A DNA stretch of 64,000 nucleotides from Alicyclobacillus sp. GTDB lineage: Bacteria; Bacillota; Bacilli; Alicyclobacillales; Alicyclobacillaceae. Location: the NCBI RefSeq assembly GCF_023511815.1, contig NZ_JAIMAV010000004.1:1-64000 (forward strand). Reading direction: 5' to 3'. Positions 1 through 64,000 of this stretch are shown in pieces. The notes under the pieces were generated by a model. It saw only the letters and a list, made by a program, of their open reading frames with translations, had not been told where the DNA came from and searched no databases. A program made the translations under genes and the position numbers. The stretch's first letter is position 1, and every line of letters begins with the position of its first letter.

Positions 1-400
1 CGATGGTCTTGATGTTCGGCAACTCGTTGAGGATTGGTTCAATCAAGCCGGAAAACTCGGCGTCCACCACCAGCACCTTCGTGTCGGAATGGTTTAAGAT
101 GTATTTTATCTCCCCGGAGGACAGGCGAATGTTGATGGACACCAGTACGGCGCCAAGAAGAGGAACACCGTAATGGGCTTCCAGCATCGGGGGGATGTTG
201 GGGCAGAGGAAGGCCACCTTATCGCCCCTCCCCACGCCTAAACCGGCCAGGGCGCTGGCCAGACGGTGTACCCTGGCATTAAACTCTTTATAGGTAAAGC
301 GCTGGTCCCCGTGGACGACAGCCACTTTATCGGGGAAAACATCGGTGCTGCGCTTTAAAAAATTGAGCGGTGAAAGAATGTCGTAATTAACTTTTTTCAT
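1..400 (-). CDS. AMP-dependent acyl-CoA synthetase/ligase, N-terminal part (runs off the window)
   Basis: The first 133 codons are visible; the gene continues beyond the left edge, so it is absent from the ORF track. Translation shows the N-terminal lobe of the ANL (acyl-CoA synthetase) superfamily: FTYKEFNARVHRLASAL, then GVGRGDKVAFLCPNIPPML, then GAVLVSINIRLSSGEIKYIL. The phosphate-binding and adenylation motifs lie outside. The family makes acyl-AMP and then acyl-CoA from a carboxylic acid; this branch resembles medium/long-chain fatty acyl ligases. The ATG at 400 has a strong GAGGGAGG Shine-Dalgarno upstream. Codon use (TTT, AAA, TTA) is clearly less GC-biased than the rest of the window, so it probably derives from another genome (see findings). 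Confidence 0.8.
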   Translation of the reverse strand, partial: MKKVNYDILSPLNFLKRSTDVFPDKVAVVHGDQRFTYKEFNARVHRLASALAGLGVGRGDKVAFLCPNIPPMLEAHYGVPLLGAVLVSINIRLSSGEIKYILNHSDTKVLVVDAEFSGLIEPILNELPNIKTI

Positions 401-876
401 GATAAGCCTCCCTCTTTGATTTAATCATTAGATTAACACCAATTGAAAACGATGATATGGTTAAGGCTTGCGCCAATCACCTCCTACCGCATAGAAACCT
501 TTGCCTCATTCCTTCGAGTTAATTCTCATGCAAATAACGTGACAGAATTATCTTGAAATTCTCTCAATTGTCGTTAATAGGTGGTGAGTTGATGTATTTT
601 AAGGTTAAACAGATATTATAAGGATTAATTGTATCTTTCTCATGGTGACTGGCTGTAATGATTTTCTACTAACATGGATAGGATAACCGTGGGAGGACTG
701 TGTTTAACAGGACTAACCCCAGTGTAAACAAATGGCGATATGTAAATCAGTTGAGTCACGTGTTTTAAGCTGTCCTATTGCCACCTGCCTTGCGATTCAT
801 ATAAAATAATATCCCAAAGAGATTATAAAACAGGGGTTTTTGAAAACCAGAAAGCCATTTGAAGGGAGACTGTTCA
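401..876. other. AT-rich intergenic region of the foreign left end
   Basis: About 480 bases between the divergent acyl-CoA ligase and the short gene start at 877. It is markedly AT-rich compared with the window to the right and holds no convincing ORF. On the minus strand an AGGAGG at about 480 precedes a TTG-initiated 28-codon frame that overlaps the start of the ligase; this could be a leader peptide but is equally likely chance. I do not see a certain promoter. It presumably holds divergent promoters for the two flanking genes of the donor genome. Confidence 0.5.
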
Positions 877-933
877 ATGTACTGGGAAACCAAGGGAAAG
901 GGCAACAGCGAAGCCACCGTGGCGGAGGCGCTG
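877..933 (+). CDS. Start of a pyruvate-kinase C-terminal-domain-like protein, broken by a chimeric junction
   Basis: An ATG at 877 preceded by GGGAG opens a frame starting [15 protein letters not shown]. This resembles the start of stand-alone pyruvate-kinase alpha/beta (C-terminal domain) proteins of Clostridia, which begin MYFEKPGKENTEET or similar (from memory, unverified). After about 15 residues the frame switches into carB sequence. The ORF-track entry 859..2436, which continues through carB and the antisense of infB, is therefore not a real protein. Confidence 0.4.
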
Positions 934-1164
934 CGCCGCGGCTGGAGCGTGGATCGCCTGTACGAGCTGACGCGGATTGACCGCTGGTTCCTGCGCAAGG
1001 TGCGGCGGATCGTCGACATGGAAGCGAGGCTGGCGGAGCCGGCGGTCCGCGCGATGTTCGTGCAAGGCGAGCCGGCATCCGCCTGTCCGGTGTTCGTCGA
1101 AGCGAAGCGCATGGGCTATCCGGATGCGGTCATCGCCCGCATCTGGGGTGTCGAGGAACGTGAT
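919..1164 (+). pseudogene. carB: Internal fragment of carbamoyl-phosphate synthase large subunit (carB)
   Basis: The frame reads [20 protein letters not shown], then [16 protein letters not shown], then [19 protein letters not shown]. This matches the middle of CarB, near residues 430-510, at the end of the first ATP-grasp half and the start of the oligomerisation domain. Neither end of the gene is present: the left side changes into an unrelated start codon and the right side turns into antisense infB. Base composition is high, like the main genome, so the piece may come from the same organism. It should not be annotated as a functional gene. Confidence 0.75.
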
Positions 1165-2877
1165 CTTGCGGCCGTTCACCTCGACCTGATAGGCGCCGAT
1201 GTGCTGCGTGATGCCGCCGGCTTCGGTCGCGACCACCCGGCTTTTGCGGATGGCGTCGAGCAAGGTGGTCTTGCCGTGGTCGACGTGCCCCATGATGGTG
1301 ACCACCGGCGGGCGCGCCACGAGATCCTCGGGATTGTCCGCCTCCACCAACATGTCGATGGCCTCTTCATCCACCGGCTCCTTGACGATGAGCTCGACCC
1401 CGTACTCGCCCGCGATGAGCTCCATCGCGTCCGTGTCAATCTCCTGGTTGATGGTGGCCATCACGCCGAGGAACAGGAGTTTCTTGATGATCTCCGACGC
1501 CTCGCGGTGCAACAGCTTCGCGAACTCGCCGACGGTCATCGGCCCCTCGACCGTCACCTGGCTCGGCACATCCTGGCGCCCGTTGCCGCCGGAACGGCGC
1601 CGCCCGCCGGGGCGCTGCACCAGCTTTTCCTCGTTGAAGCGCTCCTTGCGATCCCGGTCGAAATCCTTCTGCCCGCGTTCGCGCTCTTTCTCCTTGGCCT
1701 TGGAGGCGGGGCTCACGGGCTTCTGAGCCACGGCCGCCGCCCCGCGGCCGGGCCCGCCAAAACCGCCCGGCCTGCCGCCGCGGGACGCGCCGCCGGAAAA
1801 TCCACCGCCGCCGAAGCCGCCGCCCCCGAAGCCGCGGTTCCCGCGGTCACGGCCCTCCGTGAAGCCGCCGGGCCGCCCGCTTCGGCCACGGTCTCCGCCG
1901 GGGCCGCCGAAGCCGCCGCGCGGGCCCCGGTCGCCCCCGGGGCCGCCGGGCCGTCCGCCGCCGCGAGCGCCCCCGTTGCGATCCCGGTCGAAGCCTCGCC
2001 CGCCGCCGCGGTCACCCCAGCCGCCGCCACCGGCACCACCGGCGCCGCCCCGGCCACGGTCTGGGCGATTCCCGCGGTCCATGCCGCCGCGGTCCTGACC
2101 CGCCCGGTCGTATCCCGGACGGTCCTGGCGCTCCGGCCGTCCGCCGCGATCGCCCGCCGGCCGCTCTCCGGTGCCGCGATCCCCGCGCCCGTTGCGGTCC
2201 ACGCCGTTTCTCTCTCCGCCTCTGTCGCGCCGTTCCACACCGGAAGCCGGGCTCGTCGCGGGACGCGCGCCCGCCGCGGCCCGGGCGTCCGCCATCCGGC
2301 CCGCATCCATGCGCGCCGTGCCCGCGCCGCCCGTCTGCCGGTCCTCCCGTTCCACTGGCGCCGGTGTCGCCGCGCCGGGAACCGTGCCCGCCTGGGCCAC
2401 GCGGGCGGCCGGATCGGCCGCGGCCCCCGCACCTGACGCGGCTCCGCCCTGAGCGCGGTCCGCTTCCGGACGCCCCGGCCGACCCGGTGCCTGGGTCCCG
2501 TTCCCGCCGTGTGTGCCGTTTCCACCGCGCACGCCCGCCGCGGCCGCCGGCCGGGAACCGTCCCGCCAACCGCCGCCGGGATGCGCCTGCGCCCTGGCCT
2601 GTTGCTCCTGGCGCTGCTGCTCCTGCCGCGCAGCGCGCTCGCGCTGCCGCTGCTTCTCGCGCAGCTCCCGTTCCACTTCCGACGCGTGCCGCTGCGCCGC
2701 CCGCTGCTTCACGTCGGCGAAGAACTGCTCCACCTTCTTGACCATGTCATCATCCATCACGCTCATGTGGTTGGCCACGGGCACGTCGAGGCGGTTGAGG
2801 ATGGTCAGGATCTCCTTGCTCGACATGTTCAGTTGCTTCGCGTACTCGTACACCCGAAGTTTCGCCAAAGGCTTCAC
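1144..2877 (-). CDS. infB: Translation initiation factor IF-2, 5' part only (truncated inside the G domain)
   Basis: IF-2 is the GTPase that places initiator tRNA on the 30S subunit. The GTG start at 2877 gives the canonical opening [19 protein letters not shown] (IF2N domain, residues 1-55). Next come an Arg/Glu-rich helix, a Gly/Arg-rich low-complexity stretch at about residues 90-380, and a second IF2N-like module with [20 protein letters not shown]. The G domain begins near residue 530 with G1 GHVDHGKTT. Homology stops right after FLDTP, where GHE and the rest of the G3 motif should follow; instead sequence complementary to carB takes over. G4, G5 and domains II-IV are missing. Last gene of the rimP-nusA-ylxR-ylxQ-infB operon; rbfA would normally follow. 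Confidence 0.93.
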
Positions 2878-3214
2878 CCCCGAAGAATTCCCCCGTGTAC
2901 TGCAACAGTTTGCCGGTGAACCCGGGGTCGGTCACACCCGCCACGACCGTCGGCCCGCGCCCCAGCGCGCGGCCCAATTCGTTTCGGTCAAAACACACCA
3001 ACACCTGTATCCCGTAAAACGCGCACTTGTCGCGCACCTTTTTCGCCACGTTCGATCCCGCATCCGACGCCAGAAGCACCAACCGCACCCGGCCGGCGGC
3101 GAGGGCATCCAACAGCACATCCGTCCCCGCCACAACACCGCGGGCCCGCTTCGCGAGCCCCAGAAGACCCAGCGCCCGGTCCCGCGCCCCGCGACCCTGC
3201 GGCTCACGCGCCAC
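2750..3214 (-). CDS. ylxQ: YlxQ, L7Ae-family RNA-binding protein, with unusual overlapping tail
   Basis: Residues 5-105 show the L7Ae/L30e/S12e/Gadd45 fold: [40 protein letters not shown] and [10 protein letters not shown]. Members bind K-turn RNA, but the cellular role of YlxQ is not settled. The GTG start at 3214 overlaps the ylxR stop and follows GGAGGTG. The family is about 100 aa; here the frame runs on for about 45 extra residues of low-complexity character through the infB start and stops at 2750, overlapping infB by 128 nt. One extra G in the GGGGG run at the infB start would create a TGA in a GTGA overlap, so a 1-base deletion (sequence error or mutation) is likely. Confidence 0.85.
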
Positions 3215-3488
3215 CGCCGGGCACCTCCGCCAACCGTGCCTCGAGCTCGTCGTACACACCCTCCGGAATCGGATGCTTGAGCGCGCGCTCGAGCGATTTT
3301 CGTTTGCGCGCCTGGCGCAGGCAATCGGCCTTGGGGCACAGATACGCGCCGCGGCCGTTGCGCTTCCCCGTCGCATCGAGCAGAATCTGCTCCTCGGGCG
3401 TCAGCACCACGCGGATCAACGAACGTTTGGGAAACATCTCCTGACAACCGACGCACTTGCGCAAAGGCACTTTCCGCGGCCGCTGCAT
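3204..3488 (-). CDS. ylxR: YlxR (DUF448) RNA-binding protein
   Basis: A 94-aa protein with the YlxR hallmarks: PLRKCVGCQEMFPKRSLIRV at the N-terminus, then GRGAYLCPKADCLRQARKRK. The family is known as RnpM, reported to modulate RNase P, and is always encoded between nusA and ylxQ/infB. The ATG at 3488 follows GGAGGCGTGAGGC. It overlaps ylxQ by 11 nt, consistent with translational coupling in the nusA operon. Confidence 0.93.
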   Translation of the reverse strand: MQRPRKVPLRKCVGCQEMFPKRSLIRVVLTPEEQILLDATGKRNGRGAYLCPKADCLRQARKRKSLERALKHPIPEGVYDELEARLAEVPGGGA

Positions 3489-3505
3489 GCCTCACGCCTC
3501 CTCGC

Positions 3506-4624
3506 CTACGGCTCGTTCAGCCAGTCGGCCGAGAGGGTGCCGACCTCGTCGTCGTCCTCGAACTCCGTGATGCGGCCGAACATCCCCAGCTCCGCCGCCT
3601 GCGTCTCGCTCTTGATGTCAATCTTCCATCCCGTCAGCTTCGCCGCCAGGCGCGCGTTCTGCCCCTCCTTGCCGATGGCCAGAGACAGCTGGTGGTCGGG
3701 GACGACGGCGCGGGCGACCTTGTCCTCCTCGAAAATCTGGACCGACACCACCTTCGCCGGCGACAGGGCGTTGGAGACAAACTCCCCCGGATCCTCGCTC
3801 CACTTGATGATGTCAATCTTCTCGCCGCCCAGCTCGTTGACGACCGCCTGCACCCGCATGCCGCGCGAGCCGACGCAGGCGCCGATGGGATCGACCTCCG
3901 GGTTGCGGGAATGGACGGCGATCTTCGACCGGTGCCCCGCCTCGCGCGCGACCGCCTTGATCTCCACGACCCCGTCGTAGATCTCCGGCACCTCGAGTTC
4001 AAACAGCCGCTTCAACAGACCCGGGTGTGTCCGCGACAGGACCACCTGCGGACCCTTGCTGGTCCGCTCGACCCGGGTGATGTACGCCTTGACGTGATCC
4101 CCCGGCCGAAACCGGTCGTTCGGCATCTGTTCGGACACCGGCAGAATGGCCTCCGTCTGCCCGAGATCGACGTACACCGCGCGCGCGTCCTGCCGTCCGA
4201 CCACCCCGGTGACGATGTCCTCGGCGCGATCGACAAACTTGCTGTACACGATGGACCGCTCCGCCTCGCGGATGCGCTGCGTCACCACCTGCTTGGCGGT
4301 CTGCGCCGCGATGCGCCCGAAATCGCGCGGTGTCACCTCAATCTCGACGATGTCCCCGAGTTGATAGTTGGGGTTGATGTCCAGCGCCGCGTCGAGCGAG
4401 ATCTCCAGGCGCGTGTCCTGCGGCTCCTCGACCACCGTCTTGCGGGCGAACACCTTCACCTCGCCCGACTCCCGGTTGATCTCCACGCGCACGTTGGGCG
4501 CCGAATTGAAATTCCGTTTGTACCCGGAGATCAACGCCGCCTCGATGGCCTCCAGCAGCGTGTCCTTGTCGATCCCCTTCTCCCGCTGCAACTGTTCCAG
4601 CGCGTCGATGAACTCGGCATTCAT
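3506..4624 (-). CDS. nusA: Transcription termination/antitermination protein NusA
   Basis: 372 aa, the usual Bacillota length (no C-terminal AR repeats as in Proteobacteria). Domains in order: N-terminal RNAP-binding domain (starts MNAEFIDALEQLQREKGIDK), an S1 domain around residues 135-200 (VVGRQDARAVYVDLG), then KH1 and KH2 with the signatures DPIGACVGSRGMRV and SLAIGKEGQNARLAAKLTGW. NusA binds the RNAP flap and nascent RNA and sets pausing, intrinsic termination and antitermination. The start has a strong GGGAGGAGG upstream. It lies 21 nt after rimP, in the conserved rimP-nusA-ylxR-ylxQ-infB order. Confidence 0.97.
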   Translation of the reverse strand: MNAEFIDALEQLQREKGIDKDTLLEAIEAALISGYKRNFNSAPNVRVEINRESGEVKVFARKTVVEEPQDTRLEISLDAALDINPNYQLGDIVEIEVTPRDFGRIAAQTAKQVVTQRIREAERSIVYSKFVDRAEDIVTGVVGRQDARAVYVDLGQTEAILPVSEQMPNDRFRPGDHVKAYITRVERTSKGPQVVLSRTHPGLLKRLFELEVPEIYDGVVEIKAVAREAGHRSKIAVHSRNPEVDPIGACVGSRGMRVQAVVNELGGEKIDIIKWSEDPGEFVSNALSPAKVVSVQIFEEDKVARAVVPDHQLSLAIGKEGQNARLAAKLTGWKIDIKSETQAAELGMFGRITEFEDDDEVGTLSADWLNEP

Positions 4625-4645
4625 GACACGGCTCCTCCTCCCTTC

Positions 4646-5119
4646 CTACAGCTCCACGGCCAACCGCGCGGCGGCCACTTTCTCCACCGGGATCCGGACC
4701 GTCTTCCGAACCCCCTTCACCGCGAACGACACGGTCAGGGACTCGCCGTCGTACTCGGTCAGCTCCCCTTCGTACACCTTCTGGCCCTGCCACGGTTCGT
4801 ACAGGGAGACGTGCACGAGGTGGCCGACGGCCCGTTCGTAGTCGGACGGTTTTTTGAGCGGGCGTTCCGCGCCCGGCGAGGAGACCTCGAGAAAGTAGGA
4901 GGAAGGGATTGGGTCCACCTCGTCCAGCTTCTCCGACAGGCGTTCACTCACCCGCGTGCAATCGTCGATGTCCACCCCGCCCTCTTTGTCGATGAACACG
5001 CGCAGGTACCAGTTGGCACCCTCCTTCTTGTACTCCACATCGACCAGTTCCACGCCCGCCTCCCGGGCGATGGGCAGGGCCAGTTGCTCCACGATCTCCG
5101 TCACGCGTTCCTTGGGCAC
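4646..5119 (-). CDS. rimP: Ribosome maturation factor RimP
   Basis: 157 aa, family-typical. Recognisable segments: [39 protein letters not shown] and [16 protein letters not shown], the signature of RimP (formerly YlxS/P15a). It helps assemble the 30S subunit. The GTG at 5119 is preferred over the upstream ATG of the ORF track because AAGGAGG lies 7 nt upstream and homology begins here; the longer 5' extension is low-complexity. First gene of the nusA-infB operon, about 200 nt downstream of a good promoter and a perfect 11-bp hairpin. Confidence 0.94.
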
Positions 5120-5267
5120 GCCTGTACCTCCTTCAGTGCTGCTCGCCGCGGTGCCCCGGGGTGCCCGCCACGCCGCCACCCGCCGCATCGGCGGCCGGGC
5201 CCGCATGGCCCAGGGGCTCACACGCCGCCGACCCGCCGTCCACACCTCGCGACCCCGCTTCATACAG

Positions 5268-5294
5268 CGAAGAGTGGGTAACCCCCACTCTTCG
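5268..5294 (-). promoter_or_regulatory. Leader hairpin of the rimP-nusA-infB operon
   Basis: A perfect 11-bp inverted repeat with a 5-nt loop (arms CGAAGAGTGGG / CCCACTCTTCG). It starts about 25 nt after the predicted transcription start and about 150 nt before rimP. No T-tract follows on the minus strand, so it is not a normal terminator. Hairpins of the form AGAGTGGG...CCCACTCTT occur before rimP in other Bacillales as far as I remember (unverified). It may stabilise the leader or mediate operon autoregulation. Confidence 0.6.
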
Positions 5295-5325
5295 CGTCAC
5301 AGCCTATACGAAGTCTAACGAGTTG

Positions 5326-5354
5326 AGTATACCACCTTCTGCCGCTGCCTGCAA
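5326..5354 (-). promoter_or_regulatory. Sigma-A promoter for the rimP-nusA-infB operon
   Basis: On the minus strand: -35 TTGCAG (5349-5354), 17-nt spacer, extended -10 TGGTATACT with the hexamer TATACT at 5326-5331. Transcription would start near 5318, giving a leader of about 200 nt before rimP. Confidence 0.75.
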
Positions 5355-5454
5355 ACACAGATTTCTCCGGCATTCGCGGGGGTGAACGATGCGGGAAGGA
5401 TTCCGGCGGCTCCGTCGCGAACCCTAGGACGTACCCCTGACAGGAAGGCGGTTG

Positions 5455-6183
5455 ATGACCTTGCAAACCTCGATGGAAACCGGGCACCTCCTCGTGATCA
5501 CCGGCAACATGATGTCCGGGAAGACCGAGGAGTTGATCGCCCGCCTGCGCACCGCCAAACGAATCGAAACCATCCGCGCCGAAGCCGCGCGCCGCGAGGG
5601 GCGCCGGCGAGCGCCGCGGCGGATCGGCGTGTACAAACACGGCCTCGACCGGCGGTATTCGGACACCGAGATCGCCAGCCACGGCGGCCAGCGGATTCAG
5701 GCCACCCCCGTGTTCAGCGCCATGGAGCTGTGGCAGCGCTGCGTGGAGGACGACGTCCGCATCGTGGCCTGCGACGAGGTGCAGTTTTTCATGGAGCGGG
5801 ACGAGGAGGGATGGGTGATTGTCCGCGTGCTGATGGCGCTGGTCCAACGGGGCTGCCAGGTGATGGTCTCGGGCCTCGACAAGGACTTTCGCGGCATGCC
5901 GTTCGGCCCCATGGGCGACATCCTCGCCCTCGCCGACGAGCGGGTCAGCCTGACCGCCACCTGCATGCGCTGCGGAGCGCCCGCCGTCCTGCCGCAACGG
6001 CTCATCGACGGCCGGCCGGCGGACTGGAACGATCCCATCGTCCAACCGGGCGCGATGGAATCGTACGAGCCCCGGTGCCGGCGCTGCCACGAGACCGCGC
6101 CCCCGTCCGGCTGGGACATCGCGGGCGACGCGCGGGCGCAGGCCGCCGCGACCCGCGATGGCGGGAATCCCCCATCGCGGTGA
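5455..6183 (+). CDS. tdk: Thymidine kinase (type II)
   Basis: About 242 aa. The P-loop GNMMSGKTEELI is near the N-terminus, the Walker-B-like VACDEVQFF near residue 105, and the lasso loop GLDKDFRGMPFGPM follows. The structural zinc site CMRCG...CRRC is intact. TDK phosphorylates thymidine for dTTP salvage. The ATG at 5455 has AGGAAGG upstream (TTG at 5452 is the alternative). An arginine-rich insert after residue 35 (AARREGRRRAPRR) is longer than in common homologues. It is the only plus-strand gene inside the polC-rimP block and is convergent with polC; in Bacillus it lies elsewhere. The last 15-20 residues are low-complexity. Confidence 0.92.
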   Translation: MTLQTSMETGHLLVITGNMMSGKTEELIARLRTAKRIETIRAEAARREGRRRAPRRIGVYKHGLDRRYSDTEIASHGGQRIQATPVFSAMELWQRCVEDDVRIVACDEVQFFMERDEEGWVIVRVLMALVQRGCQVMVSGLDKDFRGMPFGPMGDILALADERVSLTATCMRCGAPAVLPQRLIDGRPADWNDPIVQPGAMESYEPRCRRCHETAPPSGWDIAGDARAQAAATRDGGNPPSR

Positions 6184-6256
6184 ACCGCCCGCGCGGGATT
6201 CGCCCAACCCCGCAACCGCCCGCGACGCGGGAGGCCCCCGTTTCCCGCCGGCGCCG

Positions 6257-9200
6257 TCAGAACAGCGACAGCTGATTGGTCTCCGGCAGGCCCTTCAAAC
6301 ACCCCAGCTGTTCGAGGACGTCAATCACGTTGCGGCCCACCCGGCTGCGCTCCTGCAGGTCCTGCACCGACAGAAACGGCCCGCCCTGGCACGCCTGGTG
6401 AAGGCTTTTCGCCGCCGCCTCGCCGATGCCGGGCACGGCCGCGAACGGCGGCAGGAGCGCCCGCTCCTCCTCCCGAATCAGAAACTGGGTCGCGTGCGAT
6501 TGCATCAGGTCAATCGGCAGGAAGCGAAATCCCCGCACCACCATCTCCAGCGCCACCTCGAGCACCGTCAACAGGCTCTTCTCCTTGGGCGACGCGCCGT
6601 TTCCCTTCTGTTCAATCTCCTCAATCCGCCGCACGATGGCCTCCCGCCCCTGGACCATCAGCTCCGGTTCAAAATCATCGGCGCGAACCGTGAAATACGT
6701 CGCGTAGAACGCCAGCGGGTGGTGGACCTTGAACCACGCGATGCGCATGGCCATCAGCACGTAGGCCGCCGCGTGCGCCTTCGGGAACATGTACTTGATC
6801 TTTCGCCCCGACTCGATGTACCACTCCGGCACCCCGAACTGGCGCATGTACTCGGCGTCCTCTTCCTTGACGCCCTTGCCCTTGCGGATGGACTCCATGA
6901 TCTTGAACGCCCGGGCCGGTTCCAGCCCTTTGTAGATCAGGTACACCATGATGTCGTCGCGGGCGCAGATCACCTCCGACAGGGTCGCGATCCCGCTGCG
7001 GATCAGATCCTGGGCGTTGTTCAGCCACACGTCCGTGCCGTGCGACAGACCCGAGATGCGCACCAGCTCCGAGAACGTCGTCGGCCGCGTGTCCTCCAGC
7101 ATCTGGCGGACGAATTTCGTCCCGAACTCCGGGATGGCGTACGTCCCCGTCGCCGAGCGGATGTCCTCCGGCTTGACGCCGAGCGTCTCCGTACCGCGGA
7201 AGAGACCGAGGACGAGCGGATCGTCCATGGGAATGGACTTCGGATCCACGCCGGTGAGGTCCTGCAGCATGCGGATCACCGTCGGATCGTCGTGCCCGAG
7301 GATGTCCAGTTTCAGCAGGCAGTTCTCGAGGCCCGAGTGGTAATCGAAGTGCGTCGTCAGGGTACCCGCGTTTTTGTCGTCCGCCGGATATTGGACCGGT
7401 GTGAAGTCGTAGATCGACTTGTAGTGGGGCACCACCACCTGGCCGCCCGGGTGTTGGCCGGTCGTGCGCTTGATGCCGGTGCAGCCCTTGACCAACCGGT
7501 CGATCTCGGCGTTGCGCAGGATCAGCCCCCGCTCCTCGGCGAACTTGCGCACGTACCCGTAGGCGGTCTTCTCCGCCACCGCGGAGATGGTGCCGGCGCG
7601 AAACACGTGGTCTTTGCCGAACAGCTCCTCCGTGTACCGGTGCGCCCGCGGCTGGTACTCGCCCGAGAAGTTGAGGTCGATGTCCGGCACCTTGTCGCCG
7701 TTGAACCCGAGGAACGTCTCGAACGGGATGTCCTGTCCGTCCTTGTGCAACGCCGTCCCGCATTGCGGGCAGTCCTTGGCGGGCAGGTCGAATCCGGATC
7801 CGACCGATCCGTCGGTGATGAACTCGCTGTACCGGCACGCCGGGCAGCGGTAGTGCGGCGGCAGCGGGTTGACCTCGGTGATGTCGGTCATCGTCGCCAC
7901 CAGCGAGGAGCCGACCGATCCCCGGCTGCCGACCAGGTATCCGTCGGACAGGGACTTGACCACCAGTTTGTGCGCGATGAGGTAGATCACCGCGAACCCG
8001 TTCTGGATGATGGAGTTGAGCTCCTTCTCCAGCCGCGCCGCGACGATGTCGGGCAGCGGGTCGCCGTACAGGCGTTTGGCCTTCTCGTACGCCATCCGGG
8101 TGATCTCCTCCTCCGCCCCGTCGATGACGGGCGTGAACAGCTCATCCGGAATGGGCTTGACCGGCTCCGCCAGCGCGGCGATGCGCCGGGTGTTGGTGAC
8201 GACCACGTCGTGAGCGTCCTGGCCGAGGTGCTCGAACTCCGCCAGCATCTCGTCGGTCGTCCGCAGATACATGGGCGGTTGATGGGCCGCATCGGCCCCG
8301 TTCTGCGCCTGGAGGAACACCTCGCGGTAGATGCCGTCGTTCGGATGCACGTAGTGCGCATCACCCGTCGCCACCACCGGGATGTTCAGCCGCCGGCCGA
8401 TCTCCACCAACTGCCGGTGCATGTCCCGGATGCTCTGCAGGCTCTGCACCAGCTCCTCGCGGACCAGATTCTCGTAGTGGCTGACCGGCTGCAGTTCGAT
8501 GAAATCGTAGAAGCGGCAGATCTCCTCAATCTCGTCGGTCGACTTGCCGCGTAAAAACGCCTGCACCACCTCGCCCTGCTGGCAGGCGCTGCCCACCAGA
8601 AGTCCCTCGCGCAGCCGCACCAGTTCACTGCGCGGGATGCGCGGCGTCCGGTGCAGGTACCGGGTGTGCGCCAGCGAGACCAGCTCATACAGATTGCGCA
8701 ATCCCGTCTGGTTGAGCACGAGCAGCGTGGCGTGAAACGGCCGCGTCCGCGTCACGTCGACCCCCTGCATCAGGGCGTTCAGCTCGTCGAGCCGCGTGAC
8801 GCCCCGCTTCTCCAGATCGGCCAGCATGTGCGCGAACACCTTCCCCGTCGCCTCGGCGTCGGCCAGGGCCCGGTGGTGGTTCACCAGTTCGACGGAGAAC
8901 TTCTGCGTCAACGTCTTCAACTTATAATTTTTCTCGCCCGGATAGAGAACGCGCGCCAGCGCCAGCGTGTCGATCACGGGCTCCTCCCAGGGCGGCATGC
9001 CGAGGCGCTGCGCGCACTGGCCCAGAAAGCCGACGTCGAATTCCGCGTTGTGCGCCACCCACACGGCGCCGGACGCGAATTCGCGAAATTTCTCCAGCGC
9101 CTCCGCCAACTTCGGCTGGCCCACCAGCATCTCCGGCGTGATTCCGGTCAGGTCGGAGATCTTTTGGGACAGGGCCCGCTCCGGGTCAATCAGGGTGGCG

Positions 9201-10657
9201 AAGGTGCCAATGATCTCCTGGCCGCGCATCCGGACGGCCGCCAGCTCGATGAGCGTGTCCTCGCGCGCGTTCAACCCGGTGGTCTCGGTGTCAAACACCA
9301 CGTATTCCGTCTCCACGCCGAGAGGCAGTTCCCGCGGCCGGTAGACGATGGGGGTCCCGTCGTCGACCACGTACGCCTCCACGCCCAAAAGCACCTTCAC
9401 GCCGTGCTTCTTGCCGGCCTGGTACGCCTCGGGGAACGCCTGCACCACACCGTGATCCGTCACCGCGATGGCGTCGTGGCCCCACGCCGCGGCTTGCCGG
9501 ATGTACTCGGAGACATCGGGGATCCCGTCGAGCGCCGACATGTTCGAGTGAAGGTGCAGCTCGACCCGCTTCTCCGCCGCCTGGTCCGCGCGGACCGGTG
9601 CCTCGGCCGGCTGCATGTCAGACACCATGAACACCAGTTCCTTGGCGTACGCGTCAAACTGCACCTGGCCCTGGATCCGGACGTACACCCCGTCGGCAAA
9701 TCCCTCCATCGCCTGCTGCTGCCGCTCGTTGTGAAGGAAGAGTTTCGCGGTGATGGAGTTGGTCTCGTCGGTGATGTTGAACTGCACCAGGACGCGGCCG
9801 CTCGGCAGCGTCCGGGTGTCCACCGCGAACACCCGGCCCTCCACGGCGACGCGGCGCATCTCGTCCTGGATCTCGTCGATGGAGATCACCGGGGTGTCGA
9901 TGGACCGGCCGATGGTCAGCGGCTGCACCGGTTCATCGGACCGGCGCTCGCCGCGGCGCCGCCCCTCCCCCCAGGCCGGGCGATCCGAGGCCGGCGGCGG
10001 GGTCTTTTCCTCCGCCCTCTGCTGGTCCAGTTGCTCGAGCACCTCCTGCACCTGCTCGCGCTCCTGCCGTTCCAGCGCCTCGCGCAGGTCCTGCGCCCGG
10101 CGTTCGGCCAGCGGATCGACCTCGATTTGCACCTGGAGCGAGACGCCGAACCAACGACGGGCGCACTCGGCAAGGGCTTGTCCGGCCGCCTTCTTCTCGA
10201 GGTTGGCGCACTCGGCGCGGCTGGCGACGAGGAAGGACACCCGCCAGGCGGGGGCATCCGCTCCGCTGACCTGCTCCACCCGGCGCTGTGCCTGCTGCAA
10301 CCACCGGCCCGCCACCGCCTCCCGGTCCATGAAATCCTCCACCAGGGCGCCGACCATGCGCCGCACGTCCGCCTCCCCCGGCGCCTCCGGCCATGCGGGA
10401 GGCATCCACACAACCCCTTCCGCGGCCGGTCCAAGGGTCTCCCGGCAGCGATCCGCGAGGGCCCGGATGCTGCGCAGCCACGCGCTCCAGGCCGCCTCCG
10501 GGTCTTTCCCGGGCGCCGCTTCACAAAAGCGTCGCGGGTGGACGAGGTGGACGTGGACCTGGCGGGATCGCGTGCGGACGGCGACTCGCTCCACCACCGC
10601 CCGAACATCGAAATGCGCATCCCCGGGCATCGGATCTGCCGTCAGATGTTCTGCCAC
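6257..10657 (-). CDS. polC: DNA polymerase III alpha subunit, Gram-positive type PolC
   Basis: 1466 aa, slightly longer than the Bacillus enzyme. Order: a poorly conserved N-terminal region with an acidic/Gln-rich linker, an OB fold (about 270-350), the PHP domain split by the exonuclease (HLHSNMSALDG near 368), the DnaQ-type 3'-5' exonuclease (FDTETTGL near 453), the PolC zinc site (CPAC...CPQC, near 940-970), and the polymerase palm with catalytic Asp residues in PDIDLNF near 989. It ends with a helix-hairpin-helix-type segment. PolC is the leading-strand replicase. The GTG start has GGGAGG 8 nt upstream. It lies 18 nt after rseP; proS, usually between them in Bacillus, is missing. Confidence 0.98.
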   Translation of the reverse strand: MAEHLTADPMPGDAHFDVRAVVERVAVRTRSRQVHVHLVHPRRFCEAAPGKDPEAAWSAWLRSIRALADRCRETLGPAAEGVVWMPPAWPEAPGEADVRRMVGALVEDFMDREAVAGRWLQQAQRRVEQVSGADAPAWRVSFLVASRAECANLEKKAAGQALAECARRWFGVSLQVQIEVDPLAERRAQDLREALERQEREQVQEVLEQLDQQRAEEKTPPPASDRPAWGEGRRRGERRSDEPVQPLTIGRSIDTPVISIDEIQDEMRRVAVEGRVFAVDTRTLPSGRVLVQFNITDETNSITAKLFLHNERQQQAMEGFADGVYVRIQGQVQFDAYAKELVFMVSDMQPAEAPVRADQAAEKRVELHLHSNMSALDGIPDVSEYIRQAAAWGHDAIAVTDHGVVQAFPEAYQAGKKHGVKVLLGVEAYVVDDGTPIVYRPRELPLGVETEYVVFDTETTGLNAREDTLIELAAVRMRGQEIIGTFATLIDPERALSQKISDLTGITPEMLVGQPKLAEALEKFREFASGAVWVAHNAEFDVGFLGQCAQRLGMPPWEEPVIDTLALARVLYPGEKNYKLKTLTQKFSVELVNHHRALADAEATGKVFAHMLADLEKRGVTRLDELNALMQGVDVTRTRPFHATLLVLNQTGLRNLYELVSLAHTRYLHRTPRIPRSELVRLREGLLVGSACQQGEVVQAFLRGKSTDEIEEICRFYDFIELQPVSHYENLVREELVQSLQSIRDMHRQLVEIGRRLNIPVVATGDAHYVHPNDGIYREVFLQAQNGADAAHQPPMYLRTTDEMLAEFEHLGQDAHDVVVTNTRRIAALAEPVKPIPDELFTPVIDGAEEEITRMAYEKAKRLYGDPLPDIVAARLEKELNSIIQNGFAVIYLIAHKLVVKSLSDGYLVGSRGSVGSSLVATMTDITEVNPLPPHYRCPACRYSEFITDGSVGSGFDLPAKDCPQCGTALHKDGQDIPFETFLGFNGDKVPDIDLNFSGEYQPRAHRYTEELFGKDHVFRAGTISAVAEKTAYGYVRKFAEERGLILRNAEIDRLVKGCTGIKRTTGQHPGGQVVVPHYKSIYDFTPVQYPADDKNAGTLTTHFDYHSGLENCLLKLDILGHDDPTVIRMLQDLTGVDPKSIPMDDPLVLGLFRGTETLGVKPEDIRSATGTYAIPEFGTKFVRQMLEDTRPTTFSELVRISGLSHGTDVWLNNAQDLIRSGIATLSEVICARDDIMVYLIYKGLEPARAFKIMESIRKGKGVKEEDAEYMRQFGVPEWYIESGRKIKYMFPKAHAAAYVLMAMRIAWFKVHHPLAFYATYFTVRADDFEPELMVQGREAIVRRIEEIEQKGNGASPKEKSLLTVLEVALEMVVRGFRFLPIDLMQSHATQFLIREEERALLPPFAAVPGIGEAAAKSLHQACQGGPFLSVQDLQERSRVGRNVIDVLEQLGCLKGLPETNQLSLF

Positions 10658-10675
10658 CAGATTTCCCTCCCAAGC

Positions 10676-11953
10676 CTAAAACAGCCGGGTCACGTCCCGG
10701 TACGTGATGATCACCGCGAACAGCATCAACAGGGCAAAGCCGACGAAGTGGACGAGGCCCTCCTTGCGCGGATCGAGGGCCCGGCCGCGCACCATCTCCA
10801 CCAGCATGAACAACAACCGTCCGCCGTCCAGGGCGGGAATGGGCAACAGATTGAACAGACCGAGGTTCAGACTCAGCAATCCGGCGATGGCCACGACGTT
10901 CCAGAACCCGCTCTGGGCCTGTTGCCCGATGGCGTCGGCGATGCCCACCGGACCCGCCAGGTCGTTGAACCGGTGTTGCGAGACCACCTGGCCGTACAGC
11001 TGCAGCGCGTTGACGGAACCGTGATAAACCGTTGCGAATCCGGACCCGACGGCGCGCAGGGGATTGAACGAGAGCGCGCGGTTGACCCCCACCAGCGGCA
11101 CGTGGTCCGGCGTCATCATCGGCGTCACCTGCACGGTCTGCAATTGACCCCGCCGGTTGATCTCGAGCGACAGAGGCCGCGGCGGGTTCGTGTCATCCCG
11201 CTGAATGGCCTGGGAGAATTCGACCCAGGTGGAGACCGGCTGCCCGTCGACGGCGACGACCCGGTCCCCGGCCATCAGCCCGGCGTGTTGCGCGGGGGAA
11301 CCCGGCACCACCCCGCCAATCACCGGAGCGTCCACCGGCACGCCCATGTGCATGAACAGAGCCGAGAACAGGACGCCCGCGAGCAGAAAGTTCATCACCG
11401 GCCCCGCCAGAATGATGGCGGCCCGCTGGCGCAGCGGTTTTCCGAGCATCTGCTCCTCGCGCCCCACCAGCGGAATGGCGTTTCGTCTGCCGGTCACCAG
11501 GCGGGCGCCCGGGACCACCCGGAGCACCTCGGGACCCTGGCCGAAATCAAGGGTCATCTCCATGCGATCGGTGAGATCCAGCCCGCGCAGAACCCCCACC
11601 CGGGCGTCCTCAAGATCCGCCGGATCGCCGAGGGCGGCGATGCGCCCCGCGGCGTCCAGCTTCACGGCCAACTCCTCGCCGACGCGGAACAGCGCATCCT
11701 GCGGAATCTCCCCGGCCAGCTGCACCAAGCCCCCGAGCGGAAACAGGCGGATGGAAAATTCCGTCCCCCGCCTCATCCACCGGACCAGTTTGGGTCCAAA
11801 ACCGATGGCGAACTGGGGGACCGCCACCCCGCAGCGTTTGGCCACCCAGTAGTGGCCGAACTCGTGGATCACGATGCTGACCACGAACACCGCCACCACC
11901 GCCAACGCAGACCTGAGAAATCCCGCCAAGGCTGCCCACGTCAAGCACCCCAC
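10676..11953 (-). CDS. rseP: Site-2 intramembrane metalloprotease RseP/RasP
   Basis: About 425 aa membrane zinc protease (M50B). The zinc motif VIHEFGHYW lies in the first transmembrane helix near residue 30; a PDZ domain (GSPAQHAGLMAGDRVVAVDG) is in the middle; the third ligand motif NLLPIPALDGGRL is near the C-terminus, followed by the last helix. RasP cleaves anti-sigma factors and leftover signal peptides. I chose the GTG at 11953, after AAAGG, overlapping the dxr stop by 13 nt; TTG at 11944 is also possible. The region between the first helix and the PDZ domain is somewhat expanded. Confidence 0.95.
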   Translation of the reverse strand: MGCLTWAALAGFLRSALAVVAVFVVSIVIHEFGHYWVAKRCGVAVPQFAIGFGPKLVRWMRRGTEFSIRLFPLGGLVQLAGEIPQDALFRVGEELAVKLDAAGRIAALGDPADLEDARVGVLRGLDLTDRMEMTLDFGQGPEVLRVVPGARLVTGRRNAIPLVGREEQMLGKPLRQRAAIILAGPVMNFLLAGVLFSALFMHMGVPVDAPVIGGVVPGSPAQHAGLMAGDRVVAVDGQPVSTWVEFSQAIQRDDTNPPRPLSLEINRRGQLQTVQVTPMMTPDHVPLVGVNRALSFNPLRAVGSGFATVYHGSVNALQLYGQVVSQHRFNDLAGPVGIADAIGQQAQSGFWNVVAIAGLLSLNLGLFNLLPIPALDGGRLLFMLVEMVRGRALDPRKEGLVHFVGFALLMLFAVIITYRDVTRLF

Positions 11954-13113
11954 CCGCCTTTCCGGACCGCGGATCGCGCCTCGCCGCGAGCCCATGCGTC
12001 CATCTCCACAATATCATTCAATTCACGCGGCGTCCCGGTTATGTGGCGTTCGAGCACCGATTCCACCACCCGGGCGATCCCGTTAAACGGCAGTCGCCCT
12101 TCCAAAAACGCTTCGACGGCCACCTCGTTGGCGGCGTTGAGCACGCACGGCGCGTACCCACCCGCTCGGCCCGCGTCGTACGCCAGGCGCAGGCACGGGA
12201 ATCGCTCGAGATCCGGCGGTTCGAACGTCAGGGCTCCGGACGTCGTGAGGTCGAGGCGCGGCCAGTCGTTCTCCGGCCGGGCGGGATGCATCAGCGCGTA
12301 TTGGATCGGCAACCGCATGTCCGGCGGCGCCAGTTGGGCGAGCATGGAACCGTCACGGTACTCCACCAAAGAGTGCACCACGCTCTGGGGATGCACCAGA
12401 ACCTCGATGTCGTCGTACTCGGCCGCGAACAGGTGATGCGCCTCGATGACCTCGAGGCCCTTGTTCATCAGCGTCGCGGAGTCAACGGTGATCTTGCGCC
12501 CCATGGCCCAATTGGGATGGCGCAGCGCCTCCTCCACCGTCACCTGAGCCAGGCGCTCTTTCGGCCACGTGCGGAAGGGCCCGCCGGACGCCGTCAGCAG
12601 GAGGCGACGAACATCCTCCCGCCGGCTGCCCATCAGGCACTGGAAGAGCGCCGAATGCTCGCTGTCCACGGGCACGATGCTCCCCCCGTGCCGGCGCGCC
12701 ACGGCCATCACGAGGTCGCCCGCGGTGACCAACGTCTCCTTGTTGGCGAGCGCCAGCACCGCCCCCCGGGCGAGCGCCGCCCACGCCGCCGGCAACCCGG
12801 CCGCCCCCACCACGGCGGACACCACCACGTCCGACGGAACCTCCGCCGCCGCCACCAGTCCCTCCCGCCCGACGCCGATCTCCGGCATGGGGAGCCCGTC
12901 CTGGCGGAGCCGCTCCCTGAGCCACCGCGCCCCCTCCGCCTCCGCGACTGCGACAAACCGCGGCCGATAGCGGCGCACGAGCTCCGCCAGCCGCTCTACG
13001 TTCCGGCCCGCCGTCAGCGCCACGACGGTGAACGCATCGGGAAACCGATCCACCACCTCGAGGGTGTGCGTGCCGATCACCCCCGTGGCGCCGAGCACCG
13101 TCACCGTTCGCAT
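11941..13113 (-). CDS. dxr: 1-deoxy-D-xylulose 5-phosphate reductoisomerase
   Basis: 390 aa, normal length. N-terminal NADPH fold (TVTVLGATGVIGTHTLEVV), the ALANKETLV motif, the metal-binding VDSEHSALFQCL motif and the active-site loop ATGRKITVDSATLMNKGLE-like sequence (here MGRKITVDSATLMNKG). It makes MEP, the committed step of the non-mevalonate isoprenoid pathway. The ATG at 13113 replaces the longer ORF-track start because the NADPH-binding strand begins there, with GGGGGACAGG upstream. It lies in the uppS-cdsA-dxr-rseP order typical of Bacillota. Confidence 0.97.
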   Translation of the reverse strand: MRTVTVLGATGVIGTHTLEVVDRFPDAFTVVALTAGRNVERLAELVRRYRPRFVAVAEAEGARWLRERLRQDGLPMPEIGVGREGLVAAAEVPSDVVVSAVVGAAGLPAAWAALARGAVLALANKETLVTAGDLVMAVARRHGGSIVPVDSEHSALFQCLMGSRREDVRRLLLTASGGPFRTWPKERLAQVTVEEALRHPNWAMGRKITVDSATLMNKGLEVIEAHHLFAAEYDDIEVLVHPQSVVHSLVEYRDGSMLAQLAPPDMRLPIQYALMHPARPENDWPRLDLTTSGALTFEPPDLERFPCLRLAYDAGRAGGYAPCVLNAANEVAVEAFLEGRLPFNGIARVVESVLERHITGTPRELNDIVEMDAWARGEARSAVRKGGWGA

Positions 13114-13143
13114 CCCTGTCCCCCACTTCCACAGGGGCACAAA

Positions 13144-13161
13144 AGGGGCCTCGCGGCCCCT
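13144..13161 (-). terminator. Terminator-like hairpin between cdsA and dxr
   Basis: On the minus strand GGGGCC-GCGA-GGCCCC (7 bp with the flanking A-T pair) is followed by TTTTGTG. The short T-tract suggests partial termination that would lower dxr-rseP-polC expression relative to upstream genes. Confidence 0.55.
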
Positions 13162-13197
13162 GTCTCGTCCCCTTGTCAATCGATCCTCCACAGCTCG

Positions 13198-13971
13198 TCA
13201 ATGCATCACTCGCGTCAGGAGCAACGCCGCCACGGGCGCCGCGAACAACAGGCTGTCAACCCGGTCGAGGACGCCGCCGTGCCCGGGCAACAGATGACCC
13301 GAATCCTTGACCCCGGCCGCCCGCTTGCACGCCGACTCCACCAGGTCACCCAGCTGCCCGGCGGCCGAGATCACCGCGCCCGCCAACAGGAATTTCCACC
13401 ACGCGTGCCCCGGAAACGCCGCGGCGCCCGCGATGGCCGCCGCGACGGCGCCGCCCGCCAACCCGGCCACGGCGCCGCTGACCGTCTTCTTCGGGCTGAT
13501 GCTCGGCCACAGCTTCGGCCCCTTCAGCCAGCTGCCCGCGAAGTACGCCGTGGTGTCCGTCGCCCAGATGGCGACCAGCGGGAGGATGACCCATCCGATG
13601 CCGAGGTCCCGCAGCGTCCCGAGCGCGGCCCCCCCGAACCCGATGTACAGCGACCCGGTCCACAGGGTCGCCAACCGGCTCGCCGTCGAGGTATTACGAA
13701 GCACCACCGGGATCGCCAGCGTGCCCATCACCCAGAACATCAGCCATGGCGGGGCCAGCCACTCCGGCCGCCACAGGGCGACACAGACCGTCGCGAAGGC
13801 CCACAGCCCCGGCAGCCCGCGCAGGGTGACCCCGGCGATCCAACACCACTCGCGCACCGCCAAAACGGATCCCGCGTACACGAACACGCGCCACGGCAAC
13901 GGCCCCCACACCAGGATGGCCACCACGACCAGCACCGCGAGGACCCCGGTGATGACTCTCTGCCTCAGCAA
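13198..13971 (-). CDS. cdsA: Phosphatidate cytidylyltransferase
   Basis: 257 aa polytopic membrane enzyme that makes CDP-diacylglycerol. About seven hydrophobic helices are visible. The CDP-DAG synthase signature is at the C-terminal half: AGQLGDLVESACKRAAGVKD followed by GHGGVLDRVDSLLF, carrying the metal-binding acidic residues. The TTG start at 13971 has AGGTGG upstream and is directly preceded by an in-frame stop. It lies 9 nt after uppS. Confidence 0.95.
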   Translation of the reverse strand: MLRQRVITGVLAVLVVVAILVWGPLPWRVFVYAGSVLAVREWCWIAGVTLRGLPGLWAFATVCVALWRPEWLAPPWLMFWVMGTLAIPVVLRNTSTASRLATLWTGSLYIGFGGAALGTLRDLGIGWVILPLVAIWATDTTAYFAGSWLKGPKLWPSISPKKTVSGAVAGLAGGAVAAAIAGAAAFPGHAWWKFLLAGAVISAAGQLGDLVESACKRAAGVKDSGHLLPGHGGVLDRVDSLLFAAPVAALLLTRVMH

Positions 13972-13980
13972 TCACGCCAC

Positions 13981-14745
13981 CTACTTGATCCCGCCGAAGC
14001 GCCGCTTGCGGCGTTGGTAGTCGCGGAGCGCCTGCTCCAGGTGCTCTCGGGTGAAGTCCGGCCACAGAACGTCCGTAAACCACAGCTCGGCGTAAGCCGC
14101 CTGCCAGATCAGAAAATTGCTCAGGCGGATCTCGCCGCTGGTTCGGATCACCAGGTCCGGGTCGGGCAGCCCGGCCGTCGACAGGTGCGCGTCCAGGCGC
14201 GCCTCATCCAACTCGTCCCACGAGGCGAGCCCCGACGCCACCTCCCGCGCGTACGCCTTGACCGCGCCGACGATATCGGCCCGCCCTCCGTAATTCAGCG
14301 CGAAATTGACAATCATCCCGTGATTGTCCCGCGTCTTCTCGAGCGTCCTCTGCACCGTCTCCTGGGTGTACGGAGGCAGCTGCGAGGTGTCCCCGATGAA
14401 CCGGACGCGCACGCCGCGCTCGACCAACTCGTCGATCTCGGTGCGAAAAAACTCCTCGGGCAGCCGCATCAGGTACTCGACCTCCTGCGGCGGCCGTTTC
14501 CAATTCTCCGTCGAAAACGCGTACAGCGTCAGGCACCGAATGCCCAATTCGTCGCAGGCGCGGATCACCTCCCGCACCTTGGACATCCCGGCCCGGTGGC
14601 CGGCGACGCGCGGCAGTCCGCGCCGGTTCGCCCAGCGCCCGTTGCCGTCCATGATGATGGCCACGTGCGCCGGCAGATTGCCGGAAGGCAACGACACCCC
14701 CCGGTCGCTCGTCCGGGTTCGCTTACCGAGGATCCACTTCAGCAA
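13981..14745 (-). CDS. uppS: Isoprenyl transferase (undecaprenyl diphosphate synthase)
   Basis: 254 aa. The family signature starts with IIMDGNGRWANRRGLPRVAG (catalytic Asp and the FPP-binding residues), then YAFSTENWKRP and the C-terminal RTSGEIRLSNFLIWQ and YAELWFTDVLWPDF. It makes C55 undecaprenyl diphosphate for wall synthesis. The TTG start has a GGGGGG-type ribosome site upstream. Note RTSGEIRLSNF, whereas many homologues have RTGGE. Confidence 0.96.
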   Translation of the reverse strand: MLKWILGKRTRTSDRGVSLPSGNLPAHVAIIMDGNGRWANRRGLPRVAGHRAGMSKVREVIRACDELGIRCLTLYAFSTENWKRPPQEVEYLMRLPEEFFRTEIDELVERGVRVRFIGDTSQLPPYTQETVQRTLEKTRDNHGMIVNFALNYGGRADIVGAVKAYAREVASGLASWDELDEARLDAHLSTAGLPDPDLVIRTSGEIRLSNFLIWQAAYAELWFTDVLWPDFTREHLEQALRDYQRRKRRFGGIK

Positions 14746-14793
14746 CCGGCGTGACCCCCCTGTCGTCCCGGCTCGTCGTGTGCCCGCGCTGGA

Positions 14794-16090
<1,297 letters not shown>

Positions 16091-16140
16091 TCATCCCATC
16101 CCGGGGCCGCCGCATGGCGTCACACGGGCGCCGGTTGCAG

Positions 16141-16163
16141 AAAGGGACACTCGCGTGTCCCTT
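16141..16163 (-). terminator. Terminator-like hairpin between tsf and pyrH
   Basis: A perfect 9-bp stem (AAGGGACAC / GTGTCCCTT, loop of 4) followed on the minus strand by a weak TTTCT. It probably attenuates transcription from rpsB-tsf into pyrH-frr. Confidence 0.5.
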
Positions 16164-16168
16164 CCCCG

Positions 16169-16825
16169 TCACGAGCGCACCTGCGCCATGACCTCTTCCA
16201 CAAAGTTGGCTTCCTTCTTCTCGATGCCCTCGCCGACCACGAAGCGCGAGAACCGGCGGATGGAGATGTTCTCCCCAATCTGCGCGATCTTCTCCTTCAC
16301 CAACTGCTCGACCGTCTTGTCCGGATCCTTCACGAACGGCTGCTCGAGCAGGCAGACCTCTTTGAAGAACTTGTCGATGCGCCCCTCGACGATCTTATCC
16401 ACGATGTTCGCCGGCTTGTTCGGGTTTTCGTTGAGGGTCTGCGCCCGGAGGATCTCCCGTTCGCGCGCCACCACGTCCTCGGGGACCTCCTCGCGCCGGA
16501 CGTACTGCGGCGCCGCGGCCGCGATGTGCATCGCCACGTCGTGGACGAAGGCGCGGAAGTCGTCATTCTTCGCGACGAAATCCGTCTCGCAGTTGACCTC
16601 CACCAGGACGCCGATGCGCCCGCCGCCATGGATGTACGCCTCCACCAGGCCTTCCGCCGCCACGCGGCCGGCCTTCTTCGCCGCGGACGCCAACCCCTTC
16701 TCCCGCAGGATCTCGATGGCGCGCTCCATGTCCCCGCTGGCATCCGCCAGGGCGCGTTTGCAGTCCATCATTCCAGCACCTGTGCGTTCGCGCAGCTCCT
16801 TGACCATTGCTGCCGTGATCTCCAT
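16169..16825 (-). CDS. tsf: Elongation factor Ts
   Basis: 218 aa, the short Bacillota form. N-terminal UBA-like domain [20 protein letters not shown], the EF-Tu contact motif [12 protein letters not shown], and a C-terminal half with [16 protein letters not shown] and [15 protein letters not shown]. It is the guanine-nucleotide exchange factor for EF-Tu. The ATG at 16825 has GGGAGGAAGG upstream. It follows rpsB with a terminator between them. Confidence 0.97.
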
Positions 16826-16877
16826 CTGCCTTCCTCCCGTCTGGTTGACCTCACTGCGCTTTGGCCCGCATTGGCAT

Positions 16878-16917
16878 AAAAAAGGTGACGAGGCAGAGAA
16901 TCTCCCGCCACCTCACC
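16878..16917 (-). terminator. Rho-independent terminator downstream of rpsB
   Basis: On the minus strand a GGTGAGG...CCTCGTCACC stem with an inner GC-rich helix is followed by six Ts. It lies between rpsB and tsf, so tsf expression would need read-through or its own promoter. Confidence 0.7.
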
Positions 16918-17047
16918 GCTCCCAGCCCGGATGGGCCCGGAGACGCGGAGGCAGGGAGGCGGATATCCGCCTTCCCACCGTATTCCCGTTCGTTTGCGTT
17001 CGGCCACAGGGCCCGCACAGAGCCCCGGACAGCCCACCGGCTCAACT

Positions 17048-17755
17048 TCAGGCCGTGGTCGTGGCCTCCTCGCCGCCCTGGCGGCCCTCCAGGACCGCGT
17101 CCGCCATCTTGCTCGTCAACAGGCGAACCGCACGAATGGCGTCGTCGTTGCCCGGGATGACCACGTCGATCTCGTCCGGGTCACAGTTGGTGTCGACGAT
17201 GGCCACAATCGGAATGCCCAGCTTGCGCGCTTCCGCCACCGCGATGCGCTCCTTGCGCGGATCGATCACGAACATGGCGGACGGCAGCTTGGTCATGCCC
17301 TTGATGCCGCCCAGATACTTCTCCAGGCGCTCCTTCTCCTTGCGGAGCAGGATGACCTCTTTCTTCGGAAGACGGTCGAACGTCCCGTCCTCCTCCATCA
17401 ACTCCAGCTGCTGCAGGCGCGCGATTCGGCGCTGAATGGTCGGGAAGTTCGTCAAGGTACCGCCCAACCACCGCTGGTTCACATAGAACATGCCGCACCG
17501 CTCCGCTTCCTCGCGCACAGCGTCCTGCGCCTGCTTCTTGGTGCCGACGAACAGAAGGGTCTTGCCCTCCGCGGCGAGATCGCGGACGAAGTTGTACGCT
17601 TCCTCGACCTTGCGCACCGTCTTCTGCAGGTCGATGATGTAGATGCCGTTGCGCTCGGTGAAGATGTACTTCGCCATCTTCGGATTCCAACGGCGCGTCT
17701 GGTGTCCGAAATGAACACCCGCCTCCAGCAGCTGCTTCATGGAGATGATTGCCAT
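17048..17755 (-). CDS. rpsB: Ribosomal protein uS2
   Basis: 235 aa. Typical uS2 segments: [71 protein letters not shown] and [20 protein letters not shown]. The ATG at 17755 with AGGAGGT upstream is the canonical start; the longer ORF-track frame extends into the leader. It has its own promoter and leader hairpin and sits directly after the fla/che operon, as in Bacillus. Confidence 0.98.
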
Positions 17756-17838
17756 CGTTCTACCTCCTGTGGTTTTGTCCTCCGACCGCTTCCTCTGCCG
17801 TGCCACCCGAACCGGGACCGTGCACCGCATCCGCGGAC

Positions 17839-17870
17839 GTGTGTATTTCGCCTCGGCGAACCTTCACACC
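17839..17870 (-). promoter_or_regulatory. Hairpin in the rpsB leader
   Basis: Just after the predicted start site the RNA can fold with outer arms GTGTG / CACAC and an inner TTCGC-CGAG-GCGAA hairpin. The roughly 115-nt leader is long for a ribosomal protein gene. It could be an autoregulatory S2 site; that function is inferred from position only. Confidence 0.4.
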
Positions 17871-17877
17871 GTTCTCT

Positions 17878-17906
17878 AATATAGCACACGCCGGCAGGCC
17901 AGGCAA
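17878..17906 (-). promoter_or_regulatory. Sigma-A promoter for rpsB
   Basis: Minus strand: -35 TTGCCT (17901-17906), 17-nt spacer, -10 TATATT (17878-17883). It lies downstream of the SwrB-like gene, separating the ribosomal/translation genes from the flagellar operon. Confidence 0.75.
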
Positions 17907-17920
17907 CAAAACGCCCCGCG

Positions 17921-18667
17921 TCACATCGCGTCCGTGCCCGGGCGGGTCATCAGTTCCACCACGTGCCGAACCTCCGCTCGCGAAACGCCGACCCGCTCGG
18001 CGATCTCCTCCGGCGACAGCCCCGCCTGCCACGCCTCGAGGATGCGAAATCCCCGCTCGGCGTCCCACACCAGGCCGGATGCGCCGGGATGAAGCGGCTC
18101 CGGTGCAAAGGTGTCCTGCCAAACGCCCTCGGGATCGACAGGCATGGACCGCGCCGCGCCCCATGCCTTGGCCCGCACTTCGCCCTGCGCCTTGGCCTGG
18201 ACTTCGCCCTGCATTTCGGCCTGCGCCTCGGCGACCGCGCCCAAGGTGTCCGTCTCGTCCGCCGGTTGCCCCCCGGCATCCACCCGGAGCTCACCGGTGG
18301 ATGAGGATGCCTCCAGCTGCGCCACCCGCGCCCGCAGTTTCGACAGCTCTTGGTGGAGCCGGTCCAACTCGGCGCGATGCGCCTCGTCCAATCGTTCCAG
18401 CGCAACAGCCACATCCTGGCGCAACCGCCGCCCGTCCGCCGCCAGTTGCCGGTGGATGTCCTCGAGCACGTCCGCCACCCGCTCCGCCTCCCGCGCGATG
18501 TCATCCTGATCCGGCACGGGTGCGGCCCATCCCCGGATCGGCCACAGGTTCAGCCCGCGGCCCGTCGTCCCCGTTGGCGACGCGGCGCGCTTCATCCGGC
18601 GCGCCAGCCACCAGGCGGCACCCCCCATCAAAGCCAGGACGAGATACGCCAACAACGTCTGTATCAT
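17921..18667 (-). CDS. SwrB/YlxL-like membrane-anchored coiled-coil protein
   Basis: 248 aa. One N-terminal transmembrane helix (TLLAYLVLALMGGAAWWLA), a coiled coil at about residues 55-120, an Ala/Gln/Glu-rich stretch with a repeated GEVQAKAQ / GEVRAKAW unit, and a C-terminal helix-turn-helix-like segment (AGLSPEEIAERVGVSRAEVR). This architecture (DUF6115) and its place at the end of the fla/che operon before rpsB match SwrB (YlxL) of Bacillus, which promotes activation of the flagellar export apparatus. Sequence identity seems low, so orthology rests on architecture and synteny. The ATG at 18667 follows GGGTGG. Confidence 0.7.
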   Translation of the reverse strand: MIQTLLAYLVLALMGGAAWWLARRMKRAASPTGTTGRGLNLWPIRGWAAPVPDQDDIAREAERVADVLEDIHRQLAADGRRLRQDVAVALERLDEAHRAELDRLHQELSKLRARVAQLEASSSTGELRVDAGGQPADETDTLGAVAEAQAEMQGEVQAKAQGEVRAKAWGAARSMPVDPEGVWQDTFAPEPLHPGASGLVWDAERGFRILEAWQAGLSPEEIAERVGVSRAEVRHVVELMTRPGTDAM

Positions 18668-18711
18668 GTGTCCACCCGCTCTCGTTTCAAGCCGTCAACG
18701 CGGCGCATCGG

Positions 18712-19203
18712 TCAAATCGTGTACGCCGCTCCGCGCGCCGTGCGGACGGACAGCGCGCCCGTGGAGACGTCGAACTCGATGGTCCGCCCCACGTGCCCCC
18801 CCGTGTCCTGCGCGACCACCGGCACCCCGAGCGTGTCGAGGGCGGACAGGACCGCCTCCACGTTGCGCGGGCCCACCCGCAGCAGGTCCGAGCGGCTCGG
18901 CGCGAACATCTGCGCCCCGCCCGCCAACTTCGCGCACAATCGGCGCAGGTTGGCGCCGTGGGCCCGCAGCTGTTCCGCCAGCCACGGGATGGCGGTCGAT
19001 CCGTACTTCGCCGAGTTGACCGGCTCCGGCCCCGGCGGGCTCGGCAGCATCACGTGCGCCAGCCCGGCGATGGCCGCCTCCGGATCGTAGAGCACCACCC
19101 CCACACAGGAGCCCAGCCCGGCCGTGCGGATCCGCTGCCCCGACCGTGCCAGCGCGGCTTCCGCGATGCCCACCCGGATGATGGCATCCATCCCCTCACT
19201 CAT
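18712..19203 (-). CDS. cheD: Chemotaxis protein CheD (receptor glutamine deamidase)
   Basis: 163 aa. Carries the CheD motifs TAGLGSCVGVVLYDPEAAIA (catalytic Cys), GLAHVMLPSP (catalytic His), KLAGGAQMF and GPRNVEAV. CheD deamidates receptors and binds CheC, stimulating its CheY-P phosphatase. The ATG at 19203 overlaps the end of cheC (TATGAGTGA), and GGGGTGG lies upstream. In Bacillus sigD follows; here the SwrB-like gene follows directly. Confidence 0.94.
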   Translation of the reverse strand: MSEGMDAIIRVGIAEAALARSGQRIRTAGLGSCVGVVLYDPEAAIAGLAHVMLPSPPGPEPVNSAKYGSTAIPWLAEQLRAHGANLRRLCAKLAGGAQMFAPSRSDLLRVGPRNVEAVLSALDTLGVPVVAQDTGGHVGRTIEFDVSTGALSVRTARGAAYTI

Positions 19204-19819
19204 ACGGCCACCCCAACGCGCGAAAGAGCGTTTCCACGCCATCCGGATCCGGGAGCACGAACAGGTGCCCCTCCACGTCGGTGACCCCCTGCCGGATGGA
19301 CGTGCGGATGACCACCGCCTGGTCCGCGGTCTGCCCCGTGTCCGTCAACACCGTGCCGAGGATGGCGCCCGCCATGTCGACCGCCACCGCCGGGACCGAC
19401 TGGTTCAGGTGGAGTCCGGTCAATCCCGTCACCGCGGTGACATAGGAACCCCCGAGGATGTTCCCGGCCTCCGACAGGGCCGACAGCTCCATCTCCGTGA
19501 AATCCTCATCGAGCTCGTCCTCACCGGTTCCGAACATGCGGCGCACCAGTCGCTTCGCCGCCGCGACCGGCAACAGAAACATCATGTTTCCGGTGAGATC
19601 GCCCTCCAGGCGCAGGACCACCGCCGCGGTCATCCGCTCCGCCCCCCCGACGATGTCCGGGATCTCGCAGAAACGGCACACGCGCGTCTGGGTCACCGAG
19701 ATGTTCACGCGGTCCTGCACCAGCATCGAGAGGGCGGTGGCCGCGTGGCCCGCGCCCACATTCCCGATCTCCGCCAGAAGCCCCAGCGCCGGATCCGTCC
19801 AGGTCATATCGCCGTTCAT
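19196..19819 (-). CDS. cheC: CheY-P phosphatase CheC
   Basis: 207 aa with two copies of the CheC/FliY/CheX phosphatase helix: LAEIGNVGAGHAATALS and LSEAGNILGGSYVTAVTGLT, each with the catalytic E...N pair. It dephosphorylates CheY-P and works with CheD. ATG at 19819 overlaps the cheW stop (ATGA). Confidence 0.93.
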   Translation of the reverse strand: MNGDMTWTDPALGLLAEIGNVGAGHAATALSMLVQDRVNISVTQTRVCRFCEIPDIVGGAERMTAAVVLRLEGDLTGNMMFLLPVAAAKRLVRRMFGTGEDELDEDFTEMELSALSEAGNILGGSYVTAVTGLTGLHLNQSVPAVAVDMAGAILGTVLTDTGQTADQAVVIRTSIRQGVTDVEGHLFVLPDPDGVETLFRALGWPYE

Positions 19820-20283
19820 CCGCGCACAGCCTTCTCCGCCTCGCGCAGCTGCCGCTCCTCCGCATGCGACAACACGCGCTCCAAGTTCAGCAGGATGAGC
19901 ACCCCTTCACCGCGCCGGGCGACCCCGTGCAGATACTCCGCCTGCACTCCCCCGACCATCGCCGGCGGCGGCTCCACCCCGGCCTCGTCGATGGACACCA
20001 CGTCGTCCACCATGTCGACGATCATCCCGACGTGGAACCGATCCACCTGGACGATCACGATGCGCGTGTTCGCGTCCGCGTCCACCGGCGGGAAACCGAA
20101 CCGCTCCCGGAGGTCAATCACGGGCGTCACCACGCCGCGCAGGTTGATGACCCCGCGAATGAACGGCAGCGTGCGTGGAACGTGCGCAATGGGCATCATG
20201 CGCTCCACCGACTGCACCTGCTCCACCGGCACCCCGTACTGCTCGTTCGCAACGGTAAACAAGATGTACTGGCGTTCTGCCAC
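19816..20283 (-). CDS. cheW: Chemotaxis coupling protein CheW
   Basis: 155 aa CheW (SH3-like) domain: YILFTVANEQYGVPVEQVQS, PFIRGVINLRGVVTPVIDLR and FHVGMIVDMVDDVVSI. It links receptors to CheA. The GTG at 20283 is preferred because of AAAGGAG upstream and homology start; the ORF track begins 10 codons earlier. Co-transcribed with cheA, cheC and cheD. Confidence 0.95.
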   Translation of the reverse strand: MAERQYILFTVANEQYGVPVEQVQSVERMMPIAHVPRTLPFIRGVINLRGVVTPVIDLRERFGFPPVDADANTRIVIVQVDRFHVGMIVDMVDDVVSIDEAGVEPPPAMVGGVQAEYLHGVARRGEGVLILLNLERVLSHAEERQLREAEKAVRG

Positions 20284-20334
20284 ACGCAACGACTCCTTTC
20301 CCGATTGCCCCACCGCGGCGCCGCCTCGCGGTGG

Positions 20335-22479
20335 TCAGCGCCGCAGGGCGCCGTTCATCCAGGCGTGCACGTCGGCGATCAGCGCGATGCCGCCATCCCC
20401 CAGGATGGCCGCGCCGGCGAACCAGCGGACGTCCGCCAGGTACTCGCCGAGGGATTTCTGCACAATCTCCCGCTGGCCGAGCAGCCGCTCCACGCCGAAG
20501 GCGGCGCGCCTCGCGCCCTCCCGGCAGATGACCAGCCAGCGGCCCTCCCGCTCCGCCCCCAACAGCCAATCGGCCACCTCGACCAGCGGAACGAGCCTTC
20601 CCCGGTCGTCCAGGACGCGTTGGCCGTGCACCATCCGGACATTGTCCGGCGTGGCCGCCACCACCTCCTCGACCGCCGACAGGGGGATGGCGAACACGTG
20701 CCCCGCGGTCTCCACCAACAGCGCCTCCAGCATGGCGAGCGTCAGCGGCAGCCGGATGCGGAACGTGGTGCCCAATCCGGCGCGCGACTCGATTTCCACG
20801 CGCCCGCCCAGCGATTCGACCTTCTGGCGCACCGCGTCCAGCCCGACGCCGCGTCCGGAGATGTCGGAGACCGTCTCGGCGGTGCTGAATCCGGAGGCGA
20901 ACAGAAACTCGTACACCTCTTCGTCCGACAAACCGGCGGCCTTGACCGGGTCGGCCAGTCCCCGTTCCACCGCGCGCCGGCGCACCCGCTCGACGTCAAT
21001 CCCGCGCCCGTCGTCCGCCACCTCAATGAACACGTGTTGACCGGACGGATACGCGCGCAGCTGGATGACCCCCGCCTCCGGCTTTCCGGCCGCAACCCGC
21101 TCGGCGGGCGCCTCCAGGCCGTGATCCGCCGAGTTGCGGATGAGATGCACCAACACTTCGCCCATCTCGTCGATGATGGTCCGGTCGAACTCCGTCTCGA
21201 GCCCGCTCATCTCCAGTTCAATCGCCTTGCCGAGCGTCCTGGCCAGGTCGCGCACCATCCGCGGGAATCGCTGGAACAGGTGTTCGATGGGCACCATCCT
21301 GAGCGACATCACGGCCGTCTGCAGTTCGCCCGCAACCCGCGCGATGTGATCGGCCAGCTCGCGAAGATCCGCGCGATCGACCGATGACGCGAGCGTCGCG
21401 AGGCGATTGCGGTCAATCACCAGTTCGCTGAGCAGGTTCATCAACGTGTCCAGGCGCTCCACCGGAACGCGGATGGTGCGATCCGCCCGCGCCGCGCCAG
21501 CACGTGCCGCCCCGGAAGCGGTCCGGGCCGACGGAGCCGGTGCCGTCTCCGCCGTATGCCCCGAGCCATCCGACGCGGCCGGCCCGCCGCCCGGCGCAGG
21601 CGTCCCCTGGCCCGTCGCGGCGGGAGGCTCGGCACCCGCCGCGGCGGCCGGTGTCGTCTCGCCATCCCCGCCGACGCCAGACCCGCCCTCCGCCGAATCG
21701 GCCCAGGGGACGTACCGGACACGTGCGATCTCGGGCATCTCGCCCAGACCGCGGACCACCGGTTCGGGGTCGCCCTCGAAGGCCATCAAAAACGCCACGC
21801 GAAGGGAGATCTCGCCGCGCTGCATCCGCTCGGCGTCGGGATCGCACTGGACGCAGGTGCCCGCCTGTTCCAACTCCCGCATCGCGAGCAGGGCTCGGGC
21901 CGCGGGCATGACACACGCCGGATCGAACTCCAGCACCACCCAGCCGGTGGCCATGCCGGACGCCTGACCGGCCGCCAGCACCGCGCGGGCGCTGTCCGAC
22001 ACCGCGGGCAGGCCGTCGTGTTCCGCGCGCACGGCCGTCGCTGAGCTCGCCAATCCGGCCGCCACCTCGGCCGACGCGCGGCCGTCCCCCTGACTCAGCG
22101 TGTCATAAAGCCGGACCAACCCGTCGATCTGCGCGTCGGCGGTGACACCCTGCTCGTCCCCCGTCTCCCGGATGCGCTCCAGCAGGGCCGCCAACACATC
22201 CAGGCCGTCGAACAGCACATCGACACACGCGGGCGTCGCCCGTCCCGGGTGATCGCGCAGCACGCCCAGGACGTCCTCCAGGCGGTGGGTCACCTGCGCC
22301 ATGGTCTGAAACCCCATGGTCGCCGACATCCCTTTCAACGTGTGGGCGGCGCGGAACATCGCCGCGAAGTCGGCGTCCTGCGCCTCGCCCCGTTCCACGC
22401 GCAGGCACAGCTCGTTGAGGGTCTGCAAATTCTCATCCGATTCATCCAAGAATGCCTGAAGGTACTGGAGATTCTCCAC
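20335..22479 (-). CDS. cheA: Chemotaxis histidine kinase CheA
   Basis: About 714 aa. P1 Hpt domain with phospho-accepting His near residue 46 (AAHTLKGMSATMGF); a P2-like CheY-binding region; a Pro/Ala/Gly-rich linker of about 70 residues; P3 dimerisation (LDTLMNLLSELVIDRNRL); P4 kinase with N box HLIRNSADHGLE, G1 DDGRGID and G2 GRGVGLDAVRQKV; and P5 CheW-like regulatory domain. GTG at 22479 with AAGGAAG upstream is chosen because homology starts there. It sits directly after flhG; cheB, found here in Bacillus, is absent. Confidence 0.96.
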   Translation of the reverse strand: MENLQYLQAFLDESDENLQTLNELCLRVERGEAQDADFAAMFRAAHTLKGMSATMGFQTMAQVTHRLEDVLGVLRDHPGRATPACVDVLFDGLDVLAALLERIRETGDEQGVTADAQIDGLVRLYDTLSQGDGRASAEVAAGLASSATAVRAEHDGLPAVSDSARAVLAAGQASGMATGWVVLEFDPACVMPAARALLAMRELEQAGTCVQCDPDAERMQRGEISLRVAFLMAFEGDPEPVVRGLGEMPEIARVRYVPWADSAEGGSGVGGDGETTPAAAAGAEPPAATGQGTPAPGGGPAASDGSGHTAETAPAPSARTASGAARAGAARADRTIRVPVERLDTLMNLLSELVIDRNRLATLASSVDRADLRELADHIARVAGELQTAVMSLRMVPIEHLFQRFPRMVRDLARTLGKAIELEMSGLETEFDRTIIDEMGEVLVHLIRNSADHGLEAPAERVAAGKPEAGVIQLRAYPSGQHVFIEVADDGRGIDVERVRRRAVERGLADPVKAAGLSDEEVYEFLFASGFSTAETVSDISGRGVGLDAVRQKVESLGGRVEIESRAGLGTTFRIRLPLTLAMLEALLVETAGHVFAIPLSAVEEVVAATPDNVRMVHGQRVLDDRGRLVPLVEVADWLLGAEREGRWLVICREGARRAAFGVERLLGQREIVQKSLGEYLADVRWFAGAAILGDGGIALIADVHAWMNGALRR

Positions 22480-22507
22480 GTCATGCACTTCCTTGTCAGA
22501 CTCCGTG

Positions 22508-23416
22508 TCACCCGGTGTGCGACGCACCGCCCGGCGCGTCACCGGGGCCCTCGCGCAGGCGATGCCACAGCCGGGTGAAAAATCCGGTGAGCCCGCCCGG
22601 TTTGGGTGCGGGATGGAGCCGCAGATAATTCGACACCAACTGCTGAAAACAACGCGCAGCCGGCGACTGAGGGAAGGCACTCAACAGCGCCCTCTGCTGC
22701 ATCACCGCGCGCGGGACCGCGTCGTCCTCCAAAATGTATCCGAGCACATCCACGGACGCGTCCAGGAACCGGTCCGCGACCAAACGCAACTTCTCGGCCG
22801 TCTCCCGCGCCTGCACCAACGAATCGGCCCGGTTGACCACGACCCGGACGGGCGGCAGCACGCCCCGCAGCGTCAGCAGCTTGAGCAGCGCATAGGCGTC
22901 CGCGAGCGCCGTAGGCTCCGGCGTGGTGAGGAGGAACAGCTCGTCGACGCCGGCCAGGAGGCGCTCAAAGTTCGGGCCCATCCCCGATCCGCAGTCCAAC
23001 AGCACCACATCGAACCGCTCCTGCAGCTGAGTGACCTGCCGCATCAGCCGCTCCACCTGTTCCTGGGTCAGGTCGTGCAGGTCCAACAGGCCGCTGCCCG
23101 CCGACAGAAACGGCACACCGCCCGGCCCGTATTCGATCGCGTCGAATATGCTGGTCCCTTCCAGGACATCGATCAGGGTCCGCTTCGGACGGACGCCGAG
23201 CATCACCTCCACATCCGCAAAGCCGACGTCCGCGTCGAAAACCATGGGACGGATCCGGTGTTGCATCAGTCCCAGCGCGAAATTGACGCAGAAATGGGTC
23301 TTCCCCACCCCGCCCTTGCCGCTGGCCACCGCCACGACGGACGGCTTCACCGCCGGCGCATCCAGTCCGGGGCCCCGATCCCACACCCGCGTCGCTTCCT
23401 CCGGCTCGAGCATCAC
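22508..23416 (-). CDS. flhG: FlhG/YlxH MinD-type ATPase
   Basis: 302 aa. Deviant Walker A VASGKGGVGKTHFCVNFALG, switch region VFDADVGFADVEVMLG, and LLDCGSGMGPNFERLL. FlhG controls flagellar number and placement with FlhF and delivers FliM/FliN(Y) to FliG. The GTG/ATG pair at 23416/23413 overlaps the flhF stop. The C-terminal basic tail (FFTRLWHRLREG) could be the membrane-targeting helix, as in MinD. Confidence 0.93.
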   Translation of the reverse strand: MMLEPEEATRVWDRGPGLDAPAVKPSVVAVASGKGGVGKTHFCVNFALGLMQHRIRPMVFDADVGFADVEVMLGVRPKRTLIDVLEGTSIFDAIEYGPGGVPFLSAGSGLLDLHDLTQEQVERLMRQVTQLQERFDVVLLDCGSGMGPNFERLLAGVDELFLLTTPEPTALADAYALLKLLTLRGVLPPVRVVVNRADSLVQARETAEKLRLVADRFLDASVDVLGYILEDDAVPRAVMQQRALLSAFPQSPAARCFQQLVSNYLRLHPAPKPGGLTGFFTRLWHRLREGPGDAPGGASHTG

Positions 23417-24738
23417 GCGGCCCCCCCAAGGATCACCCGGACCAGTTTTTCAATGTCCGCCACCTCGAGGTCATCCGGCACATTCTGACCGGTCGTGACG
23501 TAGGACAGCGGCAGACGGTACTTGCACATCAGGTTGAGAATCGCCCCGTGGCTCAGGGTCTCATCCAACTTGGTGAACAACAGTTTGTGAACGGGTAGCG
23601 CTTGGAACGACCCGGCCACCACGTCCATGTCCTCCGGTTTGGCCGTCAGCGACAGCACCAGGTGGACCTCGTCCACGGGCGCCGCGGCGAGCAGAGCCCG
23701 AACCTCATCGACGTACACGTCCATGCGGAAGTTCCGCCCGGCGGTGTCGACCAAAATCAGATCCCGGTCCGACAGCCGTTCCAGCGCCGCCGGGAAGTCC
23801 GCGGGCTGCTCCACGACCTCCAGCGGCACGTTCAGGATGGTCGCGTAGGTGCGGAGCTGGTCCACGGCCGCGATGCGGTAGGTGTCCGTCGTCACCAAAC
23901 CGACCCTCCGGTCTCCCGCGATCACGTGGAGCGCCGCCAGCTTGGCGATGGTTGTCGTCTTGCCGACCCCGGTCGGGCCGACCAGCACGACCACCCGGGC
24001 ATCCGGCGCGATGGGCTGCGGCTGGCGCAGATCCGCCAGGCTGTCGACAATCCGCCGGGTCAGCGCCGTCTTCAACTGTTCCGCGCGGGCCGGAAGCGAC
24101 GGGTTGTAGACGTTCTTCTCCTCCGTCGGCCAGGCCCCGGGCGAGTCCAACAGCGGCCACACCTGTTCGGGTTGAACCCCCTGCCGCACGAGCGTCTGCA
24201 GGAGCCCGCGCATTCCCAGCTCCCCCGCCTGCACGGCCGCTTCAATCAGGCGCCGGACCTCCGCGAGCTCCTGCCGGACCGATTCGAGGGCGTCCGACGT
24301 CACGGCCGGCTCGGTGCCGGCCCCCTCGTTCGGCGGGGGCACGGTGACGGGCGGTGACAAGAGCCCCCGAGACCCGGGCATCGGGGCGCACCCCGGCGCC
24401 TCGGTTGCCGCGGCCACCGTCCCGGGTGCCGCGGCCAACGCTCCGGTTGCCGCGGCCAGCGCCGCGGCCTCCTCGGCCTCGGAGCCGCGCGCCTCCCTGG
24501 GCCGCACCGCGCTGGCGGCGGGTCGCACGCCCGTTCGCGGCCGGGCGCTGTCGGCGACGAGCGGCACGTCGTCACCGGTGGCGGCCATCACCTCGATGCG
24601 GGTGCTTCGCCACAGCCCCAGCCATTTCCTCTGTTTAATTTTCTTTGTGCTGAGGATCACCGCGTCCTTCCCGAGCTCCTTGCGGATGAGCGCCACCGCC
24701 TCGGGCATCTCGCGGACCACATACCGCCGGACAATCAC
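23413..24738 (-). CDS. flhF: FlhF, SRP-type GTPase for flagellar placement
   Basis: 441 aa. N-terminal B domain (RRYVVREMPEAVALIRKELG, VILSTKKIKQRKWLGL), a Pro/Ala-rich spacer, an N domain, then the G domain: [57 protein letters not shown] and FTKLDET. GTG start overlaps the end of flhA. FlhF and FlhG together set flagellar site and number. Confidence 0.95.
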   Translation of the reverse strand: MIVRRYVVREMPEAVALIRKELGKDAVILSTKKIKQRKWLGLWRSTRIEVMAATGDDVPLVADSARPRTGVRPAASAVRPREARGSEAEEAAALAAATGALAAAPGTVAAATEAPGCAPMPGSRGLLSPPVTVPPPNEGAGTEPAVTSDALESVRQELAEVRRLIEAAVQAGELGMRGLLQTLVRQGVQPEQVWPLLDSPGAWPTEEKNVYNPSLPARAEQLKTALTRRIVDSLADLRQPQPIAPDARVVVLVGPTGVGKTTTIAKLAALHVIAGDRRVGLVTTDTYRIAAVDQLRTYATILNVPLEVVEQPADFPAALERLSDRDLILVDTAGRNFRMDVYVDEVRALLAAAPVDEVHLVLSLTAKPEDMDVVAGSFQALPVHKLLFTKLDETLSHGAILNLMCKYRLPLSYVTTGQNVPDDLEVADIEKLVRVILGGAA

Positions 24739-26771
24739 AGATTCACCACCCCTCCGCTCTCAATGGCCACGGCCGGATCCAGTTCGTTGTACGACAGCAC
24801 CGGCATGTCCGGAAGCATCCGCGCCAACCAGCGCCGAACCGGCAGGCGCAGGCGTGGATGGGTCAGGAGCGCCGGCGATTTGCCGAGATTCTGCTGGCGG
24901 GTCCATTCCTCCCGCAACCGGCGGATGAGCTGCTGCGCCACCTGCGGATCGACCCCCAGGAACGTGCCCGCGTCCGACGTCACCAGGGACGCCTGCAGCC
25001 GTTCCTCCACCGCGGGCGCGAGGGTGAGGACCGTCAACGGTTCATCCGGCGCCCTGAGCTGCTGGCAGATCTGCCGGCCCAACGCCTGGCGCACGTGTTC
25101 GGTCAGGAGATCGGTGTCCTTCGTCGTGCGCCCCGCGTCGGCGAGGGTCTCGAGGATGGTGACCAGGTCCCGAATCGAGACGCCCTCCTGCAACAGATTC
25201 GCCAGCACGCGCTGCACCTGACCGACCGTCAGCACCCCGGGCACCACGTCCTCGACCAGCGCGGGCGCCGAGGTCTTGATGTGGTCGAGCAACGCCTGCG
25301 TCTCCTGGCGGCCCAGAAGTTCGTGGGCGTGGCGTTTCAACACCTCGGTCAGGTGCGTCGCGATCACGGAACTCGGGTCCACCACGGTGTATCCCGACGC
25401 CTCCGCCCGATGCCGCACCTCCGCCGGGATCCACACCGCGGGCATGCCGAACGCGGGTTCGCGGGTCGGAATTCCGCCCAGGCTCGGGTCCTCCACCCCG
25501 GGGCTCATGGCCAGCCAATGTCCCATCCATACTTCGCCGCGCGCCACCTGGACTCCTCGTATCTTCACGACGTACTCCGATGGCTTGAGCTGAATGTTGT
25601 CACGCAGCCTTACCACCGGGATCACCAGGCCCAGCTCCAGGACCAGCTGGCGCCGGATGAGGGCCACCCGGTCCAGCAGATCGCCCCCCTGCTTGGCGTC
25701 CACGAGCGGAATCAGCCCGTAGCCGAACTCGAATTCAATCGGATCGACCCCCAGGAGGGTGTAGACGCTCTCCGGCTTTTTGACCTCCTCCGTCTTGGCC
25801 CGCAACGCCTGCTCCTGCTCGCGGCGCTGCATCTGATCCGCCTGGCGCTGCACGCGCCAGGCGATCAGCGCGGCCAGTGCCGCCACCGGTCCCGTGCGCA
25901 GAATCCCGATGGGCGTGAAAAGTCCCAACAGCCCCAGCGCCGCGGCGACCAGAAACAGAGCCCGCGGATACTGCATGACCTGCTTGAGCACGTCCGTCCC
26001 GAGGTTGGCGTCCGACGCCGCCCGGGTGACCATCAGGCCGGTCGCCGTCGACAGGAGCAGGGCCGGGATCTGGCTGACCAACCCGTCGCCCACCGACAGC
26101 AGGGTGTAGGTGTGCGCGGCGGTGGACCAGTCCATGTGGTGCATCGCCATGCCGATGATGAACCCGCCCACCGTGTTGATGGCGACGATGAGCATCGACG
26201 CGATGGCGTCCCCTTTGACGAATTTCGAAGCGCCGTCCATCGCCCCGTAGAAATCCGCCTCGCGTTCGATGGTCTGGCGCCGGCGTCTGGCCTCCTGCTC
26301 CGTGATCAGCCCCGCGTTGAGGTCCGCGTCGATGGACAGCTGCTTGCCCGGCATGGCGTCCAACGTGAAGCGGGCCGCCACCTCCGCCACGCGCTCCGCC
26401 CCGCGCGTGATCACGATGAATTGGATCACCGCGAGGATGAGGAACACCACGAACCCGACGACGATGTTGTCGCTGATGACGAAGTTTCCGAATGTGGCGA
26501 TCACCGAGCCGGCGTCCGCCTGCGTCAGGATGAGCCGCGTCGAGGACACGTTGAGCGCCAGCCGGTACAGCGTCGTGATCAACAGCAGCGACGGGAACAC
26601 GGAGAACTCCAGCGGCTCCTTGGTGTTCATCGCCACCATCAGCACCGTCATCGACGCGAACAGATTGATCACCAAAAGCACGTCGAGCAAGGTCTTGTTG
26701 AGCGGGATCACCATCATCACGACAATCCCGATGACCGCTGCCATCACGGCCAGATCGGACCGCTTCACCAT
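24735..26771 (-). CDS. flhA: Flagellar export gate protein FlhA
   Basis: 678 aa. Eight N-terminal transmembrane helices, the FHIPEP region between them (ITRGAERVAEVAARFTLDAM, MPGKQLSIDADLNAGLI, DFYGAMDGASKFVKGDAIAS), and a large cytosolic C-terminal domain with PVVRLRDNIQL and SSVIATHLTEVLKRHAHELL. FlhA forms the nonameric export gate. ATG directly follows the flhB stop. Confidence 0.97.
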   Translation of the reverse strand: MVKRSDLAVMAAVIGIVVMMVIPLNKTLLDVLLVINLFASMTVLMVAMNTKEPLEFSVFPSLLLITTLYRLALNVSSTRLILTQADAGSVIATFGNFVISDNIVVGFVVFLILAVIQFIVITRGAERVAEVAARFTLDAMPGKQLSIDADLNAGLITEQEARRRRQTIEREADFYGAMDGASKFVKGDAIASMLIVAINTVGGFIIGMAMHHMDWSTAAHTYTLLSVGDGLVSQIPALLLSTATGLMVTRAASDANLGTDVLKQVMQYPRALFLVAAALGLLGLFTPIGILRTGPVAALAALIAWRVQRQADQMQRREQEQALRAKTEEVKKPESVYTLLGVDPIEFEFGYGLIPLVDAKQGGDLLDRVALIRRQLVLELGLVIPVVRLRDNIQLKPSEYVVKIRGVQVARGEVWMGHWLAMSPGVEDPSLGGIPTREPAFGMPAVWIPAEVRHRAEASGYTVVDPSSVIATHLTEVLKRHAHELLGRQETQALLDHIKTSAPALVEDVVPGVLTVGQVQRVLANLLQEGVSIRDLVTILETLADAGRTTKDTDLLTEHVRQALGRQICQQLRAPDEPLTVLTLAPAVEERLQASLVTSDAGTFLGVDPQVAQQLIRRLREEWTRQQNLGKSPALLTHPRLRLPVRRWLARMLPDMPVLSYNELDPAVAIESGGVVNL

Positions 26772-26772
26772 G

Positions 26773-27858
26773 TCACCCCTTCACCAACCCCGACCGCATC
26801 CGGTACACGTACGCCAGCACCTCCGCGACCGCCCGGTACAGCTCGCGCGGGATGGCCTCATCCACCTCCACCCGGCGGTAGAGCGTTTGTGCGAGCGGGC
26901 GGTTTTCGACCACCGGGACCCCGTGCGAACGGGCGATGGACCGGATGCGCAGCGCCAGCTCATCCTGTCCCTTGGCGACCACGCGTGGCGCGGACATGGT
27001 CTTCGCGTCGTAGCGCAGGGCCACCGCGAAGTGTGTGGGGTTGGTCACGACCACGTCCGCCTTCGGGACGTTCTGCATCATGCGGCGCATCGCCAGGGCG
27101 CGCGCCTGCTGGCGGATGCGCTGGCGGATCTGCGGGTCTCCCTCCTGTTGCCGGAACTCGTCCTTGACCTCCTGCCGCGTCATCCGGATGCTGCGCTCGA
27201 AGGAAAATCGCTGCCAAATCCAGTCCAACGCGGCGATGGCGGCCAACGCCGCGGCGATCTCGACGGCCAACCGTCCCGCCTCCCGGCCGATGGCCCCGGG
27301 CACCCCCGCCGGGTCCACGCCTCCGAGCCGCGCCACCGACTCGGCCGCCCCCTTCGCCGCAGCGTAGGCCACCGCTCCGACCAAGGTCAGCTTCGCCACC
27401 GACTTGGCCGCCTCGACGAGCGTCCTGGCGCTCCAAAGCCGCCGGATCCCAGCCAATGGATTGACGCGGCCCGCATCGGGCACGAGGAGCCTTGGCACAA
27501 ACAGGGGCCCGACCTGGGCGAAGGCGGCCGCCATCCCCGCCAGCAGCGCAATCCCCGCCACCGGAAGCACCATCTTCGCCACACGCAGCGCGAGCCCGAG
27601 GAAGATGGCGCTCACCGCCTTCGGCGTCCAGTCAAGAGGCACCGCCGCCGACAGGCCGGAGGCCATGGCGTCGATGGCTTGATTCCACACCTGCGCGCCG
27701 AACGCGACGAGCGCCAACACCCCCGCCAACAGCGCCACGGCCCCGCTGAGCTCCGGGCTGTGCGGAATCCGTCCCTGGCGGCGCACCTCCTGCCGCCGCC
27801 GCGGGGTGGCTCGCTCCGTCCGTTCCTCGGCAAACCGCTGCAGCGAGAACGGAACCAC
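26773..27858 (-). CDS. flhB: Flagellar export switch protein FlhB
   Basis: 361 aa. The N-terminal cytosolic segment (RFAEERTERATPRRRQEVRR) is followed by four transmembrane helices and the autocleaving C-terminal domain with VVTNPTHFAVALRYD (cleavage N-PTH), APRVVAKGQDELALRIR and VPVVENRPLAQTLYR. It switches export specificity from rod/hook to filament together with FliK. GTG start with GGGGGATGAGG upstream. A shorter FlhB-like protein is encoded at 56492-56806. Confidence 0.97.
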   Translation of the reverse strand: MVPFSLQRFAEERTERATPRRRQEVRRQGRIPHSPELSGAVALLAGVLALVAFGAQVWNQAIDAMASGLSAAVPLDWTPKAVSAIFLGLALRVAKMVLPVAGIALLAGMAAAFAQVGPLFVPRLLVPDAGRVNPLAGIRRLWSARTLVEAAKSVAKLTLVGAVAYAAAKGAAESVARLGGVDPAGVPGAIGREAGRLAVEIAAALAAIAALDWIWQRFSFERSIRMTRQEVKDEFRQQEGDPQIRQRIRQQARALAMRRMMQNVPKADVVVTNPTHFAVALRYDAKTMSAPRVVAKGQDELALRIRSIARSHGVPVVENRPLAQTLYRRVEVDEAIPRELYRAVAEVLAYVYRMRSGLVKG

Positions 27859-27861
27859 ACC

Positions 27862-28641
27862 TCATCCCCCCAACCCGCGCAACATCCCATCCACCTGCAG
27901 GAACAACTGGGCGAACAGGCGGCCGAATCCGTCCACCATCGCCGGCATGACGACCGCGAACAGGCCGAGGCCGACGAACAATTTCGCGGGCAGGCCGACG
28001 ACGAACACATTCATCTGCGGCACCGCGCGGGAGAGCAGCGCAAACGTGACATCCGTCAACACGAGCGCGGCCAAAAGCGGTGCGCACAACTGGATCGCCA
28101 GAGCCATCACGACATCGAGCAGCCGGGCGAACATCGCCCAGGACAGATCCGGCAGGTGCAGCGCACCCAGACCGACGAACCGGTAGGAGTTCATGCAGGC
28201 CAGCATCAGGCCGTCCAACCCGTTGAGTCCGAGAAAGTACAGTGTGAACAGCGCCGACAGAAGGCCTCCGGTCACGCCGCTCGTCTGGCCGCTCGACGGA
28301 TCGAACAGGGCACCCGATGTGAAGCCGATTTGAAGGTCAAACACCTGGCCGGCGATGCTCACGGCCGCCACCACGGCGGTGGCCACAAACCCGAGCAGAA
28401 TGCCCGTCACGCTCTCGCGCAGCGCCAGGTCGATAAACCGGCCGGGGTCCGTCCACGGATTCACCGCCGGTGCGCCGGAGATGGCGGGGGTCATCCACAG
28501 CGCCGTGAACGCGGCCAACCCGAGCTTGGCCCACGCCGGCCAAAACCGCACCGACATCACCGGAGAGACGGCGATGAACGCCACCACGCGAAGCAGCACC
28601 AACAGGTACAACGGATAGTGATCAATCGCGAATGCCCACAT
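27862..28641 (-). CDS. fliR: Flagellar export protein FliR
   Basis: 259 aa, six or so hydrophobic helices, with LRVVAFIAVSPVMSVRFWPA and QLCAPLLAALVLTDVTFALL typical of FliR/SpaR/EscT. It forms the export pore with FliP and FliQ. It lies 2-3 nt from fliQ and flhB. The ribosome site is weak, consistent with coupled translation. Confidence 0.94.
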   Translation of the reverse strand: MWAFAIDHYPLYLLVLLRVVAFIAVSPVMSVRFWPAWAKLGLAAFTALWMTPAISGAPAVNPWTDPGRFIDLALRESVTGILLGFVATAVVAAVSIAGQVFDLQIGFTSGALFDPSSGQTSGVTGGLLSALFTLYFLGLNGLDGLMLACMNSYRFVGLGALHLPDLSWAMFARLLDVVMALAIQLCAPLLAALVLTDVTFALLSRAVPQMNVFVVGLPAKLFVGLGLFAVVMPAMVDGFGRLFAQLFLQVDGMLRGLGG

Positions 28642-28643
28642 CG

Positions 28644-28919
28644 TTAACGCACGAAGTCATTCAGGTGTCCGAGCACCTGAACGCCGAAGTCCACCAACAC
28701 CGTCAGCATCCACGGACCGAACAAAAGGAGCGCCGCCATGACGGCCGCGACCTTGGGGATGAACGACAGGGTCGGTTCCTGGATCTGCGTCGTGGCCTGG
28801 AACAGGCTGACGGCGACGCCCGCGGCGAGACCGAGGCCGAGCACCGGAGCGGTCAGCTTCACCACCAACCACATCACCTGGGCCCCGATGCCGATGATAA
28901 AATTCGGGTCCACCGCCAT
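28644..28919 (-). CDS. fliQ: Flagellar export protein FliQ
   Basis: 91 aa, two transmembrane helices, family length. Visible FliQ pattern: LVVKLTAPVLGLGLAAGVAV, FQATTQIQEPTLSFIPKVAA and GPWMLTVLVDF. It is part of the FliPQR core. The ATG has AAGGAGGG upstream. Confidence 0.95.
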   Translation of the reverse strand: MAVDPNFIIGIGAQVMWLVVKLTAPVLGLGLAAGVAVSLFQATTQIQEPTLSFIPKVAAVMAALLLFGPWMLTVLVDFGVQVLGHLNDFVR

Positions 28920-28962
28920 CGCCCTCCTTCACGCCATTGGCGCCCGGACGCACTCGCGCCCA

Positions 28963-29745
28963 TCATGTGTATCCCGACAACAGCGACTTGACGACCAGAT
29001 ACCACCCGTCCACCATGACGAACAACAGCACCTTGAACGGCAGCGAGATCATCACCGGCGGCAGCATCATCATGCCCATGGACATCAGCGTGGTGGCCAC
29101 CACCAGGTCGATGACGAGAAATGGGAGATAGACCATGAAGCCAATCTGGAACGCGGTCTTCAGCTCGCTGATGGTGTACGCCGGGACCAGGGCGGTCAGC
29201 GGGATGTCCGCCGGCGCCTTGGGCGGTGGCAGGTGCCGATACGACAAGAAGAGGTCCAGATCCTGCTTGCGCGTGTGCTTGGCCATGAACGTCTTGAACG
29301 GGACCTCCGCCCGCTCCAGCGCCACCGTCTGGCTGATCTCCCCGCGCAGATACGGCTGCAGCGCCTGGCTGTTCGCCGCCGATATCGTCGGTTGCATGAC
29401 GAACAGCGTGATGACCAGCGCCAGGCCGATGAGCACCTGGTTGGGCGGAGACTGTTGCAACGACAGGGCGCTGCGCACGAACGAAAGCACCACGACGACC
29501 CGCGTGAAGCACGTCATCAGGATGAGAATCGCGGGCGCCAACGACAGGACCGTCAACAGAAGGACGATCTTCAGCGTCGAGGCGACGGCCTGCGGTGAGT
29601 CGCCCGCCCCGACGCTCACCTGAACGCCGGGAAGACCGGTGGACGAAGTGGTCGCGGCCAGCGCGTGCGGGTGCACCAGGATCAGGACCATCGCGGCGGA
29701 CAGGACCAACCGCGCCACGTGCGATGGCCGGATCCACCAGCGCAC
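28963..29745 (-). CDS. fliP: Flagellar export protein FliP
   Basis: About 260 aa. N-terminal signal-type helix, then ILILMTCFTRVVVVLSFVRS, LFVMQPTISAANSQALQPY, the FliP signature FMVYLPFLVIDLVVATTLMS and MGMMMLPPVMISLPFKVLLF. Pentamer of the export gate. I chose the GTG at 29745 because it gives a normal-length signal sequence; the GTG at 29811, inside the end of fliO with a GGGGGG-type ribosome site, would add 22 residues. Confidence 0.93.
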   Translation of the reverse strand: MRWWIRPSHVARLVLSAAMVLILVHPHALAATTSSTGLPGVQVSVGAGDSPQAVASTLKIVLLLTVLSLAPAILILMTCFTRVVVVLSFVRSALSLQQSPPNQVLIGLALVITLFVMQPTISAANSQALQPYLRGEISQTVALERAEVPFKTFMAKHTRKQDLDLFLSYRHLPPPKAPADIPLTALVPAYTISELKTAFQIGFMVYLPFLVIDLVVATTLMSMGMMMLPPVMISLPFKVLLFVMVDGWYLVVKSLLSGYT

Positions 29746-29788
29746 AAGAGGATCCCGCGGCGTCGGTGCACCGTCCCATCGCGCACCG

Positions 29789-30178
29789 TTACAGGGGGGG
29801 GTCCGAATCACGTTCCGCCCCCCGATCCGTCAGGCGCCGCATCCGCTCCGCCAGGACGCGCGCGAACACCGACTGCGCCTCGTCGCCCACCCGCGCGTCC
29901 CCCGGATCCGCAGGAAACGACTCCGTGACATCGGCCAACAGGGACACCTGATCGCCCACGCCGATGAGGTACCGCCGCCCGTGCACCTCGATCACCTGCA
30001 CCGACCGGTTCGGCGCCACCTGACGCGCGGCCAGCACCTGGATCTGACCGGTTTTCGATGACCGCGTCCGCCGCGACAGATACCGGATGGACACCACGGC
30101 CAAGCCGAGGACCACGGCCAGGGAGACGAGCAACTGCAGCGCCGTCCACACGGGGTTCCCCAAGACCGACGAGTTCAT
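29789..30178 (-). CDS. fliO: Flagellar biosynthetic protein FliO/FliZ
   Basis: 129 aa with one N-terminal transmembrane helix (ALQLLVSLAVVLGLAVVSIR) and a small cytosolic domain with VLAARQVAPNRSVQVIEVHG and RRYLIGVGDQVSLLADV. FliO assists assembly of the FliP ring. It is placed, as usual, between cheY and fliP. Confidence 0.88.
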   Translation of the reverse strand: MNSSVLGNPVWTALQLLVSLAVVLGLAVVSIRYLSRRTRSSKTGQIQVLAARQVAPNRSVQVIEVHGRRYLIGVGDQVSLLADVTESFPADPGDARVGDEAQSVFARVLAERMRRLTDRGAERDSDPPL

Positions 30179-30191
30179 CGCCTTTCACCGG

Positions 30192-30554
30192 TCAGCCGAG
30201 CACCTTTTTGACCGCCGCAATCACGCGGTCCGCCTGAAACGGTTTGACGACGAAATCCTTGGCCCCGGCCTGAATGGCGTCAATCACCATCGCCTGCTGC
30301 CCCATGGCCGAGCACATGATCACGCGCGCGTTGGGATCGACGGCGCGGATGCGCTTGAGCGCCTCAATTCCGTCCATCTCCGGCATGGTGATGTCCAGCG
30401 TCACCAGATCCGGCTGCAGTTCCTGATATTTCTCCACCGCCTGCACCCCGTCGGACGCCTCACCGACGACCTCGTAGCCATTCTTGGTCAGGATGTCTTT
30501 GATCATCATCCGCATGAACGCCGCGTCGTCGACGACCAGGATTCGATTTGCCAC
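30192..30554 (-). CDS. cheY: Chemotaxis response regulator CheY
   Basis: 120-aa stand-alone receiver domain. Acidic pocket D9/D10 (ILVVDDAAFMR), phospho-acceptor D54 (LVTLDITMPEMDG), switch region MCSAMGQQAMV and Lys in FVVKPF. The 'CSA' loop and MP-EMDG match the Bacillus/Thermotoga type. GTG at 30554 follows AGGAGTGGG. It binds FliM/FliY when phosphorylated by CheA; CheC and FliY would dephosphorylate it. Confidence 0.96.
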   Translation of the reverse strand: MANRILVVDDAAFMRMMIKDILTKNGYEVVGEASDGVQAVEKYQELQPDLVTLDITMPEMDGIEALKRIRAVDPNARVIMCSAMGQQAMVIDAIQAGAKDFVVKPFQADRVIAAVKKVLG

Positions 30555-30580
30555 CGGTTGCCCACTCCTCCACGTACTGG

Positions 30581-31846
30581 TCACTGCAATTTTTTCACCC
30601 GGTCCACCGGGCTGAGAATGTCCGTTACGCGCACCCCGAAGTTCTCGTCGATGACGACCACCTCACCGGTGGCGATGCGCTTGCCGTTGACAAGGATATC
30701 GACGGGCTCACCCGCCAATTTCTCGAGTTCAATCACCGACCCGGGCGCGAGATCGAGGATCTCCCGGATGGACTTTCGCGTCCGGCCCAACTCCACGGTG
30801 ACGTCGAGCAACACGTCCAGCAACAGCGACAGGTTGCGCGGCGTCTGCGCCGGAGGGTCCCGGTCGTCGAAGTCGGCGAACTGAGGCCGTTTGATCTCCA
30901 CGGCGGGTGCGGGCCGCACGGGCTTGTCCGCAGCCACCGCCGGGGTGGGCGGCCGGTCTGCGGCCGCAACCGCTGCGGGTGCGCCCCGATCCAGGCTCAC
31001 CGATTCCGGGCGCTCCTTGGGTCCCGCCATCCGCTCCCGAAGTGCGGAAGCCTGATCGCCCGGCCTCCCGGGTTGCGTCTCGGCCCTCTCCGGGAGTCCC
31101 CCCTGCGGGCCCGTGCCATCCGCCGGGGCGAGCGCCGCCGACGCCCCGCCCGCAGCGGAATCCTCCCCCGCCATGCCCCGCCGCAGGTGGTCCAACAGCT
31201 CGCGGGCGAAGGAGACCGGCACCAGCTGCATGATGGAGGAGTCAATCAGGTCGCCCACGCGCAGCCGGAAGGAGGTCTTCACCACCCAGTCCTGGTGATC
31301 CAGGCTGAACTCGTCACCGGCGGCGAGATCGACAAACTGGACCTGGGGCGGCGAGATGTTCACCGGGTGGCCGAGCATCGTCGACAGGGCGGTCGCCGCG
31401 CCGCCCATCATCTGGTTCATCGCCTCCGCCACCGCGCTGAGGTGCAGCTCGTTGAGCTCCATGTCGACATTGCGCCCGTCGCCGCCGAGCATCAGGTCGG
31501 CGATGGTCTTCGCGTCCTGCATCTCGACCGCCAGCGCGTTTGTGCCGGACAGGCCCGCGGTGAATTCGACCATGACCATCACGTAAGGGCGGGCGAGATC
31601 AGCCTCGAGGCGCTCGTTGCGCAGAAGCGACACCTGCGGCGTGGTGATCTCGACCCGCCGTTGGAGCAGCGCGGACAGGCTGGTCGCGGCGGATCCAAAG
31701 CTGATGTTGCCGATCTCGCCGAGCATATCCCGCTCCTCGTCGGACAGGGGAGGTGCCTCGTCCAGCGCATCCGCCGCCGGCCACTCGCCGCGCAGCAGGG
31801 CGTCAATCTCCTCCTGAGACAACTTCGCCTGGTCGTTCATCGTCAT
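30581..31846 (-). CDS. fliY: Flagellar motor switch phosphatase FliY
   Basis: 421 aa. N-terminal FliM-like peptide (KLSQEEIDALLRGEW, a CheY-binding motif), a CheC-type phosphatase module (MLGEIGNISFGSAATSLSAL and LSAVAEAMNQMMGGAATALS), a Pro/Ala-rich linker of about 110 residues, and a C-terminal FliN (SpoA) domain (LLDVLLDVTVELGRTRKSIR, GEVVVIDENFGVRVTDIL). It is a C-ring component with CheY-P phosphatase activity. Overlaps fliM by 44 nt. Confidence 0.95.
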   Translation of the reverse strand: MTMNDQAKLSQEEIDALLRGEWPAADALDEAPPLSDEERDMLGEIGNISFGSAATSLSALLQRRVEITTPQVSLLRNERLEADLARPYVMVMVEFTAGLSGTNALAVEMQDAKTIADLMLGGDGRNVDMELNELHLSAVAEAMNQMMGGAATALSTMLGHPVNISPPQVQFVDLAAGDEFSLDHQDWVVKTSFRLRVGDLIDSSIMQLVPVSFARELLDHLRRGMAGEDSAAGGASAALAPADGTGPQGGLPERAETQPGRPGDQASALRERMAGPKERPESVSLDRGAPAAVAAADRPPTPAVAADKPVRPAPAVEIKRPQFADFDDRDPPAQTPRNLSLLLDVLLDVTVELGRTRKSIREILDLAPGSVIELEKLAGEPVDILVNGKRIATGEVVVIDENFGVRVTDILSPVDRVKKLQ

Positions 31847-32828
31847 TCACCTCCCGCCACTCCGTCAACACCTTCACCGCGTACCGGCCGTTGCGCTGAC
31901 CGGCGCTCGCCGTGTATGTCGGCACCCCGTTGACGTACACCGTCAACGGAGCCTGTATCGCCTGTTGCAATGGGATCACATCCCCGACCTGCAGATCCAG
32001 CACCTCCGCCATGGTGAGCCGGGCCCGACCCAGCTCCACCGCCACCTCGGCCGCAACGCCCATCAGGTGTTTCGCCAGACGGCGCTCATCTTCCTGTTGC
32101 CATCCACCGGATCGGCGGCTGTCCATGAACCGCTGCGTGCTCAGCCGAGGCAGCACCGGTTCGAGGGTCACGTGCGGAATGCACACATTGACCAATCCCG
32201 AAACCGAACCGATCCGCGCGCTCATCGTGATCACCAGGACGGTCTCGTTGGGCGTCGTCAGTTGGACGAATTGCGGGTTGCTCTCCAGATGCAGGAGCTT
32301 CGGCGAAAGCGCCTCGACGTTCCGCCACGCCTCCGCGATGAATCCCGGCAAAGAGGAGAAGAGCCGTTCGACCAGCGTCAGCTCAATCTCCGTCAATTCC
32401 CGCTCCCGGTATGGGCCGCGCACGAAACCGCCCATCATGCGATCCAGCATGGCGAAGACGACCTGCGGATTGAACTCGAGCACCATCTTTCCGGGCAGGG
32501 GCGCCATCTCCACCAATTGAATGACGGTCAACGGCGGGATGGAACGGATGAACTCCTCGTACGGGAGCTGGTCCACCGTCTCGACCTGCACCTGAACCAC
32601 CGCGCGCAGCTGCCCGGACAGGTGGGTCGTCAACAGGCGGGCGAGGTGCTCGTGGATCCGCCGCAGAATCCGGATGTGATCCTTGGAGAACCGCATGGCC
32701 CGCCGGAAGTCGTAGTTGCGCACCTGCGGGCCCGAGGACTCCTCCCGAATCTCGTCGGCGTTCAGCTCTCCCCGGTTGAGGGCCGACAACAGCGCGTCGA
32801 TCTCCTCCTGCGACAGCACCTCCGACAT
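31803..32828 (-). CDS. fliM: Flagellar motor switch protein FliM
   Basis: About 341 aa. Starts with the CheY-binding peptide MSEVLSQEEIDALLSAL, then the CheC-like middle domain (EFNPQVVFAMLDRMMGG) and a C-terminal SpoA domain (LGRARLTMAEVLDLQVGDVI). The ATG at 32828 has GGGAGG 7 nt upstream; the ATG two codons earlier lies inside the ribosome site. The C-terminus is read through into the fliY start. Confidence 0.96.
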   Translation of the reverse strand: MSEVLSQEEIDALLSALNRGELNADEIREESSGPQVRNYDFRRAMRFSKDHIRILRRIHEHLARLLTTHLSGQLRAVVQVQVETVDQLPYEEFIRSIPPLTVIQLVEMAPLPGKMVLEFNPQVVFAMLDRMMGGFVRGPYRERELTEIELTLVERLFSSLPGFIAEAWRNVEALSPKLLHLESNPQFVQLTTPNETVLVITMSARIGSVSGLVNVCIPHVTLEPVLPRLSTQRFMDSRRSGGWQQEDERRLAKHLMGVAAEVAVELGRARLTMAEVLDLQVGDVIPLQQAIQAPLTVYVNGVPTYTASAGQRNGRYAVKVLTEWREVNDDERPGEVVSGGD

Positions 32829-32857
32829 CCTCATCCCTCCCTTCCCGCATCACGCGC

Positions 32858-33289
32858 TCACTGGACGACGATGGTGGAAAAATACACCGCATCGACGCGA
32901 CCCTTGGGCAGCATTCCGTTGACCGCGTCCCGGAGCGCCGCCGCCAGATGCGTGACCCCCGATTGCGTGCGCAGCTCCTGGGCGGTGAAGCCGCGCATCG
33001 TCCGGTTGACCACATCCTGCACCTGCGGCAGGAGGTCTCCCAGCTCCGTCTTCGTCTCGGCGTCGTGCGCCTGCAGCGACAGCGTGAACTGGATCAGGCC
33101 GTCCTGGAGATTCGTGGTATTCTCCGGAAGGTCCACGCGGAGTTGCTTGAGCTCGGTCGCCGTCGGCGCCTTCGCCGCGGTGGTCCTGGCGTGCGCCGAC
33201 TTCCAGTACCAAAACCCGCCCAGGCCGGCCGCGACCAGAACCGCCACCCCCGAAATGATGGAGACCATCCAGACGACCGCGCGCTTCAC
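32858..33289 (-). CDS. fliL: Flagellar basal-body protein FliL
   Basis: 143 aa: N-terminal basic residues, one membrane helix (VSIISGVAVLVAAGLGGFWY), then a periplasm-facing FliL domain (DLPENTTNLQDGLIQFTLSL, LLPQVQDVVNRTMRG). It supports stator function. GTG start overlaps the swrD stop. Confidence 0.92.
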   Translation of the reverse strand: MKRAVVWMVSIISGVAVLVAAGLGGFWYWKSAHARTTAAKAPTATELKQLRVDLPENTTNLQDGLIQFTLSLQAHDAETKTELGDLLPQVQDVVNRTMRGFTAQELRTQSGVTHLAAALRDAVNGMLPKGRVDAVYFSTIVVQ

Positions 33290-33501
33290 CCTGACTCCTC
33301 CTTCACGACCCGGGCCCCAGCCAACCCGATCTGCCGGAAAAACGCCGCCATCCGCAGACTCACGTCCTCGGCATCCTCGCGGATCACGTACCGATGCCCG
33401 TTGGTGAGCAGGATCACCGTATCGGGCGTCTGCTCCACGGACTCAAACAACAGCGGGTTCAACCAGATCACGCTGCCGTTCAATCGAGTCAACTGAATCA
33501 A
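33286..33501 (-). CDS. swrD: SwrD/FlbD family flagellar protein
   Basis: 71 aa with the start at TTG 33501, reading MIQLTRLNGSVIWLNPLLFE and then TPDTVILLTNGHRYVIRED. The TTG start is chosen because the family begins MI-LTRLNG and GGGAGG lies 7 nt upstream; the ORF-track ATG is too close to it. SwrD raises motor torque in Bacillus. It sits between flgE and fliL, as expected. Confidence 0.92.
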   Translation of the reverse strand: MIQLTRLNGSVIWLNPLLFESVEQTPDTVILLTNGHRYVIREDAEDVSLRMAAFFRQIGLAGARVVKEESG

Positions 33502-33562
33502 GCCCATCCCTCCCGGCCGAAGCACCACGCGTGGCCGCTTCGGCCCGCCTCAAGGCCCTCCG

Positions 33563-34429
33563 TCAGCTGTTCTTCAGGTTGACGATGTCCTGGAGGATGG
33601 CGTTGGCCGTGCCGATGATGTGCGAGTTCGCGTCAAACCCCCGCTGCGCCACGATCATCTCCGTGAACTCGCGCGTCAGATCGACATTGGACATCTCCAA
33701 ATAGCCGCTCGCCACAGAGCCGGTGTTGTTCGTACCTGCCACCTGATAGGTGACCGGGCCCGAATTGCTGCCCTCGACGAACAGCGTGTCGCCCACCTTC
33801 TGCAGACCGCCCGGGTTCGGCACCGTGGCGATGGCCAGGTAACCCAATGTGGCGCGCGACACATTGCCGCTGGAATCATTGACCATGGCGGACACGCTGC
33901 CATCCGGGCCGATCTGAACATCCGGCGCCTCCGCCAAGGTGTTTCCCGACGGCACCCAGTTCTTCAGATTGACCGCGGTGGGTGTCGCCGAGCTGGTCGG
34001 TGGCGTGCTTCCCTTGAACCCCGCCGCCACCTTGCCGTCCGGCAGAACCAGGTTCCCGGCGGCGTCTACGCTGAAATCGCCTGCGCGTGTCAAGTACGTC
34101 TGCCCGGAGCTGTCGGTGACGGTGAAGAAACCCGCCCCGTTGATGGCGAGATCCGTCGACACTCCTGTCGACTGGTCCGCTCCCTGCGTGAAGAGGGTAT
34201 CGATCCCGGCGACGCGCATCCCGAGCCCAACCTGCACCGGGTTCGTCCCGCCATTCGATCCCGCCGGCGCGCTGCCTCCCGAGATGGTCTGGCTCAACAC
34301 GTCGGCGAAATCGACGCGCCCCGACTTGAACCCGGGTGTGTTGACGTTCGCGATGTTGTTTCCAATCACATCCAACTTCGTGGCGAAACCCTGCATGCCC
34401 GATATGGCCGAATACATGGACCGAAGCAT
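33563..34429 (-). CDS. flgE: Flagellar hook protein FlgE (FlgE/F/G family)
   Basis: 288 aa. N-terminal rod/hook motif SMYSAISGMQGFATKLDVIG followed by NNIANVNTPGFKSGRV; middle D1/D2 region (STDLAINGAGFFTV, YLTRAGDFSVDAAGNLVLPD); C-terminal helix EFTEMIVAQRGFDANSHIIG. The family is shared with FlgG, but the position after flgD and before swrD marks it as the hook protein, short as in Bacillus. ATG at 34429 with AGGAGGGGA upstream. Confidence 0.92.
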   Translation of the reverse strand: MLRSMYSAISGMQGFATKLDVIGNNIANVNTPGFKSGRVDFADVLSQTISGGSAPAGSNGGTNPVQVGLGMRVAGIDTLFTQGADQSTGVSTDLAINGAGFFTVTDSSGQTYLTRAGDFSVDAAGNLVLPDGKVAAGFKGSTPPTSSATPTAVNLKNWVPSGNTLAEAPDVQIGPDGSVSAMVNDSSGNVSRATLGYLAIATVPNPGGLQKVGDTLFVEGSNSGPVTYQVAGTNNTGSVASGYLEMSNVDLTREFTEMIVAQRGFDANSHIIGTANAILQDIVNLKNS

Positions 34430-34476
34430 TTGTCGTCCCCTCCTGTGGCGGCTCTGTGCGCCCAAGCCTTACGGAT

Positions 34477-34857
34477 TCACCCGTCGATGGATTGAACCGC
34501 GTCGATGGCGTACGTCTTTCCATTGACCTGCAGCATCGGCGTGCCGTCCGCACCGAACCGGATCCCCTCCACGGCCCCCGACACGGTGCCTCCCTGCCCA
34601 TCCGAGACCGTGACCTGCGCTCCCATCCATTGGTGCAACGCCGTGCGCTGCAACGTCTGGACGGCCTGCAGCACCTGGCTCTCCGTCTGCGCGACGTTGG
34701 TCATCTGCTCCAGGGCCGTGAACTGAGCAAGTTGTGCCAGGAACTGCGAGTTGTCCATCGGCTGAAGCGGGTCCTGGTACCGCATCTGCGTGACCATCAG
34801 TTGCAAAAAGGCGTCCTTGCCCAGCGTGCCGCCGGGCGCCTGAATACCGTCCGCCAT
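34477..34857 (-). CDS. flgD: Hook cap / hook assembly protein FlgD
   Basis: 126 aa. Conserved N-terminus LGKDAFLQLMVTQMRYQDPL, QFLAQLAQFTALEQMTNV, and a C-terminal small beta domain (GAQVTVSDGQGGTVSGAVEG). It caps the growing hook. The ATG has AGGAGGGAG upstream. The protein lacks the long Fn3/Tudor insert of proteobacterial FlgD. Confidence 0.95.
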   Translation of the reverse strand: MADGIQAPGGTLGKDAFLQLMVTQMRYQDPLQPMDNSQFLAQLAQFTALEQMTNVAQTESQVLQAVQTLQRTALHQWMGAQVTVSDGQGGTVSGAVEGIRFGADGTPMLQVNGKTYAIDAVQSIDG

Positions 34858-34869
34858 TCCGTCTCCCTC

Positions 34870-36240
34870 CTACGCCTGCAACCCTCGCCATCCGCCCAGG
34901 GGCGGTCCGGAGGACACGGCTTTGATCCGCGCCGTCCGGCTCCCTTCCGTCACCTCACGCTCCCCCGGGCCATCCCCGTGTGACGACGCTCCTTGCCGGG
35001 AACGGTTGCCCCCCGCATCCGCCTGTCCGGTCCACCCACCGAAGACCACCTGCACGGACGCAACCGCCACTCCGGAGGCCCGAATGGCGTCGGTCAATTG
35101 TCCCGTGAGGCCCGTCAACCACTGGCCGGTGGACCACTGGGCCGCCGCCAACTCCACCCGCACTCCGGCGTCCGTCCGGTGGACGGTCAGAGTCAGATCG
35201 CCCAACCCCTCCGGATGAACCCGCACCTGCACCTGCTGCACGCCATGATCCACCGACTGCACCACCAATCCCGCGAGCTGCGGTGCCGCCTGCGCGTCGA
35301 GATATCGCACGATGGGGTGAGCACCGGAGGGCGAGTTCCCCGATGGCGCGCTTTGGGCCACGAGCGCATTCGCGGAGGGGGTCGGCGCACCCGCCAGACC
35401 CTGCAACCCGTCCTGGGACGATACGGCATGCGCACCGTCCCAGCCGGCCCGTTCCGCGGCATCCGAGGCGCTCATCCCAGTCCCGCTCCGTCCATGTCCG
35501 GTTCCCTGCATAAGCCCGGCAGCGGCCGCGCTCCGACCGTTCCACATGGTCCGATTGCGGCCGGGTTCCGCATCCCCATCCTCTCCGTCCGGCATTTCGG
35601 TGCTGGCTGCGTGCCCCACAAACGGCGAGGTACCGGGGATCTCCGGCATCACGCCTGGCGGCGTTGCCGACCGCGAACCCGACCTTCCAGGCCCCCATTG
35701 GGCCCGTTGGGGTTGAGAAGCGGCCCTCACACCGGTGCCACCCTCGATCCCCTCGGACAAGACCGATGCAAATGTGTCGCTTTGGGCATCCGCGGGCAAT
35801 ACGTCCGCCCTCTGGTTCGTTCGGCCCGCCTGCCCTGCTTGGTTGAATCGGGCCGGCCGCCCGTCCGCTCCGTCCATCGGACGCTCATCCCACGCCATCC
35901 CCGACGGCGGGCCTCCTCCGCCAATCGCGCCGCGTCCGTCGGCCGCGTCCTGCGCGCCGGCCAAACCTTCCGCCCCCGCTCGCGGTCCGCCCCGCCGGGT
36001 TGCGAGCGCCCCCGATTCCTCGCTCAAGGCCGTGGCGGGCACCCCGCGAGGGGATATTCCGGGCGCGGCGGCCGCCCCTTGGGCAGGCATTCCGGGCATT
36101 CCCGGCATGGTGGGTGTCGCGAGAAGACCACTGGCGACCAGCGCCTGCCAGAAGGCATCGGGATCGTCCCGTTTGGGCGGACCGCCTGAAGGGACCGCGT
36201 GTCCACCCGCGGTTGTCGTCGAACCGGCCGAAATCCTCAT
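34870..36240 (-). CDS. fliK: Flagellar hook-length control protein FliK
   Basis: 456 aa. A very Gly/Pro/Ala-rich N-terminal and central region (ruler) precedes the C-terminal Flg_hook domain: QVQVRVHPEGLGDLTLTVHR, VRVELAAAQWSTGQWLTGL and AIRASGVAVASVQVVFGG. FliK measures the hook and triggers the FlhB switch. The ATG at 36240 with AGGAGAGGGAAG upstream is preferred over the ORF-track start. As usual the ruler is poorly conserved; identity rests on the C-terminal domain and position. Confidence 0.9.
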   Translation of the reverse strand: MRISAGSTTTAGGHAVPSGGPPKRDDPDAFWQALVASGLLATPTMPGMPGMPAQGAAAAPGISPRGVPATALSEESGALATRRGGPRAGAEGLAGAQDAADGRGAIGGGGPPSGMAWDERPMDGADGRPARFNQAGQAGRTNQRADVLPADAQSDTFASVLSEGIEGGTGVRAASQPQRAQWGPGRSGSRSATPPGVMPEIPGTSPFVGHAASTEMPDGEDGDAEPGRNRTMWNGRSAAAAGLMQGTGHGRSGTGMSASDAAERAGWDGAHAVSSQDGLQGLAGAPTPSANALVAQSAPSGNSPSGAHPIVRYLDAQAAPQLAGLVVQSVDHGVQQVQVRVHPEGLGDLTLTVHRTDAGVRVELAAAQWSTGQWLTGLTGQLTDAIRASGVAVASVQVVFGGWTGQADAGGNRSRQGASSHGDGPGEREVTEGSRTARIKAVSSGPPLGGWRGLQA

Positions 36241-36259
36241 GGCTTCCCTCCTCTCCTCA

Positions 36260-36880
36260 TCATCCGCTGGTATTGCCGGTGTCCGTCGCGTTCCCGCTTC
36301 CATCCGCCGCATTCATCGCGGCCACCCCGGAGGCCTGCGCCATCAGCGCAGCCGCTGTCTGCGCGGGAAGCGCCGCCAGAACCTGCGCCGACGCGTCGGG
36401 CGCCATGGCGGCGATCACGCGCGCCGCCTCGGCGGTGGGCAGCTTGGCGACCACGCCCGCGGCCTGTGCGGGATCCATCCCCGTCAGCCACTGCGCCTCC
36501 TTCACCGCCCGCGCCCGGTCGTCGGCCGCCGCGGCCAATCGGGCTTGCGCCTGTGCCAGTTGTTGCGCAAGCTGTTCCCGGGACTGCTGCGACGCCGTCA
36601 GCTGCTGCTCGAGCGTCGCGACCTGTTTTTGCGCGTCCGCCAACTTTCGCCGGGTATCCTCCAGGGCCTGTTGCGCCTGTGCCAACGGGGTATCTCCGGA
36701 CGAGGCGGTGTCGTGGGACGTCAGATGGCGCACGCTCTGCCACACCGGGACCCCGGCCAGCTGAAGGGCGCCTGCGACCATGGCCACCGTCGCGACCAGC
36801 GGCACGACCACCACCAGGGCGATCCAGGCCAGCACCCGGCCGACGGACCGCCTTTCCGCCCGCATCGCCGCCGTGGCCAT
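36260..36880 (-). CDS. MotE/YlxF-family protein
   Basis: About 206 aa: N-terminal membrane helix (LAWIALVVVVPLVATVAMVA), a coiled coil of about 65 residues (QQALEDTRRKLADAQKQVAT), and a C-terminal MgtE_N-like helical domain (GMDPAQAAGVVAKLPTAEAA, VIAAMAPDASAQVLAALP). This matches the MotE/YlxF family, always between fliJ and fliK, and thought to help the export or stator machinery. ATG overlaps the fliJ stop. Confidence 0.85.
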   Translation of the reverse strand: MATAAMRAERRSVGRVLAWIALVVVVPLVATVAMVAGALQLAGVPVWQSVRHLTSHDTASSGDTPLAQAQQALEDTRRKLADAQKQVATLEQQLTASQQSREQLAQQLAQAQARLAAAADDRARAVKEAQWLTGMDPAQAAGVVAKLPTAEAARVIAAMAPDASAQVLAALPAQTAAALMAQASGVAAMNAADGSGNATDTGNTSG

Positions 36881-37314
36881 CACCCCTCGCGCCTCCCGGC
36901 CGCGCGCTGGATGTGATCTTCCAACTCCCGCGCGCGGCGGGCGTTTGTCGCCGCATGTTCGAGGCGAACCTGGGCCTCGACCGCCAATTCCCAGCGCTTC
37001 ACCTCACGATGCGCCTCCTGCATGCGCGATCGCTCCATTTCGAGTGCGGTCTCGGCCGCCGCCAAACGGTCGCCGCGGTGACGCACCCGCGCCGTGAGCG
37101 CCTCCGTGTACTCGTGCCACAGCAACAGGTCCGCGCCGGTCCGGCACCCGTCCCGCCATCCCAGCGCCTCGGCCAGGGCGCGCCGCGCTTCGTCCAACGC
37201 CGCCGACGCGTGCTCCCGCTCGCGCTGCGAACGCCGAAGCGCCGAGGACCTCACCTGCTCCAGCGAGCGGTTGACCGCCAGCAATCTCCGATACCGCCGC
37301 GTCCGGTCCATCAT
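36880..37314 (-). CDS. fliJ: Flagellar export chaperone FliJ
   Basis: 144-aa all-helical, highly charged coiled-coil protein (YRRLLAVNRSLEQVRSSALR start, RELEDHIQRAAG end). FliJ links the FliI ATPase to FlhA. Sequence is weakly conserved in general; the assignment leans on length, coiled coil and its place after fliI with an ATGA overlap. Confidence 0.85.
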   Translation of the reverse strand: MMDRTRRYRRLLAVNRSLEQVRSSALRRSQREREHASAALDEARRALAEALGWRDGCRTGADLLLWHEYTEALTARVRHRGDRLAAAETALEMERSRMQEAHREVKRWELAVEAQVRLEHAATNARRARELEDHIQRAAGRREG

Positions 37315-38618
37315 GCCGTCCCTCCCGCCATGCGGATCAATTCGGCCACGGACGCCTCCAGGGGCGCGGGCTCATCCGCCGATTGGCGAAGAAATTCCAC
37401 CACCTTGGGGAACATCGCGATGGCCACGTCCGCCTCCGCGTCCGCCCCCCGTTGGTACGCCCCGATCCGCAAGAGATCCTCCACCTCGCTGTACTTCTGC
37501 AACCAACTCCGCACCTGCCTGGCCGCTGCTTGGTGCGCCCCATCCGCCAGAGCCGGGAACAGGCGGCTGAGGCTCTGCAGAACGTCGATGGCGGGAAACC
37601 GGCCCGCGTTGGCGAGCGGCCGGGACAGGACGATGTGCCCGTCGAGGATCCCCCGCACCGCGTCGGCGATCGGATCGTTCAGGTCATCCCCGTCGACCAG
37701 CACCGTGTAGAACGCGGTGATCCGGCCCCGCTTGGCCGTGCCCGCCCGTTCCAACAACCGCGGCAACAGGGCCAGGACGGACGGGGTGTACCCCCGGCTG
37801 GCGGGCGGCTCGCCGACGGCCAATCCAATCTCCCGCTGGGCCATCGCGAATCGGGTCAGGGAGTCCATCATCAGGTTGACGGTGCACCCCTGGTCCCGGA
37901 ACCATTCGGCGATGGTGGTCGCGACGAACGCCGACTTCAGGCGGATGAGAGCCGGTTGATCCGAGGTCGCCACCACCACCACGCTCTTGGCCAGGCCCTC
38001 CTCGCCGAGGTCCCGTTCGAGGAACTCGTTGACCTCGCGCCCGCGCTCGCCGATGAGGGCGATCACGTTGACGTCCGCCGACGTGTGCCGGGCGATCATC
38101 GACAACAGCGTGCTCTTTCCGACCCCGCTGCCCGCGAAAATGCCCATTCGCTGGCCCTCCCCCACGGTCAGCAGGCTGTCGATCGCGCGCACGCCCGTCT
38201 GCAGGGCTCGCTCGATGCGCGGCCTGGCGAGCGGGTTGGGCGGCGCCGCGTCCACCGGCCGCCGTTCCTCCGCGTGCACAGGCCCATTCCCATCCAGGGG
38301 ATGACCCAATCCGTCCAGGACGCGCCCCAACAGCGCCCTGCCGCACGGTGCGGTGAACGACTCCCCGGTCGCCAACACATCCGCCCCCGGCGCGATGGCC
38401 GCCAACTCGCCCATCGGCATCAGGACGAGCCGCTCATCGCGGAACCCGACCACCTCGGCCAGACAATCCGCCCCGGCGGCGGAGGAGAGCCGGCACAGCT
38501 CCCCAATCCGGGCCGGCGGACCCACCGATTCCACGGTCAGGCCCACCACCTTGGTCACACGCCCATACAGGCGGTGCAGCGGTCGCTCGTCGAGCAGTGA
38601 CCGGAGGTCATCCGTCAT
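37311..38618 (-). CDS. fliI: Flagellar export ATPase FliI
   Basis: 435 aa. Walker A MGIFAGSGVGKSTLLSMIAR, IGERGREVNEF, Walker B VNLMMDSLTRFAMAQREIGL, and the FliI signature GEPPASRGYTPSVLALLPRL. It is homologous to the F1 beta subunit and energises export. The ATG at 38618 (MTDDLRSLL) is the homology start, in place of the ORF-track start 88 codons upstream; it overlaps the end of fliH. Confidence 0.97.
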   Translation of the reverse strand: MTDDLRSLLDERPLHRLYGRVTKVVGLTVESVGPPARIGELCRLSSAAGADCLAEVVGFRDERLVLMPMGELAAIAPGADVLATGESFTAPCGRALLGRVLDGLGHPLDGNGPVHAEERRPVDAAPPNPLARPRIERALQTGVRAIDSLLTVGEGQRMGIFAGSGVGKSTLLSMIARHTSADVNVIALIGERGREVNEFLERDLGEEGLAKSVVVVATSDQPALIRLKSAFVATTIAEWFRDQGCTVNLMMDSLTRFAMAQREIGLAVGEPPASRGYTPSVLALLPRLLERAGTAKRGRITAFYTVLVDGDDLNDPIADAVRGILDGHIVLSRPLANAGRFPAIDVLQSLSRLFPALADGAHQAAARQVRSWLQKYSEVEDLLRIGAYQRGADAEADVAIAMFPKVVEFLRQSADEPAPLEASVAELIRMAGGTA

Positions 38619-39420
38619 CCGGCCCCACACCGGGCCTCCCCCCTCGCCGGAGCACCTCGTCCACCACGGTCTGCAACCGTTCCAATCGGGTTTCCAGCCG
38701 GGCGTCCACGCGGCCGCGGTCGGACCGGATCTCCACACCGCCCGGGGCCATCTGCGGATCCGGGATGATGGCGACCTCCCATTCCCCCAGCCGCCCCAAC
38801 CGCCACCTGGGTTGCGACGCGACCGCCGCGTCGTATTCGCTCGGGTGGACGTGCACCTCGGCCCGCGTGCACTCGGAGACACAGCGCAGCAGTTCGGAAA
38901 TCATGGCCCCCACATCCGCGGGCGAGGTCTGCAGTTCCCGCGCGACAAGCCGGCGAACGGCCTCCATGACGAGCGGGCCGAGCGCATCCGGAAGGCTCTC
39001 CCACAGTCGCCGCCGCTCCTCCGCCAGGGCGTCGATCGCCGCGGTCCAAGCGGCCTCGAGTTCCATCCGGCGTTGCTGCAATTCCCGCTCGGCCGCATCG
39101 CGGCCCTCGGCCATGCCCGCCGCGAATCCGGCTTCCTGCGCCTCTCGCGCGATGGCCTCCCGTTGCCTCGACGCATCCGCCAACAACGCCTCCGCCTGCG
39201 CCCGCGCCTGGTCAAGGAGAGCCTCCGCCTCCTGTCGGGCGGCCTCCAACCGCGCTTCCATCTCCGCCCGCATCCGCTCCTCCCGCGCCGGGTCCGTCCG
39301 CGCGGGGTCGGACCTCTCGGCCGACGACCGAACCACCGGCACCACCGGCGCGACGACGGGGATCCGGGCCGCACCGGCGCCGGAACCGACGGTCTCCCAC
39401 CACTTGACCACGTTAGACAA
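38608..39420 (-). CDS. fliH: Flagellar export regulator FliH
   Basis: 270 aa. A central stretch of alternating Glu/Ala/Arg forms a long helix (RMRAEMEARLEAARQEAEAL, GFAAGMAEGRDAAERELQQR), then the C-terminal V-ATPase-E-like domain (LVMEAVRRLVARELQTSP, VHVHPSEYDAAVA, GGVEIRSDRGRVDARLETRL). It binds FliI. I chose TTG 39420 (MSNVVKWWE), matching the family start, with GGGGGGGA upstream; it overlaps the fliG stop by 8 nt. Confidence 0.9.
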   Translation of the reverse strand: MSNVVKWWETVGSGAGAARIPVVAPVVPVVRSSAERSDPARTDPAREERMRAEMEARLEAARQEAEALLDQARAQAEALLADASRQREAIAREAQEAGFAAGMAEGRDAAERELQQRRMELEAAWTAAIDALAEERRRLWESLPDALGPLVMEAVRRLVARELQTSPADVGAMISELLRCVSECTRAEVHVHPSEYDAAVASQPRWRLGRLGEWEVAIIPDPQMAPGGVEIRSDRGRVDARLETRLERLQTVVDEVLRRGGRPGVGPDDG

Positions 39421-40426
39421 TGACGTCGTCCCCCCCGCCTCGCGCCACGATGATCTCGCCGGTCTCCTCCAACCGCCGGATGATGCCGACGATCCGCTGC
39501 TGCGCATCCTCCACATCGCGCAGCCGCACCGGCCCCATGAATTCCATCTCTTCGCGGAACGTCTCCGCCATCCGCTTCGACATGTTGGCAAAGATCACGT
39601 CCTGCACCGGCTGCGGCGCCACCTTGAGCGCCAGCTGCAGATCCTTCGGATCGACATCGCGGATCACGCGCTGAATGGAGCGGTTGTCGAGCAACACGAT
39701 GTCGTCGAAGATGAACATCCGCTTCTTGATCTCGTCGGCCAACTCCGGATCCTGCACCTCGAGTTGCTCCAGGATGGCCTTCTCGGTCCCGCGGTCGACC
39801 CCGTTCAGGATCTTCACCACCGCGTCCACGCCGCCCGTGTGCTGGCTGTCGATGGACGCCATCATCGACAATTTGGATTCCAACACCTGCTCCACCTCGG
39901 CGATCACCTCGGGCGAGGTGCCGCTCATCAGGGCGATGCGGCGCGCCACGTCCGCCTGCAGCTCGTGCGGCAACGCGGAGATCACCACCGCCGCCTGCTG
40001 CGGCTCGAGGTACGACAGGACCAGGGCCATCGTCTGCGGATGCTCGTCCTGCAGAAAGCTGACCAGCTGCCCCGGGTCCACCTTGCGCATGGACTGGAAG
40101 GGGCGAACCTGCAGACTCGCCGTCAATTTGGCCAGCAGCCGTTCCGCCTCCTCGGGGCCCAGCGCTTTCTCCAGCACCTCTTTGGCGTAATCGATCCCGC
40201 CGACCGAGATGTACTCATTGGCGACCGCGATCTCCCGGAACTCGCGCACCACCTGCTCCCGTTGCTCCAGATCCACCTTGCGCAGGTTCGCGATCTCCAG
40301 GGTGAGCTGCTCGACCTCTTCGCGCGTCAGGTTCTGATACACCTTGGCCGCGACCTCGGGTCCCAGGCTGATCAAAAGGACCGCGGCCTTCTGCCTCCCG
40401 GTCAATCCGTTGCGCATCCTCGGCAT
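39413..40426 (-). CDS. fliG: Flagellar motor switch protein FliG
   Basis: 337 aa. N-terminal FliF-binding domain (RQKAAVLLISLGPEVAAKVY), middle domain with the EHPQTMALVLSYL motif, and C-terminal torque helix region with alternating charges (ILEQLEVQDPELADEIKKRM, DLQLALKVAPQPVQDVIFAN). It is the rotor protein that meets MotA. Start either 40426 or the ATG three codons later. Confidence 0.97.
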   Translation of the reverse strand: MPRMRNGLTGRQKAAVLLISLGPEVAAKVYQNLTREEVEQLTLEIANLRKVDLEQREQVVREFREIAVANEYISVGGIDYAKEVLEKALGPEEAERLLAKLTASLQVRPFQSMRKVDPGQLVSFLQDEHPQTMALVLSYLEPQQAAVVISALPHELQADVARRIALMSGTSPEVIAEVEQVLESKLSMMASIDSQHTGGVDAVVKILNGVDRGTEKAILEQLEVQDPELADEIKKRMFIFDDIVLLDNRSIQRVIRDVDPKDLQLALKVAPQPVQDVIFANMSKRMAETFREEMEFMGPVRLRDVEDAQQRIVGIIRRLEETGEIIVARGGGDDVIV

Positions 40427-40446
40427 CGGTCCCGCCCAACCTCCCC

Positions 40447-41982
40447 TCAGTCACTCGCCAACCAGCTGCGCAACAACCCCGCGAACTCGGCCGGCTTGCG
40501 CTCCGCGAACCTGAGCAACTCTTCCCGGATCCGCTCGTCCTCGGACTTTGGCAACGACTCCAGCGCCTCGACGGGCACGGGCGCCTCCAGTGCGACCGCC
40601 ACCTCGTCGTGGGTCCTGCGTCGGCGGAGCAAAAGCCACAACAAGAGGATCACCGCCGCCGCCACGGCGGCCCCGGCGGTCCATACGATCCACCGCGACG
40701 GCCACATTCCCTGGACAGGCGCCGAAGGATTATGGAAAGGCACGCTGACGACGCTGATGTCGTTGTTCGCGCCGTTGCCCGAACGGGCCCCGACCGCGTT
40801 GGAGACGAACGACCGGATCTCGTTCAGCACCGCCGGGGTGATGGCGGGATCGTTCTGATTGAGCATGACGGCCACCTGGTACCCCTGGATCTGGACCGGA
40901 TCGTCGTTTTTCACCGTGTCGACGTAACTGTTGTCGTAGGTGGTCGTCGTGTCCGTCTCGGACGACGAACTGCTTCCGCCCCCCGCTCCGGCCCCCGCGT
41001 AGGTCGGCAGATTGGGATTCGACGACGCCTGACCCGCGGGCCCGCCGACGCCGCCGCTGGTCGAGTTGCTGGTCTTGCGCGTGACCTCCGTCCGGTTGGG
41101 CAAGCCCGTGGTCTGCCCCGGGGCCGCCTGGTACGTGTGCGCCTTGGACTGGACCTGGTCAAAGGTCACGTTGGCGTGCACCATGACGACCGCGTTGCCG
41201 GGCCCGACAATCTGGTTCAAGCCGGCCGTCAGCTGCTGGGTGAGCGCCTGCTCCAGTTGCCGGCGCAGCTGAATTTCCGTCGACGCCTGTGTCGTCGCGG
41301 CACCGTTGGCCGCCGACGGGCTGGTCAGCGACACCCCGTTCTGATCCACGACCGTCACGTCGTCCGCCGACAGTCCCTTGACCGAGTGCGCCACCAGCTG
41401 CTGAATGCCCGCCACCTGGGCCGGGGTCAGTTGCACGCCCGGACCCAGTTGCAAAAACACCGAGGCCTTCGCGGTATCCGCGGGCTGAGACACAAACAGC
41501 TGCGGGTCCGGCATGACGATGTGCACCTGGGCGCCCGTCACGCCGTTGATGCTCTCGATGGTCTGCGCCAGGCTCTGCTGCAGCACGTCGAGAACCTGCA
41601 CATTGAACTGGTCCTGCGTCATGGCGAACGAATTCGGGATGGACGCGTACCCGATGTAGCCGGACTGCGGCAGCCCGGCCATCGACAGCTGCACCCGCGC
41701 GGTGTCCGCGTCGCGCGCCGGAACCAGGACCGAGGACCCCTCAATCCGGTTCGGGATCTTGAGGTCCTGGAGCTTGGCCTGCACCTGCCCGAGCGACTTG
41801 TTGTCCAGGCCGCTCAGGATGGTGACGTAATTCGGGCGAAGGAGGATCCACAGCACCGCCGCGAGGCACAGCGCGCCGGCCGCCGCGGCGATGGTCAAAT
41901 TCCGCCGGCGCACCGGGGCGATGCTCCGCCACCACTGGACGATGCGAGACCACCCCTGCCGAAGCCTGTCGTTCACATCCAT
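40447..41982 (-). CDS. fliF: Flagellar MS-ring protein FliF
   Basis: About 511 aa. First transmembrane helix (LTIAAAAGALCLAAVLWILL), ring-building motifs (VTILSGLDNKSLGQVQAKLQ, VQVLDVLQQSLAQTIESING, GAQVHIVMPDPQLFV), a Ser/Gly-rich loop, second transmembrane helix (IVWTAGAAVAAAVILLLWLL) and C-terminal FliG-binding tail (RKPAEFAGLLRSWLASD). It is the first structure of the basal body. Confidence 0.96.
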   Translation of the reverse strand: MDVNDRLRQGWSRIVQWWRSIAPVRRRNLTIAAAAGALCLAAVLWILLRPNYVTILSGLDNKSLGQVQAKLQDLKIPNRIEGSSVLVPARDADTARVQLSMAGLPQSGYIGYASIPNSFAMTQDQFNVQVLDVLQQSLAQTIESINGVTGAQVHIVMPDPQLFVSQPADTAKASVFLQLGPGVQLTPAQVAGIQQLVAHSVKGLSADDVTVVDQNGVSLTSPSAANGAATTQASTEIQLRRQLEQALTQQLTAGLNQIVGPGNAVVMVHANVTFDQVQSKAHTYQAAPGQTTGLPNRTEVTRKTSNSTSGGVGGPAGQASSNPNLPTYAGAGAGGGSSSSSETDTTTTYDNSYVDTVKNDDPVQIQGYQVAVMLNQNDPAITPAVLNEIRSFVSNAVGARSGNGANNDISVVSVPFHNPSAPVQGMWPSRWIVWTAGAAVAAAVILLLWLLLRRRRTHDEVAVALEAPVPVEALESLPKSEDERIREELLRFAERKPAEFAGLLRSWLASD

Positions 41983-42055
41983 CACCCGTATTCACAAGGG
42001 TCATCCGGGGCCGTCGCCCCCGTCCTCCAAAAGACCGTCCCGTCACGAACGACGG

Positions 42056-42382
42056 TCACACCTGCATGTTCATGATGGTCTGATAGGCGTTCACCACGCG
42101 ATCCCGCACCTGCACCACCAGGCTGAGGGCCAGCGAAGCCTGCTGTTCCGCAATCATCAGTTGATCCAACGTCACCGGCCCGCCGGCCGCATACGACGCG
42201 GCGAGCCGATCCGCGGTCGCCATGGTTTGGTTGACGTTCCCCAACGCGTCGGCGAGCGCCTGCGCAAAGCCGCCCCCGTCCTCTCCGACGCCATCGGAGC
42301 CCACCGGACTCGCGCCGGACACCGGGCTGACCCCGTTCGGCCCACCGACCGCCCCGGCGCCCGCCACCGGATTCATCAGCAC
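42056..42382 (-). CDS. fliE: Flagellar hook-basal body protein FliE
   Basis: 108 aa. C-terminal part is typical: FAQALADALGNVNQTMATAD, LMIAEQQASLALSLVVQVRD and RVVNAYQTIMNMQV. The first ~35 residues are Gly/Pro/Ser-rich and not conserved. FliE joins the MS ring to the rod. GTG at 42382 with GGAGG upstream; ATG at 42376 is possible. Confidence 0.93.
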   Translation of the reverse strand: MLMNPVAGAGAVGGPNGVSPVSGASPVGSDGVGEDGGGFAQALADALGNVNQTMATADRLAASYAAGGPVTLDQLMIAEQQASLALSLVVQVRDRVVNAYQTIMNMQV

Positions 42383-42420
42383 GCCCCTCGCCTCCTATGT
42401 ATCGATCCGTCGGCCCGAAG

Positions 42421-42870
42421 TCACCGGCCGATGGTCAGCGCGTCCATCAGCATCTGCTTGCCGGCGTTGAACGCCGTCACGTTCGCCTCATACGCCCGGG
42501 AGGCGGCCACCAGGTCCACCATCTCGGTCGAGATGTCCACGTTCGGCATCTGCACGTACCCGCCGACCGCGTCCGGATTGGACGGGTCATAGACCACCGG
42601 AAACGGACTGGGGTCGGTCACGATGCCCGCGACCCGCACCCCCGCGCCGGACGGCGCATCGCCGGCTTGGCCCATCGCCCCGGCCAACGCGTCGGCGAAC
42701 GTCTGCCCCTCCACGGGTTCCAACTCCACCACCCGTCTCCGATACGGCCCGCCCTCCGGCGTCCTCGTCGTCTGCGCGTTGGCGATGTTGCTCGCGATGA
42801 CATCCATCCGAAGACGCTGGGCCGTCAGGCCCGAGGCGCTGATCCCCAAACTGTCGATGAATCCCGCCAT
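42421..42870 (-). CDS. flgC: Flagellar proximal rod protein FlgC
   Basis: 149 aa. N-terminal SLGISASGLTAQRLRMDVIA then SNIANAQTTRTPEGGPYRRR; C-terminal MPNVDISTEMVDLVAASRAY and ANVTAFNAGKQMLMDALTIG. The ATG at 42870 has GAGGGG 7 nt upstream. The ORF-track frame starting at 43380 is artefactual upstream of this. Confidence 0.95.
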   Translation of the reverse strand: MAGFIDSLGISASGLTAQRLRMDVIASNIANAQTTRTPEGGPYRRRVVELEPVEGQTFADALAGAMGQAGDAPSGAGVRVAGIVTDPSPFPVVYDPSNPDAVGGYVQMPNVDISTEMVDLVAASRAYEANVTAFNAGKQMLMDALTIGR

Positions 42871-42881
42871 CGTCATCCCCC

Positions 42882-43271
42882 TCAACCTTCGATGGCCGTC
42901 TTCCACCGGTCCAGCCGCATTCGAACATCCTCCACCAGGGCGTTGTACCGGATCTGGTTCTGGGCCAGCTTCGCCATCTCGGCGTCGATGTCCACGTTGT
43001 TGCCGTTGTTGTCCATCACACTCGTCCCATCCCGCACGACGCTGGGCGTAACCTGAAGCGCCACCGCCATCGCGGCCGGCGACGGTGACACCCCGCCGTC
43101 CGCCGCTGCCGCGCCGAGCGCCGATTGCAGGAGGTCTTCGAACACCACGTCCTGACGCTTGAACCCGGGTGTGTCGACATTGGCGACGTTGTTCGCGTAC
43201 ACCTGCTGACGCAGCTGCGCGGCGTTGAGGGCGTTTTGCAACAGCTGAAAGACGGCATTGTCCACATTCAT
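42882..43271 (-). CDS. flgB: Flagellar proximal rod protein FlgB
   Basis: 129 aa. AVFQLLQNALNAAQLRQQVY, NNVANVDTPGFKRQDVVFED and the C-terminal DIDAEMAKLAQNQIRYNALV are diagnostic. First gene of the fla/che operon. The ATG at 43271 follows GGGGCGAAGGG; the longer ORF-track start runs through the promoter region and the terminator repeats and is rejected. Confidence 0.95.
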   Translation of the reverse strand: MNVDNAVFQLLQNALNAAQLRQQVYANNVANVDTPGFKRQDVVFEDLLQSALGAAAADGGVSPSPAAMAVALQVTPSVVRDGTSVMDNNGNNVDIDAEMAKLAQNQIRYNALVEDVRMRLDRWKTAIEG

Positions 43272-43400
43272 GCCCTTCGCCCCTTCCGCCCGTGATGTCC
43301 CCAAGCCGTCGGCAAGTATTTCGTCGCCGGCCGACAAATTCCTGCAACCATCGACGGCGGGAATCGACCGACTTCGACAACGTCGAAGGCCCGCGAGCGC
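43272..43400 (-). promoter_or_regulatory. Upstream region of the fla/che operon (candidate Spo0A-type box)
   Basis: About 316 bases separate hslU and flgB; codY, expected here, is absent and no other ORF is convincing. On the minus strand a TGTCGAA heptamer (43373-43379), equal to the core of the Spo0A box, lies about 100 nt before flgB, and a partial palindrome TTTGTCGG / CGACGAAA lies at 43329-43348. I could not find a convincing sigma-A or sigma-D promoter, so how the operon is started remains open. Confidence 0.3.
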
Positions 43401-43403
43401 ATG

Positions 43404-43430
43404 AAAAAGCCTGTGCCGTATGGCACGGCC
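43404..43430 (-). terminator. Degenerate copy of the hslU terminator
   Basis: On the minus strand GGCCGTGCC-ATAC-GGCACAGGC followed by TTTTTCATGCG. Two mismatches in the stem compared with the intact copy 70 bp away. Likely a duplicated, partly decayed terminator. Confidence 0.55.
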
Positions 43431-43473
43431 GCGACAGCTCGAAGCCGGCCGTGGTGATGGCTGCGAACGCATG

Positions 43474-43500
43474 AAAAAGCCCGTGCCGTATGGCACGGGC
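43474..43500 (-). terminator. Rho-independent terminator downstream of hslU
   Basis: On the minus strand a perfect 9-bp stem GCCCGTGCC-ATAC-GGCACGGGC is followed by TTTTTC. It ends the topA/trmFO-xerC-hslV-hslU transcript and isolates the fla/che operon. Confidence 0.85.
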
Positions 43501-43587
43501 ATGTGCGGTTCCCGATCCGAGGATGCCGCCACTTGCGGTGAATGCGGTTGAGCGGCCTGGTCCTGGACGGGATTCATCCGGGATTTG

Positions 43588-44967
43588 TCAGAGGATGAAC
43601 TGGCTGAGGTCGCGATTGACGACGATGGACTGCAGCTTTTCCTCCACGTACGCCGGCGTGATGACCACCTCGCCGAGATGCACCTCCGGCGCCTCGAACG
43701 ACAGGTCTTCGAGCACCTTCTCCACCAACGTGTGCAATCTGCGAGCGCCGATGTCCTCCGTGTTCCGGTTGACCAACACCGCCATCTCGGCGATGCGCCG
43801 GATGGCCTCGTCCGTGAAACGCACCCGCACGCCCTCCGTCTCCAACAGCGCCGTGTACTGCTTCAACAGCGCGTGTTGGGGTTCGCGCAGGATGCGTTCG
43901 AAATCCTCCGTGGACAGGCTCTCCAACTCCACCCGGATGGGGAACCTGCCCTGCAGCTCCGGAATGAGATCGGACGGTTTGGCGACGTGAAAGGCGCCGG
44001 CGCCGATGAAAAGGATGTGGTCCGTGCGCACCGGGCCGTATTTCGTGACCACCGTCGTCCCTTCGACAATCGGCAGAATGTCCCGCTGCACCCCTTCCCG
44101 GGACACGTCCGGACCGCGGCTCTCCCGACCCGCGATTTTGTCCATCTCGTCGATGAAGATGATCCCGTGGTTTTCGACGCGGTAGATCGCCTCCGCGGTC
44201 ACCGCGTCCATGTCGATCAACTTCTGCGCCTCTTCCTGGGTCAATACCTTGCGCGCCTCGCGGACGGTCATCTTCCGACGCTTCATCTGCTTGGGCAAGA
44301 GGTTGCCGAGCGCCTCCTGGAGATTGCCCATGCCTTCGGGCCCCACGCCGGGAAGAAAACCGAGCATGCCGGTCGGCTGTTCCTCCACCTCGATCTCAAT
44401 CAACCGGTCCTCCAACTCGCCCATGGCCAGCTGCTTGGCGACCCGGCGGCGCTCCTGCCGGACGGATTCCGACGGCGCGTCGGCGGTCTGCTGCATCCCG
44501 CCGAACAGCATCTCCAACGGGTTTTTCGCCGCCCGCCGGCTGTTCGGGTCCGGCACCAGGGCGGCCACGATGCGTTCCTCGGCGTGCTCGGTCGCCTGGG
44601 CGCGAACCCGTTCGCTGTGCTCCGCCTTCACCATGCGGATGGCCGTCTCCACCAGGTCGCGCACCATCGACTCCACGTCCCGGCCGACATATCCCACCTC
44701 GGTGTACTTAGTCGCCTCGACTTTGATGAACGGTGCACCGACCAGTTTGCTCAGCCGCCGCGCAATCTCCGTTTTCCCGACGCCGGTCGGACCAATCATC
44801 AGAATGTTTTTCGGCGTGACCTCCTCCTGCAGCTCGGGCGACAGCCGCGCCCGGCGCATCCGGTTCCGCAGCGCGATCGCGACCGCCCGCTTGGCGGCCT
44901 TCTGGCCGACGATGTACTTATCCAGTTCCTCGACGATTTGGCGAGGCGTCAGATCCGTCTTCGCCAT
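43588..44967 (-). CDS. hslU: ATP-dependent protease ATPase subunit HslU (ClpY)
   Basis: 459 aa AAA+ unfoldase. [20 protein letters not shown], Walker [20 protein letters not shown], the [16 protein letters not shown] pore-loop motif, I domain (about 130-230), Walker [16 protein letters not shown] and sensor motifs [14 protein letters not shown]. The C-terminus ends in a hydrophobic tail (LSQFIL) that docks into HslV. ATG at 44967 with AGGAGGG upstream. Confidence 0.97.
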
Positions 44968-45002
44968 GCGCCGCATCCCTCCTTGCCCACCGGCCGTCGC
45001 CC

Positions 45003-45536
45003 TCACAATGTCTCCACGACGATCCGGTCGTTGGTGTACACGCAGATCTCCGATGCGATGGCCAGGGCCTGGCGCGCGACTTCCGATGGCGCCAGCTCGG
45101 TGTTGCGCGCCAGCGCCCGGCCCGCCGCCAGCGCGTAGGGGCCGCCGGAGCCGATGGCGCACACCCCGTCGTCCGGCTCAATCACCTCGCCGCCGCCCGA
45201 GACGATGAACAGATGCTCGCGGTTCATCACCAAAAGCATCGCCTCCAACTTGTGCAACACCTTGTCGGTGCGCCACTCCTTGGCCAGCTCCACCGCCGCG
45301 CGCTGGATGTCACCGTGAAACTCGTCCAGCCGGTGCTCAAATTTCTCGAACAGCGTGAACGCGTCGGCAACCGAACCGGCGAATCCGGCCACCACCTGGC
45401 CTTTGTACAGTCGGCGGACCTTGCGCGCCCCCTGCTTCATGATCATCGTGTTGCCGAACGTCACCTGACCATCGCCCGCCATGGCCCCCTGCCCGTCACG
45501 CAGCATGGCGAATATGGTCGTCGCGTGGATCTCCAT
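45003..45536 (-). CDS. hslV: ATP-dependent protease peptidase subunit HslV (ClpQ)
   Basis: 177 aa proteasome-beta-type peptidase. It begins [15 protein letters not shown] with the catalytic TT pair after a short propeptide, then [37 protein letters not shown] and [15 protein letters not shown]. The ATG at 45536 follows GAGGAGGACGG. In Bacillus ClpQ the active residue is an N-terminal Ser; here Thr appears, which is the usual HslV form. Forms a complex with HslU. Confidence 0.96.
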
Positions 45537-45564
45537 GGACCGTCCTCCTCGCATGTCGGTTCGC

Positions 45565-46491
45565 TCAGGCGCGCGGATGGCTGCGCTCATACACCCGGAC
45601 CAACCGCTCGCGGGAGGTGTGGGTGTAGAACTGCGTGGACGAGATGCTGGCGTGCCCCAACAGGTCCTGCACGACCCGCAGGTCCGCGCCGCCGTCCAAC
45701 AGGTGCGTCGCGAAACTGTGGCGGATCCCGTGCGGGCTCAGATGCGCGAGGCCGGGCACGGATTGAATGCGCGCCGCGAGGATGCGGCGTACACTCCGGT
45801 CCGTCAGGCGCCGCCCGAAGCGATTGACGAACAGCGCCGCATCCTCCCACCCCAGCTCCCTCCGCTTCGCCAGATACCGGTGAATGGCCCGTGCCGCCGC
45901 CTCGCCGAACAACACGTACCGTTCCTTCCCGCCCTTGCCCATCACCAGAGCGAATCCTTCCTCTAAATCTACGTCGGCGATGTCGAGTGCAACACACTCC
46001 GACACCCGGACGCCGGTGGCGTACAGAAACTCCAACAAGGCCCGGTCGCGCAGGCTCTGCCAGTCGTCCCCGCGGATGGAATCGAGCAGCGCCTTCATCT
46101 CTTCCTGAAAGTAAAAGGAAGGCACCCGTTTGTCCAGCTTGGGCGATACGACGACGCGGGCCGGATTTTCCGCCAATTGCCCGGCGCGCACCAGGTGGCG
46201 GAAGAACGAGCGCAGAGCCGACAGGCGCCGCGCCACCGATCGCCCCTTCAACCCCCGGCGCACCATTTCGGCGAGATACGAGCGCACATGGGCGGGCTGG
46301 ACGTCCTTCCAGTCGCGAATTCCCAACGCCGCCAGGTGCGCCACGAACTGCTCCAGGTCTCCGGCGTACGCGTCCACCGTGTGCCGGGAGGCACCGCGCA
46401 CCATCCGCCGATACTCGAGAAACGCCTCGACCGCGGGGGACAGCGCCCGGACCCCCTCCGCCCGCCGGCCCTCCTCCATGCTCGCCGTCAT
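45565..46491 (-). CDS. xerC: Tyrosine recombinase XerC (CodV)
   Basis: 308 aa. N-terminal SAM-like domain ([20 protein letters not shown]), catalytic domain with Arg in [15 protein letters not shown], the beta-hairpin Lys ([13 protein letters not shown]), [31 protein letters not shown] with the nucleophile Tyr. Resolves chromosome dimers at dif with XerD. ATG at 46491 overlaps the trmFO stop (ATGA). Confidence 0.95.
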
Positions 46492-47792
46492 GGTTGCGCG
46501 ACCGCCAGGACGTCCGCCAGGTCCTTCAGCGCCCGCTCCGCCATCTGTTGCGCCCGTTCCTTCTTATCCTTGATGCGCACGGGCAGCGGCGGAAACAGGC
46601 CGAACGTGGCGTTCATGGGCTGGAAGTTGTCCGGGTCCGCGTGGGTGATGTAGTGCGCGAGGCTGCCGATGGACGTCGTCGGGGGCATGACGATGGGATC
46701 GAGGCCCCGCGCGAGGCGTCCGGCGTTCCATCCGGCGACCAGGCCGGCCGCGGCCGATTCCACGTACCCCTCGACGCCGGTGATCTGCCCCGCGAAAAAC
46801 AGCGTCTCCCGTTTGCGCGTCTGATACGTCGGCAACAGGGCCGTCGGGCTGTTGATGTAGGTGTTGCGGTGCATCACCCCGTAACGCACGAACTCCGCCT
46901 GCTCCAGCCCGGGGATCATGCGGAACACCCGCTTCTGCTCTCCCCATTTAAGATGCGTTTGGAATCCGACCAGATTGTACAGCGTGGCCGCGGCGTTGTC
47001 CTGGCGCAGCTGCACCACCGCGTATGGACGGCGGCCGGTCCGCGGATCGGTCAGCCCAACCGGCTTCATCGGGCCGAACAGAAGGGTCTGTTTGCCACGC
47101 CTGGCCATGACCTCGACGGGCATGCACCCCTCAAAGTATTTCTCCTCCTCGAAGTCGTGCAGAGGGGCGGTCTCCGCGGTGACGAGCGCCTCATAGAAGA
47201 GATTGAACTCCTCCTCGGTCATCGGGCAGTTCAGGTACGCCGCCTCTCCCTTGCCGTACCGGGACGCGAGGAACACCTTGTCCATGTCGATGGACTCCCG
47301 CTGCACAATCGGTGCGGCCGCATCGTAAAAGTACAACGAGGCCCCGCCGACCACGGCCCGGATGGACGCCGACAGCGCGGGCGAGGTGAGCGGCCCCGTC
47401 GCCACGATGACGATGCCCTCGCTCGGGATCTCCTCCACTTCCTCGCGGACAATCTCGACCAGGGGATGCGCGGCCAGCGCCTGTGTGACCGCATTCGAAA
47501 ATCCGTCGCGATCGACCGCCAGAGCCCCTCCGGCCGGCACCGCGTGGGCGTCGGCGGCCCGCATGATGAGAGAATCCAGACGGCGCATCTCTTCCTTCAA
47601 GAGGCCGACCGCGTTCGTGATGGCATTGGCCCGCAACGAATTGGTACACACCAGCTCCGCGAAGCGATCCGTGTGGTGCGCCGGCGTCGACTTCTTCGGC
47701 CGCATCTCGTACAGCCGCACCGGCACCCCTTGCCGCGCCACCTGCCAGGCGGCCTCCGAACCGGCCAACCCAGCTCCGATGACGATCACCAT
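46488..47792 (-). CDS. trmFO: Methylenetetrahydrofolate-tRNA-(uracil-5-)-methyltransferase TrmFO
   Basis: About 434 aa flavoprotein that methylates U54 of tRNA using methylene-THF. FAD-binding [11 protein letters not shown] at the N-terminus, [40 protein letters not shown], the catalytic-region [15 protein letters not shown] and [12 protein letters not shown], and the C-terminal FAD site [20 protein letters not shown] chose ATG 47792 since GGGAGG lies 7 nt upstream; the ORF track starts 5 codons earlier. Confidence 0.96.
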
Positions 47793-47811
47793 GTCCATCC
47801 CTCCCACACCA

Positions 47812-47848
47812 GGCGGGCGCCGGTCAGCATCTTGACCCGGCGCCCGCC
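47812..47848 (-). other. Strong GC-rich hairpin between topA and trmFO
   Basis: A 10-bp perfect stem (GGCGGGCGCC / GGCGCCCGCC) is extended by 5 more pairs with one bulge, directly after the topA stop. No T-tract follows, so it may act as an mRNA stabiliser, processing site or weak terminator between topA and trmFO. Confidence 0.5.
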
Positions 47849-47849
47849 G

Positions 47850-49964
<2,115 letters not shown>

Positions 49965-50055
49965 CGTGTTACCTCCCTCGGTTCCCGACAGCCGAAAGGC
50001 GGCGGCCGTGCGCCCGTGCGCGGCCTGGGTGGGGACCCCGCACAGTTCTAACCAT

Positions 50056-50083
50056 ATTATCACCCGGCCTGCTTGAATTGCAA
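50056..50083 (-). promoter_or_regulatory. Promoter for topA
   Basis: Minus strand: -35 TTGCAA (50078-50083), 16-nt spacer, -10 GATAAT (50056-50061). The transcript would begin near 50049, about 85 nt before topA. It lies between topA and the minisatellite. Confidence 0.6.
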
Positions 50084-50154
50084 ACGACCCGCGCCCACCC
50101 GTCCGCCCGCGCGGGCGACGCTCGGCGCCGCGGATGCGGGGTCAACACCGCCCC

Positions 50155-50253
50155 CAACGTACGCTCCCAACGTACGCTCCCAACGTACGCTCCCAACACC
50201 GCTCCCGTTGCACGCCCACGTTACACGCCCACGTTGCACGCTCCCCAACACCG
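50155..50253. repeat. 13-bp minisatellite between dprA and topA
   Basis: Three perfect tandem copies of CAACGTACGCTCC (50155-50193), followed by a degenerate run of related units (CAACACCGCTCC, CGTTGCACGCCC, ACGTTACACGCCC, ACGTTGCACGCTCC, CAACACCGCCCC) up to the dprA stop. No ORF is supported inside. The array separates dprA from the topA promoter. Confidence 0.85.
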
Positions 50254-50258
50254 CCCCC

Positions 50259-51347
50259 TCATGGGGCGGCTGATGAAGACCTGGCGCCGGCCCTGCGGTA
50301 ACCGCCCCCGGGCTGGCGCTCGATGCATCCGGCCAACTCCAGTTCGAGCAATCCCGTGTACACCCAATCGATGGGCATCTGCAGCCACGCCGCCAGCGAT
50401 GCGGCGTTTCCGCCCTCCGCGAGCGCCTCGTACAGGGCGCGCCACCGCTCGGGCACCGGCTGCGCCGCGGCGGGTGGCGCCTCCCCGCCCAGGGCCTGGA
50501 GCAGATCCAGCGGATCGACCAGGGGTTCCGCTCCCTGCTGCAACAGCCGATTGGATCCCCGGAACAGCTGAGACGTGATGGGACCTGGGACGACATAGAC
50601 CGGCCGCCCGAGGTCGAGCGCCCAATCCACCGTCACCAGGGCGCCGCTCCGATCCCCCGCCTGCACGACCACCAGCGCTTCGGACAGGGCCGCGATGAGG
50701 CGGTTCCGCTCCGGGAAGTGGTGTTTGGCCACCGGTGTCCCGGGCGGGTACTCGCTGAGGACGGCTCCGGTCGTGCACATCCGGTCGTACAGCGCCCGGT
50801 GCTGCGACGGGTAACACACGTCCACCCCACAGCCGAGCACGGCCACGCTCCGCCCCCGTTCCAGAGCGGTTTGGTGCGCCTGCCCATCGATGCCGATGGC
50901 CAAGCCGGACACCACCACCCAGCCCGCCCCGGCCAGGGTCTCGGCAATCCACCGGGTGGCCTCCAATCCGTACGCCGTCGCCCTCCGGGTGCCCACGATG
51001 CCGACCGCCCGCGGCCACTGTCGGGGCAAATCTCCCCGGACAAACAGCACCGTTGGGGGGTCGGCGAGATCCTCCAGCGGCGCGGGATACGCCGCGTCCC
51101 CCCGCACAAGGCAACGGATACCCCGATGCGCCAGCCGCTCCTCCAACGCCTTCGCCTGCGTCCGCTCCAGCCAGGCGGCCAACGCCGCGGCGGTGGCGGG
51201 CCGGATCCCCCCGCCCGTCAACCGGCCCTCCCGGGCGGCGTGCACCACCGCCTCCGCGCTCCCGAACGCGCGCAACAACCGCCGCAGACTCGAGGGCTCA
51301 AGCCGCGGGCACGCCGCCAACAGGATGCTGGCGCCGCGTTCCTCCAT
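50259..51347 (-). CDS. dprA: DNA-processing protein DprA (Smf)
   Basis: 362 aa. N-terminal SAM-like region, then the Rossmann fold: VGIVGTRRATAYGLEATRWI, VVSGLAIGIDGQAHQTALER, AVLGCGVDVCYPSQHRALYD, HHFPERNRLIAALSEALVVV and GRPVYVVPGPI. A C-terminal winged-helix (DML1-like) domain follows (AAWLQMPIDWVYTGLLELEL). It loads RecA on incoming single-stranded DNA in transformation. ATG at 51347 with AGGAGG upstream; the ORF track starts far upstream in non-coding DNA. Confidence 0.95.
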   Translation of the reverse strand: MEERGASILLAACPRLEPSSLRRLLRAFGSAEAVVHAAREGRLTGGGIRPATAAALAAWLERTQAKALEERLAHRGIRCLVRGDAAYPAPLEDLADPPTVLFVRGDLPRQWPRAVGIVGTRRATAYGLEATRWIAETLAGAGWVVVSGLAIGIDGQAHQTALERGRSVAVLGCGVDVCYPSQHRALYDRMCTTGAVLSEYPPGTPVAKHHFPERNRLIAALSEALVVVQAGDRSGALVTVDWALDLGRPVYVVPGPITSQLFRGSNRLLQQGAEPLVDPLDLLQALGGEAPPAAAQPVPERWRALYEALAEGGNAASLAAWLQMPIDWVYTGLLELELAGCIERQPGGGYRRAGARSSSAAP

Positions 51348-51573
51348 GTCGCCTCGCCTCCTCGCCCCCATTGTGCCGAAGCGCCGAACCTGCCGCCACT
51401 GCTCCCGGACAAGTCTCGCGCCGATGCGAACGACGTTTGCGCACATCGGCCACCCTCCCGCCGGATAGCGGGTGCGGGCGGCCGCGCGGGAATTGAGTTC
51501 AGGATGCGTCGATTCTGTGCGCTGGGTCCCGCCGCGCCCGGGCGGAGTTGGCAAGACGCAAGGGCCGCCAGAC

Positions 51574-51611
51574 ACAAAAACACCGCGGCCAGGGAAAATC
51601 CCCAGCCGCGG
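51574..51611 (-). terminator. Rho-independent terminator downstream of sucD
   Basis: On the minus strand CCGCGGC ... GCCGCGG (7 bp) encloses an inner GGGG-ATTTT-CCC element and is followed by TGTTTTTGTG. It ends the sucC-sucD transcript before dprA. The remaining gap up to 51347 holds no recognisable gene. Confidence 0.8.
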
Positions 51612-51639
51612 CGAGGCAATCAGACAGGGTCTCCGCGTG

Positions 51640-52542
51640 TCACTTCGTCCTGCAGCGTTCCAGCAACCCTCGTTCCTCGAGGACCTTGTACAGGGTCGAG
51701 CCCATCTCGGACGGCGTCGGCGCGACCCGAATGCCGCAGGCCTCCATCTTGGCGATCTTGGAGGCCGCCGTGCCGCTGCCGCCGGAGATGATGGCGCCCG
51801 CGTGGCCCATCCGCCGTCCCGGAGGCGCGGTCGCACCGGCGACGAAGCCCACCACCGGTTTGGTCATGTGATCGCGGATCCACTCGGCCGCCTGCTCCTC
51901 CGCGGTGCCGCCGATCTCGCCGATCATGATCACCGCCTCCGTGTCCGGGTCCTCGTTGAACATCTCGAGGACGTCGATGAACTCCGTCCCCTTCACCGGG
52001 TCCCCGCCGATGCCGACCGCCGTCGACTGGCCGAGGCCGAGGTTGGTCAGCTGGTAGACCGCCTCGTAGGTCAGCGTTCCGCTGCGGGAGACGACGCCGA
52101 CCTTGCCGGGGGTGTGGATGTATCCGGGCATGATTCCGATCTTGCACTCACCCGGCGTGATGACGCCCGGGCAGTTGGGACCGATGAGCCGGGTGTGCCG
52201 CCCCTCCATGAACCGCTTAACCTTCACCATGTCGAGCACCGGGATGCCCTCGGTGATGCAGATCACCAGGTCCAGTTCGGCGTCCACCGCCTCCATGATG
52301 GCGTCCGCCGCCCCGGCCGCCGGAATGTAAATCACCGACACGTTGGCCCCAGTCTCCTTCACCGCCTCGGCGACGGTGTTGAACACCGGAATGCCGTCCA
52401 CTTTCGTGCCGCCCTTGCCGGGAGAAGTGCCCCCGACCACCTTCGTGCCGTACTCCACGGCCTGTTGCGTGTGAAAACGGCCCGCGGAGCCGGTGATGCC
52501 CTGGGTGATGACCCGTGTATCCTTGTTGATCAGAATGCTCAT
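51640..52542 (-). CDS. sucD: Succinyl-CoA ligase (ADP-forming) subunit alpha
   Basis: 300 aa. CoA-binding Rossmann N-terminus ([35 protein letters not shown]), [20 protein letters not shown], and the phospho-His motif [15 protein letters not shown]. With SucC it interconverts succinyl-CoA and succinate with substrate-level phosphorylation. ATG 52542 has AAGGAGAGAG upstream. Confidence 0.97.
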
Positions 52543-52642
52543 CGACACTCTCTCCTTGACCGCGCCGGCGAACCGGCCGTACTTGTCGATCCCGCAATCC
52601 CGCGCGCCCGCGGGATCCGCGGGGGTCCCTGTGCCCGACTGG

Positions 52643-53797
<1,155 letters not shown>

Positions 53798-53823
53798 GCC
53801 GAGTCCTCCTTACGTCCAGGTGG

Positions 53824-53861
53824 TTGTGTTGCGCAGGCCCCCGGGACCGCGGGCAACACAA
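53824..53861 (-). promoter_or_regulatory. Hairpin in the sucCD leader
   Basis: Arms TTGTGTTGC / GCAACACAA (9 bp perfect) flank a GC-rich centre that can also pair (CCGG / CCCGGG). It lies about 12 nt upstream of the sucC ribosome site. A role in translation control or mRNA stability is inferred only from position. Confidence 0.5.
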
Positions 53862-53939
53862 AAAGACAACACCCGGTCGTCTTCGCCGCCATCGGGGGTT
53901 CGGCCGGCGAAAGGCGATCTGGATGTCCAATCCTTTTCT

Positions 53940-53968
53940 AAGATAAAATACGGCCGTTGGATTTACAA
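53940..53968 (-). promoter_or_regulatory. Promoter for sucCD
   Basis: Minus strand: -35 TTGTAA (53963-53968), 17-nt spacer, -10 TATCTT (53940-53945). An alternative -10 TATTTT lies 3 nt closer. Transcription would start near 53932, leaving a leader of about 135 nt with the hairpin. Confidence 0.6.
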
Positions 53969-53980
53969 CTTGGAAATGCG

Positions 53981-54008
53981 TGCATCCCCGGCCCAAGCCG
54001 GGGATGCA
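53981..54008 (-). terminator. Terminator-like hairpin downstream of the small membrane protein gene
   Basis: A perfect 12-bp inverted repeat (TGCATCCCCGGC / GCCGGGGATGCA, 4-nt loop) lies between the stop at 54027 and the sucCD promoter. No proper T-tract on the minus strand, so termination strength is uncertain. Confidence 0.5.
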
Positions 54009-54026
54009 CCGGTTCGTTTTGGGGGG

Positions 54027-54344
54027 TCAATGGCCGCGGGCCCACATCGTGACCGCGCCGGCGACGAAGGAGAACGCCATGCACAGCACATACACCGACA
54101 ACAGGCGCATCGCGAATCGATCCCGCCAGATGTGCATCACCAGCGCCAGCACGCTGCCGATGAGTGCCAGCGCCCACGTCCAGACGACACAGGCCGCCTG
54201 CCACGGGAACGGGATGCAGCTGGCCGCCGCCGTCAAGACCGAAGCGAACGCCAATCCCCACGCGCACAGGACCACCACCCACTGCGGCCAGCTGCGCATC
54301 GTGCGCAGATGATGCAGGCGTTTTTTCGCCTTCCACGCCCGCAT
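54027..54344 (-). CDS. Small hypothetical membrane protein
   Basis: 105 aa from the ATG at 54344 (AGGGTGAT upstream). A basic N-terminus (MRAWKAKKRLHHLRTMRSW) precedes three transmembrane helices (VVVLCAWGLAFASVLTAAAS, VVWTWALALIGSVLALVMHI, LLSVYVLCMAFSFVAGAVTM). No family recognised. The loop after helix 1 has Pro/Cys, and the helix pattern suggests N-in topology. It is divergent from comM. Confidence 0.6.
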   Translation of the reverse strand: MRAWKAKKRLHHLRTMRSWPQWVVVLCAWGLAFASVLTAAASCIPFPWQAACVVWTWALALIGSVLALVMHIWRDRFAMRLLSVYVLCMAFSFVAGAVTMWARGH

Positions 54345-54511
54345 GCTGATCACCCTGGCCGGTTGCGGATTCCGGCCGGGCCACCTGGTGTTCTGCGGTT
54401 TCCCGTGATGTCCCTGTCCCTGCACAGCTCACAACCCCTCACCCGTTTGTCTACGATGGTACCCTGAGGACGGGAGATTCGCAAGATCTACTCATTCTAT
54501 TCAGAATACCA

Positions 54512-54539
54512 TGGACAACATCGCCCGCATCGATATATA
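54512..54539 (+). promoter_or_regulatory. Candidate promoter for the comM/yifB gene
   Basis: Plus strand: -35 TGGACA (54512-54517), 16-nt spacer, -10 TATATA (54534-54539), about 55 nt before the gene start. Just upstream is an ATTCT-ATTC-AGAAT dyad (54495-54508) of unknown meaning. Confidence 0.5.
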
Positions 54540-54597
54540 ACAGCGTATGCAAGAGGTCGCACGGATTTGGCGGTTGCGCCGGAAGGAGGGCCACTTT

Positions 54598-56064
54598 ATG
54601 GTCGGAACAGCGGTCGGCGCGGTGCTCGAAGGCATCCGCGGGGCGCTGGTCACGGTGGAGGCGGATGTCGGCCGCGGTCTCCCTCAATTTCACATCGTCG
54701 GGCTGCCCGATTCGGCGGTCAACGAGTCCAAACTCCGGATCCGCTCCGCGATCCGACAGTGCGGTCTGGAGTTCCCGAATCAACGCATCACCGTCAATCT
54801 GTCTCCCGCCAGCGTGCGCAAACGCGGGGCCGGTCTGGATTTGGCCATCGCCGTCGCCATCCTCAGGGCCGCCGGTGTGCTCCCGGGTTCCGAAACACCG
54901 CTTGGCTTCGCGGCCGAGCTGAGCCTGTCCGGAGCGCTCGTCGCCGTGCCGGAAGCCGTCAATCTGGCCATCGCTCTGGCGGCGGAAGGGATTGAACACC
55001 TGGTTGTCGCACGGGCGCAGGCCGTCACCTGCGTACCCGTCCCGAACCTGACGTGGCACCTGTATTCCCACCTGGCCGACCTCATCCGGGACCTGCGCGC
55101 GGGCGGGGGGCCGCGCCGGCCGTACCCCCCGCCGCCGATTCCCGCCGGCGACAGCGAGGTCAGCCTGGACGACGTCCTCGGCCAGGAGGCGGTCAAGCGC
55201 GCCCTGGTCATCGCCGCCGCCGGCCACCACCACATTCTGCTGGTGGGCCCGCCCGGATGTGGAAAGACGATGCTCGCCGAACGCCTGCACACGCTCCTCC
55301 CGGACCTTTCGCCGGCGGATGCGCTCGAGGTGCACGCCATCCATCTGGCGGGGGGGTCCCGCCAGCCGACGCTGCGGCCCCCGCTGCGGATGCCCCATCA
55401 CTCCGTGGGCCAGGCGGGTCTCATCGGCGGCGGATCGCCCCCCGCCCCGGGGGAGGTGACGCTCGCCCACCGCGGTGTCCTGGTCCTCGACGAGATGCTC
55501 GAGTTTCGCCGCGCGGCGCTGGAGGCGCTGCGCGAGCCCCTGGTGCACGGCGCGGTGCATCTGACGCGCGCCGGCCGGTCCGTGACCTATCCGGCCGCGT
55601 TCCTGCTCGTCGGCACGCTCAACCCGTGTCCCTGCGGCCAGAGCGGATTCGGCACCTGCACCTGCCCGCAGGCGGCGGTTCAACGGTACTGGAGCCACCT
55701 GTCCGGCCCGTTGCTCGACCGGATCGACATGGTGATCCCGGTGCTCCCGGAGCATGGTCGCGCCGTTCTACCCGCGGGGCCGCGGGCGAGCGTCCTGCGC
55801 CAGGCCGTTGTCACCGCCCGCGACGCACTCGCGCACCGGCCGGCGGACGCGGCCACCCGCACCCGGCCGGCCGACTTCACCCTCGCGGCGCACCGCCGTC
55901 TTCAGCTCGCCGCGGAACGGCTGCCGCTGTCCCAGCGCGGCCGGCAGGCCATCGCCCGGCTGGCCCGAACCCTCAGCGCGCTGGACGGGGCGGATGCCGT
56001 CGACGCGCGGCACATCGACGAGGCCATCGCCCACCGGACCACCGGCCTGCCCCAGGGCCGGTGA
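54598..56064 (+). CDS. YifB/ComM-family Mg-chelatase-like AAA+ ATPase
   Basis: 488 aa. N-terminal S5/Lon-like domain (GRGLPQFHIVGLPDSAVNES, RITVNLSPASVRKRGAGLDL), then AAA+: Walker A ILLVGPPGCGKTMLAERL, the HSVGQAGLIGGGSPPAPGEV loop, Walker B GVLVLDEMLEFRRAALEALR, NPCPCGQSGFGTCTCPQAAV and sensor region LSGPLLDRIDMVIPV. C-terminal Mg_chelatase_C (RTLSALDGADAVDARHIDEA). ComM is a branch-migration helicase in natural transformation in Gram-negatives; here dprA is nearby. ATG 54598 with AAGGAGGG is preferred over 54547. Confidence 0.93.
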   Translation: MVGTAVGAVLEGIRGALVTVEADVGRGLPQFHIVGLPDSAVNESKLRIRSAIRQCGLEFPNQRITVNLSPASVRKRGAGLDLAIAVAILRAAGVLPGSETPLGFAAELSLSGALVAVPEAVNLAIALAAEGIEHLVVARAQAVTCVPVPNLTWHLYSHLADLIRDLRAGGGPRRPYPPPPIPAGDSEVSLDDVLGQEAVKRALVIAAAGHHHILLVGPPGCGKTMLAERLHTLLPDLSPADALEVHAIHLAGGSRQPTLRPPLRMPHHSVGQAGLIGGGSPPAPGEVTLAHRGVLVLDEMLEFRRAALEALREPLVHGAVHLTRAGRSVTYPAAFLLVGTLNPCPCGQSGFGTCTCPQAAVQRYWSHLSGPLLDRIDMVIPVLPEHGRAVLPAGPRASVLRQAVVTARDALAHRPADAATRTRPADFTLAAHRRLQLAAERLPLSQRGRQAIARLARTLSALDGADAVDARHIDEAIAHRTTGLPQGR

Positions 56065-56139
56065 TCGTCCGTCTCTCCTTCTCGCCCATCTCCTTGCGAT
56101 CCGGTGCCGGGGGACCGGCATCCTCCCGTACTGGCATCC

Positions 56140-56526
56140 TCACGCCCCGTCAGACGGAATGTCGCAGGCGCCGCGGACGTGATCGAACGCCGCCACGCGC
56201 CCATTGCGGACGGTGACGCCGATGACGTCCACGCGCACCATGCTCGGCTTCGGGTCGGGCAACTCGGCCACAAGCCGCCGGATGGCCCGTTGCAGGCGCC
56301 GCTGTTTGGTCGGTGTCACCGATTCGAGGGGGGTGCCGAATCCGTCCGTGCTGCGCGTTCGCACCTCGATGACGACCAGTTCGCCCTGCGGTGTCCGGGT
56401 GACGAGGTCCAGCTCCCCAAATCGGCACCGCCCCCGGGTCCTCTCCACGCGCCAACCGAGCACGCGCTCGACGTACTGGGCGGCAAACCGCTCACCGAAT
56501 CGCCCGAGGCGCCCCCTCGCGTCCAT
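56140..56526 (-). CDS. YraN/UPF0102 family endonuclease-like protein
   Basis: 128 aa. GRLGRFGERFAAQYVERVLG, CRFGELDLVTRTPQGELVVI, then EVRTRSTDGFGTPLESV: the UPF0102 restriction-endonuclease-like fold with E/D...E-V-R. The classical E-V-K is E-V-R here. Function unknown; often next to rnhB and comM-like genes. ATG at 56526 with GGGGTGGGG upstream; convergent with the comM-type gene. Confidence 0.92.
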   Translation of the reverse strand: MDARGRLGRFGERFAAQYVERVLGWRVERTRGRCRFGELDLVTRTPQGELVVIEVRTRSTDGFGTPLESVTPTKQRRLQRAIRRLVAELPDPKPSMVRVDVIGVTVRNGRVAAFDHVRGACDIPSDGA

Positions 56527-56806
56527 TCGGCCCCACCCCTTCGCCGGACGAGCGCGCGGCCTGATGGATCGCGGCGAGCACCTGTGCGACGACCTCGTAC
56601 AGTTCCTGCGGGATCACCGCGTCCACCTCGAGGGCCATGAGGGCCGCCGCCAGCGCCGGATCCCGGTGGACGGGGACGTTGGCCTCGCCCGCGCGGCGCA
56701 GGATTGCCTCCGCCACCGCCCCGCTGCCCTTGGCCACCACGCGCGGGGCGGCATCCACCGACCGCCTATACCGGAGCGCCACCGCCCGCCGCCGCTCCAT
56801 CGTCAT
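56492..56806 (-). CDS. FlhB C-terminal-like protein (FlhX/YlqH)
   Basis: 104 aa. It matches the C-terminal cytosolic domain of FlhB after the cleavage site (compare AAPRVVAKGSGAVAEAILRR with APRVVAKGQDELALRIR of FlhB here) and continues VPVHRDPALAAALMALEVDA and IPQELYEVVAQVLAAIH. It lacks membrane helices; the segment where NPTH would stand reads RRSVDAAPR, so there is no autocleavage motif. Known in Bacillus as YlqH; FlhX in other species can partly replace FlhB_C. ATG 56806 with AGGAGG upstream. Confidence 0.85.
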   Translation of the reverse strand: MTMERRRAVALRYRRSVDAAPRVVAKGSGAVAEAILRRAGEANVPVHRDPALAAALMALEVDAVIPQELYEVVAQVLAAIHQAARSSGEGVGPNGREGAPRAIR

Positions 56807-57872
56807 CTCCCTCCTCGTCCGACACGTGCCAGCCGGACAGACGCCATCCCGACGCGGCGAGCGCGGCACCGACCGCCGCCTCGGCCGCAGCCAGAGCGGG
56901 TCGCAGCGCCTGCGGCGCCGCAAGCCGCACGGACACGGACGGTTGTGCCGCCAGGATCTCCACCGCCACGTCCCCGCCGCGAACCCGGACGCGAAGTTCC
57001 AGCCGGTGGACCGTTCGCCCATCGGGGGTCGTTCGGCTCCGCCGCCGCCCCTCCCAGTGAACCGCGGGCCCTCTCGTCGGTTGCGCGCCCGCCGGTCCGG
57101 GCCAGAACAGGCCGGCGCCGAGCACCGCGCCGTCGGGGGCCTGCACGGCCGCCTGCACGCGCGCCGCCAGCGCCTTTCGCTGCACCGTCTCCGGCGCGTG
57201 GGCGTATTGCGAATGCCCCCAGTGCGCGAAGTCCACCACCGCACCGGTCTGGCCCGCGCCGGGTGCAACGGAACCCCCTCCCGCACGGGTGGGATTCGGC
57301 GCCGACGCCAAATCGCTCGACGCGGCGGAGGGCGAACCGGCAGAGTTCGGCGCCGCGGAGAATCCGCCGCCGGGCGGGGGATCGACGGGCGGATGTCCCT
57401 CCACCCGCGCACCCGGCCAATACACCTCACCGTCCGAAGCCCCCTGTGCCAACTCCGCCAACACGGTCCACAGCCGCACCATGGCCTCGGGGTTGGCACC
57501 GCCGCCCCCATCCGAAGGGTCCGCGGGTGCCTGCGCGGGGCCCGGGATGCCGGTGAGATCGAACATCAACCGGCGCCACGCCCACTCCGTCCGCAGCCAT
57601 TCCGCTCGCTCCAACAGGCGCGCGGGCAGGACCTGCTCCAGCCGCGCCACCTGCGCCAACCCGGTGCCATCCGCGCCGGCTCCTGCGAGGCGGTCCCCCC
57701 GGGCGACCCGGTCCCCCCGGGCGCCGCGCGGGCCATCCGCGGCTCCTTCCGACCGGGGGTGTTCCCCCTCTCCCGCCGGCACCGGTCCTCGAACGCGGCC
57801 GGATTCGCGAACGGGCGGCACGCCCGCGCCCGTCAGACCCGCCCCGCCCGGCGGCAACACCGGCCCGCTCAC
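56766..57872 (-). CDS. YlqG-like protein with a FliK/Flg_hook-like C-terminal domain
   Basis: 368 aa from GTG 57872, which overlaps the rnhB stop (GGTGAGC). The N-terminal 250 residues are Gly/Pro/Ala-rich and of low complexity. The C-terminal ~90 residues (ELRVRVRGGDVAVEILAAQP, SVSVRLAAPQALRPALAAAE, ALAASGWRLSGWHV) follow the pattern of the Flg_hook domain of FliK (compare ASGVAVASVQV in this window). It overlaps the FlhB-like gene by 41 nt. Identity as YlqG rests on synteny (rnhB-ylqG-ylqH). Possibly a FliK paralogue; see findings. Confidence 0.65.
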   Translation of the reverse strand: MSGPVLPPGGAGLTGAGVPPVRESGRVRGPVPAGEGEHPRSEGAADGPRGARGDRVARGDRLAGAGADGTGLAQVARLEQVLPARLLERAEWLRTEWAWRRLMFDLTGIPGPAQAPADPSDGGGGANPEAMVRLWTVLAELAQGASDGEVYWPGARVEGHPPVDPPPGGGFSAAPNSAGSPSAASSDLASAPNPTRAGGGSVAPGAGQTGAVVDFAHWGHSQYAHAPETVQRKALAARVQAAVQAPDGAVLGAGLFWPGPAGAQPTRGPAVHWEGRRRSRTTPDGRTVHRLELRVRVRGGDVAVEILAAQPSVSVRLAAPQALRPALAAAEAAVGAALAASGWRLSGWHVSDEEGDDDGAAAGGGAPV

Positions 57873-58543
57873 CAGATCCCCAGCGTGGCCTGGCACGCCC
57901 GCCGCACCGGTGCGAAGGAACGTCTGTGCAAAGGCGTCGGGCCATGCGTCGCCAGGGCGCTCAGGTGTTCCGGCGTCCCATAGCCGACATGCCGCTCAAA
58001 CCCGTACGCCGGGTACGCACCGGCCTGCCCCCGCATCCACCGGTCTCTTGCCACCTTGGCGACGATGGACGCCGCCGCGATGGACAGACAGCGGGCGTCC
58101 CCGTCAATCACCGGGACCGCCCGCAGGGGCCGGGTCGGGAACACCGGCGCGTACGGCCCGTCCGCCAGCACCAGGCCCACGGGCACGGACAGCCCCTCCA
58201 CCGCCCGGCCCATCGCCAGGCGCGCGGCCTGGAGGATGTTCATCTCGTCAATCTCCGCCGCGCTCGCAAAGCCCACCGAGACCGCCGCCGCGTCGCGCAG
58301 AATCCGCTCGTAGAGCGCCTCGCGCTGCCGGTATGTAAGGGATTTCGAATCGTCGACAAACACCCACCGCTCCGGCGGCCCGTTCAGCACCACCGCCGCG
58401 GCGACCACCGGCCCGGCGAGCGCCCCGCGCCCCGCCTCATCGACCCCGGCGTACACGCACGTGGACTCGACCAGCATCTGTTCCTCGCGCCAAAGCCGCT
58501 GTGCCCGCAGTTGGCGCGCGGCCAACCGTTCCTCCGTCCGCAC
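57869..58543 (-). CDS. rnhB: Ribonuclease HII
   Basis: 224 aa. YAGVDEAGRGALAGPVVAAA (catalytic D-E-G), VDDSKSLTYRQREALYERI, VIDGDARCLSIAAASIVAKV with the catalytic Asp, and YGFERHVGYGTPEHLSAL. It removes ribonucleotides from DNA. GTG start with GAGGAGG upstream. Confidence 0.97.
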   Translation of the reverse strand: MRTEERLAARQLRAQRLWREEQMLVESTCVYAGVDEAGRGALAGPVVAAAVVLNGPPERWVFVDDSKSLTYRQREALYERILRDAAAVSVGFASAAEIDEMNILQAARLAMGRAVEGLSVPVGLVLADGPYAPVFPTRPLRAVPVIDGDARCLSIAAASIVAKVARDRWMRGQAGAYPAYGFERHVGYGTPEHLSALATHGPTPLHRRSFAPVRRACQATLGIW

Positions 58544-58575
58544 GGTCGACCTCCTCGCTTTCGAAAACCTCTCTC

Positions 58576-59520
58576 TCAGTCTACCGCCGCGGGCCCCGTT
58601 TGGCCATCCACCTGAGGAGAATTCTCATCCCGCTCGGGCGGCCACTCAAACGAAAGACGGCCGAGTTTGCCGGTCTGCACCTCGCGCAGCAACAGATCGG
58701 CGGCGCGTTCCTCGTCCCAGGCACCGCCTCCGCGACGCAGACCGCGCCGCTGGGCGATCCCGTTCAACACCGGCTCGGCGGCGCGCCACACGGCTCCCGT
58801 GTCGAGGGACTCGAGCGAAGAGGTGTCCGCGGCCGGTTCCACGCCGTACCGTTCCACCAGGGCCGTCGGGTAATGGCGGGATGCGAACACCACAAAATAG
58901 GCGGCGACCAGCAGCCGATCGACCACCTCCGCCTTGATGGCGCCCGACACCGCCAGCGCCAGCGCCGCGCGCTGGTCCTCCAGCTTCGGCCACAGGACCC
59001 CGGGCGTGTCCAGCAACTCCACCTGCCCCAGGCGCACCCACTGCGGGGTCTGCGTGATGCCGGGCCGATCCCCGATGCGCGCCGCTGCGCGCCCGGCCAA
59101 CCGGTTGATGAGAGAGGACTTGCCGACGTTCGGGATGCCCACCACCATCGCCCGCAGGGGCCGCGGCCGAATCCCGCGGCGCGCCTCCTTCTCCCGCAGC
59201 GCCCGCGCGGCCTCCTCGAGGGCCGGGACAATCTCGTGGACGCCGCGGCCACTCTTCGCGTCGACGAGGACCACGGGGTATCCCTCGCCACCCAGGTGAG
59301 CCGTCCACGCCGCGGTGGCTCGGGGATCCGCGAGATCGATCCGGGTCATCACCACGACCTTCGGCCTTGCCCCGAGCATCTGGCGAAGCATCGGATTGCG
59401 GCTTGCCGCCGGCAGCCGGGCGTCGACCAACTCGAGCACCGCGTCGACGCGGCGCAGCGACTCCTCCATCTGCCGCTTTGCTTTGGCCATGTGGCCGGGA
59501 AACCAATGGATGGGTTCCAC
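58576..59520 (-). CDS. rbgA: Ribosome biogenesis GTPase RbgA (YlqF)
   Basis: 314 aa circularly permuted GTPase. It starts HWFPGHMAKAKRQMEESLRR, then G4 (VVVMTRIDLAD), G5 region, G1 VVGIPNVGKSSLINRLAG, G2/G3 PGITQTPQWVRLGQVELLDT with DTPGVLWPK. G4 here is TRID where most have NK-D. C-terminal ANTAR-like helical domain. It matures the 50S subunit with uL6. GTG with GGAGGCG upstream, following rplS. Confidence 0.95.
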   Translation of the reverse strand: MEPIHWFPGHMAKAKRQMEESLRRVDAVLELVDARLPAASRNPMLRQMLGARPKVVVMTRIDLADPRATAAWTAHLGGEGYPVVLVDAKSGRGVHEIVPALEEAARALREKEARRGIRPRPLRAMVVGIPNVGKSSLINRLAGRAAARIGDRPGITQTPQWVRLGQVELLDTPGVLWPKLEDQRAALALAVSGAIKAEVVDRLLVAAYFVVFASRHYPTALVERYGVEPAADTSSLESLDTGAVWRAAEPVLNGIAQRRGLRRGGGAWDEERAADLLLREVQTGKLGRLSFEWPPERDENSPQVDGQTGPAAVD

Positions 59521-59563
59521 CGCAACGCCTCCTCTTTAGATGGACGCCGTTGTCTCACGGTAT

Positions 59564-59593
59564 AAAAAAGGAGGACGGTTTCCCGTCCCCCTC
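59564..59593 (-). terminator. Rho-independent terminator downstream of rplS
   Basis: On the minus strand GGGGGACGG-GAAA-CCGTCCTCC (9 bp with one G-T pair) is followed by six Ts. It lies between rplS and rbgA, so rbgA would rely on read-through. Confidence 0.85.
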
Positions 59594-59620
59594 GATGTCG
59601 TTGGTTGCGCGACGGCCCCC

Positions 59621-59962
59621 TCAGCGAATCTCCTTGATGCGGGCCGCCTTGCCGGACAGGCCGCGCAGGTAGTACAGCTTGGCGCGGCGCACCTTGCCGC
59701 GGCGCACGACCTCAATTTTCTCCACCTTCGGCGAATGCAACGGGAACGTGCGCTCCACGCCGACGCCGTACGAGATCTTGCGGACGGTGTAGGTCTCGCT
59801 GATGCCACCGCCGCGCCGGCGGATCACGACGCCCTCGAAGACCTGAATGCGCTCACGCTGTCCTTCACGAACCTTCACGTGCACCCGCACGGTGTCACCG
59901 GGGCGAAAATCCGGGATGTCGGTGCGCAGCTGGTCCTGGGTCACTTCACGCAGAATGTTCAT
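59621..59962 (-). CDS. rplS: Ribosomal protein bL19
   Basis: 113 aa. [83 protein letters not shown] 59962 with AAGGAGGG upstream. It has its own promoter, leader hairpin and terminator, so it appears to be a mono-cistronic unit. Confidence 0.98.
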
Positions 59963-59984
59963 CCGGAACGCCCTCCTTCCCACA

Positions 59985-60024
59985 GGTGTTCATACCATCC
60001 TCTCAGCCCTGGCAGCGGAACACC
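59985..60024 (-). promoter_or_regulatory. L19-leader-like hairpin upstream of rplS
   Basis: Between the promoter and rplS the RNA has arms GGTGTTC / GAACACC closing a loop with CCGCTGCCAGGGCTGAG. This resembles the bL19 autoregulatory leader described in Bacillota (Rfam L19_leader), by memory and without alignment. It would bind bL19 and repress its own mRNA. Confidence 0.55.
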
Positions 60025-60040
60025 GTAATCACGCCGAACC

Positions 60041-60070
60041 ATTCTACCACACTCATCGCTCGTTCGGCAA
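60041..60070 (-). promoter_or_regulatory. Promoter for rplS
   Basis: Minus strand: -35 TTGCCG (60065-60070), 18-nt spacer, extended -10 TGGTAGAAT with hexamer TAGAAT at 60041-60046. Confidence 0.75.
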
Positions 60071-60075
60071 TCGCT

Positions 60076-60783
60076 TCATGTGTTGGACCGGTGGATCTGA
60101 ACCGTGGCACTCATCCCGGGGACCAGGTGCACCCCGCCGTACCCGGACAGGTCGATGCGCACCGGCACCGTCTGGGTGACCTTGGTGTAGGTTCCGCTCG
60201 CCGTCCCCGCCGCGGGAAGCAGAGAGAACAGCGAGTTCGTCGCCCGCCCGATGCTGGTCACCGTCCCCTTGAACGTCTGGTCGGGATACGCGTCGATATG
60301 GATGTCCACCGCGTCACCGACGTCCACGTTGCGCACATCGGTCTCATTGATGTTGGCGGTGACGTAGAGGTGATTGAGGTCCACCACATACGCCAACGGT
60401 TGCCCGGGTGCGGCCATCTGGCCGACCGTCGCGTTGACGCGGGTGATGGTCCCGCCGGTCGGGCTGTCGATCTCGGCGGCCCGATTGACCGCCGCCGCGA
60501 CGTTCGGGTCCTTCGCCGCCTGACCCAGCTGCCCGAGCTCGATCCGCGGATCCACCTTGCCGAGGGCCTGTCCGGCCTGCACCGTATCGCCTTCCTTGAC
60601 ATTCCACGCGGTCAGATCGCCGGCGAACTGCACGTTGACCGGATACTCCGGCCCCTCCACAAAGGCGTTGTTGGTGGTGACGAAGTTCTCCCGGTTGTAA
60701 TAGTACGTGTACCCGCCGTAAATCAAACCGAGGATCACCAACAACGCCACGACGTTGAGCAAAATGATGCGCCGCAAGCCCAC
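60076..60783 (-). CDS. HlyD/EmrA-family membrane fusion (adaptor) protein
   Basis: About 235 aa. N-terminal signal-anchor helix (IILLNVVALLVILGLIYGGY), biotinyl-lipoyl half motifs (VQFAGDLTAWNVKEGDTVQA and the return strand DSPTGGTITRVNATVGQMAA), beta-barrel (VTANINETDVRNVDVGDAVD). The long hairpin of typical HlyD is replaced by about 25 residues (GQLGQAAKDPNVAAAVNRAA). Family members are adaptors for MFS or ABC exporters; none is next to it. Start chosen at GTG 60783, with AGAAGAGGGG upstream; the ORF track begins 8 codons earlier. Confidence 0.85.
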   Translation of the reverse strand: MGLRRIILLNVVALLVILGLIYGGYTYYYNRENFVTTNNAFVEGPEYPVNVQFAGDLTAWNVKEGDTVQAGQALGKVDPRIELGQLGQAAKDPNVAAAVNRAAEIDSPTGGTITRVNATVGQMAAPGQPLAYVVDLNHLYVTANINETDVRNVDVGDAVDIHIDAYPDQTFKGTVTSIGRATNSLFSLLPAAGTASGTYTKVTQTVPVRIDLSGYGGVHLVPGMSATVQIHRSNT

Positions 60784-60824
60784 GCGAACACCCCTCTTCT
60801 GTGCCACTGCGATGCTTTAGCCGA

Positions 60825-60858
60825 CATAAATTTTATGATGTGTAGCTTCGTTTGTCTA
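60825..60858 (-). promoter_or_regulatory. Promoter and palindrome for the HlyD gene
   Basis: Minus strand: -35 TAGACA (60853-60858), 17-nt spacer, -10 TAAAAT (60830-60835). The -10 lies inside a 13-bp palindrome CATAAAATTTATG (60825-60837). Each promoter hexamer differs from consensus by one base. The palindrome may be an operator. Confidence 0.55.
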
Positions 60859-60885
60859 GCGCTCGGCCGCGGTGTTTGGCAAAGC

Positions 60886-60910
60886 AAAACGGTCCCCGGA
60901 CGGGGACCGT
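60886..60910 (-). terminator. Rho-independent terminator downstream of the 47-aa ORF
   Basis: On the minus strand ACGGTCCCC / GGGGACCGT (9 bp) followed by TTTGCTTTG. It ends the short transcript before the HlyD promoter. Confidence 0.75.
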
Positions 60911-60940
60911 CTCTCACACCGTTGTCCAACTCCGGCCGGT

Positions 60941-61084
60941 TCAGGCGCCCTGCGGGTCTTCCGCGGGGATGCCATCCCCCTGGCCGGATGCGTCCTCCTC
61001 CGGAGCCCTGCGGGCCATCCGGTCCAAGGACACCTCAATCTCCAGATCCTGAATGAAACGTGGCAGCTCCGGCTGCTGTTTCAT
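60941..61084 (-). CDS. Small acidic hypothetical protein (47 aa)
   Basis: The ATG at 61084 has GAGGGGGG with 7-nt spacing. The product (MKQQPELPRFIQDLEIEVSL start, then DRMARRAPEEDASGQGDG) is soluble, acidic, with a short amphipathic helix in the N-terminal half and a disordered tail. No family recognised. It is framed by a strong promoter with an operator-like repeat upstream and a terminator downstream, which argues that it is a real transcription unit. Confidence 0.6.
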   Translation of the reverse strand: MKQQPELPRFIQDLEIEVSLDRMARRAPEEDASGQGDGIPAEDPQGA

Positions 61085-61159
61085 GTCACATCCCCCCTCG
61101 ATTGAACTTCTCAATCGCGGGTTCCACCGTAGGGCAGCCGCTCCATGGAACACAGCGAC

Positions 61160-61201
61160 GGTTTACATAAACATTATACTGTAAACCAACGCCCAGTGCA
61201 A
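61160..61201 (-). promoter_or_regulatory. Strong promoter with an operator-like inverted repeat over the -10 box
   Basis: Minus strand: -35 TTGCAC (61196-61201), 17-nt spacer, perfect -10 TATAAT (61173-61178). The -10 lies between the arms of a perfect inverted repeat, GGTTTACA (61160-61167) and TGTAAACC (61180-61187), separated by 12 nt, the size of a dimeric repressor site. Drives the 47-aa ORF. Confidence 0.75.
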
Positions 61202-61244
61202 TGTCCATGCCAAATATCGCTGTGCATGAGGCGCCGGCCACAGG

Positions 61245-62075
61245 TCAGTTGACATTTTCCAGCTGCCGCACCAGGTCCTTGGGCAGGGTGATGCGTGCCA
61301 CCGGTGCATCGAGATCGAAGAACACCGTGCTCGCGTCCACCTGCACGGTTCCAATCTCCCGTACGGTTCCGACCGATTGCGCGTCCACGCGGCGCAGGAC
61401 GTGGGTCCGCTCCCCAATGTAAAACGTCATCTGCACCGCTCCCATCTGGCCCGGGTTGACCGGCCACACCAACGCCGCATCGCCCGCGGTGACCCCGCCC
61501 GGCCACAGGTCCTGTCCGGACATCGTCGTCCGGTACACGTCGCAGTATTCGTCGTTGACGTACACGCGCGGGAGCTTCCCGAGGGGCGCCGCATGGGCCA
61601 TCGCCTGCTGAATCGTCCGCACGTAGCTCTGATACGCGTCCACATCCGCGATGGCGGGCGTCGGCGACCAGTGTCCGTCCTGCCGGAAATAGGCCGACTG
61701 CCCCTGTTGGTAGAAGTACAGGTCGGTTCCCTGATTCAAAATGTCGATGGACAGCCGGTCGGGGCGGTTGACGGCCCCGTACGCCGCGTAGCTGCTGCGA
61801 AGCGAACCCTGCTGGGACTGCACATCGAGCTTGATCATGTATTGTTTGACCGATTCCCCCGCCTGCGCCGCGTTCAGCACCGTCCTCCACGCCTCCGGCC
61901 CGAGCGGCACGGCCTGGGCGGCGTTCGGGCGATCGCTCGGCTGGGTCGCCGGGGTGCATCCCTCCAGCGCGGCAAGGCCCGCGACGGCCGCCAGGGTGAC
62001 GATCCACCGCCCGCCGCCGGCAGGACACAGGCGCGTCCTCCACCGTGAACCGTTGGTCTCAACGCTCTTTCGCAT
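61245..62075 (-). CDS. Putative lipoprotein of unknown function
   Basis: 276 aa. Basic n-region, hydrophobic h-region and a lipobox-like LAALEGC, so likely lipid-anchored on the outer face. The mature part reads AGESVKQYMIKLDVQSQQGS, SYAAYGAVNRPDRLSIDILN, YFYQQGQSAYFRQDG, DASTVFFDLDAP, an alternating beta pattern reminiscent of the LolA/LppX-like fold, but I cannot assign a family. The ATG has AGGAGGGATGG upstream and overlaps the end of the 548-aa gene. It probably works with the two membrane proteins upstream. Confidence 0.75.
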   Translation of the reverse strand: MRKSVETNGSRWRTRLCPAGGGRWIVTLAAVAGLAALEGCTPATQPSDRPNAAQAVPLGPEAWRTVLNAAQAGESVKQYMIKLDVQSQQGSLRSSYAAYGAVNRPDRLSIDILNQGTDLYFYQQGQSAYFRQDGHWSPTPAIADVDAYQSYVRTIQQAMAHAAPLGKLPRVYVNDEYCDVYRTTMSGQDLWPGGVTAGDAALVWPVNPGQMGAVQMTFYIGERTHVLRRVDAQSVGTVREIGTVQVDASTVFFDLDAPVARITLPKDLVRQLENVN

Positions 62076-63705
62076 GGACCATCCCTCCTCGCCTGCGCCA
62101 GCGCATCCCCCAACCCGCCACGATCACGGCCGCCAGAACCACCGCCGCCGCCGGGATGACGGGCACGAAGTGCCGTCGAAGGACAAAGATGTGGCCGGAC
62201 CCGTACAGGGTCAGAACCAGTTCCGGCGGGTCCTGCGGGGAGAACCGAACGGTCTGCACATGCACCACGTTGGTCTGAAACACGCGCCAGTTGCGAACCA
62301 GCTGTCCGTCCCGCCAGGTGTAGGAGGTGAAATAGCGCACCGGGCTGTCGCGCAACCAGCTCGGGTCATCGGTCAGGATCTCCGGCAGGCCGTCGCCGGG
62401 GAAGCGAACGGAACCCTCAAACCGAAGCGAGTCGTTCGGCGCCGTGTACAACGTCCGCCACATCCCATGTTCCGCCGAGAGGATGGATGCCGGTTGACCG
62501 TTGACGAAGATCACATCGCGGCCGGTGTTGTCCACCGGGCCCACCACGACATCGTTGGGCAACGGGTTGTCGGCCGGTCCCCGGTACGTGCTGACCACCT
62601 CGCCGCGGTCGAGGGACACAATCTGCAGGCGATTGACCCCCTGCACCAGCACCTCGTGCGCCCCAGGGGCGGTGAACGCCCCCTGTCCGACGATGGTGCT
62701 GCCGTCCACCGGAATGTGGATGGACTTGCCCTGCCACTGCCCACGCAGGACCCCGTCCTCGACCACCAGCCGGGGTTTTTCCTGGACGCCGAGGGCCCCC
62801 AGCACCTGTTGCCACTGCCGGGCCTCCTCCGCCTGGACGGTGTTGCCGAGCCCCGTCACCGCGGCCCCCGCATCGGCCGGGGACAACGCCATCCGCGTCA
62901 GATCCCGCGCGTCGGCCGCGGGACCCATGTACTGCAGCACGCGGTCTCCGTCGAGAATCCAATCGGCGCGCACAAAAGGAAAAAACGGCGCGATGAACGG
63001 CGTGAGGTCCAGGCGCGCCAGTGTATCGGGCGAGGCGGGCGTGAGGGCCAGCCCGCCGCCCGAGGGCGCCAGCTGAACATACGCGTACCTGTGGCCGAAA
63101 TCCCGCAGCATCTCGCCGAGCGCCCCCGGGCTGCCGGTGGCCTCCAGCGCCTCGCGCTGGATCTCCTGCTGCGTCTCTGTCACGTTGGCCAGCGTCACCA
63201 CCGCCTGACCGTGGTCCGTCTGCACGACCTCCAGCGGGAGGGCCGGAAGATCGGCGGGATCGAACCCCACCCGCGTATGGTAGACGACGCGAAAGTGGGT
63301 GAGAAACGCCCATTGATCCAACGGCAACCAGGCGTTCATCCCGGCCAGCGCGATGGTGCAAAGCAGCAGTGCGGCCGGCCGGACCCGGCCGACGATCCGC
63401 GCCAGCACACAAAGGCCGAGGACCATCACCAGGCCCAGGGCAAGGGCGGCGGCCAACGGTCTGGCCGCCAGGCGGTCCATCCCCTCGCCCATGAGCAGAG
63501 CGAACAGGGTGAAGGTCACAAAGCGGCGGCGCGCCTCGGGAACGATGGATGTCCACCACAGGCAGGCGAGCAGCGCGATCGCCAACACCCCGTAGACGGA
63601 GCCGTCCAGCGCGAGCGGACGGATGAACCACACGTCGACCAGATTCACGAACACGGCCCACAGGAGATACCGAAGGACCTGTCCACTACCGCGCATCCGC
63701 GTCAT
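62059..63705 (-). CDS. Large hypothetical membrane protein
   Basis: 548 aa, unrecognised. About five transmembrane helices fill residues 10-130, followed by an extracytoplasmic region of about 380 residues and a last helix (VPVIPAAAVVLAAVIVAGWG) before an Arg-rich tail. The outer part contains DFGHRYAYVQLAPSGGGLAL and beta-rich segments reminiscent of a propeller (VQGVNRLQIVSLDRGEVVST, PLPNDVVVGPVDNTGRDVIF). ATG at 63705 with AGGAGGTG upstream, overlapping the upstream O-antigen-ligase-like gene. An envelope or polysaccharide role is inferred from the neighbour only. Confidence 0.7.
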   Translation of the reverse strand: MTRMRGSGQVLRYLLWAVFVNLVDVWFIRPLALDGSVYGVLAIALLACLWWTSIVPEARRRFVTFTLFALLMGEGMDRLAARPLAAALALGLVMVLGLCVLARIVGRVRPAALLLCTIALAGMNAWLPLDQWAFLTHFRVVYHTRVGFDPADLPALPLEVVQTDHGQAVVTLANVTETQQEIQREALEATGSPGALGEMLRDFGHRYAYVQLAPSGGGLALTPASPDTLARLDLTPFIAPFFPFVRADWILDGDRVLQYMGPAADARDLTRMALSPADAGAAVTGLGNTVQAEEARQWQQVLGALGVQEKPRLVVEDGVLRGQWQGKSIHIPVDGSTIVGQGAFTAPGAHEVLVQGVNRLQIVSLDRGEVVSTYRGPADNPLPNDVVVGPVDNTGRDVIFVNGQPASILSAEHGMWRTLYTAPNDSLRFEGSVRFPGDGLPEILTDDPSWLRDSPVRYFTSYTWRDGQLVRNWRVFQTNVVHVQTVRFSPQDPPELVLTLYGSGHIFVLRRHFVPVIPAAAVVLAAVIVAGWGMRWRRRGGMVHAKER

Positions 63706-64000
63706 GGGGCACCTCCTTTTGACCGCCGCGGCCCCAGATGAGCAACAGTGTGGCGATGGTGAAATACGTCACCGCCATCGGCGCGAACTCGAACACGTTC
63801 TCCATGACGTTGTGCACAAGCACCGCGACAAGCCCGGTGACCCCCCCGATGGCGACGTACCGGTCCCGCCCGGGCAGGGATCGCAACGGGCCCTGGAACA
63901 GGTCCCGCATCAAGGCCAGATGCATCGCGAGAAACAGCGTGAGTCCGACGAGGCCCGTTTCCGCAAGGGTCTTCGCGTAGTAGTTGTCGGAGTAGATGCC
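63686..64000 (-). CDS. O-antigen-ligase/polymerase-type membrane protein, C-terminal part
   Basis: The last 104 codons; the gene begins beyond the right edge. The frame begins YSDNYYAKTLAETGLVGLTL, a pattern typical of the C-terminal part of WaaL/Wzy-type O-antigen ligases, then helices (LTLFLAMHLALMRDLFQG, VAIGGVTGLVAVLVHNVMEN, YFTIATLLLIWG). In Gram-positives such proteins act in surface polysaccharide or teichoic-type polymer building. Overlaps the next gene. Confidence 0.75.
   Translation of the reverse strand, partial: GIYSDNYYAKTLAETGLVGLTLFLAMHLALMRDLFQGPLRSLPGRDRYVAIGGVTGLVAVLVHNVMENVFEFAPMAVTYFTIATLLLIWGRGGQKEVPHDADAR

Follow-up and report, generated by a model that had tools for sequence, protein, structure and literature searches.

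Why would a bacterium that already encodes the flagellar export switch keep a second version of its two interacting parts among housekeeping genes? The question is raised by ylqG and flhX (ylqH), two overlapping genes in the 64,000-nucleotide stretch of Alicyclobacillus sp. DNA analyzed here (contig NZ_JAIMAV010000004.1, hereafter the window; Table 1). A sequence-only reading had noticed a FliK-like and an FlhB-like open reading frame at 56492-57872, and we found both there, on the minus strand between rnhB and yraN. Because the genome also has a complete canonical FliK, an FlhB with NPTH, and FlhA, ylqG-flhX is an additional pair. That reading had also placed the pair outside the flagellar operon. 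This holds, with the refinement that the operon lies only ~13 kb downstream on the same strand. The minus-strand order is rplS-ylqF-rnhB-ylqG-flhX-yraN-(comM)-sucCD-dprA-topA-trmFO-xerC-hslU-flg/fli, with the XerC-type recombinase and HslU-type ATPase genes falling between trmFO and the flagellar operon. The comM-type gene (54547-56064) is on the plus strand, opposite its neighbors, and separates yraN from sucC in the window's lineage. In some other Bacilli, sucC directly follows rnhB or flhX.

The only promoter-like site between 55900 and 60300 was at 60070-60041 on the minus strand, upstream of rplS, so the pair is probably co-transcribed with housekeeping genes. Since its operon partners rnhB, ylqF, and yraN are housekeeping genes, its expression is probably also off the flagellar timetable. 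An Rfam search of 53800-61000 returned no match.

Table 1. Coordinates of the ylqG-flhX locus and of the canonical flagellar genes used for comparison
Feature	Position	Strand	Remarks
ylqG	56766..57872	-	368 aa; GTG start, 4-bp GTGA overlap with rnhB stop
flhX/ylqH	56492..56800	-	102 aa, ATG start; stand-alone FlhB C-terminal (post-cleavage) domain
ylqG/flhX overlap	56766..56800	-	35 bp
yraN (UPF0102), downstream neighbor	56140..56526	-	PF02021, 71 bits; 35-bp overlap with flhX
rnhB (RNase HII), upstream neighbor	57869..58543	-	PF01351, 123 bits
ylqF/rbgA, operon neighbor	58576..59520	-	Gene order same in relatives
rplS, likely first operon gene	59621..59983	-	
YlqG C-terminal T3S4/Flg_hook (FliK-type switch) domain	56802..57032	-	Flg_hook 18.3 bits, hhalign, AlphaFold2/Foldseek
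FlhX A18-P19 = FlhB A286-P287 (early-substrate pocket)	56744..56749	-	Alignment, PMC9307174
FlhX A72...L75 = FlhB A341...L344 (early-substrate pocket)	56576..56587	-	Alignment, PMC9307174
Canonical FliK, flagellar operon (comparison)	34870..36312	-	Flg_hook 35 bits
Canonical FlhB with NPTH (comparison)	26773..27858	-	PF01312, 411 bits
FlhA	24735-26771		Same genome

The smaller gene is the more readily assigned through its family. The PF01312 match of FlhX (71 bits) is confined to model positions 262-335 of 335, which identifies the protein as the C-terminal part of FlhB alone, and neither the membrane domain nor NPTH is present in its sequence. Its best NCBIfam score, 82.2 bits, was to TIGR00789, whose curated cut-off of 117.35 it does not reach; the match spans model positions 2-81 of 84. 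Orthologues share 38-75% identity across Bacillota and other phyla, and the gene is under purifying selection. In the alignment with the PDB set, FlhX residue 6 pairs with residue 274 of Salmonella FlhB, an offset that would place M1 at N269, which immediately precedes the cleaved bond. FlhX would thus be, in effect, born cleaved, equivalent to the part of FlhB that follows the NPTH cut. An AlphaFold2 model (pLDDT 83) matched the FlhB cytoplasmic domain in Foldseek, with an rmsd of 1.6 Å to the cleaved FlhB chain 3b0z_B (3B0Z) and 0.8-0.9 Å to the Aquifex structure 3b1s (3B1S). FlhX also shares the early-substrate pocket of FlhB, A286-P287-A341-L344 (PMC9307174), which reads A18-P19-A72-L75 in the window. 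Across 76 FlhX proteins, the A286 equivalent was conserved in 68, P287 in 74, A341 in 74, and L344 in 72 (L in 52 and F in 20).

In a tree built from few columns, these 76 FlhX (from Bacillota, Thermodesulfobacteriota, Nitrospirota, Pseudomonadota, and metagenome-assembled genomes assigned to Myxococcota) formed one clade apart from 19 FlhB, mostly from the same genomes, with an SH-aLRT of 99. This split rules out a recent flhB duplication, and FlhX is, as far as the tree places it, an old paralogue of FlhB and no recent fragment. Some genomes with FlhX carry altered autocleavage motifs in FlhB: NPVH (L175, G012), NPEH (L188, G311), and NPTR (L183, G316).

Assigning YlqG required comparison at the level of the family. 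On its own, the C-terminus of the window's YlqG scored just 15-18 bits against Flg_hook, for which the Pfam cut-off is 29.8, although some orthologues exceeded that cut-off. Flg_hook matched 50 of 67 homologous YlqG C-terminal regions (best 7e-20), and hhalign of YlqG against 31 canonical FliK gave a probability of 95.6% and an E-value of 1.3e-8 over 75 columns. Against the PDB, the YlqG profile matched FliK 2RRL (1.2e-4) and the ruler protein 5CUK (0.016). The full-length profile additionally matched NusA; these matches were gone when the C-terminal domain was used alone. The AlphaFold2 model of the C-terminal domain (pLDDT 87.8) covers the switch domain in the last ~80 residues, and its best two matches among 350,542 PDB chains were the PscP switch domain 5CUK (probability 0.99) and FliK_C 2RRL (1.00; rmsd 2.0 over 64 columns). 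Because the Foldseek E-values of these matches were modest (0.07 and 0.10, with none below 0.06), the structural argument lies in the specificity of the two top matches. Taken with the profile comparison, the predicted fold makes the assignment of the last ~80 residues of YlqG to a FliK-type switch domain secure.

The N-terminal half of YlqG behaves differently from this domain. Alignments of full-length or N-terminal YlqG to FliK, or between YlqG lineages, recovered nothing beyond the C-terminal domain. The half is rich in Pro, Gly, and Ala, with conserved islands at P83, E96-W97-x-W99-R100, and L134-W135. Among Bacilli loci, YlqG reaches lengths of up to 805 aa.

These results bear on three descriptions in the sequence-only reading. 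The view of FlhX as an FlhB C-terminal domain lacking the membrane part and NPTH agrees with the confined Pfam match, the sequence, and the fold. The proposed Flg_hook pattern at the YlqG C-terminus was recovered by both profile search and structure prediction. The low-complexity description of the YlqG N-terminal half stands for its composition but not fully, given the conserved islands.

The two genes are found together far beyond the window. A YlqG-type gene lies directly upstream of flhX in all 39 Bacilli loci and in 27 of 29 wider Bacillota loci, a few of which repeat Bacilli genomes. The same holds in the window's family for nearly all flhX loci with enough upstream sequence. In other phyla, a YlqG-type gene accompanied flhX in six of ten loci (L041, L043, L044, L046, L049, and L050), and several of these genomes encode a separate, longer FliK too. 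The spread of FlhX orthologues and the presence of YlqG upstream in nearly all loci indicate that neither gene is a chance open reading frame.

To place the pair relative to flagella, we compared 281 Bacilli genomes, of which 201 have FlhA proper and 80 do not; the count of 201 reflects 208 matches minus seven fragment-like ones near 1e-20. A comparison of the two tables placed the FlhB_C family in the same 201 genomes, with no FlhB_C-type protein in any of the other 80. FlhX, inferred from at least two FlhB_C copies per genome (FlhB plus FlhX) with loci read in a subset, was present in 180 of the 201 FlhA-positive genomes vs. none of the 80 lacking FlhA, a count over related rather than independent genomes in which absence recurs within single families. 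FlhA was likewise found in all ten genomes behind the ten FlhX loci from other phyla. The co-occurrence with flagella that the sequence-only reading had offered as a check was therefore borne out, and we conclude that the pair almost certainly belongs to flagellar export. Together with the FliK-type domain found by profile and fold, this strict co-occurrence supports the earlier suggestion of a satellite export-switch module.

Two side observations concern the copy numbers themselves. The seven excluded FHIPEP (FlhA) matches, in G089, G163, G203, G232, G240, G248, and G272, which lack FlhB_C, ranged from 1e-19 to 1e-23, while true FlhA fell below 1e-140; in these Bacilli, which are apparently non-flagellated, they represent fragments or remotely related FHIPEP-like proteins. 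Genomes of the Bacilli families f11, f16, f18, and f37 carry three FlhB_C copies each, one above FlhB plus FlhX.

Gene order around rnhB in genomes without the pair was consistent with its clean excision. G022 and G028 have neither FlhA nor FlhX, and rnhB abuts yraN, whereas G009 of the same genus has rnhB-ylqG-flhX. Among further non-flagellated genomes, rnhB is followed by yraN in G069, G105, G118, and G127 and by sucC in G062, G096, and G135. The arrangement rnhB-sucC also occurs in G056, G155, and G221, which are flagellated but lack FlhX, and other genes occupy the rnhB loci of the FlhX-less G073 and G276. Searches of the 21 flagellated Bacilli genomes without FlhX found no clear YlqG; the matches listed lay at or near the canonical fliK wherever the position of that gene was listed. 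Thus, ylqG and flhX come and go together. In 21 of the 201 flagellated Bacilli there is no second copy of FlhB_C, nor, in those checked, a YlqG, so the pair is dispensable in flagellated Bacilli.

The window's YlqG differs from most others at its extreme C-terminus. Of 39 YlqG from other lineages, 37 terminate in a hydrophobic-[D/N]-hydrophobic-x-hydrophobic tail (typically GVDIRI or GVDLKI), and the tail is mostly kept in the wider Bacillota (GIDVRV, NIDFTI, and VDFRV). The same pattern ends 14 of 31 canonical FliK, whose last five residues have been suggested to target the FlhB fragment (PMC13344023). The pattern is missing from all 23 YlqG in the window's lineage, so the window's pair appears from these sequences to be a derived form, with the binding domain kept and the tail lost. 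This genome's canonical FliK terminates in ...GWRGLQA, which differs from the tails of most of its relatives.

Parts of this picture were already known, in that the FlhX family has a name and FliK is a classical protein. Binding of FlhB_C by the core domain of FliK is established (PMC6972891), and a 2026 study found that FliK causes the cleaved FlhB fragment, FlhB_CCD, to be lost, that FlhB_CCD removal abolishes early secretion, and that its removal together with Fluke locks late secretion (PMC13344023). FlhX is among listed flagellar export proteins (PMC10746217), and the title of Wand et al. 2006, as cited in PMC3040844, calls Helicobacter pylori HP1575 a "spare part" for a deleted FlhB fragment. 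The window's FlhX resembles this family (HP1575, Bacillus subtilis YlqH, and TIGR00789 flhB_rel) as a stand-alone FlhB_C that lacks a membrane part and occurs with flagella. Previously, however, FlhX was discussed alone, whereas the present analysis links it to a conserved partner gene that encodes a T3S4 domain; a spare-part activity for it would be an analogy with H. pylori. From FlhB itself, FlhX differs in lacking the membrane domain and NPTH and in forming a separate, ancient clade.

YlqG, in turn, resembles FliK (Flg_hook, PDB 2RRL) in its C-terminal switch domain and, in most lineages, in its tail. The window's YlqG differs in lying outside the flagellar operon, lacking the tail, scoring below the Pfam cut-off, and having an N-terminal half that does not align, and an intact FliK is encoded in the same genome. 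The T3S4 fold is shared with the switch domain of the ruler PscP/YscP (5CUK), which joined FliK as a top Foldseek match but is an injectisome protein, and the parts of the window that we examined showed no injectisome. A similar arrangement is mentioned in a survey in which flhX and fliK of Nitratiruptor, one of the Campylobacterota, are neighbors at a distance from the main cluster (PMC9321776); the passages found there analyze the pair neither functionally nor comparatively. Literature searches for YlqG and YlqH found no functional study. The sole YlqG data point is P457Q, seen in evolved clones of B. subtilis and mentioned where non-swarming clones are discussed; other mutations accompanied it, and it is not evidence of function. 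Our impression is that the open-licence literature holds no paper on YlqG as a T3S4 protein, on the conserved YlqG-FlhX pair, or on tail loss.

We propose that YlqG-FlhX is an accessory flagellar export-switch pair, in which FlhX would serve in trans as a spare FlhB fragment and YlqG would be the protein that binds FlhX; we regard this reading as evenly poised between right and wrong. From the domain identities, coding overlap, pairing, flagellum dependence, conserved pocket and fold, and tail loss, we infer physical binding, a spare-part role, and a direction of effect. FlhX would represent a genetically pre-cleaved copy of FlhB_CCD starting at the NP cleavage site. Acting in trans, it would most likely occupy or refill the FlhB_CCD site of export gates, or hold early substrates, and its action would support early (rod and hook) secretion. 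YlqG would most likely bind FlhX, and possibly FlhB, and control the availability of FlhX. In most Bacillota, a YlqG with a FliK-like tail could actively displace the fragment. Because the tail was lost in the window's lineage, the YlqG there is more likely to hold or escort FlhX than to eject it. A bolder extension is that FlhX acts as a reload cartridge: after FliK removes the FlhB fragment, cytoplasmic FlhX, delivered or gated by YlqG, would refill the site, and the refilled gate would return to early secretion, so that a supposedly irreversible switch could be reset in most flagellated Bacillota. Taken as a whole, this extension is doubtful.

Other explanations share much of the same evidence. 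YlqG could be a second working FliK, secreted through the flagellum as a ruler or switch that measures or times a step and flips FlhB, with FlhX as its dedicated target. The T3S4 domain, the tail retained in most Bacilli and wider Bacillota, and the greatest YlqG lengths fit this idea, which we see as a minority possibility; yet it sits poorly with a lineage in which every YlqG is tail-less, with an N-terminal part that aligns neither to FliK nor among the YlqG lineages themselves, and with a housekeeping operon in a genome where fliK is intact. The pair could instead act as a decoy brake, with FlhX titrating early substrates and FliK and YlqG titrating FlhB_CCD, leading to delayed switching or damped cytoplasmic export. 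Both proteins are soluble copies of two interacting surfaces, the FlhX pocket is conserved, and the window's YlqG lacks an ejecting tail. However, the activity reported for H. pylori FlhX, going by that title, is positive, and the retention of tails in most lineages argues against pure titration, making this account rather unlikely.

Two further alternatives would detach the pair from the switch altogether. Its housekeeping operon could suggest that it serves a non-flagellar process, such as another export route, and is flagellar by ancestry alone, but we consider this highly improbable and largely refuted by the co-occurrence test, in Bacilli and in other phyla, and by the clean excision in flagella-less relatives. 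The low Flg_hook score of the window's YlqG taken alone might even point to a GC-rich, Pro/Ala-rich protein resembling Flg_hook by chance beside a decaying FlhB fragment. The profile comparison, fold match, and family-wide Flg_hook matches refute such a coincidence, while conservation and pairing across phyla and purifying selection on FlhX also oppose it, leaving it next to no probability.

How the exporter changes over from hook to filament proteins has long been asked, and the 2026 study centers the question on FliK-driven removal of the FlhB fragment (PMC13344023). Most flagellated Bacillota carry a second, soluble, apparently pre-cleaved copy of that fragment, paired at the gene level with a second FliK switch domain. 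This small pair was missing from every non-flagellated Bacilli genome in the sample, and in the model bacterium B. subtilis it can be deleted (ylqG-ylqH). Through it, the idea that the switch might be supplied, blocked, or reset in trans becomes directly testable.
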